DNA of 33,143 nt from positions 155,836-188,978 of the forward strand of contig PLZD01000025.1 of NCBI GenBank assembly GCA_003151975.1. Reading direction: 5' to 3'. Both the position numbers and the translations under genes were made by a program. Source of the DNA: Elusimicrobiota bacterium. Lineage in GTDB: Bacteria; Elusimicrobiota; Elusimicrobia; UBA1565; UBA9628. The notes beneath the pieces were generated by a model that saw nothing but the letters and a program-made list of their open reading frames with translations, ran no database searches and was not told the origin of the DNA. Position 1 is the stretch's first letter; the number at the start of each line of letters is the position of its first letter. Below, piece by piece: positions 1 through 33,143 of this stretch.

Positions 1-264
1 AACGTCTGGTTCATCATCTGGCCGACCAACCGCAAGATCCTCTCGGGGCAGGTCCCGGCCGACCAGCTTCCCGCCGCGCGCGCGAAGGCCAAGCTCTTCT
101 CGCGGACCAACACGTACCTCTCCGGCCCGATGCTCTTCGGCATGCTCGGCGCCAATCACATCGGCACGCACGGCGTGAAGGCGCTCGTCGCGTCGCTGGT
201 CATCGGTTTCGGCGGCATGTGGGTCATGGTCTTCCACTCCGACCGCGTCGGCAAGACGGTCTAA
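1..264 (+). CDS. PuuD-type (urate oxidase N-terminal-like) membrane protein, C-terminal part
   Basis: This is the 3' end of a gene that begins before the window; 87 residues and a TAA stop are visible. The fragment starts with NVWFIIWP, continues with SRTNTYLSGPMLF and a GANH segment, and ends with a hydrophobic helix before a short polar tail. This order (NVWFxIWP, then SRTNTxxSxPMLF, then an H-containing segment) matches the membrane domain found at the N-terminus of PuuD-type urate hydroxylases (DUF989). Here the protein stops right after the membrane domain, so no C-terminal cytochrome c domain is fused. Actual urate oxidation cannot be claimed from this fragment. The CDGSH iron-sulfur gene begins 11 bases downstream and is probably co-transcribed. 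Confidence 0.65.
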   Translation, partial: NVWFIIWPTNRKILSGQVPADQLPAARAKAKLFSRTNTYLSGPMLFGMLGANHIGTHGVKALVASLVIGFGGMWVMVFHSDRVGKTV

Positions 265-275
265 GGAGAATTTCC

Positions 276-524
276 ATGGCTCAGGAACCCAAAGTCGCTC
301 AGAAGGGCCCGTACGTCGTCGACGAGCAGCCCGGCAAGAAGTTTTGGTGCGCCTGCGGCCACTCGGCCAAGCAGCCGTACTGCGACGGCTCGCACGCGCG
401 CCTGCAGACCGGCATCACGCCCATGGTCGTCGACATCACCGAGGCCAAGAAAGTCGCGTGGTGCGGCTGCAAGCACTCGAAGAACAAGCCGTACTGCGAC
501 GGCGCGCACCGCACCCTGCCCTAA
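276..524 (+). CDS. Two-motif CDGSH iron-sulfur domain protein
   Basis: An 82-residue protein with two complete CDGSH-type 2Fe-2S binding motifs, CACGHSAKQPYCDGSH in the first half and CGCKHSKNKPYCDGAH in the second. Each supplies three Cys and one His, the ligand set known from the mitoNEET/Miner family. Tandem motifs in a small soluble protein resemble the type represented by human CISD3. The role is therefore redox, electron transfer or cluster handling in the cytoplasm; the partner is unknown. The ATG at 276 is chosen because AGGAG lies about 7 bases upstream and the protein then begins just before the first domain. The gene follows the membrane protein by 11 bases and converges with the acetyltransferase gene, whose stop is 1 base away. 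Confidence 0.9.
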   Translation: MAQEPKVAQKGPYVVDEQPGKKFWCACGHSAKQPYCDGSHARLQTGITPMVVDITEAKKVAWCGCKHSKNKPYCDGAHRTLP

Positions 525-525
525 C

Positions 526-987
526 TCAGACGTCGAGGGAGTAGCGGTGGAACTTCTCGTCGCGCTTCCAGCCTAGGCGCTCGTACACGCGCTGGGCGTC
601 GTGGTTGTCGACGGCCGTTTCTAGGATCAAACCTTCCGCGCCGGTCTCGACCGCGAGCGACTTGGCGCGTTCCATCAACGCCTGAGCCACGCCGCGCCGG
701 CGCGCCGCGGGCGCCACGAACAGGTCGTTGAGGATCCACAGCCGCTTCATCGCTGTCGACGAGAAACTGGGATAGAGCTGAACGAATCCCAGGCACGCCG
801 CGCCTTCCTTCGCTAGGAAAATCCGGGACTCTTTCTTGGACAAGCGTTCCAGCAGGAAGCGCTTGGCGCCCGCGAGGTCTTGATCCTCTTTGTAGAAACG
901 GCGGTAGGCGTCGAAGAGCGGCGTCAGCGAGCCGATGTCTTGCGGGCCGCACTCGATGATGGAAAGATTTGCCTGCGGACGGGCCAT
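526..987 (-). CDS. GNAT family N-acetyltransferase
   Basis: A 153-residue single-domain acetyltransferase. The GNAT fold is recognisable from the strand LWILNDLFVAPAARRRGVAQ, where RRRGVA is the acetyl-CoA pyrophosphate loop (Q/RxxGxG/A), followed by ALMERAKSLAVETGAEGLIL and the C-terminal signature DNHDAQRVYERLGW typical of this superfamily. The substrate (small molecule, amino acid or protein N-terminus) cannot be predicted. The ATG at 987 is preferred over an in-frame TTG at 1002, since the extra five residues add nothing to the fold. The upstream peptidase gene on the same strand is separated from it by a strong hairpin, so this gene may be its own transcription unit. Confidence 0.85.
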   Translation of the reverse strand: MARPQANLSIIECGPQDIGSLTPLFDAYRRFYKEDQDLAGAKRFLLERLSKKESRIFLAKEGAACLGFVQLYPSFSSTAMKRLWILNDLFVAPAARRRGVAQALMERAKSLAVETGAEGLILETAVDNHDAQRVYERLGWKRDEKFHRYSLDV

Positions 988-1022
988 GAACGATCTTAAC
1001 AAATGGCGGACGCGCTGAAGCG

Positions 1023-1065
1023 CAAGGGCCTCAAGCGAGGGAGCTGCCCCTCGATGAGGCCCTTG
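1023..1065 (-). terminator. Long hairpin between peptidase and acetyltransferase genes
   Basis: Positions 1023-1033 pair perfectly with 1055-1065 (11 bp), and 1036-1041 pair with 1048-1053 (6 bp), separated by a small internal bulge and closed by a 6-base loop. It lies just after the stop of the M28 peptidase gene and before the start of the acetyltransferase gene. Neither strand has a T tract immediately after the stem, so it is either a non-canonical terminator or a structured spacer that protects the 3' end of the message. Confidence 0.45.
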
Positions 1066-1092
1066 GCTTGCGTCGTCGTGATGATTAAGCTT

Positions 1093-2433
1093 TTACTTTG
1101 AGCCGCTCGCGGCCGGGCTTTGCGCCTTGGCGAGTCTCGCCGCTTGCGGCGTCTTCGCCAGTTCGGAGGCGAAGGCGATCGCGAGCTTGACGAAAGGCAC
1201 GGCGTGCTCGGCCGAGCCTCCGATGGTGCCCAGCGTGTCGTTCTCGGTGTGCAGCGCGTGGTTCATGCCGTCGAACGACGCTTCGAAGGGAAGCGCCGAA
1301 GGATAGCCGTTTTGAGTCCACGACGCGTGGTCCGAGCAGGCGTAGCCGCACTCGGTGGTCGACCACTTCACGCCGACGTACTCGTCGATGAGCTTGCCCA
1401 TGAACTGGGTCAAGTCCGCGTCGACGTTGTCGGTCAGCAGGAAGATGTCCTCGGACGAGCCCTTGAAGCCCGTCATGTCGTATTGCACGACGCCGACGAC
1501 CTTCTTGCCCGCCTTCTGATACTGGGCCGCGATGTCCGCGGAACCGCGCAAGCCCACTTCCTCGGCCGCGTAGCCCATGAACTGGACCGTCCGCCGGGGC
1601 TTGAAGCCCGCGTCGGCCAGAACGCGAATGGCTTCGGTGAGCGTCGCGATGCCGGACGCGTTGTCGTCGGCGCCCGGAGCGCGGGCTTCGTTGCCGCCCC
1701 ATTGGTTGATGGAGTCGAGATGGCCCCCCAGAACGACGATTTCCTGGGCCATGTCGCCGCCCGGGATCGTCAGCACGACGGAAGGCTGAGCCCAGCCGTC
1801 ATGGTTGACGAGATCCACTTTCGCGCCGGGAATCTTCGCGGCCAGCGACTGCCAGCGGCTGGCCAGCCATTTCGCCGCGGCGACACCCGTGTCGGCCGTG
1901 TAGTAGCGGTTGTTGTAGCCGGCCATCGACTCGATGGTCGACCGCACTTCCGCCTCCTTCACGTTCGACAGCAGGGGTTTGACCCAGCTTTGCTGGTCGA
2001 TGGTGTACGGTCCCCCCGTCGCCTTGATCGGCCCCGCGAGGTCCTGCTCGGCGCCCTGCCTCGTTCGGTGCGCGAAGAAGCCGCCGCAGCGGTTGAACTT
2101 CGAATGCATGAACTTCGACAGAAGAGGCAGCAGCTCGTCGGGCATCTCGAAGACCATCGCGCGATCGGACTTGGCGACGGGCTCCCCGAGCGGGAAAGTC
2201 GCGGCGTCGAGCGTGCTCACGTCTCCGGCTCCAAGTGAAATCCACTGCGAGGTTCCCTTGGTCTTCGCGCCGCTCGCCTTGACGGCGGCGATTTCCTTGG
2301 CGCGAAGCTTGGCCTCCTTGATAATGGAAGTGATCTCGACTCCATTATCAAAAGAGGGAGCGTCCGCCCCGGCGGCAAATGCCGCCGGGACGAACGCGCA
2401 CAACAGAACGGCTGAGACGATCTTAGAGCTCAT
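1093..2433 (-). CDS. Secreted M28 zinc aminopeptidase (Vibrio leucyl aminopeptidase type)
   Basis: A 446-residue exported aminopeptidase that would remove N-terminal, probably hydrophobic, residues from peptides outside the cytoplasm. Residues 1-20 form a signal peptide. After a propeptide-like region, the M28 catalytic domain occupies roughly residues 170-430. Visible elements are HLDS (H238, D240), GADDNASG (D256/D257), AAEEVG (E291 catalytic, E292 metal), YDMTG (D319) and NHALHTE (H395). The CGYAC motif (C362, C366) matches the disulfide of the Vibrio enzyme. The ATG at 2433 is chosen because it directly precedes the signal peptide; a longer reading from 2463 would add a non-signal leader. 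The start lies inside the last codons of the upstream metalloprotease gene (11-base overlap), so the two are translationally coupled. Confidence 0.92.
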   Translation of the reverse strand: MSSKIVSAVLLCAFVPAAFAAGADAPSFDNGVEITSIIKEAKLRAKEIAAVKASGAKTKGTSQWISLGAGDVSTLDAATFPLGEPVAKSDRAMVFEMPDELLPLLSKFMHSKFNRCGGFFAHRTRQGAEQDLAGPIKATGGPYTIDQQSWVKPLLSNVKEAEVRSTIESMAGYNNRYYTADTGVAAAKWLASRWQSLAAKIPGAKVDLVNHDGWAQPSVVLTIPGGDMAQEIVVLGGHLDSINQWGGNEARAPGADDNASGIATLTEAIRVLADAGFKPRRTVQFMGYAAEEVGLRGSADIAAQYQKAGKKVVGVVQYDMTGFKGSSEDIFLLTDNVDADLTQFMGKLIDEYVGVKWSTTECGYACSDHASWTQNGYPSALPFEASFDGMNHALHTENDTLGTIGGSAEHAVPFVKLAIAFASELAKTPQAARLAKAQSPAASGSK

Positions 2434-3394
2434 TGCTGGACAGAGCCGAGCGCAGCGACTCAAGGCTGTTCGAGACGGCCTTGGAGGCCGCTTCGCCGTT
2501 GACCTTCGAGGCGAGCGTCGGATCGACGCTCTCCGCGCCGGCCGCCGGAGCGTACCAGCAGCGGGGTCTCATGCCGACCTTGAAGCCCTCGGCCTTCGTG
2601 CAGCCGCCGTTGGGAGCGGAGCGTGAGACATCGTCGCCCACGGGCTTGGCGCACAGGGAGGCCGCGAAGTACGTGTCGAGGCGGCACTGCGCCGCCGGAT
2701 GCTCGTCGTTGGTCGAGTCGACCGTCGAGGTGTCGGGCGTGGTGAAGTCGGGCTTAGGCGAGCCGCCGAGTTCGGCCAGCAGAACCGAGACGGACATTCC
2801 GGCCATCGCGCCGGACTCACATTGCGCGCGGTCGACGCCCGCCGGATAAACGGCCTCGCAAGCGGACTTGGCGGTCGGGTCGATGTTGGCGGAAGCCGTA
2901 TCGCCCAGGGTTTTGCGCAGGCACTTCAGGTTGGCGAAGTAGTCCGCCGCGCCTTCGTTGGAAGCCCAGCCGCCGCCACCGATCAGCGGGAAGCCGCCGA
3001 GGTGATGGCCCAGCTCGTGGCAGGCCACGAGCATCATGCCGTCCTTGGTCACCGCGGGGTGACGCGCGAGCCCGCCGTACATGTTGATGATCCAGTCTCC
3101 GCCCTGCTGCTCGGCCGAGGCGTTGACGGTCTCGTCGGTCCACAGGCGATTGATCACCAGGTGTCCACCATGCTGAGCGATGATCGGGCCGTAGACCTCC
3201 TGAATGCGATCCATGACCGAGTTAAAGGCCGCTTCATCGATGCCCTTGGCGCGGACGTCGCCCACGGGAATGCGCATGTTGTTTTTCGGCAGAAAAACGA
3301 CAGGCTTATGATCTTGCGCGGCGGGCGTGGCGGCGACGGCGGCGACAGCGGCGAGCGTTGACAACAGCACTGCGACTGCGATGCTCTTCTTCAT
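2423..3394 (-). CDS. Secreted gluzincin-like zinc metalloprotease
   Basis: A 323-residue exported protein. Residues 1-22 are a signal peptide (MKKSIAVAVLLSTLAAVAAV followed by a cleavage-type AA). The motif HELGH (H126, E127, H130) is a zincin active site, and NEGAADYFA 16 residues later offers E147 as the third zinc ligand, as in gluzincins. The C-terminal half carries several Cys residues likely to form disulfides. No close family can be named with confidence; M48-like is the nearest impression. The ATG at 3394 is chosen because GGAGGT sits about 10 bases upstream and the signal peptide starts there; an in-frame start at 3442 is rejected. It is the first gene of a two-peptidase operon with the M28 enzyme. 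Confidence 0.85.
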   Translation of the reverse strand: MKKSIAVAVLLSTLAAVAAVAATPAAQDHKPVVFLPKNNMRIPVGDVRAKGIDEAAFNSVMDRIQEVYGPIIAQHGGHLVINRLWTDETVNASAEQQGGDWIINMYGGLARHPAVTKDGMMLVACHELGHHLGGFPLIGGGGWASNEGAADYFANLKCLRKTLGDTASANIDPTAKSACEAVYPAGVDRAQCESGAMAGMSVSVLLAELGGSPKPDFTTPDTSTVDSTNDEHPAAQCRLDTYFAASLCAKPVGDDVSRSAPNGGCTKAEGFKVGMRPRCWYAPAAGAESVDPTLASKVNGEAASKAVSNSLESLRSALSSNEL

Positions 3395-3463
3395 TATTAA
3401 CCTACCTCCGTTCCCAGGCGGACCAAAGGTCCTAGACATCATCTAGGCCTTATGGGCACATCC

Positions 3464-3477
3464 TGACATAGCTGTCA
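3464..3477. promoter_or_regulatory. Inverted repeat in the divergent intergenic region, possible operator
   Basis: TGACA at 3464-3468 and TGTCA at 3473-3477 form a perfect 5-base inverted repeat around a 4-base centre, in the AT-richer region between the divergent metalloprotease and redox operons. Size and position suit a dimeric regulator site, but a repeat this short can arise by chance and there is no second copy in the window. Confidence 0.25.
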
Positions 3478-3515
3478 TTTGGTTGTCAACACTTTTGTAA
3501 CAACATTTTGCCTCC

Positions 3516-3544
3516 TTGATTTTGGGCTCTCGGACCACTATACT
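3516..3544 (+). promoter_or_regulatory. Sigma70-type promoter, TTGATT-17-TATACT
   Basis: TTGATT at 3516-3521 and TATACT at 3539-3544 are separated by exactly 17 bases and match the vegetative consensus at 4/6 and 5/6 positions. The expected transcription start, about 7 bases after the -10 box, falls at 3551-3552. That coincides with the best start codon of the first redox-operon gene, so the message would have essentially no leader. Confidence 0.6.
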
Positions 3545-3551
3545 CATGGTG

Positions 3552-3974
3552 ATGAAAATCGTCGCGCTCGCACTCGCGATTGTTTTGGCCGCGCCGCCGT
3601 GCTTCGCCGACGAGGCGCCGCTGCTTCCTCTCGTGCCGTACGAGGACCAAGGCAACTTCGTCATCCAGCCAGCGAAGTTCGTCGCGGCCCCGGTCTACGG
3701 CGTGGGCTTCATGCTGGGCGCGTTCGTCTGCTTGCCCATTTCCCTGGTCCAGCAAGGCAGCAAGGAAGAGCCGGTCCCGCATGACAGAGAAGCATCCCTC
3801 ATTTGCGGGAAGTTCACCGGCGTCGCGATCGGCTGGCCCGTTTACGCGGCGGTTGGTTTGCCGCTATTCATTCTTAAAAAAACTTTCTGGGATTTTCCGA
3901 AGGCGATCAAGAATAAGATCAGCCCCCCGAAGCCTGAACCGGCGCCCGTTCCTGCGCCCGCCCCGGCGCAATGA
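3552..3974 (+). CDS. Small exported protein of unknown function, first gene of redox operon
   Basis: A 140-residue protein with a signal peptide (MKIVALALAIVLAAPPCFA). The mature part has two hydrophobic segments, FVAAPVYGVGFMLGAFVCLP and a stretch around GVAIGWPVYAAVGLPLFIL, so it may sit in or on a membrane. It ends in a Pro-Ala-rich tail, PEPAPVPAPAPAPAQ. I do not recognise a family. The ATG at 3552 is preferred: it begins the signal peptide and coincides with the predicted transcription start. An ATG at 3546 would also be in frame but would probably not be in the transcript. The last bases overlap the next gene as ATGA. Its position suggests a link to periplasmic thiol chemistry, but that rests on context only. 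Confidence 0.7.
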   Translation: MKIVALALAIVLAAPPCFADEAPLLPLVPYEDQGNFVIQPAKFVAAPVYGVGFMLGAFVCLPISLVQQGSKEEPVPHDREASLICGKFTGVAIGWPVYAAVGLPLFILKKTFWDFPKAIKNKISPPKPEPAPVPAPAPAQ

Positions 3975-4846
3975 ACATTCTGATCGGCGCGCTTTTGCTT
4001 TCGCTTGCGTCCGCGCAAGACAATCCCCCCTCGCATGTGAAGGCCGAACTCATCGCGGAGCAGGCTTCGATCCAGCCCGGCGGCAAGGTCACGGTCGCGC
4101 TTCATCTGACGATGCAGGACGGCTGGCACACTTACTGGAGAAACCCCGGCGACACCGGCATGGCGACCATTGTTAAGTGGAAGCTGCCTCCCGGTTTCAA
4201 GGCGGGAGAGCTTCAGTGGCCGTATCCCACGCGCTTTGTCGGCAAGCGGACGGTGAGCTACGGTTATGAGAAGGAGACCTCTCTGTTCTCGGACATAGAG
4301 GCACCGGCTTCTATAAAGGAGGGTTCGGTCACGATCGCGGCGAAGGCCGAGTGGCTCGAGTGCAAGGACATTTGCGTTCCGGGCGAGGCTGAGCTCTCTG
4401 TGGAACTTCCAGTTAGATCGGCGCGGCTCCCCGGGAATCAAATTCTGTCCGACGTGTTCTCCCGAGCTCTCTCGAAGCTGCCCAAGAAGATGACGCAAGC
4501 CCCCTTTTCGAAATGGAGATTTTCGGCTGGTGCTATGCCTGGGTATATCACCTTGACCTTTGAGTCGAAGCCTGACCCGCTGGGAGTTCATCCTGGTGGG
4601 CAGTATGGTTACCCCGTTTTTTTTCCGGACGATAACTACCTCGTTGCCAACGATCGCCTGGCGGGTTTCCATGGGTACATGGGTCCGGAGTGGCCTGCCA
4701 GCCTCGAAATGAGGATGCAAATGTCCAAAACTCCGAGCACTGGGCAGGTGCCGATCCTTGCTGGCGTGCTGGTGGTCGCTCCGGATCAAGCCGTTGAAAT
4801 TTCAGTCCCCTTCAGGGATAGTAAGACTAGGAGGAAACCACTATGA
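3971..4846 (+). CDS. Exported DsbD-alpha-domain protein without membrane domain
   Basis: A 291-residue exported protein. Residues 1-15 are a short signal peptide. Residues 20-150 resemble the N-terminal (alpha) domain of DsbD: GWHTYWRNPGDTG (51-63), the YGYEKE region, and WLECKDICVPGEAEL, whose C131 and C135 would be the redox pair. In DsbD this domain receives electrons from the transmembrane domain and passes them to periplasmic partners. Here neither the transmembrane nor the thioredoxin domain is present; residues 150-290 are a second soluble domain. Similar stand-alone proteins are known (COG4233 type). It overlaps both neighbours by ATGA, and the next gene encodes a redoxin, an obvious candidate partner. 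Confidence 0.85.
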   Translation: MNILIGALLLSLASAQDNPPSHVKAELIAEQASIQPGGKVTVALHLTMQDGWHTYWRNPGDTGMATIVKWKLPPGFKAGELQWPYPTRFVGKRTVSYGYEKETSLFSDIEAPASIKEGSVTIAAKAEWLECKDICVPGEAELSVELPVRSARLPGNQILSDVFSRALSKLPKKMTQAPFSKWRFSAGAMPGYITLTFESKPDPLGVHPGGQYGYPVFFPDDNYLVANDRLAGFHGYMGPEWPASLEMRMQMSKTPSTGQVPILAGVLVVAPDQAVEISVPFRDSKTRRKPL

Positions 4847-5463
4847 AAGGAAGCCTCGTCATCGCAGCTGCTCTCGTGATCGCCGCCGCAGCGCCGAGCC
4901 GCGCCGCGAAGAACACGAAGACCGACACCGCGACGCTCGGCCAGTCCGTGCCGGACTTCACGCTCACCGACAGCACGGGCAAGAAGCACACTCTTTCTGA
5001 GAGCAAGGATAAGGTCGTCGTGCTCGAGTGGCTCAACTACGGCTGCCCGTTCGTTAAGAAGCAGTACAACAGCAAGAACATGCAGAAACTGCAGAAAGAA
5101 TACGGCGACAAGGGCGTCGTCTGGTATTCCATCATCTCATCGAAGAAGGGCAAGCAAGGCAACTACCCCCCCGACGAGATCAACAAGATGAACCAGGAGC
5201 GCGACGGGCACGCCGCCGCTATTCTGCTCGACTACGATGGCGTGGCCGGCCGGATGTTCGACGCCAAGACGACCCCCGACATGTTCGTCATCGACCACGG
5301 CGTGCTGAAATATTCCGGGGCCATCGACGACAAGCCCTCGACCGACCTCGAGGACGTTCCCACCGCGCACAACTTCGTGCGCGACGCGCTGGACTCGGTC
5401 CTAGCCGGCAAGCCCGTCAAGACGGCCTACATCAAGTCTTACGGCTGCGGCGTCAAATACTAA
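4843..5463 (+). CDS. Exported redoxin (AhpC/TSA-like thioredoxin-fold protein)
   Basis: A 206-residue protein. Residues 1-22 are a signal peptide, and a redoxin domain follows from about residue 33: GQSVPDFTLTDSTGKKHTL, then VVVLEWLNYGCPFVKKQY with C68 at the peroxidatic or thioredoxin position. The C-terminus ends in SYGCGVKY (C202), a tail seen in a group of periplasmic AhpC/TSA-like proteins. There is no CxxC, because the residues after C68 are PFV, so it is closer to a peroxiredoxin-type than a TlpA-type reductase. A strong AGGAGG ribosome binding site (4829-4834) precedes the ATG, which overlaps the DsbD-like gene by ATGA. Role inferred: thiol-dependent reduction in the periplasm together with the preceding gene product. 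Confidence 0.88.
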   Translation: MKGSLVIAAALVIAAAAPSRAAKNTKTDTATLGQSVPDFTLTDSTGKKHTLSESKDKVVVLEWLNYGCPFVKKQYNSKNMQKLQKEYGDKGVVWYSIISSKKGKQGNYPPDEINKMNQERDGHAAAILLDYDGVAGRMFDAKTTPDMFVIDHGVLKYSGAIDDKPSTDLEDVPTAHNFVRDALDSVLAGKPVKTAYIKSYGCGVKY

Positions 5464-5493
5464 GCCGGTAGCTATAAGAGGAAGCACGATTCC

Positions 5494-6054
5494 TCAGCGG
5501 GTCTTCTTGTCGATTGAGTCGATGAAGGCCGGGATTTCTTTGCGGCAAGGATCGATCGCGTAAGCGCGCTGCCAAACGGCCTTGGCTTTATCGAGCACGC
5601 CCTCCATGTAGAACGCGCTACCAAGGATTTCCAGCGCCTGCGCGCTGCCGGAATCTTTCGAGAGGACCTGGGCGAGATGGTCGACCGCATCGGGATATTT
5701 CCCGGCGTAGATCGCGTCCTTAGCGGCCTGGATCTCGGCGTCTCGCCCTGGGAAATCGCGGATGGGCGCGGTGCTCGGGCAAATCAGCGGCGCGGGAGCC
5801 GGCGCGGGAGCGACGACGGCAGTCGTCGTTGAAGCGGGCGCGGGAGCTGGAACCGGCGCGGGAACCGGCGCGGGCGCCCCTCCGTTTTTCTGACGCTGAA
5901 GCTCGGCGAGCTTCTCCTCGTACTGCGACCACTGCGCGTCGAAGGCGGGCGGCGCCGTGGATTTCGGCGCCTCCTTCTTGGGAGAGCCGCCGCACGCGGC
6001 GCACCAGAGCGCCAGCGCCGCCGCCGCAAGTCTAAGGATGTGCCCGGGTCTCAA
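5494..6054 (-). CDS. Probable TPR-containing lipoprotein with Pro-Ala-rich linker
   Basis: A 186-residue protein read from a TTG at 6054 that overlaps the folE stop as TTGA. No ATG or GTG in frame yields a sensible N-terminus, and the TTG gives a good export signal: RPGHILRLAAAALALW followed by CAACGG, where the Cys before GG could be lipidated. The lipobox is imperfect, because the -3 residue is Cys. A coiled-coil-like stretch (WSQYEEKLAELQRQ) is followed by a Pro-Ala-Val-rich linker encoded by 12-base DNA repeats, then a C-terminal region with two TPR-like helix pairs (AAKDAIYAGKYPDAVDHLAQ and SAQALEILGSAFYMEGVLDK). Likely a periplasmic scaffold; partner unknown. The reading frame stays open upstream through folE, but that part is shadow. 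Confidence 0.7.
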   Translation of the reverse strand: MRPGHILRLAAAALALWCAACGGSPKKEAPKSTAPPAFDAQWSQYEEKLAELQRQKNGGAPAPVPAPVPAPAPASTTTAVVAPAPAPAPLICPSTAPIRDFPGRDAEIQAAKDAIYAGKYPDAVDHLAQVLSKDSGSAQALEILGSAFYMEGVLDKAKAVWQRAYAIDPCRKEIPAFIDSIDKKTR

Positions 6055-6647
6055 TGTCCGATGAGGCCGATGAGCGATAGGAATTCCTTGCGCGTGCGCG
6101 GGTCCTGATGGAAGCACCCGAGCATGGAGCTGGTGACCGTCGGAGACAGCAGGCTTTCCGCGCCGCGCATCTCCATGCAGAGGTGGCGCGCCTCGAGGAC
6201 GACCGCCGTGCCCAAAGGACTCAGTTTTTCCTGAAGCGTCTGGGCGATCTGGTTGGTCATGCGCTCCTGGACCTGCAGGCGCTTGGCGTAGATCTCGACG
6301 AGCTTTGGAATCTTCGAGAGCCCGATGATCTTGCGGTCCGGGACGTAGGCCACGTGCGCCTTGCCGAAGAACGGCAGCAGGTGGTGTTCGCAGAGGCTGT
6401 AGAACGTGATTTCCTTGACGACGACCATCTCGTTGTAGGCCTCGCTGTAGAGCGCGCCGTTGATCATCTCGTCGATGTCGGCTGTATAACCCCAAGTCAG
6501 TTCCTTGTAGGACTTGGCGACGCGCTCGGGCGTGCGCAGCAGGCCCTCGCGGTTGGGATCCTCGCCGATCGCGGCGAGGATGTCGCGGACGTGCGAGGCG
6601 ATCATGTCGCCGTGGGGTTTCTCGGAGTCCTTCGTTTTTTTGGTCAT
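6051..6647 (-). CDS. folE: GTP cyclohydrolase I
   Basis: A 198-residue type IA GTP cyclohydrolase, which converts GTP to 7,8-dihydroneopterin triphosphate, the first step of folate and other pterin synthesis. Visible signatures are IGEDPNREGLLRTPERVAKS (27-46), SLCEHHLLPFFGKAHVAY (84-101) with zinc ligands C86 and H89, IIGLSKIPKLVEIYAKRLQV, and RHLCMEMRG with the third zinc ligand C157. The spacing of these ligands equals that of the E. coli enzyme. The ATG at 6647 overlaps the pepA stop as ATGA; a longer reading from 6761 would run inside pepA and is rejected. It is followed, again with overlap, by the lipoprotein gene. Confidence 0.97.
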   Translation of the reverse strand: MTKKTKDSEKPHGDMIASHVRDILAAIGEDPNREGLLRTPERVAKSYKELTWGYTADIDEMINGALYSEAYNEMVVVKEITFYSLCEHHLLPFFGKAHVAYVPDRKIIGLSKIPKLVEIYAKRLQVQERMTNQIAQTLQEKLSPLGTAVVLEARHLCMEMRGAESLLSPTVTSSMLGCFHQDPRTRKEFLSLIGLIGH

Positions 6648-8104
6648 AGTGTGCTCGCGTACTCCAGCAGGGTCCGCACCATCGAGCCCGTTCCGCCGAC
6701 GGGGCAGTAGGCCGACGGTCCGTCGTTCCAGGCGGTGCCCGCGATGTCGAGATGGATCCAAGGCGTGCCGTCGACGAACTCTTCGAGGAAAAGGCCGCCG
6801 ATGATCGCGCCGGCTTCGCCGCGGACCTTGCCGATGTTCTGCAGGTCGGCGATCGGGCTCTTGATCTGGTCTTTGTAATCCTTGACGAGCGGCAGTTCGC
6901 AGAGCGCCTCCTCATTGCGCGCGGCCACCGACGAGAATTGGGACAACAGGCGCTTGTCGTTGGTCATGGCTCCAGAGACCTTAGCCCCTAAAGCCACGAC
7001 GACGGCACCCGTCAAAGTCGCGAGGTCGATGATCGACTCGACCTTCTGCTGGGTCATGTAGACCAGCGCGTCGGCGAGCACCAGGCGGCCTTCGGCGTCG
7101 GTGTTGAGAATCTCGATGGTTTTGCCGTTCATCGCCTTGACCACGTCGCCGGGCTTGATCGCGTCGGGGCCGGGCATGTTGTAGGCGAAGGCGCAGACGC
7201 CGTGGATCTCGGCGCGCGGCTTGAGCTTCGGCAGGGCCTTGAAGACGCCCAGGACCGTCGCGGCGCCGGCCATGTCCATCTTCATGGTCTCCATCGAGGC
7301 CGGCGGCTTGAGCGAGAGCCCGCCCGAGTCGAAGGTGATGCCTTTGCCCACGAGTCCCAGCTTGCGCCGGGCCGCTCCCTTGGGCTTGTAGATCAGGTGC
7401 AGCATGACGGGCTCGGCCGAGCTTCCCCGCGCGACGGCGAGAAAAGAGCCCATGCCGAGCTTCTGCGCCTCCTGGCGGCTGATGACGTCGACGGTCACGC
7501 CGTCGCCCTCGAGCTCCTTGGCGATTTTGGCGATGGACTCGGGCGACTTGTCGGACGGCCCGCGGTTGACGAGGTCGCGCACGTAGAAGATCGACGCCGC
7601 GGTGAGTGCTGCGCGCGCGATCTGCTTGTCGAGCGCCTGGCGCGAGGCGGAGTTGCCGGCCAGCAGCAGGATCTGCCCGAGCTTCTCGGGATCGGAAGGT
7701 TTCTTGTACTCCTCGTACTTGTAGGACGCCAGCATGAACGCCTCGGCGGCGGCCTGCGTGTGGCTGGGTGCGGCGACGACGAGCTTCTCGAAGCGGGGTG
7801 AAGCAGCCTTGAGCATGGCGGCGCAGGCGCGGCGCACGGATTCTGCGGTCGCGTTCTTGCGGGCGCCGATTCCCACGAGCACGCAGCGGCGCTTGCTGCC
7901 CTTGTCGGTGAAGGAAAGCACGATGGTCTCGCCGACATTTCCTTTGAAGCCGTCCGCTTTGGCCTCTTCGAGAAGGGTCTTGCGAGCGGCCGGCGACGGG
8001 AAGGTCCCCGCGATGCCGCCGTCCTCGAAAGCGAGCAGTCCCACCGGAAGGTGGCCGGCGAGGAAGTCGGAAGCGGTGATCGTGGATACGGGAATCGGTG
8101 CCAT
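6644..8104 (-). CDS. pepA: Cytosol leucyl aminopeptidase (M17)
   Basis: A 486-residue M17 aminopeptidase, the usual length for the family. The N-terminal macro-like domain covers about residues 1-170 and the catalytic domain the rest. The family signature NTDAEGRL is at 334-341. By spacing to E. coli PepA, the two-zinc site is formed by K254, D259, D277, D336 and E338, with K266 and R340 catalytic. There is no signal peptide, so it acts in the cytoplasm, normally as a hexamer, releasing amino acids from imported peptides. The ATG at 8104 has GGAG at a good distance upstream. The 49 bases between it and the epimerase stop are AT-rich and could hold a promoter, though no convincing pair of boxes is visible. 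It overlaps folE by ATGA. Confidence 0.96.
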   Translation of the reverse strand: MAPIPVSTITASDFLAGHLPVGLLAFEDGGIAGTFPSPAARKTLLEEAKADGFKGNVGETIVLSFTDKGSKRRCVLVGIGARKNATAESVRRACAAMLKAASPRFEKLVVAAPSHTQAAAEAFMLASYKYEEYKKPSDPEKLGQILLLAGNSASRQALDKQIARAALTAASIFYVRDLVNRGPSDKSPESIAKIAKELEGDGVTVDVISRQEAQKLGMGSFLAVARGSSAEPVMLHLIYKPKGAARRKLGLVGKGITFDSGGLSLKPPASMETMKMDMAGAATVLGVFKALPKLKPRAEIHGVCAFAYNMPGPDAIKPGDVVKAMNGKTIEILNTDAEGRLVLADALVYMTQQKVESIIDLATLTGAVVVALGAKVSGAMTNDKRLLSQFSSVAARNEEALCELPLVKDYKDQIKSPIADLQNIGKVRGEAGAIIGGLFLEEFVDGTPWIHLDIAGTAWNDGPSAYCPVGGTGSMVRTLLEYASTL

Positions 8105-8153
8105 TGATGTCTCCTTAAGAAGGGAGCGAACTTTTCGATATTAACAAATTTCG

Positions 8154-9113
8154 TTAAGCCTTTAGGGTTTTGGCGCACGCGAGGAACGCTTCGAGCGAGC
8201 CCTTCGGGAACCTGATGCCCAGCGCCTTCTTGATCTTGGCGTTGGACATCACCGCGGGGTAGGCCAGGTAGCTGACCACCTTCTCGGTCAGGTCGGAACG
8301 GCCGCCCAGGCGCCGCATCAGGAAAAACGCGAGCCAAAGCGCGGAATACGGGACCGGAATGCGCGGCTTGCCCAAGGCTTTGCAGAGCTCGTCGAGCGTC
8401 GTGAAGTCGTCCGGAGCGACGTTGAAGACGCCGCGCAGCTCCGGCGACTCCATGACGCGGTGCATGATACGCATGAGGTCGTCCTCGCCGATGAACTGCA
8501 GCCCCCCCTTGCGGAACAAGACTGAAACGCCGACCGGCAGACGGCAGAACGTGGCCACGGGCCCGTCGCCCCGCGGGCTTTCGCCCACGATCGTGCAAAT
8601 CCGGAGCACGACGACCTGCAGGCTTTTGCGCGCGGAGGGCAGGGCCCGCGCGAGCTCTTCCTCGACGAGCCGCTTGTGGATGCCGTAGCGCAGCGTGTCG
8701 GCGCGCAGCGGGTCCTCCTCGCGCAGCGAAGATGGATTCCCGGCGCGGGCGCCGTAAGCCGAGGCCGAGGCCGAGAGGATGAGCTTCTTGACCGTCGAAC
8801 TTTTATTGGCCGCCTCGAGCACGTTGATCGTCCCGCCGACGTTGACGGCCCGGGCCTTCGCCTCGTCGCGCGGCTCGCCCATGACGAAGGCCAGGTGAAA
8901 GATCGTGTCGATGGCTTCTTCTTCCAGCACGCTGCGCATCAGAAACTCGTCGCGAATGTCGGCCGGACGTGCTTTGAACTTCGGGTCCGTGATCGCGGCG
9001 GGCGCGACGTCGACGCCGACGACGACGTCGACCAGCGGATGCCGCAGGAGGCTTTCGACCAGGACGCGGCCGAGATAGCCCGACGAGCCGGTGACGAGCA
9101 CGCGCTTGGACAT
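8154..9113 (-). CDS. NAD-dependent epimerase/dehydratase (extended SDR)
   Basis: A 319-residue extended short-chain dehydrogenase/reductase. The dinucleotide-binding motif TGSSGYLG is at 8-15, the acidic residue of VVGVDV ends the second strand, and the catalytic YxxxK is seen in YGIHKRLVEE. The C-terminal substrate domain (VFNVAPDDFTTLDELCKALG) is of the sugar-epimerase type. Such proteins act on nucleotide sugars or related ketones; the substrate cannot be assigned. A C-terminal stretch with two Phe and basic residues (LWLAFFLMRRLGG) suggests loose membrane contact. The gene lies 31 bases downstream of the PorV-like gene, so surface polysaccharide or glycan work is a reasonable but unproved reading. 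Confidence 0.88.
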   Translation of the reverse strand: MSKRVLVTGSSGYLGRVLVESLLRHPLVDVVVGVDVAPAAITDPKFKARPADIRDEFLMRSVLEEEAIDTIFHLAFVMGEPRDEAKARAVNVGGTINVLEAANKSSTVKKLILSASASAYGARAGNPSSLREEDPLRADTLRYGIHKRLVEEELARALPSARKSLQVVVLRICTIVGESPRGDGPVATFCRLPVGVSVLFRKGGLQFIGEDDLMRIMHRVMESPELRGVFNVAPDDFTTLDELCKALGKPRIPVPYSALWLAFFLMRRLGGRSDLTEKVVSYLAYPAVMSNAKIKKALGIRFPKGSLEAFLACAKTLKA

Positions 9114-9144
9114 GGGACCGGATTCTATCTTTTTTGCCTTCGGG

Positions 9145-10128
9145 CTAGAACCGGTAGGAGAGCGAGAAGCGGTGGGTGTCGCCCAGCAGGCCGTACGGCA
9201 TCCAGGCGTAGTCCACGCTGAACTTGGAGAAGGTCAGTCCGGCGCCCACGGACAGTCCCGTGGTGCCGTAGAGATCGGCGGAGTTCGAGCGGTTCTGATA
9301 GCCGACGCGCACGGCGGCTGCCATCCCGGGATCGAACGGGATGCGGTATTCGCCGCCCATCGCGAGAAAAGGATTACCGGTGCGCGGCGCGATCATATCG
9401 AGAGAAAGCACGGAGTTCTTGGTCGGCCGGATGCTGTTGCCCAAAGTGAAGGTCGTCGGCAGCATTTCCTGCTGCGAGAGGAAGCGCAGGCGGCCGCCGA
9501 CGTTTTGCGCGCCGCCCGCGATCGTATAGGGCAAAGTGAAAAGGTTGAAATGCAGGCGCGCTCCGAAATCGAAGGCGCCGGTCTCGGCGCTCTCCACGAT
9601 CTTCGAGGTGATGTACTTGGCGCTGACGCCGACGTCCAGGTGCTTGGTCAGCGGAATGCCCCACCCCGCGATGAAGGCGGCGTCCTGGGGCGTGAAGTTC
9701 TGGCCGGTCGGCGCGCCCGTGTTATCGACCATGGAAATCGAGCCGGCGTTGAGGTAGAGCATCGAGACGCCGAAGGAGCCGAGTTGATTGGTCTGCAGGT
9801 CGCGCTCGCGGGCGGAGGAGCCCAACAGCGAGGGCACCGGTTGAGCGTAAGACGCGTATTCGTAGAACACGCCCTGGTAGTACGCGCCGTGAGTGAACGA
9901 CGCTTCGTGGTACTGCAGGCTCGCCAGCCCCGCGGGATTCCAGTAGACCGCGTTGGAATTGGAACACTCGGCATGGACGGCTTCGCCCATGCCTTCCGAG
10001 CGGGCGTCGGCGCCCAATTGGAGAAACTGCGCCGCGACCGTGCCGTTGTCGCTCGAGGTAAAAGCGGCCGTCGCCGGCATCGGCGCCAGCGCGAACGCGA
10101 GCAGCAGCGGCAGCAGCGTCATTTTCAT
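9145..10128 (-). CDS. PorV/PorQ family outer-membrane beta-barrel protein
   Basis: A 327-residue exported protein. Residues 1-22 are a signal peptide. The mature N-terminus carries the PorV/PorQ (UPF0164-like) signature: GTVAAQFLQLGADARSEGMG, then a short segment and NSNAVYWNPAGLASL. The remainder alternates amphipathic strands and ends in HRFSLSYRF, an outer-membrane barrel terminus with a final Phe. In Bacteroidota, PorV shuttles type IX cargo at the outer membrane, and related proteins act in fatty-acid transport. Here the gene overlaps the giant surface-protein gene by ATGA, and that protein has a type IX-like C-terminal domain, so a dedicated export or anchoring partner is a good guess. 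Confidence 0.85.
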   Translation of the reverse strand: MKMTLLPLLLAFALAPMPATAAFTSSDNGTVAAQFLQLGADARSEGMGEAVHAECSNSNAVYWNPAGLASLQYHEASFTHGAYYQGVFYEYASYAQPVPSLLGSSARERDLQTNQLGSFGVSMLYLNAGSISMVDNTGAPTGQNFTPQDAAFIAGWGIPLTKHLDVGVSAKYITSKIVESAETGAFDFGARLHFNLFTLPYTIAGGAQNVGGRLRFLSQQEMLPTTFTLGNSIRPTKNSVLSLDMIAPRTGNPFLAMGGEYRIPFDPGMAAAVRVGYQNRSNSADLYGTTGLSVGAGLTFSKFSVDYAWMPYGLLGDTHRFSLSYRF

Positions 10129-13100
10129 CTTTCTATCGCGAACTTAAGCACGCGAGTCGAGCCGGTGGTCGTCTTGATCAGGGCGAAATAGACTCCGCTG
10201 GCGGCCGGCCGGCCCGCGAAGTTCGTCCCGTTCCACACGACCGTCCCGGCGTTGGACGCGGAGAACTGAATGTCGAAGACCTTCTGTCCCGCCAGGGTGT
10301 AGATGCGCACGCTCCCTTCGGCAGGCAGCGTGTCGAAGGTCAGGTTTGTCGCGTCGAATATGCCCCCGCTGCCGGGCTTCCACGGCACGGGATGAACGCG
10401 GGCCTCGGTCGTGGTGATTCCGGTCGTCGTCGTCCCGAACGCGCCGAAGACGGAGAAGTGCGGCGTTTGGGCCATGACCAGATGGTTGAACGTGTCGACC
10501 ACGGTCGGCAGGTAGACCCATTGCCCGATCGAGGTGTCGAGGGTGTAGACCTTGAGCGTCGACGCGGCGATCGCAGGCGTGAATCCGTCGATGAGCCCAT
10601 CGTTGTTGGCGTCGTTGTAAGGGATGATGATCGTGGCCGTCGAGCCCAGCAGACCCGTGAACTGCGTCCCGTTGACGATCGGCACGATCTCGACGAACAT
10701 CCCGGGGATGAGGAACTGCCTCGTCGGCTCATTGGCGAGCCCCTGCATGAGTTCGGGCACGCTGATCTTGAGCGGATGATTGACGGGGTCGTTGGTGGCG
10801 TAGATCGTCGCCGCTCCTCCGAAGGCGTTCGGCGGCACCACGATTTTTAGGCCCATGTTCGCGCCGAGCATCGTGACCGTGCTCGGGAAGGCGGCGAGGT
10901 AGTCCTGCTGGACTTGGGAGCCGCTCAGAAACCCATTGATGATCCGCACCTCGTCGATCTTCCCGTTGAAGCCCAAGTCGTAGGCCGGAGTCCCCGAAAG
11001 CCGATTGCCGACGGTCACGTTGACGAGCGTGGGTATTCCCGTGGGCAGGTCGCGCGCGCCGCAGGTGCCGGCGCCCGCCAGCACGCCGTTGATATAGATG
11101 TTGTTGACCCCGGTACCCGAATTGTAGGTCCCCGCCACATGGGTCCATTGTCCAGGGACGATCGCCTGAGCCGACACGGCTGCGTTGGAACTTGCGCCGG
11201 TGCAGCCCGAGAAGCGGTACTTCGAGTTGAAGACGTCGAGATAGAAATCCTCGCCGTTAAAGGGACCCTTGGCGACGAGTCCCGCGCCGTTGATTTCGGC
11301 CAGCGTCGCCGGATTGACCCAGGCCTCGATCACGAGCGAGGTCGTGAAATGGAACTGCGCGCCGTCGTTGATCTGAACGAAGCTCTTGGTCTGCCCGGAG
11401 TAGTTCACCGCGGAGCCCAAGCCCGCGGGTCCCGAGGTCCAGGTGGGCGTGGAGGTGCAGCCGTTGCTGATGCACGTGAGCTGGGCCGAGTCGCCGTAGC
11501 CCGAGACGTCCGCCGACACCGTTCCGGTATCCTCGTCGAAATGCCATTGCCCGGCGGCGTTGCCCGCGACCTGGTAGACGTTCGGAGGCGCGCTCGATTG
11601 GGACACGTTCGGGTCGCCGTTGGTCCGGGTGGACGCGAGGACCAGGTAGCCGTTGTTGGTTCCGGGTCCGACCGAGACGGTCGGGACGAGGTCGCCGTTG
11701 TAAGCGCGCAGCTCGGCGAAGTAGGTCGTCAGAGGGAACAAGCCCGCGACGGTGACGACGGTGGAGTGCGGCGTGGAAGTCGTGATGACCGTATTGTAGG
11801 ACGGGTTGGTCGCGACGTCGATCTCGTAGAAGGTCCCAGCGGGATTGCCGTTGGCGCTCCATTGATAAGTGATTGTGTTGCTGCTGACGCCGGAGATGTC
11901 GCCCCCAGCCAGATGCGTCGGAGGGTTGGCCTGGGTGTAGACGTTGACGAACGGCGAAGGGCTCGGCAAGCCCTGGCCGTTGAGCGCCTGGACCTGCACG
12001 CCGTACTGCCCGTTGGTGTTGAGGCCCGTTACGGTGTAATGGAGCGTCGCCGGGAAGCCGTACGGCGGAATGTACGGCGTCGCAGGCGCCACGCCGCCCA
12101 CGGGATTCTGCACGATCTGATAGGCCGGCGGGCTCATGTTCGCGATGGAGGGCCAGGACCAATCGATCGACGAGTTGCTCAGCGCGGCGCCTGTGACGGC
12201 CGGCGGATTGAAGAGAGTCATGGCCTGATTGAAGATGTAAGAGGTGAAGACGGTTCCCGAGGCGTCGAAGTTCTGGCCGTTGAACGCACGCACGCGGAAA
12301 TAATAGGTGGTCCCGGTCAGCAGGCTGGTGATGCCGGCGGATGTTCCGGTCAGGTTGTCGCTGATCCGGTACGGCGTCGAAATCAGGATGGTGAAATTAT
12401 CCGGCGACTCGCTGACCTCGTAGCGCGTGTAGGCCGGGTTGCCGTTCGCGTTCCACTGGAGGACCATGCTGCCGGTCGACACGCTCACGAAAATCAGGTT
12501 GATCGGAGGAAAGGCCTGCGTGTAGCCGGTCACCGACGCGGAGAGCGGGCCGGTTTCTCCGGCGCCGACGTTGTCCTGGGCGCTGACCCGGATCGACTTC
12601 TCCACGTTGGGGCCCAAGCCGGCCTGGCTGTAGGTCACGACGGCGGCGGGATTGTCGAACGGGTTGGGCCCGGGAACCGCCAAGAATGGGAACGGCGCCA
12701 AAGTCGGGTCGATGACCGTGTATTGAAAGGGCGCGCAGAGGTTTGGAGGCGCGGTCCAGCTCCAAGAGATGCCGCCCACGAGGCTGACCGGCACGATGTT
12801 GGTGGGCGCGTTGATCAGGGCGGGAGCGGTCTGGGCCGAGGTCCGCTGGAAGGCGCTGAAGCGGATGTCGGGGGCCGAGGGCGCGCCGTTGTCGTAGGCG
12901 AAGATCCTTCGCGTATAAAGGGTCCCCGGCGTCAGCGCGGCGGTCAGGCCGCCGGGATTTAGGAAGCCGTCTCCCTCGAGGAAATAGGTGTTCTTTTGGC
13001 AGTTGCCGATAGCGGGCGCCACGCCTCCAATGCAGGCGCCGGCAATCGAGCCGCTGCTGATGTTGATGTCGCTTTGGTCCGTCATGAGATACTGCGGGAA

Positions 13101-15416
13101 CGTCGCGGCCGCGCCGGGAGCTTGGTTGCTGCCGATGGGCACGGCGTTCCAGGTCCACATGATCTGCGTCTTGGGGCAGGCGAGGCCCGGGGTTCCTTGG
13201 GCCGAAGTCCCGGAGAAAGCCGGCGGGGTCAGCGGCTGGGTCACCGCGGAGGGCGGCACGGCGCCGCCGGTAAAAGTGTCGGCGGAGAAGGGCGTCTCGA
13301 TGCCGTCGAGGTTCTCGTTGCGCGCGCGGAAAATGTATTTCGACGATTGGTTCAGGCCGTTGATGAGGCGCGGGCTGCCTCCCGTCGCGTTGAAAGCGAG
13401 AAACGGCGAGAGCTGGATCCATGTGGCGCCGTTGTCGTTGGAACCCTGGACTTCGATCGCCGTGTAAGCCGGATTGACCGGGACGTCTCCCGCCTTGGTC
13501 AGATTGAGCGCGATGCTGACGCTCGTGTCGCCGGTTGTCACCGGTCCGGTCGGAACGTCTGGCGGGTAGGCCAAAGTGGCGACGGCCGTCGGCGTCGAGA
13601 GCTCCGGCAGGGACGGACCCACGACGACGCCGTTGCCGGGCGCCGCGTCCTTGTAAGTGGCCTCGACGTCGATGTTGTAGCGAGTATTCGTATTGAGGGC
13701 CGCGTAATTGATTTGCGAGCCGGTCGCGGAGCCGCCTATGGCCGGCGTGATGCCCGTGCAGTCGCTGGCGCCGCAGTTGCCGATGCCGAAGGAGTACTTG
13801 AGATTGGCGTTGGCGTTGGCCGGGCCGGCCGCCACCGGCGGCGCGGAGCAGAACCACGCGGGAACTGCGAACGAGAGGTGCGTTTGATCCCAGGCGGCTC
13901 CCAGGCCGGTCGCCACTTGGAACGGAGCGGGCGGCAGGCTCATCGTCAACTGCTCAACGTCGGCCGTCACGACATTTTGAGCGTTAGACTCTTGGATGTA
14001 CTCGTTAGTGTCCGTTTCCGTGAATATGAAGGGGATATTGGTGTTCGCGCCGCCGGCGGTGGGGATGATGTTTCGGCCACTTCCGAAGCCCCACTGCCAG
14101 TTGGGATTGACGGGCGTCGCGGGCACGGCCCCGCCGCCGGGGCAGAACTGGCCGGAGAGACCCTGGTCGAACTTCGTGTCGGCGGCGATGCTGAACCAAT
14201 TGCCGAACGCGTGCGAGGCGATCGTGCCCCCCTGCAGGGCTTGGCTGTAGATGCGCACCGCGTCGATGTCGCCGACGCCGGTCTGGCCGCCCTCGTTGGT
14301 GACACCGACGGGAGCGCCGCCCACGTACACGGTCGAGGCGGTCCCGGCGAACTTCGCTTGGGTCCCGATGTTGCCGCCCGACACGATGACGCCGTCCTCG
14401 TAAATCGTTTTCTGTCCGCTGCTGGCGGCGACGAAGACCAGATGATGCCAACCGGGCACAGTGGTGACGCTGCCGCCGCAAACGTCGTCGTTGAAGAAGC
14501 CGAAGTACGGCGTGAGCCCCGCCGCCGCGACCGCCGGGGTGTTGCAGTTGCTGGGGATGTTGCCGGCGGGTCGCAGGTCGATGTGAAGGCACTGGTCCGT
14601 GGCTTGCGCCGGGCAGTCGAGCAGGATGGGCACGTCGCCCGAGGCCAAACACGAACCCGAGACGCAGGCGTTGGGGGCGGGGCAGGTGCCCGAGAAGCAG
14701 CCCGAGATACAGTCGCAGTCGGAGGCGCAGGCCGTGACGCCGTCGTCGGTGCACGTGGCGAAATTGCAAAAGCCGCCGGAGCAGCCGTTGTTAGGCGGAG
14801 CGGGACACGCGCCGCCGCCGCCGCTGCAGTTGTCCCCCTCACTGACATTGACCCAGGCCTCGACGGAGAAGGTCCCGAAGCCCGAAAAATCGATGGGCGA
14901 CGCCGATTGTCCGAACTCATGACCGCCGTTGGTCGCGGTCCCGAGGTGGAACGCCTTCTTGAGTCCGACCGTTCCGAGCGCGCCGCTATTCTTGCTATTG
15001 GCGTAAATCGGCCCGCCAAGGCCGCCGTTGAGATTGCCGAGACTCAGGTTGTTGCCCACGCTGGAGGAATCGTTCAGGGTGCTGTCGAAATTCCAGAGAC
15101 CCTGGACTCCGCTGATCACGGACGCGGACGGCGAAGCGTAGGCCGCGCCTCCGCAGACATTGCCGACTAGGCCCGTCGCCGATGTGTTGTTGCCCGTGCT
15201 GACCCATACGCTGAAGGTCGGGTTGCTGGTCTGCGTGACGAAGTTGCCGGAGCCGTCGACGGTCGCCTGAGGGCCGCTGGCGTTGCCGTTCGGGATGCCG
15301 CCTTGGCAGCCGAGAATCGCGAATCCGCCCCATTTGATCTGGGCGTCCGACGGGAGAGGAAGGAACGCCGTTACGAGCGCGAGGAGCGAAATGGCCAGCG
15401 AGGTTTTGAGCTTCAT
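10125..15416 (-). CDS. Giant surface protein: LamG, six Fn3-like repeats, LamG, type IX-like C-terminal domain
   Basis: A 1763-residue exported protein. Residues 1-25 are a signal peptide. About 103-405 is a LamG/concanavalin-like domain (GLWNFDSTLNDSS; FSVEAWVN; GWHHLVFV; GDIDAVRIYSQAL) interrupted at about 195-280 by a Cys-rich insertion. About 614-1260 holds six fibronectin-III-like repeats (starts such as AFPPINL, ANPPTHL; NGNPAYTRYEV and NGNPAGTFYEI are near copies). About 1285-1509 is a second LamG domain (GQWHFDEDTG; GQWTHVAGTY; GKIDEVRI). About 1520-1660 is a beta-rich domain containing DANNDGLIDG, a possible calcium loop. Residues from about 1674 match the FlgD/type IX-like C-terminal domain (VRIYTLAGQKV; WNGTNFAGRPAASGVYFALI). 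Probably an adhesin or glycan binder displayed on the cell surface. The PorV-like gene overlaps its stop. Confidence 0.88.
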   Translation of the reverse strand: MKLKTSLAISLLALVTAFLPLPSDAQIKWGGFAILGCQGGIPNGNASGPQATVDGSGNFVTQTSNPTFSVWVSTGNNTSATGLVGNVCGGAAYASPSASVISGVQGLWNFDSTLNDSSSVGNNLSLGNLNGGLGGPIYANSKNSGALGTVGLKKAFHLGTATNGGHEFGQSASPIDFSGFGTFSVEAWVNVSEGDNCSGGGGACPAPPNNGCSGGFCNFATCTDDGVTACASDCDCISGCFSGTCPAPNACVSGSCLASGDVPILLDCPAQATDQCLHIDLRPAGNIPSNCNTPAVAAAGLTPYFGFFNDDVCGGSVTTVPGWHHLVFVAASSGQKTIYEDGVIVSGGNIGTQAKFAGTASTVYVGGAPVGVTNEGGQTGVGDIDAVRIYSQALQGGTIASHAFGNWFSIAADTKFDQGLSGQFCPGGGAVPATPVNPNWQWGFGSGRNIIPTAGGANTNIPFIFTETDTNEYIQESNAQNVVTADVEQLTMSLPPAPFQVATGLGAAWDQTHLSFAVPAWFCSAPPVAAGPANANANLKYSFGIGNCGASDCTGITPAIGGSATGSQINYAALNTNTRYNIDVEATYKDAAPGNGVVVGPSLPELSTPTAVATLAYPPDVPTGPVTTGDTSVSIALNLTKAGDVPVNPAYTAIEVQGSNDNGATWIQLSPFLAFNATGGSPRLINGLNQSSKYIFRARNENLDGIETPFSADTFTGGAVPPSAVTQPLTPPAFSGTSAQGTPGLACPKTQIMWTWNAVPIGSNQAPGAAATFPQYLMTDQSDINISSGSIAGACIGGVAPAIGNCQKNTYFLEGDGFLNPGGLTAALTPGTLYTRRIFAYDNGAPSAPDIRFSAFQRTSAQTAPALINAPTNIVPVSLVGGISWSWTAPPNLCAPFQYTVIDPTLAPFPFLAVPGPNPFDNPAAVVTYSQAGLGPNVEKSIRVSAQDNVGAGETGPLSASVTGYTQAFPPINLIFVSVSTGSMVLQWNANGNPAYTRYEVSESPDNFTILISTPYRISDNLTGTSAGITSLLTGTTYYFRVRAFNGQNFDASGTVFTSYIFNQAMTLFNPPAVTGAALSNSSIDWSWPSIANMSPPAYQIVQNPVGGVAPATPYIPPYGFPATLHYTVTGLNTNGQYGVQVQALNGQGLPSPSPFVNVYTQANPPTHLAGGDISGVSSNTITYQWSANGNPAGTFYEIDVATNPSYNTVITTSTPHSTVVTVAGLFPLTTYFAELRAYNGDLVPTVSVGPGTNNGYLVLASTRTNGDPNVSQSSAPPNVYQVAGNAAGQWHFDEDTGTVSADVSGYGDSAQLTCISNGCTSTPTWTSGPAGLGSAVNYSGQTKSFVQINDGAQFHFTTSLVIEAWVNPATLAEINGAGLVAKGPFNGEDFYLDVFNSKYRFSGCTGASSNAAVSAQAIVPGQWTHVAGTYNSGTGVNNIYINGVLAGAGTCGARDLPTGIPTLVNVTVGNRLSGTPAYDLGFNGKIDEVRIINGFLSGSQVQQDYLAAFPSTVTMLGANMGLKIVVPPNAFGGAATIYATNDPVNHPLKISVPELMQGLANEPTRQFLIPGMFVEIVPIVNGTQFTGLLGSTATIIIPYNDANNDGLIDGFTPAIAASTLKVYTLDTSIGQWVYLPTVVDTFNHLVMAQTPHFSVFGAFGTTTTGITTTEARVHPVPWKPGSGGIFDATNLTFDTLPAEGSVRIYTLAGQKVFDIQFSASNAGTVVWNGTNFAGRPAASGVYFALIKTTTGSTRVLKFAIER

Positions 15417-15466
15417 TGCTGGGGCTTTCCCTATAAGGAAAAGCTTAATAGGAACTTGTTAACGAA

Positions 15467-16945
15467 TCATTTCTTTGCTTTCTTGAGAAACGCGATGGCT
15501 TCCGCCCGGGTCTTGACGCGCCCCACCGCTTGGGCCTCGGAGAGGCGTTCGAGCCACTTGCCGATCTCGGGCCCCGCGGGCAGGTCCATGGCCTTCATGA
15601 CCTCGTTTCCGTCGAGCAGGCGCGGCGGGGCCGCCTTGCCGGGCTCGTCCAAAAGGCGCGCGATCAGGAAAGAGACGACTTGCAGGTGGTGTACGGTTTT
15701 GCGGACCTCTTCCGGCTTGAGCTTTGATAATCCCTCGCCGGGCTCGGCACTGGCGACCTTGAGCGCCTTGATGACGCGCTCCTCCGAGAGATAGCTGGCG
15801 TGGTCGGCCCAGCAGACCAGCAAGAGACCCAGGGCATCCTTGCCGAGGTCACGGAAGAAGCGGTAGGCCGCCTTGTCGGTCGGCACGCCCGAGGCCGCCA
15901 GGTTTCCCGGGCGCAAGTGGTTGCTGACGATCGCCGAGACCGTCTCGATGCTCGCCCGAGGGTACTTCAGGCGCTTCATGATCTCGGCGGAGCGTCTTCC
16001 GCCCACGACGTCGTGGCCGAAAAAGCGCAGACGGCCGCCGACTTGCTTGGCGGTCTCGGCCTTGGAGACGTCGTGGAGCAAAGCGGCCAGCATGACCACC
16101 GCCGGAGGCGGCATGAGCTCCTTGATGCGGCCCGCATGCTCCGGATAGACGGCGTCGAGATGGTGCAGAAGATAATCGGCCCGCGCGGCGGTGTCGAGCG
16201 AGTGCTTGAGCACGCCGCCTTCGCCGTAGTAGACCAAAGCGCACTTGCGTGAGGGCTCGAGATCCGGAAAAAGCGCCGTCAACAGGCCGCAGGCGTCCAT
16301 TTCTTTTAGGACCTTTGCGCAGCCGCTCTCGGCAAGCAAAAGCATAAGCTCGGATTGAACGCGTTCGGCGGCGGGCTTGCTGATGCGGTGGCGCACGCCG
16401 GAAATTAAGCGCACGGTCGCCGGCTCGACGGCAAATCCAAGCTGGGCGGAGAGGCGGAAGGCGCGCAGCAATCTGAGCGGATCGCTCTTGAAGAGCTCGT
16501 CGGTCTCCGCGCGCAGTATCTTGTCGCGCAAGTCCTTGAGGCCGCCGCGCGTATCGATGAGGGCCCCGGGAGTCCCGCCATCCAGGGGAACCGCCAAGGC
16601 GTTGACCGTGAAGTCGCGCCGCTCCAGATCCTTCTCGATCGTTCCCCCCGCCAGTTCCGCGAGGTCGAGTTGGCGCACCGTTCCCGGGCCGCGCGGCAGC
16701 ACGAGGCGGAATACCTCGTTGACCTCATCGAGCACGATGAGCTTGACCTTGAAGGAAGCCGCGAGCTGACGCGCGAGGACCGACGCCTTGACCGTCGCAA
16801 GATCAAGGTCGACGACGGGACGGCCCAGCAGGTAATCGCGGACCGCGCCGCCGACCAGATAGACGGGATTCTTGTGCGCGCTCGCGGCGCGGCGCAGCAA
16901 TGCCGCCGCATCGGTGGGCAAGCGCAGCGCCGTCTCGGCGGACAT
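15467..16945 (-). CDS. CCA-adding/poly(A) polymerase family nucleotidyltransferase with HD domain
   Basis: A 492-residue class II nucleotidyltransferase. The head domain has the signature VYLVGGAVRDYLLG (28-41) and the DxD metal site D46/D48. It continues with RRDFTVNALA (109-118) and DPLRLLRAFRLSAQLGF, all typical of CCA-tRNA nucleotidyltransferases and poly(A) polymerase I. An HD domain follows (ALLHDVSK, H291 and D292), so the enzyme probably also has phosphohydrolase activity. Whether it adds CCA, A only, or poly(A) cannot be decided from the sequence. The ATG at 16945 overlaps the acyl-CoA synthetase stop by one base (TGATG); a TTG one codon earlier is less likely. Confidence 0.9.
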   Translation of the reverse strand: MSAETALRLPTDAAALLRRAASAHKNPVYLVGGAVRDYLLGRPVVDLDLATVKASVLARQLAASFKVKLIVLDEVNEVFRLVLPRGPGTVRQLDLAELAGGTIEKDLERRDFTVNALAVPLDGGTPGALIDTRGGLKDLRDKILRAETDELFKSDPLRLLRAFRLSAQLGFAVEPATVRLISGVRHRISKPAAERVQSELMLLLAESGCAKVLKEMDACGLLTALFPDLEPSRKCALVYYGEGGVLKHSLDTAARADYLLHHLDAVYPEHAGRIKELMPPPAVVMLAALLHDVSKAETAKQVGGRLRFFGHDVVGGRRSAEIMKRLKYPRASIETVSAIVSNHLRPGNLAASGVPTDKAAYRFFRDLGKDALGLLLVCWADHASYLSEERVIKALKVASAEPGEGLSKLKPEEVRKTVHHLQVVSFLIARLLDEPGKAAPPRLLDGNEVMKAMDLPAGPEIGKWLERLSEAQAVGRVKTRAEAIAFLKKAKK

Positions 16946-18531
16946 CAAGCCGCTCCGGCGGCTTTTTTCTGCAGCTCTTGCTGACGCAGGGCGCGCTTGA
17001 GGACTTTCTGCAGCGCGTTCTTGGGCAGCGCGTCGACGATCTCGAGGTCGCGCGGGCGTTTGTAGCCGTCGAACTTCGCGCGGCAGAACTTCATGAGCGC
17101 GGCCTTATCGGCGTCGGCGCCCTTCTTGAGGACCACGAAGGCCTTGATCGTCTCGTCTCCGTGCTCGTCGGGGATGCCGATGATAGCGGCTTCCTCGACG
17201 GCCGGGTGCTCCAAGAGCACGGCCTCGACTTGGGCCGAGAAAACCTTGAGGCCCTTGATGATGATCATGTCCTTCTTGCGGTCCCTGATGAAAAGAAAGC
17301 CGTCGGAATCGAGCGCGCCGATGTCGCCGGTCTTGAGCCAGCCGTCCTTGGTGAACGCCTCGCGCGTGGCCTCGGGCAGGTTGTAGTAGCCCTTCATGAC
17401 GCAGTCGCCGCGAACGCAGATTTCGCCTTCGCCGCCGAGCGCGAGCTCGCGCTCGGCGTCGTCGACGATCTTGACCTGCACTCCGTCGATCGTCGTGCCG
17501 ACGCTGCCGACGCGGCGCTGATCCAGCGCGTTGATCGTCATGACCGGCGACGTCTCCGTGAGGCCGTAGCCTTCAAGGATTGGGATGCCGAAGGTCTTCT
17601 CAAAATCCTTCTGGACCGCCGGCGAGAGCGGCGCCGCGCCGGAGATCGCCATGCGCACCTTGCGGAAGAACAGCCACCTGAGGAAGAACCCTTGCAGGCC
17701 GCAGCATTGCTTGGTCAAAACCGAGTAGATCTGCGGCACCGCCGCGAACAGCGTGACGCCGTGCCGGGCCATGAGCTTGAGCCACGGCTTGGCCGGCGCG
17801 ATGGCGGGCGCGATCACGAGCTTGGCCTTCAGGCGCAGGCAGATCAGCACCTTTCCGGTCCAGGCGAAGCTGTGGAACATCGGCAAGATGCAAAGGCCGA
17901 CGTCGGAGGATTTGAGCCCGACTTTTTTCAGCGTCGCTTCGCAATTTGTAATGAAATTATGGTGCGTGAGCATGACGCCTTTAGGATTTCCGGTAGTCCC
18001 GCTCGTGTACAGTATCGAGGCCGTATCCTGTTCGTCGAGTTCGACCCCGATCGCTGTACGATCGGGGTCGAACCCCGCCGACGAAACGGCGGAAAAAGGT
18101 TGTTCCTTGTCCTTGCACTCGTCTTGAGCAGCATCGCTCACCCAAAGGCGGGTGAGCGATGGGGTCTTCGCGGCTGCGCCGCGAAGACCTTTCAAAAACT
18201 CACGCTGGGTGACGATGCCCACGGCACGGCAATCATTAAGCATGTACGCGAGTTCGTCGGCCTTCTGAACCATGAAGTTAATGGGAACCGCGATCGCGCC
18301 GATCCGGTTCAAGCCGAGATAAGCCTGCACGAAGACGATGCTGTTCCGGTGAACGATGGCGACGCAATCGCCCTTCTTGACGCCCGCCGCGGCAAAGCCC
18401 GCGGCCGTTGCCAGAACGCGGCGGCGAAACTCGCCGTAGGTGATGGATTCTTCCGCGGTCGCGTAGGCGGTTTTGTCCCCCGCCTCCAGCGCCGCGTCGT
18501 CGACGAGGTCGTTGAGATTCTTGATGTTCAT
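16945..18531 (-). CDS. AMP-forming acyl-CoA synthetase (FadD-like)
   Basis: A 528-residue ANL-superfamily ligase that activates a carboxylic acid, probably a fatty acid, with ATP and then CoA. Motif A3 is at about 173-190 (ILYTSGTTGNPKGVMLTH), A5 is GYGLTETSPV, A8 includes WLKTGDIGALDSDGFLFI, and the A10 lysine lies in RDLEIVDALPKNALQKVLKR. There is no signal peptide or membrane segment. The linker between residues 115 and 165, just before A3, is encoded by three perfect DNA hairpins described separately. The ATG at 18531 follows the DppC-like permease stop by one base, and the stop overlaps the next start by one base, so it is translated as part of the long operon. Confidence 0.93.
   Translation of the reverse strand: MNIKNLNDLVDDAALEAGDKTAYATAEESITYGEFRRRVLATAAGFAAAGVKKGDCVAIVHRNSIVFVQAYLGLNRIGAIAVPINFMVQKADELAYMLNDCRAVGIVTQREFLKGLRGAAAKTPSLTRLWVSDAAQDECKDKEQPFSAVSSAGFDPDRTAIGVELDEQDTASILYTSGTTGNPKGVMLTHHNFITNCEATLKKVGLKSSDVGLCILPMFHSFAWTGKVLICLRLKAKLVIAPAIAPAKPWLKLMARHGVTLFAAVPQIYSVLTKQCCGLQGFFLRWLFFRKVRMAISGAAPLSPAVQKDFEKTFGIPILEGYGLTETSPVMTINALDQRRVGSVGTTIDGVQVKIVDDAERELALGGEGEICVRGDCVMKGYYNLPEATREAFTKDGWLKTGDIGALDSDGFLFIRDRKKDMIIIKGLKVFSAQVEAVLLEHPAVEEAAIIGIPDEHGDETIKAFVVLKKGADADKAALMKFCRAKFDGYKRPRDLEIVDALPKNALQKVLKRALRQQELQKKAAGAA
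18039..18073. repeat. Perfect 15-bp inverted repeat inside the acyl-CoA synthetase gene
   Basis: Bases 18039-18053 are the exact reverse complement of 18059-18073, with a 5-base loop between. The element encodes residues 154-165 of the synthetase, just before the ATP-binding motif. A 15-bp perfect stem at this spacing is far beyond chance for a window of this size. Confidence 0.9.
18132..18161. repeat. Perfect 12-bp inverted repeat inside the acyl-CoA synthetase gene
   Basis: Bases 18132-18143 pair perfectly with 18150-18161 around a 6-base loop. It lies 58 bases from the 15-bp hairpin and 1 base from the next hairpin, and encodes about residues 124-134 of the same protein linker. Confidence 0.9.
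18163..18189. repeat. Perfect 12-bp inverted repeat with GCA triloop inside the acyl-CoA synthetase gene
   Basis: Bases 18163-18174 pair perfectly with 18178-18189, leaving a three-base loop that reads GCA on the sense (minus) strand. It encodes about residues 115-123. The same triloop is possible in both hairpins at the end of the dppD-like gene. Confidence 0.9.
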
Positions 18532-18532
18532 T

Positions 18533-19417
18533 TCATTTCTGCCTTGGGTCTAGGATATCACGCACGGCGTCGCCCAGGAGGTTCCAGCCGAGCACGAAGA
18601 AGAAAATCGCGAAGCCGGGGATGAAGACGGTGTGCCAGTACTCGAATGGATTGCCGTTCGAGCCCAAGAGCCAGTTGCGCGAGAGGCTGATGAGTTGCCC
18701 CCAGTCGGCGTAGCCGACCGGCGCGCCGAGGCCGAGGAACGAGAGCGCCGCCGCCGTGATCACGATGCGCCCCATCGACAGCGACGCGACGACGAGCAAC
18801 GGGTAGATGCAGTTGGGAATGATGTGCCTGGACAGGATTCTGAAGTCGGAAGCGCCCAGGGCCCGCGCGGCGGATACGAAGTCGCGTTCCTTGATCGAGA
18901 GCACGTCGCCGCGCAGAAGGCGCGCGTAAGACGGCCACGAGACCGCCGCGACCGACAGCATGACGTTGGAGAGGCTCGGCTTGGTCACGGTCACGATGAC
19001 GACGGCAAGGATCAAGTCGGGGAATGCCAGCACGATGTCGGTGAAGCGCATCATGAGTTCGTCGACCCAGCCGCCGTAGAAGCCGGCGGCGCCGCCGATC
19101 AGGATGCCCACGGTCAGCGAACTCGCCACGACGACCACCGCCACGCGGAAGGCCGTGCGCGTGCCCCAGACCATGCCGTAATAAAGATCGTACTGCTGCT
19201 CCGTCGTGCCGAACAGGTGCTTGGCGCTGGGCCGCACGGGGTCGGGGCTGTAGCCGTCCTGCGGGATGAGATAGGCGTCGCGCGAGTTCTTCTCCGGCGG
19301 CGCGATCAGCGGAGCCGCGGCGGCCACGGCGAAGAAAAAGGCGATCAGGCCGAAGCCGACCAGCGACGCGGGCCGGCGCCGCAGCAGCTTCCACGCGTGC
19401 CGGATTTTATCCTTCAT
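18533..19417 (-). CDS. Dipeptide/oligopeptide ABC transporter permease, DppC type
   Basis: A 294-residue inner-membrane permease of the DppC/OppC family. After a cytoplasmic N-terminus (KDKIRHAWKLLRRRPASLVG) and a first helix, it has the periplasmic segment and LFGTTEQQYDLYYGMVWGTR typical of the family. The transport core follows, with the ATPase-contact EAA-like loop ERDFVSAARALGASDFRIL, and a C-terminal GWNLLGDAVRDILDPR. The ATG at 19417 lies 2 bases after the DppB-like stop; the frame upstream of it is open but is shadow of that gene. It forms the channel with the DppB-like protein. Confidence 0.93.
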   Translation of the reverse strand: MKDKIRHAWKLLRRRPASLVGFGLIAFFFAVAAAAPLIAPPEKNSRDAYLIPQDGYSPDPVRPSAKHLFGTTEQQYDLYYGMVWGTRTAFRVAVVVVASSLTVGILIGGAAGFYGGWVDELMMRFTDIVLAFPDLILAVVIVTVTKPSLSNVMLSVAAVSWPSYARLLRGDVLSIKERDFVSAARALGASDFRILSRHIIPNCIYPLLVVASLSMGRIVITAAALSFLGLGAPVGYADWGQLISLSRNWLLGSNGNPFEYWHTVFIPGFAIFFFVLGWNLLGDAVRDILDPRQK

Positions 19418-19419
19418 CC

Positions 19420-20445
19420 TCAGTTCACCCGGATCCTGGGATCGACGACGGCGTAGAGAATGTCGCTGACGAGATTGGCGACGACAAAAAGCCCGGAGGC
19501 CAGCAAGGTCGAGCCCAACACGCCCGCGATGTCGAGCTGTTGGGCCGCGACGACGCCCCAGCGGCCGATGCCCGGGAAATCGAAGACGGTCTCGGTGATC
19601 ACGACGCCCCCGAGCAGAGTAATGAATATGAGAGAAGAAAGCGTGACCACCGGGATCAGCGCGTTCTTGAGGGCGTGCTTGCGCACGATCACGGGGCCGG
19701 GGACGCCCTTGGCCTTGGCCGTGCGGATGTAGTCCTTGCCGAGCTCCTCGAGCATGGAGGAGCGCGTGATGCGCAGCAGCAAGGCGAGATCGATGTAGAT
19801 CAAGGTCGCCGCGGGCAGGATCAAATGCTTGGTCACATCGAGATAAGCGTTGAACTCGCCGTTGAGCAGACAATCCAAGCTCAAGAGTCCCGTGTAATGG
19901 CGGAAGGCGTCCGAATGAACGAGCAGATCCACGTCGAGAGAATAGCGGCCGGGCGGAAAAATGTGGAATTGGCCGTAGAAAATCATGAGCAGCAGCAAGC
20001 CGAGCACGAAGCTCGGCAGGGAGTAGCCCGTGATCGCCACCAGGCGCGTCAGTTGATCGAGCCACTTATCCTTGTAGACCGCGGACAAAGTCCCGAACGC
20101 GACTCCCAGAATCAAGATCGGGATGAAGGAGAGGATCGAGAGCTCTAAGGTCGCGGGAAAGAAGGCGCGGATGGCGTCGGCCACGGGCATCTTGGCGGTC
20201 TCGCTGTAGCCGAGATCGCCGTGCGCCACCTGCACGACCCAACGGCCCCACTGCATGTAGACGGGATCGCGCAGGCCGTACTTGTCGATGATCTGCTCGA
20301 CGGAGGCCAGCTGGCGCGGGTCCTTGACGTAAAGAGCCGCGCGCATCTCCGGCGTGAGGAATTGCAGGATCGCGAAGAGCAGCATCGTGACCGCGAGCAT
20401 GACCAGCGGCAGGAAGGCCAGCCGCTTGAGAATGAAGCGCGTCAT
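19420..20445 (-). CDS. Dipeptide/oligopeptide ABC transporter permease, DppB type
   Basis: A 341-residue inner-membrane permease. The N-terminus MTRFILKRLAFLPLVMLAVT is the usual first helix of DppB/OppB proteins, followed by DKYGLRDPVYMQWGRWVVQV and GDLGYS, and a core of about five helices. The ATPase-contact loop is EELGKDYIRTAKAKGVPGPV. The C-terminus ends in LYAVVDPRIRVN, standard for the family. The periplasmic loop around PGRYSLDVDLLVHSDAFRHY is somewhat longer than in E. coli DppB. The ATG at 20445 overlaps the substrate-binding-protein stop as ATGA; starting earlier would lie inside that gene. Confidence 0.93.
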   Translation of the reverse strand: MTRFILKRLAFLPLVMLAVTMLLFAILQFLTPEMRAALYVKDPRQLASVEQIIDKYGLRDPVYMQWGRWVVQVAHGDLGYSETAKMPVADAIRAFFPATLELSILSFIPILILGVAFGTLSAVYKDKWLDQLTRLVAITGYSLPSFVLGLLLLMIFYGQFHIFPPGRYSLDVDLLVHSDAFRHYTGLLSLDCLLNGEFNAYLDVTKHLILPAATLIYIDLALLLRITRSSMLEELGKDYIRTAKAKGVPGPVIVRKHALKNALIPVVTLSSLIFITLLGGVVITETVFDFPGIGRWGVVAAQQLDIAGVLGSTLLASGLFVVANLVSDILYAVVDPRIRVN

Positions 20446-22226
20446 TTTCCGGCCGCCTCCGTCGCCGTGGATTTGTAGATCGTGTAGAAGCAGGTTCCGT
20501 ACGGCGGATCGCAATAGATCGGGTTAGGGACGAAGCCCTTGACCCAGTCGCGCTGGACGCGCAGGCGTGTGCCGTCGTGGATGACTAGGTTAGGAACATC
20601 CTCGTACTCGATCTCCTGCACGCGCGCATACAGCTTCTTGCGCTTGGCGGGATTGGACTCATAGACGGCCGCGTCGATCAGTTTGTCCGCCTCGGCGTTT
20701 GCGTAATGCTGGTCGAAGGGATACATGCCCTTGGAGTGCATGATCGGAAACGCGAAGTTGTGCGCGTCGGGGTAATCGGCGTTCCAGCCCAGGATGAAGA
20801 CCGGCAGCTTGTGCGCCTGCTGGGCGTCGAGGAAGGCGGGCCAGTCGATCGGCCGTACATCGATGCGGAACTTCGGGTTGAGCGCCTCGATGCCGTGCTT
20901 GAGGATTTGGCAGAGGCTCTGGCGCGGCTGGTTGCTTGTGTTGAAAAGCATGGTGAAGCGGAAGCCTTTCTCCCAGACCTGTCCGCCGAAGGCCTTTTTG
21001 AAATGCTCCGCGGCTTTTCCCGGATCATACTCGTATTTCTTCTGGTCGGGATTGTGCCCGGGCAGGCTGTACGGGACGAAGCCCGTGGCCTGGATGGCTT
21101 TGTTGCGGTCCACGTCGCGGATGAAGCCCTCGTAGTCGAACGCGTAGGCGAAGCCCTTGCGCACCTCGATGTCCGAGAAGAAATCCTCGGGGATGCCGTC
21201 GCCGTCGAGCTTGCCTGAGCCCGTGTAGGGATTGCCCTGCGCGTTCATGTGGAAGGTGAAGTAGAGCATCGGGTTCATTTCCATCGTCGGCAGATCGTCG
21301 AGCACGACGACGCCCGGGATGTTGTCGACCTGGCTGCGCACCTCGCGGTCGGCGTAGATGGAATCGGCGTCGCCGGCTTGAAGCGCGAGCTTGCGCGCGT
21401 TGAACTCGTCGACGCTCTTGATCACGATGCGCTTGAGTTTCGCCGGAGCGCGCCAATAGCCGTCGTTGCGTTCGAGCACGGTCTCCTTGGTCGCGCGGTC
21501 CCAGCGCACGAGTTTGAACGGGCCGGTGCCGTCGGCTTGCTCGTAGATCGGCGAGGTTTGCTTCTGCGGGTTATTGAACTTCGCCCAGTTCGCTTCGGTG
21601 CCGTCCCAGTCGCCGTGCGCGGCGAGCCATTTCTTGGGCACCACGCAGGCGTTGGGCACGGCGGCGAGTATGCTCAGCATCGGCGCGAAAGGCTTGGGCA
21701 AGCGCAGCACGACGTTGTCCGCCTCGACGGTAACCGCGCGCGCGGCGTCCTTGTAAGCGTTGAGATTGAGCTTGCCCTTATCATCGCGGGTCGCCGGATA
21801 TCCCAACAGAGGCTGCATCAGCAGCGAGGCGGGCCCCGCCTCGCGGTCGGACAGCATCGCGCGCATCAAAGAATAGCGCACGTCCTCGGGCGTCATCTCC
21901 GAGCCGTCGTGGAACTTGACCCCCTTGCGGATCGGGATCGTGTAAGTCCGGCCGTCGGCGGAGATCAGGCCGTTCTCCCGGCTCGGAACTTTCGTGGCGA
22001 GCAAGGGCGTCATCTTTTCCGTGGAGCCGCCTTCGAACCAGAAGAGCTGCTCGTAGATGTTGTGGATCACCATTTCGCTCGCCGAGTCGTACTCGTACTG
22101 AGGATCGAGGCTGTCGGCGTCGTTGAAGGTCAGGTAGTTATAGGTGTCGGGGTCGAAGCCCTTGGACGCCTGCCGCTTGGAGCAAGCGGCAAGCGCGAGC
22201 AGAATAAGGGCGGCGATTTTAAGCAC
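20442..22226 (-). CDS. Peptide ABC transporter substrate-binding lipoprotein (SBP_bac_5)
   Basis: A 594-residue extracytoplasmic solute-binding lipoprotein. The signal peptide MLKIAALILLALAACSK has a clean LAAC lipobox with the lipidated Cys at residue 15. The mature protein has the family-5 pattern: TFNDADSLDPQYEYDSASEM near the N-terminus, IYEQLFWFEGG, IPIRKGVKFHDGSEMTPEDV (the family signature), and SLMRAMLS. The C-terminal lobe contains GWNADYPDAHNF. It captures peptides in the periplasm for the DppB/DppC-like channel. The start codon is GTG, and it overlaps the end of the OPT transporter gene by 8 bases. Confidence 0.93.
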   Translation of the reverse strand: MLKIAALILLALAACSKRQASKGFDPDTYNYLTFNDADSLDPQYEYDSASEMVIHNIYEQLFWFEGGSTEKMTPLLATKVPSRENGLISADGRTYTIPIRKGVKFHDGSEMTPEDVRYSLMRAMLSDREAGPASLLMQPLLGYPATRDDKGKLNLNAYKDAARAVTVEADNVVLRLPKPFAPMLSILAAVPNACVVPKKWLAAHGDWDGTEANWAKFNNPQKQTSPIYEQADGTGPFKLVRWDRATKETVLERNDGYWRAPAKLKRIVIKSVDEFNARKLALQAGDADSIYADREVRSQVDNIPGVVVLDDLPTMEMNPMLYFTFHMNAQGNPYTGSGKLDGDGIPEDFFSDIEVRKGFAYAFDYEGFIRDVDRNKAIQATGFVPYSLPGHNPDQKKYEYDPGKAAEHFKKAFGGQVWEKGFRFTMLFNTSNQPRQSLCQILKHGIEALNPKFRIDVRPIDWPAFLDAQQAHKLPVFILGWNADYPDAHNFAFPIMHSKGMYPFDQHYANAEADKLIDAAVYESNPAKRKKLYARVQEIEYEDVPNLVIHDGTRLRVQRDWVKGFVPNPIYCDPPYGTCFYTIYKSTATEAAGK

Positions 22227-24419
22227 GCTTCTTTTTCTCCGCGAGGATTTTCTCCGCGCCCACGAGCAGCAGGAAGATGGACAAAGCGCCGAAGGCGATC
22301 ACCGAGGTCAGATCGTTCTGCGTCCAGAGGCCGAGCGTGCTCTGGTCGAGCGCCTCCCCGAGCTTGGGCCAGAGGCTGATCAGCGCGATGCAGATGCCCG
22401 CGATAGCGCCGCCCGCGATGTAGCCCGAGGAGAGCAGCACGCCGGGACTCATGTCGGATTCCGCCGCCGATTTCTTGGTCCACTTGTCGACCGCCCAGCG
22501 GGCCATGCCCCCCACAAAAATCGGCGTCGATGAGGAAAGGGGCAGGTAGACGCCGACCGCGAACGGCAATGACGGCACGCCGCAGAGCTCGAGGACGAGC
22601 GCGATGGCGACGCCGAGCAGGACCAGGCCCCACGGCAGCTTCTGCGTGAGAATGCCGTCGATGATCAGCGACATGAGCCGCGCCTTGGGCGCGTTGTATT
22701 TCAGCACGGGAGTGCCGTCCATGCGCTTGGTCTCGGTCCCGTTGATGCCGGGATCGACGAGGTAGCGGACCTTGCCCGCGTCGTCGACGAGATACTTGCC
22801 GGCCTCGAGGCCCTGCACTTCCCCCTCTCCGACGCTGAGCGCGTAATACTCGCCCGCGTCCATCGCGGCGTCGACGCCCTTGATCTTCTCTTTTGGGAGC
22901 CCTTCGGTCTTGATCGAGACGGCTGGGAAGTCGCGCTTGGCGTAGACGGTGCTCGCGTTGTTGAGCACGAGCAAAGTCGCGCCGATGACCAGCGCCGAGC
23001 TCAGCGCGCCGACCAGCAGGCCGAGCTGCTGGTAGCGCGGCGTCGCGCCCACGAGATAGCCGGTCTTGAGGTCCTGCGAGGTCGTGCCGCCGTTGGAGGC
23101 CGCGATGCACACCACCGCCGCGATCGAGAGCGCGGTGAGGCGATAATCCTTGCCGACCCAGCCGAGCAGGACGAACACAAGACACGTCAGAAGGAGAGTC
23201 GCCACCGTCATTCCTGAGATCGGGTTCGACGACGAACCGATCTCGCCGGTCAGGCGCGAGGAGACCGTCACGAACAGGAAGCCGAAGAGCACGATCATCG
23301 CGGCGCCGATGAAGCCCTTGACGCCGAAGCCCAAGCCGAGCATGGGCGCCGCGGCCAGCGCGATGATGAGGCCGATCGAGCCGAAAACGACGACGGAATT
23401 CGGGAGATCGTCCTCGGTGCGGAGCTTGACCTTCGCGACCTTCTTCGAGCCCCCGAGCATGTCCTCGACGCCGGCCTTGAGCGAAGAGACGATCACGGGC
23501 AGGGCCTGGAAGAGGCTGATGATGCCGCCGGAAGCGACGGCGCCCGCTCCGATGTAGAGCACGTAGGATTTCCAGACATGCATCGGGTCCATGTCGCGGA
23601 TGAGCTGCGTCGCCGGATACAGCGGCGCGGTCAGCCCGTCGCCGAAGAGCTTGATGGCGGGAATGAGAACCCACGATGAGAGAATGCCGCCGGCGACCAT
23701 GACGCAGGAGATCTGCGTGCCGATGATGTAGCCGACGCCGAGCAGCTCGGGCGCCACTTCGGCGGAGACCGCCGCGCCCTTGAAAAATCCCAGCATCCGC
23801 TCGGGCGTGTCGTTCCAGAGCTTCATGCCGTTCATGAAGATCTTGTACAGGACGGCGACGCCGAAGCCCGTGAAGACCGTCGTGGCCGACGAGCCGCCCT
23901 TCTCTCCGACGATGAGCACGTCGGCGCACGCGGTGCCTTCGGGATAGGGGAGCTTGCCGTGCTGCTGGACGATGAAGGCGCGCCGCAGCGGGATCATCAT
24001 GAGGATGCCCAGCAGGCCGCCGAGAGAGGAGACGACGATCACGCGCGCCATGTCCATCTCGTAGCCGAGGATCATCAACGCGGGCATCGTGACGCCGACG
24101 CCGAAGGCGATCGACTCGCCGGCCGAGCCCACGGTCTGCACCATGTTGTTCTCGAGGATGGTCGCGCGCCGCATGCCGGTGTACTTGCTGAAGATGCGGA
24201 ACAAGGTGATCGACATGACCGCGATCGGAATCGAGGCCGAGACCGTCATGCCGACCTTGAGTACCAAGTACAAGGAGGACGCGCCGAAGATGATGCCGAG
24301 GATGGAGCCGAGGATGACGCCGCTCCAGGTGAACTCGGGGATGACTTCCGAGGCGGGGACGTAGGGCTTGTGCCCGTTCTCGTGCTCGGCCGTCGCTGCG
24401 CTGTGACCGGATTTCGTCG

Positions 24420-24423
<4 letters not shown>
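22219..24423 (-). CDS. OPT family oligopeptide transporter
   Basis: A 734-residue polytopic membrane protein of the OPT superfamily, secondary transporters for peptides or metal chelates. The start of the fold is visible at about residues 25-60 (PEFTWSGVILGSILGIIFGA), and many hydrophobic helices follow. Other family-like stretches are NNMVQTVGSAGESIAFGVGV and LPYPEGTACADVL. A soluble loop of about 110 residues in the second half (around AKRDFPAVSIKTEGL) interrupts the helices; such loops are seen in prokaryotic OPT proteins. The ATG at 24423 overlaps the ATPase stop as ATGA. Its place between the ATPase and binding-protein genes of a Dpp operon is unusual. Confidence 0.93.
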
Positions 24424-25432
<1,009 letters not shown>

Positions 25433-25436
<4 letters not shown>

Positions 25437-26482
25437 GACAAAACGGGCGCCTGCGGCGCGCGCCCGGCATCGTGCCGATGCCGGGTCTTTAACGACTCGG
25501 ACTCTTGTTTCCAGCAGTTGCTCATTCTGCCAGCCGCGAGCTCAAACTCGGGAGGGTCTTGGTCTTTGCATCTGGCTTCGGCGACGCCGCATCTCGCGAC
25601 GAACGGACAGCCGGGAAATTCCTTGTTGAGCTCGGGCGGCTGGCCGGGAATCGCTTCCAGTTTTTCCTTGCGCGTGTAGATCGAGGGAACGGAGTTGAGC
25701 AGGCCCCGCGTGTACGGGTGCTTGGGATCCTTGAAGATGTCGCCGACCGAGCCGTATTCGACTTGGCGGCCGGCGTACATCACGGCGACCTCGTCGGCCA
25801 TCTCGGCGACGACGCCGATGTTGTGCGTGATCAGTATGATGGCCATGTGAAATTCTTTCTGCAGCTCTTTCATCAACTCCAAAATCTGCGCTTGGATCGT
25901 GACGTCGAGCGCGGTCGTGGGCTCATCGGCGATCAGCACGTCGGGCTCGCACGATAAGGCGATCGCGATCATCGCGCGTTGGCGCATCCCGCCGGAGAAC
26001 TGGTGCGGGTAGTCGTTGACGCGCTCGGAGGGGTGCGGGATGCCGACTTTGCCGAGCAGGTCGATCGCCTTGGCCCAGGCCTTTTCCTGGGTCGCATTCT
26101 GGTGCAGGATGATCGACTCGGAAATCTGGTCGCCGATCGTCAGCACGGGGTTGAGGCTCGTCATCGGCTCCTGGAAGATCATCGCGATGCGGTTGCCGCG
26201 GATTTGGCGCAGCTCTTCGGCCGGCATCTTGAGCAGGTCTTTGCCCTTGAAGAGGATTTCCCCCGCCACGACCTTGGCGGGCGGCTCGGGAAGCAGGCGC
26301 AGGATCGAGAGCGCGTGGACCGACTTTCCCGAGCCGGACTCGCCGACGACCGCGAGCGTCTTGCCCGGCAGAAGGTCGTAGCTGACGCCGTCAACGGCCC
26401 GGACGATGTGCTCGTCCAGGAAGAAATGCGTCCGAAGTCCCTTTACGGAAAGTACGGGTTGGAGCGTCACTCGCGGTGCCAC
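25433..26482 (-). CDS. Peptide ABC transporter ATP-binding protein, DppD type, with hairpin-encoded tail
   Basis: A 349-residue ATPase, partner of the DppF-like protein. Walker A is GESGSGKS, the ABC signature is [15 protein letters not shown] and Walker B is [12 protein letters not shown]. The C-terminal domain has four Cys ([15 protein letters not shown] and the later SNCW), the iron-sulfur pattern of this family. After SNCWKQE, where family members normally end, there are about 20 further residues. Residues 333-347 ([15 protein letters not shown]) are encoded by two back-to-back DNA hairpins, so the tail looks like the product of an inserted palindromic element. The start at 26482 lies 21 bases after the Lrp-type gene. 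Confidence 0.94.
25444..25466. repeat. Hairpin A at the 3' end of the dppD-like gene
   Basis: Bases 25444-25450 pair perfectly with 25460-25466. An alternative fold pairs 25447-25451 with 25455-25459 around a triloop that reads GCA on the sense strand. It encodes the last residues of the ATPase tail and abuts hairpin B. Confidence 0.7.
25463..25485. repeat. Hairpin B with GCA triloop at the 3' end of the dppD-like gene
   Basis: Bases 25463-25472 are the exact reverse complement of 25476-25485; the three-base loop reads GCA on the sense (minus) strand. It encodes about residues 333-340 of the ATPase. It shares four bases with hairpin A, so the two folds compete at their boundary. Confidence 0.85.
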
Positions 26483-26503
26483 GGCTCGGCGTCTATGGCC
26501 CCT

Positions 26504-26737
26504 TTAAATCGCGGTGGTGACCAGGCTCTCCGTCGACATGACCCCGGGGATCGCGCGGATGCCCTTGACCACGACGTTGGACAGCGAGTCGATGTTGTCG
26601 GTCTCGATGTCGAGCACGAGGTCCCAGCGGCCGAAAACGGCCGTGACGTGAGCGACGCCCTTGGTGGCCTTGATTTGACCCAACGCCGACTTCTCCTTGC
26701 CTGCGCTTAACCGGACCAGCACGAGTCCCGTCACCAT
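26504..26737 (-). CDS. Stand-alone Lrp/AsnC ligand-binding (RAM) domain protein
   Basis: A 77-residue protein that is only the amino-acid-binding RAM domain of Lrp/AsnC regulators: VTGLVLVRLSAGKEKSALGQ, GVAHVTAVFGRWDLVLDIE and the C-terminal GVMSTESLVTTA show its alternating strands. There is no helix-turn-helix. Such proteins are known to oligomerise and bind amino acids, but cannot bind DNA alone. The ATG at 26737 is chosen because GGAGAG lies 8-13 bases upstream and the domain begins immediately; a longer reading from 26893 crosses the promoter. It is the first gene before the peptide transporter operon, so an amino-acid-sensing role towards peptide uptake is plausible but unproved. Confidence 0.88.
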   Translation of the reverse strand: MVTGLVLVRLSAGKEKSALGQIKATKGVAHVTAVFGRWDLVLDIETDNIDSLSNVVVKGIRAIPGVMSTESLVTTAI

Positions 26738-26772
26738 TTTTTCTCTCCGTTCGACGAGCGTTAAGATTTTCG

Positions 26773-26778
26773 AGTATA
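26773..26778 (-). promoter_or_regulatory. Extended -10 promoter element for the Lrp-type gene and peptide transport operon
   Basis: On the minus strand, TATACT is preceded by TGG, giving an extended -10 element (TGn-TATACT). The -35 region at the usual distance is poor, which extended -10 promoters tolerate. Transcription would start near 26766, leaving a 29-base leader with a ribosome binding site before the ATG at 26737. Confidence 0.5.
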
Positions 26779-26831
26779 CCAAATTTATCCAAGAACTTAT
26801 GGAAATTGGTAGAATCCAGCGGCTTTCCTTA

Positions 26832-28388
26832 ATGATGACGCGCGCGCGAAAAAAACGAGACGGCTGGGTCTTATTTCTGGCGTTGGCGGCCATGTACGCG
26901 TCCGTCTTCGCGGCGCGCGGCTGGTGGCGCGATTGGATCCGCTCGGTCCACTTGGGCGCCGGGCAAGCGGTCTATTATCATGACGCGATCGTCGATATCC
27001 GTCTTTGGACGCGCGACCCCGCGCTGGCCGACTTCTGGAAGAACGAACCGCCCGTCGTGGAAGTCCGCCGCGGCGGCCAAACGCTGACGACGATCGCGGG
27101 TCTGCGCGAGGTCAAGCTCGCCTACGACGACTCGCAGGGCGCCTGGATCGGACGCTGGCCGTGCCCGTGGGACGCCGACGAAGGCGAGTACGAACTGGCG
27201 CTCTCGAGCGGGCAGCCCTTGAGCGGGCGCTTGCGCGCCGATTCATTCCGCATCGCGCGGCGCAAGCCGGCGCCCGTGCCGCGCGGGTTCACCGTGTTCA
27301 CCCTCGAATCGGCGGCGCCCTTGAAGGGCATGGTCGTCGTCGCGCCTGACGGAACAAAAAAGGATTGGAAGGGCCTGCTCGATTGGGTCGAGTACGTCGG
27401 GGCCGACGCGTTTTGGATGCTCGGCGGCCAGACGCCCGGAGAAAAGCCCGGCGAGACTTGGGTGACTTACAACCTCGACATGATCCCCGAGGTCGCGCGC
27501 GAATGCCACCGCCGCGGCATCAAGTTCGGCGTCTACGCGATGTGCTATTTGACGATGTCGAAGGCCGAGCGCCTGCCTCGCTATCAGTACGCGCTGGAAA
27601 TCGAGAAGGGCCGCTCGGTCCCCACGAGGGCGATTTCGCTCAACGACCCCAACCGGCCGTCCGACGTCGCGGCCCTGCTCAAGCGGTTCGCCGACGATCC
27701 CGACGTCGACTATGTCGGCCTCGACTACATTCGCAACGCCTTGGGCGGCTACGAGCTCGTCGACGATTTTTACAAAGAGATGCCGGGAGTCTCTCCCCCG
27801 CCCGAGTGGGCGAAGCTTTCCACCGACGAGAAGCGCTTGTGGTTCGCGCGCAAGAAAATCATGCGCCGCGACCCGGCTTTCATCGACGCGTGGCAGTGGT
27901 GGCGCGCGCATAGGGTCGCCGGCATCGTGAGGCGCATACGCGCCGAGATCGGCGGCAAGAAGCCGCTGTGGGCCTTCACCTTGACCTGGGACAAGGGCTG
28001 GCACCACGGTCAAGATCCGGTGATGATGAACGACGCCGGCGTCGACTTGGATTCGCTGATGCTCTACGAGGCCACGCAGGAGCAGTTCAACGCGCTCATC
28101 CACGACTGGCACGCCTACGTCAAGCGCGGCGATGTGCAGCTGGTCGTGGGCGACATCATGGATTGGGGGCTGCACCAGAAATCTCCCGCGGGCCCCAAGG
28201 AGTTCGGCAGGCGGATGAAGCTGGCTATCGACGAGATTTATCAGGACGGTCCGGCCTCCGGCATCTTCTTCCACGACTTGGGCAGGGCGCTTTGGGGCCG
28301 GCTAGGACCCTGGGGCACGCGCGGCTGGATGAACGAGGCCAAAGCGACGGCGCAATACTTCCGGCGCGTTTCGGGACAACCGCGATGA
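26832..28388 (+). CDS. Membrane-anchored glycoside-hydrolase-like TIM-barrel protein
   Basis: A 518-residue protein. Residues 10-28 (GWVLFLALAAMYASVFAA) form one membrane segment or uncleaved signal, so the rest lies outside the cytoplasm. An N-terminal beta-rich part (about 50-155) is followed by a probable TIM barrel: LLDWVEYVGADAFWMLGG, then CHRRGIKFGVYAMCYL, VDYVGLDYIRNALGG and KPLWAFTLTWDKGWHHGQD. The GLDYIR strand and the overall order resemble the GHL10/DUF4015-type putative glycosidases. Catalytic acids cannot be fixed; D and E residues near barrel strands (LDYIR, DIMDWG) are candidates. Substrate unknown, perhaps an envelope or exopolysaccharide. ATG codons at 26832 and 26835 are equivalent; an upstream in-frame ATG at 26799 is less likely. 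Confidence 0.7.
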   Translation: MMTRARKKRDGWVLFLALAAMYASVFAARGWWRDWIRSVHLGAGQAVYYHDAIVDIRLWTRDPALADFWKNEPPVVEVRRGGQTLTTIAGLREVKLAYDDSQGAWIGRWPCPWDADEGEYELALSSGQPLSGRLRADSFRIARRKPAPVPRGFTVFTLESAAPLKGMVVVAPDGTKKDWKGLLDWVEYVGADAFWMLGGQTPGEKPGETWVTYNLDMIPEVARECHRRGIKFGVYAMCYLTMSKAERLPRYQYALEIEKGRSVPTRAISLNDPNRPSDVAALLKRFADDPDVDYVGLDYIRNALGGYELVDDFYKEMPGVSPPPEWAKLSTDEKRLWFARKKIMRRDPAFIDAWQWWRAHRVAGIVRRIRAEIGGKKPLWAFTLTWDKGWHHGQDPVMMNDAGVDLDSLMLYEATQEQFNALIHDWHAYVKRGDVQLVVGDIMDWGLHQKSPAGPKEFGRRMKLAIDEIYQDGPASGIFFHDLGRALWGRLGPWGTRGWMNEAKATAQYFRRVSGQPR

Positions 28389-28846
28389 GGATACTCCTGG
28401 CGCTGGCGCTCGTGTCCGCCGCCGCATCGACGGCGTCGGCGCAGCAGATGCGCGAGTGGTCCTCAAGGCGCAGAAATCCCGCGCCGAAAGAAGAGCCCGC
28501 GCCGGTCGCCCTCGCGCTCAATCTGACATTCTCGACGACATTTTGGCAGGAAGTCCAGATCTCGACGATGGGGCCCGTCTCCGATTTAAGCCGGCTCTCC
28601 AAGCAGGGATTCTACAAGCTCGAGATCATCCAGCTTCTGCTCATGAGCCATGAAGGCCATCAAGCGTTGGGCAAGACCGTGGCCAAGCGCAAGAAGGGCG
28701 CGGCGCTCGCCGACATCGCGGCCGACTATCATTTGGAATACGACAAGCTTTACGAGTCCGCCTTGGCGGTTCAAGAGATCGTCGACAAACAGTATCTGCC
28801 GTTGTTCCCCGAGAAGCGGCCGAAAAAGGAGAAAGAGGAATGGTGA
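28385..28846 (+). CDS. Exported protein of unknown function
   Basis: A 153-residue protein with a signal peptide (MRILLALALVSAAASTASAQ). The mature part begins with a basic, Pro-rich stretch (SSRRRNPAPKEEPAPVAL). A helical domain follows, including SDLSRLSKQGFYKLEIIQLL, LLMSHEGHQALGKTVAKRKK and DIAADYHLEYDKLYESAL, and it ends in a charged tail KRPKKEKEEW. I do not recognise a family; the helical part is reminiscent of small periplasmic helical proteins but carries no diagnostic motif. The ATG overlaps the glycosidase-like gene as ATGA, and the end overlaps the DUF192 gene, so the three are one operon. Confidence 0.72.
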   Translation: MRILLALALVSAAASTASAQQMREWSSRRRNPAPKEEPAPVALALNLTFSTTFWQEVQISTMGPVSDLSRLSKQGFYKLEIIQLLLMSHEGHQALGKTVAKRKKGAALADIAADYHLEYDKLYESALAVQEIVDKQYLPLFPEKRPKKEKEEW

Positions 28847-29304
28847 TGAGAGCTTTGGCGTTGATGCTGATTTTGGCCGGCGGCGCTGGGGCGGGCGAGC
28901 CGCTCAAAGCGCGCAAGCACGCGGCGCTGAGCTTTCCCGACGGCAAGCGCATCACCGTCGACGTCGTCGACACTCCAGACGAGCGCGAGAAGGGCCTCAT
29001 GTTCCGCACGAAGCTCGCCAAGGACTACGGCATGCTGTTCGTTTTCCCCGCCGAGAGCCAGATGACCTTCTGGATGAAGAACACCTTGGTCCCGCTCGAC
29101 ATCGTCTTCATCGGCGCGGATAAGAAGATCACGATCGCCCACGAGAAGGTGAAATCCTCGACCGTCGACACGCCGGACGACGACGTCGCGCGCGTGAGCG
29201 GTGTTTCGCAGTTCGTGCTCGAGCTTCCCTCGGGCGCCTCGAAGCGCCATCATTTAAAGGAAGGACAAGAACTCAAGTTCAAGGCCGAGATTCCGAACCT
29301 CTAG
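28840..29304 (+). CDS. Exported DUF192 family protein
   Basis: A 154-residue protein with a short signal peptide (VMRALALMLILAGGAGAG). The DUF192 domain fills the rest: VDVVDTPDEREKGLMFRTKL, DYGMLFVFP, MTFWMKNTLVPLDIVFIG and a closing QFVLELPSG, all family hallmarks. The biochemical role of DUF192 proteins is not established. Two starts are possible, ATG at 28840 and ATG at 28846; the second overlaps the previous stop as TGATG. The upstream AGAGGA sequence fits either. The gene ends in a hairpin shared with the convergent response-regulator gene. Confidence 0.9.
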   Translation: MVMRALALMLILAGGAGAGEPLKARKHAALSFPDGKRITVDVVDTPDEREKGLMFRTKLAKDYGMLFVFPAESQMTFWMKNTLVPLDIVFIGADKKITIAHEKVKSSTVDTPDDDVARVSGVSQFVLELPSGASKRHHLKEGQELKFKAEIPNL

Positions 29305-29326
29305 ACCGCTCGGATCGAGCGATCTA
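29302..29326. terminator. Hairpin between two convergent genes
   Basis: Bases 29302-29312 pair with 29316-29326 in an 11-bp stem with one mismatch and a 3-base loop. The stem includes the stop codons of both the DUF192 gene (plus strand) and the response-regulator gene (minus strand). Position and symmetry suit a bidirectional terminator, although a run of T is lacking on both sides. Confidence 0.5.
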
Positions 29327-30022
29327 CGGCTTGGCGTCGAAGCGGTAGCCGAAACCGCGCACGGCGACGATCATCTCGGCCGCGGGGCCGAGCTTGTCGC
29401 GCAGGTGGGAGAGCGTCACGTCGACGACCTTCGTCGTCAGGTCCAAGCCCGAGTCGTAGCCCCAGACGTGCTGGAGCAGGAAGTCGCGCGTGAGCACGCG
29501 GTTCTTGCGGTACATCAAAAACCAGAGCAGGTCGAACTCCTTCGCGGAGAGGCCGACCTCCTTATTCTTTGAGAACGCCTTGCGGGAGCTGCTGTCGAGC
29601 TTGAGGTCGCCGCAGGCGATCGTGGTCGGCTCCTCGATCTTTCCCGTGCGGCGCAGAAGCGCCTCGACGCGGGCGACGAGCTCCTCGGTGTTGAAGGGCT
29701 TGGCGAGATAGTCGTCGGCGCCGCCTTTGAGCCCCGCGACCTTGTCCTCGACGTTTTTCTTGGCCGTCAGGATCAGCAGCGGCAGGTTCGCCGTTTTATC
29801 TTCCTTGCGGAGCTCGTGGCAAAGCTCCATGCCGTCGCCGTCGGGGAGATTGCGGTCGAGGATCATGAGCTCGGGCAGCGCGCGCGTGAGATTGGCGCGC
29901 GCCTTGGCCAAAGTATCGACGACCTTGACCTCGTAGCCCTCTTCCTTAAGAACCTCGGCAATGAGATCGGAAGTGGCGGCCTGGTCCTCGACAACCAAGA
30001 TCTGCGCCTTCATGTTCGCCAT
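29324..30022 (-). CDS. OmpR/PhoB-type response regulator
   Basis: A 232-residue two-component response regulator. The receiver domain covers about 6-120: acidic pair E12/D13, phospho-acceptor D56 in LMILDRNLPDGDG, T86 in LILTAKK and K108 in DDYLAKPF. The C-terminal winged-helix domain (about 135-230) ends with VVDVTLSHLRDKLG and VRGFGYRFD, typical of DNA-binding OmpR/PhoB proteins. No histidine kinase lies in the window, so it is an orphan here. Starts at 30022 and 30013 are both possible; neither has a clear ribosome binding site. The nearby -10 box would place the transcript start about 3 bases before 30022. Confidence 0.92.
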   Translation of the reverse strand: MANMKAQILVVEDQAATSDLIAEVLKEEGYEVKVVDTLAKARANLTRALPELMILDRNLPDGDGMELCHELRKEDKTANLPLLILTAKKNVEDKVAGLKGGADDYLAKPFNTEELVARVEALLRRTGKIEEPTTIACGDLKLDSSSRKAFSKNKEVGLSAKEFDLLWFLMYRKNRVLTRDFLLQHVWGYDSGLDLTTKVVDVTLSHLRDKLGPAAEMIVAVRGFGYRFDAKP

Positions 30023-30031
30023 TGCGGCAGT

Positions 30032-30060
30032 AGTATACTCAAAGTCCCCTTAAAAATCCA
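30032..30060 (-). promoter_or_regulatory. Promoter of the response-regulator gene, TGGATT-17-TATACT
   Basis: On the minus strand, TATACT at 30037-30032 is preceded after 17 bases by TGGATT at 30060-30055, a 3/6 match to the -35 consensus. Transcription would begin near 30025, directly at the ATG at 30022, giving a leaderless or nearly leaderless message. Confidence 0.45.
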
Positions 30061-30092
30061 GGGTCAAAGAGGGATAAGAGGGCCGAGGCCGA

Positions 30093-32780
30093 TCACTCGA
30101 CGGTGACGGACGTCATTTTGTCCCCAATTTCGATCTTGCGGACGACATCCATCCCTTTGACCACCATCCCGAACACCGTGTATTGGCCGTCCAGTTCGTG
30201 CACCGTCGCCAGCATGATATAGAACTGAGAATCGGCCGAATTCGGGTCCTGTGCTCGAGCCATCGCCAACGCGCCCGTGACGTGTTTGCGCGCGTTAACC
30301 TCCAGCTTGATGGTCTGTCCGGTACCGCCCGTGCCGTTGCCGTTCGGATCTCCGCCCTGGACGACGAAACCCGGCACGACGCGGTGAAATGTCAGTCCGT
30401 TGTAGAAGCCCTTCTGCACGAGCTCGACGAAACGCTTGACCGTATTGGGCGCGTCGTTCGAGTAAAGCTTGAGCTTCACGACGCCCCGCCCCGTCGTGAT
30501 CACGATGGCCGATTTCGAGAGGCCGTCGTCGCCCACGGCGAAATTGAAGTCCCGGGCCGGACGCGCGTTTGTTCTTTCCGGCGCGGTCGATGCCGACTCG
30601 GAGCGGGCGGGCCGGAAGCCCAGGTAGTTGTAGCGGTTGCCCGGATCGTCGTAGCTGCGAAACGCGGACCGGACGGACCCGGCGTCGAGGCCCCAGGAGC
30701 CGCCACGATTAACCCGGTCGGAGCCCGTATCCTCCCATGCGCTGCCATCGTCCGGCGCTCCAAAGTACGAGCCGTGATACCAGTCCTCCACCCACTCCCA
30801 AACATTTCCCGCCATGTCGCACAAACCCTGTTCGGTGTTGCCTTTGGATTTCGAGCACACGGGCCAGGTCGAGCTTTTCCCGCAGCCGAGCCCGCCATCC
30901 TTGATGACTGCGCGCTCGCACGTCGCGCCCTCATCGCCCCACGGGTATTTCCAAACTTTTCCGGCGCTGCTCGCCGCGTACTCCCATTCCGCCTCGCTCG
31001 GAAGCCTTCCTCCGGCCCACTTGGAAAACGCCTCGGCTTGGTTCCAGTCAACGCCGACAACCGGCTGGTCGTCGCCTTCAAAGGTCGCGCCCTGGTCTGC
31101 CGCAGCCGTGCAGGCTCCGGCATCCACGCAGGCCTTGTACTGCTTGTTCGTCACCAAGGTCTTCGCCATCTGGAAAGGCTTCACCGTCACTCGATGAGTC
31201 GGCATCGAAGAATTGAGGTCCGAGTCCGAGGAGCCCATAATGAACGCCCCGCCTGGTATCGTCACCCATTGAATCCCCGCCTTGCCGGCCGTCGCCCGCG
31301 TCGGACTCGTCGTGCTCCCCGAGGGCTCGCCGGCCTGCGCTTCTTTCTCTTTTGGGGCCTTGAGCGCCAGTTTTTTAAGCGCCTCCTGCATCGCGCCCGC
31401 CTCCACGTGCGCCGCCAGCTCCTTGGCCATGCCCGGCTCGACGCCAGGTGATTTGATGTACGCCTTCACGAACTCGCCCGACCATGAGCGCTTTTCCTTT
31501 TCCGGCACGACGCCCAATGCCAGCAAGTCCGAGAGCTTGGCCCAGTCGGCGTCTCGCGCGTCGATGCGCTTGCGCTTGGCTTCATCGACGGCCTTTTGCT
31601 GAGCGGCGTAGGCGTCCCACTGCGCCGCGCGTTTGTTGGCAACGTTCGCGAATTTCGGAGCGTCTTTGGCCAATTGCCGCCAACTCTCCGCTTTGTCCCC
31701 GGGTGCCGCGTCCGCGTTCTTGTCCAAATTTGAAGCGGCGTCATATTTCTTTAGAGCCTCGATGTCGACGTTGCGAAAGTCCAAGCCGCCCGCGACGGAA
31801 GAATCCAACGCGCCCGGCGCCTGCGCCTTGGGAACCGCCGGCAAATTCGTGACCTGGAATCCTCCGTCCGCCGAACCGCCGCCGGCCGTCGCTTTTGCCA
31901 GCGCCGCCAAGTCCGGACCTTTTTCACCGGCGCTCGCTCCCACGACGACGCTCCCCTTGCCGATCAAATCCGGCGTCTGATTTCTTCCGGTCAACGTCGC
32001 ATCCAACGCATCGCTGGCGTAGCGCCACAAATCTTTCGCCGTCACTTTCGCTTGCCCGGCCCAGCCGCGAAGACCGCCCAGCACCAAGTAGCTGAACGCG
32101 GGACGGTTCGTTCCCGGCAAAGCGCCCGCGAATTGATCGCCCTTGGCCGCGGTCAGCACCGCCATGCGCGGATCGACCGAGCCCGCGGCCGCGATCGTGA
32201 CCAGCGGTTGAAGGCCCGGCGCGATGCTCGCCCCATCCTGACCGCGTCCAGAAAAACAAGCATCGAGCACGACGACGATGTTGCCGGCATGGCTCTCCCC
32301 GAGCGCCTTCAACAGGTCACCGCGCTTGAGGCTATGCGTCTGCAGGCTCTCGGCTTTCTGCTGAGCGTCCACGCCGACCAACAATCCGTCTTTCCCGTCC
32401 TTCGACGGCGCGCCGTGGCCGATGAAGACGAACCAGAGCGTCCCCTCTGGTCCTACCTTGGCCGCGGCCTTCTGCGCGGCTTCGATGATGTCCTCGCGCG
32501 CCGCGTCGTTGCCCAAGAGCAGCTTGACGCTGCGCGGGGGCGCCCCGCGAGTTTTGGTCAGATAGTCGTACCACGCTTTGGCGTTGGACTCAGCTCCCGG
32601 CACTGGCGGCACGAAGGCGTAACCTTCTACGCCTACGATGACAGCCGCGTCGTGCTCGCCGCCGCCGACGGCGGGAGCGGGGCTGGAAATGTCGGGCCAC
32701 GCGGCTTCTTCACTAAATGCTGGAGATGCCACCGCAATGGCCAGGAGCATGAGCGCCGCGCGATTGGGCCGCAAGTTCAT
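30093..32780 (-). CDS. Exported three-domain protein: caspase-like peptidase, FGE-like domain, cyclophilin
   Basis: An 895-residue single reading frame. Residues 1-23 are a signal peptide. About 44-280 is a C14 caspase-like domain: AVIVGVEGYA, then LWFVFIGHGAPS with catalytic H122 and VVVLDACFSGRG with catalytic C175. About 335-480 is an Ala/Lys-rich helical linker. About 503-726 is an FGE-sulfatase-type domain (WVTIPGGAFIMGSSDSD, GRLPSEAEWEYAA, DMAGNVWEWVEDWY, NRGGSWGLDAG, LGFRPAR) that lacks the FGE catalytic Cys pair. About 757-895 is a cyclophilin-type prolyl isomerase; R800, F805 and Q808 (FHRVVPGFVVQGGDP) match R55, F60 and Q63 of human CypA, and SQFYI and LDGQYTVFG follow. Caspase-FGE fusions are known; the added cyclophilin is unusual. 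It starts 3 bases after the carboxylase stop, without a visible ribosome binding site. Confidence 0.9.
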   Translation of the reverse strand: MNLRPNRAALMLLAIAVASPAFSEEAAWPDISSPAPAVGGGEHDAAVIVGVEGYAFVPPVPGAESNAKAWYDYLTKTRGAPPRSVKLLLGNDAAREDIIEAAQKAAAKVGPEGTLWFVFIGHGAPSKDGKDGLLVGVDAQQKAESLQTHSLKRGDLLKALGESHAGNIVVVLDACFSGRGQDGASIAPGLQPLVTIAAAGSVDPRMAVLTAAKGDQFAGALPGTNRPAFSYLVLGGLRGWAGQAKVTAKDLWRYASDALDATLTGRNQTPDLIGKGSVVVGASAGEKGPDLAALAKATAGGGSADGGFQVTNLPAVPKAQAPGALDSSVAGGLDFRNVDIEALKKYDAASNLDKNADAAPGDKAESWRQLAKDAPKFANVANKRAAQWDAYAAQQKAVDEAKRKRIDARDADWAKLSDLLALGVVPEKEKRSWSGEFVKAYIKSPGVEPGMAKELAAHVEAGAMQEALKKLALKAPKEKEAQAGEPSGSTTSPTRATAGKAGIQWVTIPGGAFIMGSSDSDLNSSMPTHRVTVKPFQMAKTLVTNKQYKACVDAGACTAAADQGATFEGDDQPVVGVDWNQAEAFSKWAGGRLPSEAEWEYAASSAGKVWKYPWGDEGATCERAVIKDGGLGCGKSSTWPVCSKSKGNTEQGLCDMAGNVWEWVEDWYHGSYFGAPDDGSAWEDTGSDRVNRGGSWGLDAGSVRSAFRSYDDPGNRYNYLGFRPARSESASTAPERTNARPARDFNFAVGDDGLSKSAIVITTGRGVVKLKLYSNDAPNTVKRFVELVQKGFYNGLTFHRVVPGFVVQGGDPNGNGTGGTGQTIKLEVNARKHVTGALAMARAQDPNSADSQFYIMLATVHELDGQYTVFGMVVKGMDVVRKIEIGDKMTSVTVE

Positions 32781-32783
32781 CGA

Positions 32784-33143
32784 CTAGAGCGGGATGTTCC
32801 CGCGGTTCTCGTGCTCGCCGGGCTTGCGCTTGTCCTTAAGGAAGCGCAGAGCGCGGATGATCTTCGTGCGCAGGTGCGAGGGCTCGATGACTTCGTCGAG
32901 CGAACCCGTCGAGGCCGTCTGATAAGGCGAGGCGAACTTGGCCGCGTACTCGGCCGAGAGCTTGGCCCGGAGCGCGGCCTTGTCCGCGTCGGTCTTGCAG
33001 GCCGCGATCTCGCGCGCGAAAAGAATCTCGACGGCGCCCGCCGGGCCCATGACCGCGATCTCGGCGCAGGGCAGGGCGAAGTTGAAGTCGCCGCGCATGT
33101 GCTTGCTGCTCATCGCGATGTAGGCGCCGCCGTAGGCCTTGCG
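32784..33143 (-). CDS. Acyl-CoA carboxylase carboxyltransferase (beta) subunit, C-terminal part
   Basis: The gene runs in from beyond the window end; the last 119 residues are visible. RKAYGGAYIAMSSKHMRGDF and AEIAVMGPAGAVEILF are hallmarks of the carboxyltransferase subunit of propionyl-CoA/methylmalonyl-CoA-type carboxylases (PccB/MmdA), as is the terminal DEVIEPSHLRTKIIRALRFL, with NIPL at the end. In this enzyme the subunit moves the carboxyl group between biotin and an acyl-CoA in the cytoplasm. Whether it is an ATP-dependent carboxylase or a sodium-pumping decarboxylase depends on neighbours outside the window. The caspase-like gene follows 3 bases downstream, although a functional link is not evident. 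Confidence 0.92.
   Translation of the reverse strand, partial: RKAYGGAYIAMSSKHMRGDFNFALPCAEIAVMGPAGAVEILFAREIAACKTDADKAALRAKLSAEYAAKFASPYQTASTGSLDEVIEPSHLRTKIIRALRFLKDKRKPGEHENRGNIPL

Follow-up and report, generated by a model that had tools for sequence, protein, structure and literature searches.

An Elusimicrobiota genome (assembly GCA_003151975.1) encodes a large, apparently exported protein whose gene overlaps that of an outer-membrane barrel of the PorV family, and whose C-terminal sorting domain (CTD) resembles those of type IX secretion. This raises the question whether the two proteins form a private export or anchoring unit, as a preliminary description had proposed, and how such a unit relates to a secretion system that is described as restricted to the Bacteroidota (PMC12618676, PMC4793230) or to the FCB group (PMC11285876), and in which all type A CTDs are described as being recognised by PorV (PMC12618676). 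The Elusimicrobiota lie beyond the phyla given in the cited parts of these three sources, in agreement with the earlier placement of the pair outside the classical type IX group. The window, i.e., the whole stretch of DNA analysed, comprises 33,143 nucleotides of contig PLZD01000025.1 (positions 155,836 to 188,978).

The cargo protein, its sorting domain and its partner

The cargo gene (10125..15416, minus strand) is an open reading frame of 1763 amino acids, whose product combines an N-terminal signal peptide (assigned by eye), LamG-like and fibronectin type III domains (Pfam Laminin_G_3, 97.3 bits; fn3, 81.5 bits) and the C-terminal type IX-like sorting domain. The best of two LamG-like (concanavalin-A-like) stretches covers residues 1343–1503 (10908..11390, minus strand; PF13385, E 1.2e-27) and the best of three fibronectin type III stretches residues 970–1049 (12270..12509, minus strand; PF00041, E 5e-23). 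The protein had been called giant, which is a relative term given that CTD-bearing open frames of up to 6062 and 14139 codons occur elsewhere in the same genome.

The CTD comprises the last 95 residues of the cargo (10128..10412, minus strand) and is modelled by AlphaFold2 as a seven-stranded β-sandwich (pLDDT 91.8). As an isolated domain it scores 27.1 bits against the type A sorting domain model TIGR04183 (cut-off 23), while the whole protein stays just below the cut-off with 22.2 bits; in the whole-protein search against Pfam, CHU_C (20.3 bits) and FlgD_ig (19.1 bits) both remain under their cut-off of 27, which leaves the cargo short of FlgD family membership. The FlgD_ig cut-off is passed at five other places in the genome. 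Among the best 50 structural matches listed, the CTDs of PorZ (Z 13.3) and PorU (Z 11.0) score highest for the model; below these and mirolase follow NucA (9.2), RemA (8.4) and FspA (8.2), with unrelated Ig-like domains scoring level. FlgD chains are absent among these 50 matches, which excludes nothing. By sequence, the CTD profile is likewise closest to the PorZ and PorU CTDs, with FlgD (E 1.3e-5) level with or ahead of the cleaved type A CTDs of NucA (2.7e-5), FspA (0.006) and gingipain (0.024), and for two of four CTDs tried from this genome FlgD models score at least as high as TIGR04183. By sequence and fold together, the window CTD is nearer to the type IX CTDs of PorZ and PorU than to FlgD, which bears out the earlier designation of the domain as type IX-like. 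A lysine at position −6, present in 77 of 91 CTDs, resembles the near-invariant lysine near the C terminus that touches PorV (PMC10994853). The CTDs of PorZ and PorU are reported not to be removed (PMC11285876), and in Porphyromonas PorV anchors PorU and PorQ anchors PorZ (PMC7463736).

The partner gene (9145..10128, minus strand; 327 amino acids) encodes a PorV/PorQ-family outer-membrane barrel according to NF033709 (155.5 bits, cut-off 90), so that a PorV-type carrier is recognised at family level; the narrower equivalogs for PorV (67.6 of 250 bits) and PorQ (95.6 of 220) are both missed. A profile of the 17 PorV paralogues of this genome matches the PorV structure 6h3i_F at 1.6e-34, and the top structural matches of the window model are the PorV chains 8gl6_F and 6h3i_F (Z 32.5 and 32.4), with FadL nearby (31.2). 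The barrel, about 300 residues long, has a fold of the PorV/FadL type and carries helices at the N terminus. Some PorVs are fused to an OmpA domain (8.3e-25) or to TPRs. A Pfam scan of the window PorV and nine other PorVs lists no POTRA or two-partner secretion (TPS) families, and neither TIGR04131 nor PorP/SprF is listed for the window pair in NCBIfam and Pfam scans to E 1. As a finder for such barrels, PF03349 (Toluene_X) gave weak matches only and was abandoned. The cargo stop and the PorV start share four nucleotides, ATGA (10125..10128, minus strand; junction sequence GAAAGATGAAAATG), from which we infer that the translation of both genes is coupled. Both reading frames, their junction and the family assignment of the barrel were confirmed as previously described.

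Pairing of CTD and PorV genes within and beyond the class

The source genome encodes 17 PorVs and 17 CTD proteins, 15 of each being adjacent; the count of PorVs leaves out three PorV-like matches below 40 bits (C57:46149, C68:29977, C55:126674), none of which adjoins a CTD gene. The order cargo-then-PorV is found for 14 of the 17 PorV genes, 11 of them with the identical 4-nt overlap, and one further pair is adjacent in reverse order; two genes of each kind, CTD and PorV, are unlinked. Given this recurrence, the arrangement is not fortuitous. The suggested search for further CTD proteins beside PorV-like genes was rewarded, and the impression of a single pair has to be given up: with about 15 such pairs in its genome, the window pair follows a rule of the class.

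Across 37 genomes of the class, 554 PorV and 571 CTD matches were counted, and their numbers correlate closely (r = 0.96; 0.90 after genome size is taken into account). A CTD gene lies just upstream of 94 of the 106 PorV genes surveyed, this survey being confined, in the relatives, to the best-scoring matches: 28 of the 29 relatives for which the best-PorV locus was returned, and 52 of the next 60 PorVs by score, where 33 of the 52 pairs overlap by 4 nt. Seen from the CTD side, a PorV gene follows directly downstream in 36 of 40 cases in Elusimicrobiota relatives versus 0 of 24 in genomes bearing the C25 peptidase. The 40 genes are consecutive entries of the CTD match list outside the source genome and overlap in part with the PorV survey, which makes the two surveys interdependent. 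The 24 control CTDs were selected otherwise, as the best TIGR04183 matches; two of their loci have only 626 and 1033 bases of downstream sequence, and the others for which this length was listed have 1300–1500. Control genomes, as well as genomes G047 and G048, were picked through PorV loci with an upstream CTD gene. In the C25-bearing genomes, TIGR04183 matches number from 52 to at least 150 each, a count on a different scale from the 571 CTDs given above, as TIGR04183 recovers only 4 of the 17 CTDs of the source genome.

Outside the Elusimicrobia, a CTD gene is found upstream at 37 of 55 PorV loci, some of them in C25-bearing phyla; pairing seen from the PorV side is therefore no marker of sortase loss. 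In Ignavibacteria, Rhodothermales and Marinimicrobia, CTD proteins of 1050–1300 residues are encoded upstream of PorV; these were considered as PorU candidates and rejected, as the C25 domain was absent in all four tested against Pfam. In Margulisbacteria and Aerophobetes, PorV lies directly behind three of the four type A CTD genes examined, or one of two when the loci used to choose these genomes are set aside.

The partners also diverge together. Within genomes, CTD and PorV distances correlate with r = 0.88 (193 comparisons, 21 genomes; 3 of 94 pairs dropped because of a CTD open frame under 80 codons), a value reached in none of 5000 permutations (mean 0.43); for the 14 pairs of the source genome alone, r is 0.74 and none of 20,000 permutations is as high. 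The bodies joined to these pairs are varied and include subtilase, kumamolisin, kelch, NHL and LamG/fn3 types. CTD and PorV are thus very probably a co-inherited functional unit, although co-divergence could also result if a linked pair were merely duplicated, with no specific binding involved.

The translocon and the sortase

A homologue of the outer-membrane translocon SprA/Sov, for which the preliminary description had advised to search, is present in the source genome (TIGR04189, 160.9 bits, E 2.5e-47, four stretches in order; equivalog cut-off of 200 missed). It is found in 35 of 37 genomes, with every match under the curated cut-off of 200 bits; in the remaining two, G025 (reported 95% complete) and G026 (79%), SprA was not found and CTD-PorV pairs are present. 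Against the PDB, its profile, built on 13 sequences, matches only Flavobacterium johnsoniae SprA (4e-24), while phmmer with a single SprA protein returned no SprA match. Of the 16 relatives read, 14 have copies 46–60% identical to that of the source genome, and the two outside the order 30–33%; SprA itself aside, each of the gene neighbours listed recurs in at most 6 of 17 loci. Searches for motor components gave no signal either way: GldM was found in 0 of 37 genomes and GldL had no match over the cut-off in any of 29, some of them from outside groups, and no control exceeded the cut-off. From homology, SprA is likely to be the shared exit of the cargos. As one SprA-like translocon is conserved beside many pairs, the pair is probably not self-sufficient for export; of the dedicated export or anchoring unit proposed earlier, the one-cargo, one-PorV part stands, and export by the pair alone probably does not. 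The contrary picture, a plain FlgD fold in a genome devoid of other type IX components, does not apply, given this SprA homologue and a CTD closest to those of PorZ and PorU.

The C25 peptidase (PF01364) of the PorU sortase was found in none of 17 Elusimicrobiota tested and in neither of the two genomes from Margulisbacteria and Aerophobetes, while it occurs in all ten genomes titled Bacteroidota, Rhodothermales/Balneolaceae, Ignavibacteria, KSB1, Calditrichota or Marinimicrobia. PorU is not universal in the family, as Bacteroidota classes without it exist (Sphingobacteriia; PMC7323717), and a sortase of a non-C25 family may be present.

Anchoring, its alternatives and known systems

Elusimicrobiota appear to possess a pared-down relative of type IX secretion, in which most cargos are encoded beside a private outer-membrane partner. 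We moderately favour a sortase-less variant, in which the cargo exits via SprA and then remains tethered, through a CTD that is not cut, to the PorV of its own pair. Guided by its signal peptide, the cargo would reach the periplasm via Sec, and the type A-like CTD would direct passage through the cell's one SprA/Sov-like translocon. The PorV barrel, whose translation is probably coupled to that of the cargo on a shared mRNA, would then remove the CTD from SprA, a step we infer from the known behaviour of SprA, PorV and CTDs in Flavobacterium. With no C25/PorU sortase detectable to cut the CTD and free PorV, the cargo would remain docked, making PorV a single-use anchor of which one is needed per cargo; through the OmpA or TPR tails of some PorVs, the complex could be fastened to the cell wall or to other periplasmic parts. 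For permanent anchoring with an uncut CTD as such, the chances seem about even; our confidence is reduced because the Margulisbacteria and Aerophobetes genomes had been selected through two of the three pairs counted there. More tentatively, PorV as a permanent single-use anchor may be class-wide in Elusimicrobiota and perhaps extend to Margulisbacteria and Aerophobetes, in which case the shared, recycled PorV and the PorU of Bacteroidota would be a derived economy, and PorU-PorV and PorZ-PorQ relics of an older cassette.

Alternatively, each PorV might be a dedicated shuttle that carries its cognate CTD from SprA and is recycled after an unrecognised protease has cut the CTD, pairing then reflecting specificity or destination. 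Cognate type B CTD/SprF pairs of F. johnsoniae are described as dedicated shuttles that set the destination (PMC12618676), and the observed co-divergence is compatible with specificity; however, the missing C25 peptidase, the kinship of the CTD with the uncleaved domains of PorZ and PorU, and the seeming cost of one PorV per cargo if PorVs were recycled make this unlikely. Plain linkage, by which an old CTD-PorV operon was duplicated en bloc and any PorV serves any cargo, is still less probable. Duplication of linked pairs alone would suffice for the co-divergence, the source genome has its unlinked genes, and a private PorV is in principle unnecessary, as in F. johnsoniae a single PorV binds varied CTDs whose contact surfaces are poorly conserved (PMC10994853); yet the match of CTD and PorV persists beneath very different cargo bodies, and nearly equal numbers over 37 genomes are unexpected if one PorV sufficed. 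It is highly improbable that the barrel itself is the exit channel of its cargo and SprA has another role: one barrel per cargo recalls two-partner secretion, and two genomes without detected SprA keep their pairs, but the PorV/FadL-type barrels scanned have no POTRA or TPS family, and the conserved SprA homologue is the better channel candidate.

Under the anchoring reading, the pairing suggests a different way to fix proteins on the cell surface and makes it testable whether a type IX system anchors proteins without a sortase. Should the cassette design hold throughout a class of another phylum, it would mean that PorV can be cargo-specific; the many natural pairs (15 in the source genome) offer material for learning the recognition code, and gene order allows surface proteins to be predicted in a little-cultured phylum.

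Of the known systems, two-partner secretion differs by its POTRA-bearing FhaC-type transporter. The FlgD Ig-like domain shares a similar β-sandwich and matches by profile, but more weakly than PorZ and PorU, and here the domain ends a large exported protein beside PorV. With classical type IX secretion, the Elusimicrobiota share the CTD family and fold, the PorV family, an SprA translocon homologue and the signal peptide; there, PorV is described as recognising all type A CTDs (PMC12618676) and PorU cuts the CTD, whereas here linked one-to-one pairs occur and no C25 peptidase was found. The type B CTD/PorP-SprF pairs of F. johnsoniae likewise consist of a cargo gene followed by its own shuttle or anchor barrel, one partner each (PMC12618676), in contrast to the type A-like CTD and PorV/PorQ-family partner of the window pair. 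Finally, in the PorU-PorV and PorZ-PorQ complexes of Porphyromonas gingivalis, CTD proteins are held at the surface on a PorV or PorQ barrel with the CTD kept (PMC7463736, PMC11285876); in that attachment complex two special machine parts are so held, whereas here, where the C25 domain was not found, the arrangement is the general rule for CTD cargos.

The overlapping gene pair and its counterparts in the same genome

The minus strand of the window (G000:C31:155836-188978 within its own genome) encodes a 1763-residue protein (10125-15416) and a 327-residue outer-membrane protein (9145-10128), whose genes overlap by ATGA. The larger protein, the cargo, contains LamG-like and fn3 domains and carries a type IX-like sorting domain (CTD) at its C-terminal end; the smaller one is a PorV/PorQ family member, scoring 155.5 bits where the cut-off is 90. 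This confirms the overlapping cargo–PorV pair claimed in the preliminary description. The surrounding genes are ordinary ones, coding for an M17 aminopeptidase, an epimerase, a CCA-adding enzyme, an AMP-binding enzyme, and oligopeptide transporters. An 895-aa protein (window:30096-32780) combines FGE-sulfatase and cyclophilin domains with a caspase-like match below cut-off; it scores 98.5 bits against GldK (cut-off 350), and better against another FGE-type family.

Whether other large CTD proteins are likewise paired with PorV-like genes, as raised in the preliminary description, can be answered in the affirmative. In this genome, 16 genes exceed the curated PorV-family cut-off, and a further member scores 70 bits; directly upstream of 14 of these 17, on the same strand, lies a CTD-ending gene, with a 4-nt overlap in 11 pairs and junctions of -1, +1, and +6 nt in the others. 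A profile built from the CTDs of these 14 pairs and run on the same genome yielded 17 credible CTDs, only three of which are independent finds, since the other 14 built the profile. A 15th adjacent CTD immediately follows a PorV on contig C52, the gene order there being reversed, and two have no listed PorV beside them—a subtilase (C17) and a 14139-codon open frame (C43). TIGR04183, the general type A CTD model, reports four of the 17 (E 1e-5). The C43 frame (G000:C43:18848-61265; loci L063/L115/L116) has a signal-peptide-like start, the CTD at its end, no adjoining PorV and, by eye, a HEAT-repeat-like gene behind it; its product is predicted to be a very large surface protein.

Pairing and co-variation across the class

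PorV-family matches are present in all 37 genomes searched (5–31 per genome; 554 in total), in which 571 CTDs (3–32 per genome) were counted, and the two numbers are correlated (Pearson 0.96; 0.90 after genome size). Of 29 relatives that returned a best-PorV locus, 28 have a CTD gene ending immediately upstream of that PorV, in one case (L067) with a CTD frame of only 44 codons. The same holds for 52/60 next-listed PorVs, with a 4-nt overlap in 33 and a spacing within 20 nt in 48. Counted from the CTD side, a PorV follows ≤500 nt downstream in 36 of 40 consecutive CTD matches. Behind the remaining four CTD genes (L316, L321, L329, L335) other genes follow, exported-looking in three, and at L316 and L335 a PorV-like stretch lies ~1.6–1.8 kb upstream. 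An Elusimicrobia-like pair is also borne by a contig filed as Methanoperedenaceae archaeon (L119; DAHXMQ010000367.1), which is probably misbinned. Among named sequences, the best relatives of one PorV subfamily come mostly from Elusimicrobia metagenome genomes, and the phylum is taken to be Elusimicrobiota.

Within genomes, CTD and PorV distances are correlated at 0.88 (91 pairs; 193 comparisons, 21 genomes), a value reached in none of 5000 within-genome permutations (mean 0.43); for the 14 pairs of the window's genome, the correlation is 0.74 (0/20000 permutations as high). The cargo bodies, on the other hand, are diverse, comprising kumamolisin-type and S8 proteases, kelch, NHL, beta-helix, and LamG/fn3 proteins, and one with an ice-binding-like domain just below cut-off; fn3 repeats are common to several. 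Because CTD–PorV distances co-vary while the remaining cargo differs, the two appear, as judged from sequence, to be passed on as one unit while the passenger changes. The same co-variation would also arise if linked genes were duplicated together, and it is therefore no proof of binding specificity.

Sorting domain, putative translocon and motor search

The CTD profile ranks PorZ (8e-14; 5m11, so named in the structural comparison) and PorU (8e-10) well before FlgD (1.3e-5), with cleaved type A CTDs level with or behind FlgD (NucA 2.7e-5, FspA 0.006, gingipain 0.024). Structurally, the CTD model (pLDDT 91.8, seven strands) matches the CTDs of PorZ (Z 13.3), PorU (11.0), and mirolase (9.8), with NucA (Z 9.2) and others level with unrelated Ig-like domains. 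A lysine six residues before the C-terminal end is present in 77/91 CTDs and aligns (HMMER) with a lysine of the NucA CTD; it may correspond to the PorV-contacting lysine described in PMC10994853.

Regarding the outer-membrane translocon, contig C26 of the same genome encodes a 1878-residue SprA homologue that matches TIGR04189 in four stretches, in order (E 2.5e-47; 160.9 bits, cut-off 200), and a PDB search with its profile gives F. johnsoniae SprA as the sole match (4e-24). Among 16 relatives read, identity to this copy is 46–60% in 14 and 30–33% in two outside the order, over ~1860 alignment columns or more in 15 and 1456 in one. The homologue occurs in 35/37 genomes; it was not detected in the other two, though both have CTD–PorV pairs, which counts against an SprA route. 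The PorV profile matches PorV of the SprA complex (1.6e-34), and PorV is the best match of the structural model, with FadL about one Z unit below. Searches for the motor proteins GldM and GldL gave no match over cut-off, the controls being likewise silent.

Relation to sortase-bearing phyla and known type IX systems

The control set comprised ten genomes whose titles name Bacteroidota, Rhodothermales/Balneolaceae, Ignavibacteria, KSB1, Calditrichota or Marinimicrobia; their TIGR04183 matches range from 52 to at least 150 per genome. Up to 1.5 kb either side of their top type A CTD genes, PorV was found in 0/24 cases, using a profile that recovered 60/60 and 63/63 known PorV loci, versus 36/40 in Elusimicrobiota (Fisher p 8e-14). 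Peptidase C25 (PF01364), the domain of the PorU sortase and gingipains, was found in 10/10 control genomes and in 0/17 Elusimicrobiota searched. A Margulisbacteria and an Aerophobetes genome (completeness unstated) likewise gave no C25 match; in these, PorV lies directly behind three of four type A CTD genes examined (five counted); two of these three pairs, with a subtilase and a clostripain-type protease as cargos, led to the choice of the genomes, so that the independent count is 1/2. At L290 (G047:C10, Margulisbacteria), a single CTD gene has two PorV-like stretches behind it.

From the PorV side, 80 named loci were sorted by hand into 25 from Elusimicrobia (20 by title, five by high identity) and 55 others; a CTD gene lies upstream in 23/25 and 37/55, respectively, the latter including some C25-bearing phyla. 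Hence, PorV-side pairing is wider than sortase loss, and the contrast between Elusimicrobiota and C25-bearing groups is on the CTD side. Directly upstream of PorV at L137, L141, L158, L183, L184, and similar loci from Ignavibacteria, Rhodothermales and Marinimicrobia lies a gene for a CTD protein of ~1050–1300 residues that has almost no Pfam domains (C25 domain in 0/4 tested). The absence of PorU from some Bacteroidota, stated in PMC7323717, counts against the anchoring model proposed below.

According to PMC7463736 and PMC11285876, type A cargo of P. gingivalis is shuttled by PorV to a complex where PorU cuts off the CTD; PorU and PorZ retain theirs, with PorV and PorQ as anchors. The type B cargos of F. 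johnsoniae work with cognate SprF-like shuttles, whose genes commonly lie immediately downstream (PMC12618676). In Elusimicrobiota, the cargo would pass through SprA and then be received by its own PorV, where it may remain with the CTD uncut. The data themselves show the pairing, the matching numbers, the co-divergence, the SprA homologue and the lack of a C25 match, whereas the export route, the uncut CTD and the anchoring are inferred. PorVs with additional C-terminal domains would be compatible with such anchoring: at L056:13130-14620 (G000:C39), a barrel adjoining the cargo with the ice-binding-like domain ends in an OmpA domain for peptidoglycan binding (PF00691, 8.3e-25), and L046, L005, L053, L058, L066, L077, and L083, from this and related genomes, carry C-terminal TPR-like tails.

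In the open-access journal literature searched, we found no paper dealing, going by its title or the opening of its abstract, with type IX components or cargo–PorV pairs in Elusimicrobiota, nor do papers that mention both the phylum and type IX secretion report them. Given that a C25 sortase was not detected and that the motor searches were silent, in the controls too, the system is best regarded as a variant of the type IX system rather than a full member. It combines PorV/type A features of P. gingivalis with the cognate-shuttle features of F. johnsoniae: as in the former, the CTD is type A-like and the partner is of the PorV family, but there is no detectable C25 sortase; as in the type B/SprF pairs of the latter, each cargo has one partner.

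Follow-up and report, generated by a model that had tools for sequence, protein, structure and literature searches.

The acyl-CoA synthetase gene of an Elusimicrobiota bacterium contains three perfect hairpins within 151 bp, which are best explained, and in our judgement probably so, as scars of serial quasipalindrome-correcting template switches. The gene lies in the analyzed stretch of 33,143 nt (the window), which comes from a genome (G000) of 4.64 Mb in 68 contigs. It occupies positions 16945-18531 on the minus strand and encodes an AMP-binding acyl-CoA synthetase of 528 aa (long-chain-fatty-acid--CoA ligase subfamily), matching PF00501 (E 2e-92), PF13193 (E 4e-20) and NF004837 (above cut-off). 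Relatives at E <= 1e-120 are found in 39/44 genomes of the family.

The three hairpins, whose arms of 15, 12 and 12 bp are 100% complementary, lie in this gene exactly where an earlier, sequence-only reading of the window had listed them. On the coding strand, hairpin 3 comes first (18163-18189, minus strand), with 12-bp arms closed by the 3-nt loop GCA (GGTCTTCGCGGC-GCA-GCCGCGAAGACC) and covering codons 115-123 (GLRGAAAKT). One base further on lies hairpin 2 (18132-18161, minus strand; codons 124-134, PSLTRLWVSDA), which has 12-bp arms and the 6-nt loop GCCTTT (CATCGCTCACCC-GCCTTT-GGGTGAGCGATG). Hairpin 1 (18039-18073, minus strand; codons 153-165, GFDPDRTAIGVEL) has 15-bp arms and the 5-nt loop TACAG (GTTCGACCCCGATCG-TACAG-CGATCGGGGTCGAAC). 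It falls in the variable linker before the ATP/AMP-binding motif ILYTSGTTGNPKG (17977-18015, minus strand), which was assigned by direct reading of the sequence. The sequence-only reading had placed all three hairpins in this linker; that is correct for hairpin 1, whereas the other two are upstream of it, in the ungapped and moderately conserved stretch KGLRGAAAKTPSLTRLWVSD. A minor 6-bp hairpin (CCGCCG-TTTCGT-CGGCGG; 18075-18092, minus strand) abuts hairpin 1. Beside the three hairpins, a repeat finder detected in the window no perfect stem of at least 12 bp with a short unpaired loop, and an Rfam search of the hairpin segment returned zero matches up to E 1. A perfect palindrome of 26 bp further along the gene (17433-17458, minus strand; codons 358-367) is composed solely of codons that the genome prefers; it may be due to chance and was set aside.

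All 33 close orthologues align without a gap over hairpins 3 and 2, and G115, A119, W130 and D133 in this span are nearly invariant among orthologues. At hairpin 1, the 33 close orthologues all lack residues 159-161, which correspond to 9 nt at the apex, and 39% lack residue 162. Judged from this alignment, the extra piece at hairpin 1 is about 9-12 nt (~3-4 residues) at the apex, not the 35-nt hairpin. The suggestion that a palindromic element had been inserted here, with residues 115-165 as the inserted part, is therefore not borne out by the alignment.

Perfect stems are also in excess in the coding DNA of the source genome and of two sister species from another genus (G010 and G016 of genus g11). 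A 1.17-Mb sample of the source genome (1,033 genes, called with a simple gene caller) contains 10 perfect coding stems of 12 bp or longer, compared with 1.0 expected from codon shuffling (1.8 expected in the count of 12-bp arms by mismatch); three of the ten are the synthetase hairpins. Perfect 12-bp arms number 12 vs 0.6 expected in 198 kb of G016 coding DNA and 2 vs 0.2 in that of G010, so that the excess in the source genome and genus g11 is 6-19-fold. Arms of 12 bp with exactly one mismatch stay near expectation in G000 (30 vs 39) and G016 (12 vs 12); in G010 (12 vs 6) and in the other genomes pooled they show a 1.5-2-fold excess, based on small numbers. In the source genome, the number of 8-11-bp stems is close to that expected; in G016, stems are raised from 9 bp upward. 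Stems that are perfect in excess while one-mismatch arms remain near expectation form the all-or-nothing pattern that arm conversion predicts. Such all-or-nothing perfection has been argued for nematomorph mitochondria, where arm conversion was proposed (PMC6649704). In 172 kb of E. coli K-12 we found no coding stem of at least 10 bp, and 18/18 hairpins of at least 11 bp were outside called genes. This sample separates E. coli from G016, while the rate in G000 is too low for a firm difference. Long stems noted in G016 include a 19-bp stem at L174:4698-4741, in frame in a called gene, and a stem of 19-20 bp at L213:11930-11970, outside called genes, to which a related sequence exists in L174.

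The comparison of G016 with G010 sets hairpins of one species against non-palindromic DNA of the other. Four coding hairpins of G016 (11-12 bp) align to non-palindromic DNA of G010, and at three of the four sites (L172:19501, L180:13442 and L180:15089) the alignment is gapless at the hairpin. For example, G016 has CACGGTGTCGC-CCC-GCGACACCGTG where G010 has CACCGTCTCCC-CAC-GCGACACCATC. At the fourth site, L180:15170 (AACGCCAAAATC-AAG-GATTTTGGCGTT), the non-palindromic counterpart aligns with gaps at the left arm and next to it, and a fifth G016 hairpin, L168:5032, shows gaps too. The change between the sister species is mostly length-neutral with occasional small length changes, and template switching is expected to produce both. 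In this two-species comparison, the direction would be gain in G016 and not loss in G010, because it is improbable that a perfect stem arose and then decayed at every site. For the hairpins of the window, the nearest orthologue is 68% identical, and ancestral and derived arms are not readable from it.

The same gene carries hairpins in genus g11. Among 51 orthologues, perfect stems of at least 11 bp near these sites occur, besides the window's gene, only in G010 and G016. The synthetase gene of G010 has 11-bp stems at codons 113 and 155 and one more at codon 44, and that of G016 has a 13-bp stem at codon 111 and an 11-bp stem at codon 153. Four further orthologues have shorter stems, of 8-9 bp, in the linker. 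Both synthetase hairpins shared by the two species are perfect despite several differing pairs, including three adjacent ones (TCC/GGA vs GGT/ACC). The hairpins of the window's genus and those of g11 look like separate events, because their axes are offset by a few bases between the genera and the synthetase tree, in which deep forks are weak, places the window's gene apart from g11.

Taken as a process, serial template switching would proceed as follows. A polymerase stalled at an imperfect inverted repeat may copy briefly off the nascent or the opposite strand and then return, overwriting one arm with the reverse complement of the other. A coding quasipalindrome would in this way become a perfect palindrome, mostly of the same length, and the surviving changes would be synonymous ones or those in tolerant residues. 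Later mutations in one arm could be copied to the other, so that the stem would stay perfect while its sequence drifts. The mechanism and its signature have been described (PMC7202029, PMC8794818, PMC8604942, PMC6649704), and the window's hairpins have the perfect arms and short spacers of that signature, next to the genome-wide excess of perfect but not near-perfect arms. Serial template switching had been the second idea of the sequence-only reading, and it is the one best supported, by the perfect-arm excess, the non-palindromic counterparts in a sister species, the matched stem changes in g11 and the ungapped orthologue alignment over hairpins 2 and 3. That switching during replication, and not another copying process, made the hairpins, and did so serially at the synthetase gene, is our inference. 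Several observations do not fit a uniform process of this kind. It does not explain why a single 151-bp stretch holds three of the ten perfect coding stems of the 1.17-Mb sample, nor the near-coincidence of hairpin sites with genus g11. In addition, the apices that some hairpins share (TACAG, AACG and GNA) are not predicted by simple template switching beyond loop stability.

Similar events are documented in other systems. In E. coli, quasipalindrome template-switch mutation has been described at the thyA hotspot and in lacZ reporters, and it likewise turns an imperfect into a perfect inverted repeat in one event within coding sequence; there, single hotspots are seen as mutations, whereas here several perfect hairpins are fixed in one gene together with a genome-wide excess (PMC7202029). 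Arm homogenization in Saccharomyces cerevisiae is alike in its coding arms, template switching, amino-acid changes and parallel events, but concerns strains of a eukaryote, while our cases lie between bacterial species and genera (PMC8604942). Nematomorph mitochondria share perfect inverted repeats in conserved coding sequence, all-or-nothing perfection and gains and losses between species; those palindromes reach 284 bp and are mitochondrial, whereas ours are bacterial and of 11-19 bp (PMC6649704). The origin and upkeep of RNA hairpins by template switch also involves multibase compensatory changes from arm-to-arm copying, in RNA genes and not in protein-coding genes as here (PMC8794818). The mechanism is already known; what is new is how dense the hairpins are, that they recur in one gene, and the lineage in which they occur. 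Covarying stems in genes are usually taken as proof of selected RNA structure, and the synthetase case suggests that, in protein-coding DNA of bacteria, mutational copying can leave just such a pattern, with covariation of several pairs and altered amino acids. A scar-rich lineage would allow measuring how much of protein and RNA evolution is driven by template switching, and asking whether loss of hairpin-cutting nucleases permits such scars.

The hairpin-cleaving nuclease SbcCD is relevant in this respect. Its nuclease subunit SbcD was found above the curated cut-off in 0/42 genomes of the family, while the same search matched 13/14 control genomes; its absence may let hairpins persist. This absence extends over the whole family and does not parallel how the genomes differ, so it can only be permissive. 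The large subunit of exonuclease VII, XseA, is present in 40/42 genomes of the family, and loss of exonuclease VII was accordingly rejected as a cause. Loop composition provides a further hint. GNA triloops form stable DNA minihairpins. Counted on either strand, they close 8/16 stems of at least 10 bp in G000 (9% in the shuffled null) and 18/45 stems of at least 8 bp in G016 (13% in the null), although part of the excess in G000 stems from a dispersed repeat family. This enrichment hints at hairpin formation at the DNA level. Four hairpins of the source genome, hairpin 1 and three others, have a TACAG loop with different perfect stems (C31:173882-173900, C40:106515-106533, C40:106704-106722 and C62:22520-22538), and the pattern CC-NNN-CG-TACAG-CG-NNN-GG forms perfect hairpins in 4/4 cases in G000 vs 0/7 in other genomes of the family. 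The recurrence is suggestive, not decisive, because the loops were picked after the fact. A rather speculative extension, to which we give little credence, is that some Elusimicrobiota lineages make hairpins with unusual activity under guidance of the apex. A fixed loop (TACAG or GNA in G000, GGA in G016, AACG in G010) would seed the fold-back, and the flank would be copied into a perfect stem in genic and intergenic DNA alike; the dispersed repeats of family C, described below, would be products of the same machinery.

A selected structure of the mRNA, or of the nascent strand, that retards translation or transcription ahead of the ATP-binding domain would offer a different account of the hairpins, and the sequence-only reading had considered effects of this sort. 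The hairpin segment folds strongly (-104.5 kcal/mol vs -66.7 for dinucleotide shuffles, z = -8.1), contains few preferred codons and has low GC3 in the window's gene and partly so in G010 and G016, and genera g1 and g11 both have hairpins in the neighbourhood of codons 118 and 160. Against this, the other 48 orthologues do not fold unusually compared with codon shuffles (mean z about -0.3 to 0, as elsewhere in the gene), in a coarse test that used 35-codon windows not centred on hairpins across 51 orthologues and left the hairpin-bearing genes out of the mean. The axes vary between genera, genic GNA loops occur on either strand, and G000 and G016 show no surplus of one-mismatch arms, which selection for structure would favour too. 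An influence on translation thus finds no support in the orthologue folding test, and we regard selected structure as unlikely. The high G+C of the genome could in principle favour chance pairing, and stems of 8-11 bp in high-GC genomes do occur at about the expected rate. But when synonymous codons of the synthetase gene were shuffled, a single stem of at least 12 bp (loop 3-8) appeared in 139 of 20,000 trials (0.7%) and two or more in none, which refutes chance for the three hairpins jointly and upholds the earlier judgement that their co-occurrence is not accidental; we consider chance practically out of the question. An assembly or library artefact through fold-back reads might be suspected in a genome of 68 contigs whose relatives are metagenome assemblies. 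It is highly improbable, given that the reading frame and the ungapped residues are intact across the hairpins and that G010 and G016, which are separate assemblies, have two hairpins in common with matched changes. Arm rewriting by template switching would itself account only in part for the poor codon usage and the GC3 dip, which exceeds the extent of the hairpins. The window shows a local G+C dip at 17900-18300, together with a drop in GC3 that spans roughly codons 91-210 of the synthetase and reaches past the hairpins.

In-frame insertion of a mobile palindromic element, perhaps truncated since, is the remaining alternative, with the Rickettsia palindromic elements as the parallel drawn by the sequence-only reading. 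Those elements are roughly 150-bp repeated insertions in open reading frames (Ogata et al. 2000, as cited through PMC10969869), and palindromes inside open reading frames are what they have in common with our case. Dispersed palindromic repeats do exist in these genomes. Family C of the source genome (L295-L318 near 1500, e.g. G000:C53:241730-241797 and G000:C26:29917-29959) consists of a variable short-loop hairpin, mostly but not always perfect, followed by the tail CCGCCCGCCGCAGGCGC, with ~20 copies having good tails; hairpin 3 is similar to the first hairpin of one of them (AAAGGTCT...GCA...AGACC). A Hammerhead-II match near one family C copy scored below the gathering score and was dropped. 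Family A of G010 is a palindromic repeat of roughly 70-85 bp with varying stems, of which at least nine copies exist (L281, L283-L285, L287, L288 and L292-L294, near 1501-1573). In several of them the frame stays open and the encoded peptides resemble one another (GAVEAGGRASPAPSG..); the L283 copy, for instance, precedes a LysM-like stretch. The family looks like an Elusimicrobiota analogue of the Rickettsia palindromic elements. The 19-nt core of hairpin 1 also has one exact recurrence elsewhere in the source genome, again as a hairpin. At the synthetase, however, an element of the Rickettsia or MITE type should appear as ~100-150 bp inserted relative to orthologues and in several related copies. 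In the alignment, hairpins 2 and 3 are ungapped and hairpin 1 has no more than ~4 added residues, and a search of the whole source genome at the DNA level found no second copy of the hairpin segment, only that 19-nt core. In addition, the three hairpins share no sequence with one another, and the conserved family C tail is absent from the DNA beside hairpin 3 and missing at the synthetase hairpins. In contrast to the Rickettsia elements, the site has neither such an insertion nor a repeat family; the parallel seems apt for the dispersed repeats of genus g11 and fails at the synthetase. The sequence-only reading had counted orthologues with equal linker length and conserved residues but without palindromy, and a genome without related hairpins elsewhere, against insertion. 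This picture holds in part, as hairpins lie at almost identical codon positions in two orthologues, and the genome has other in-frame perfect hairpins, which are unrelated in sequence. Overall, insertion is quite improbable, and serial template switching remains the preferred explanation. A further palindrome type, family B (CACTTGCCTCCCCCGCGGGGAGGCAAGT), occurs in several places in G010 and G016 (L286, L289, L290, L291 and L171:18377-18405), apparently in intergenic DNA.
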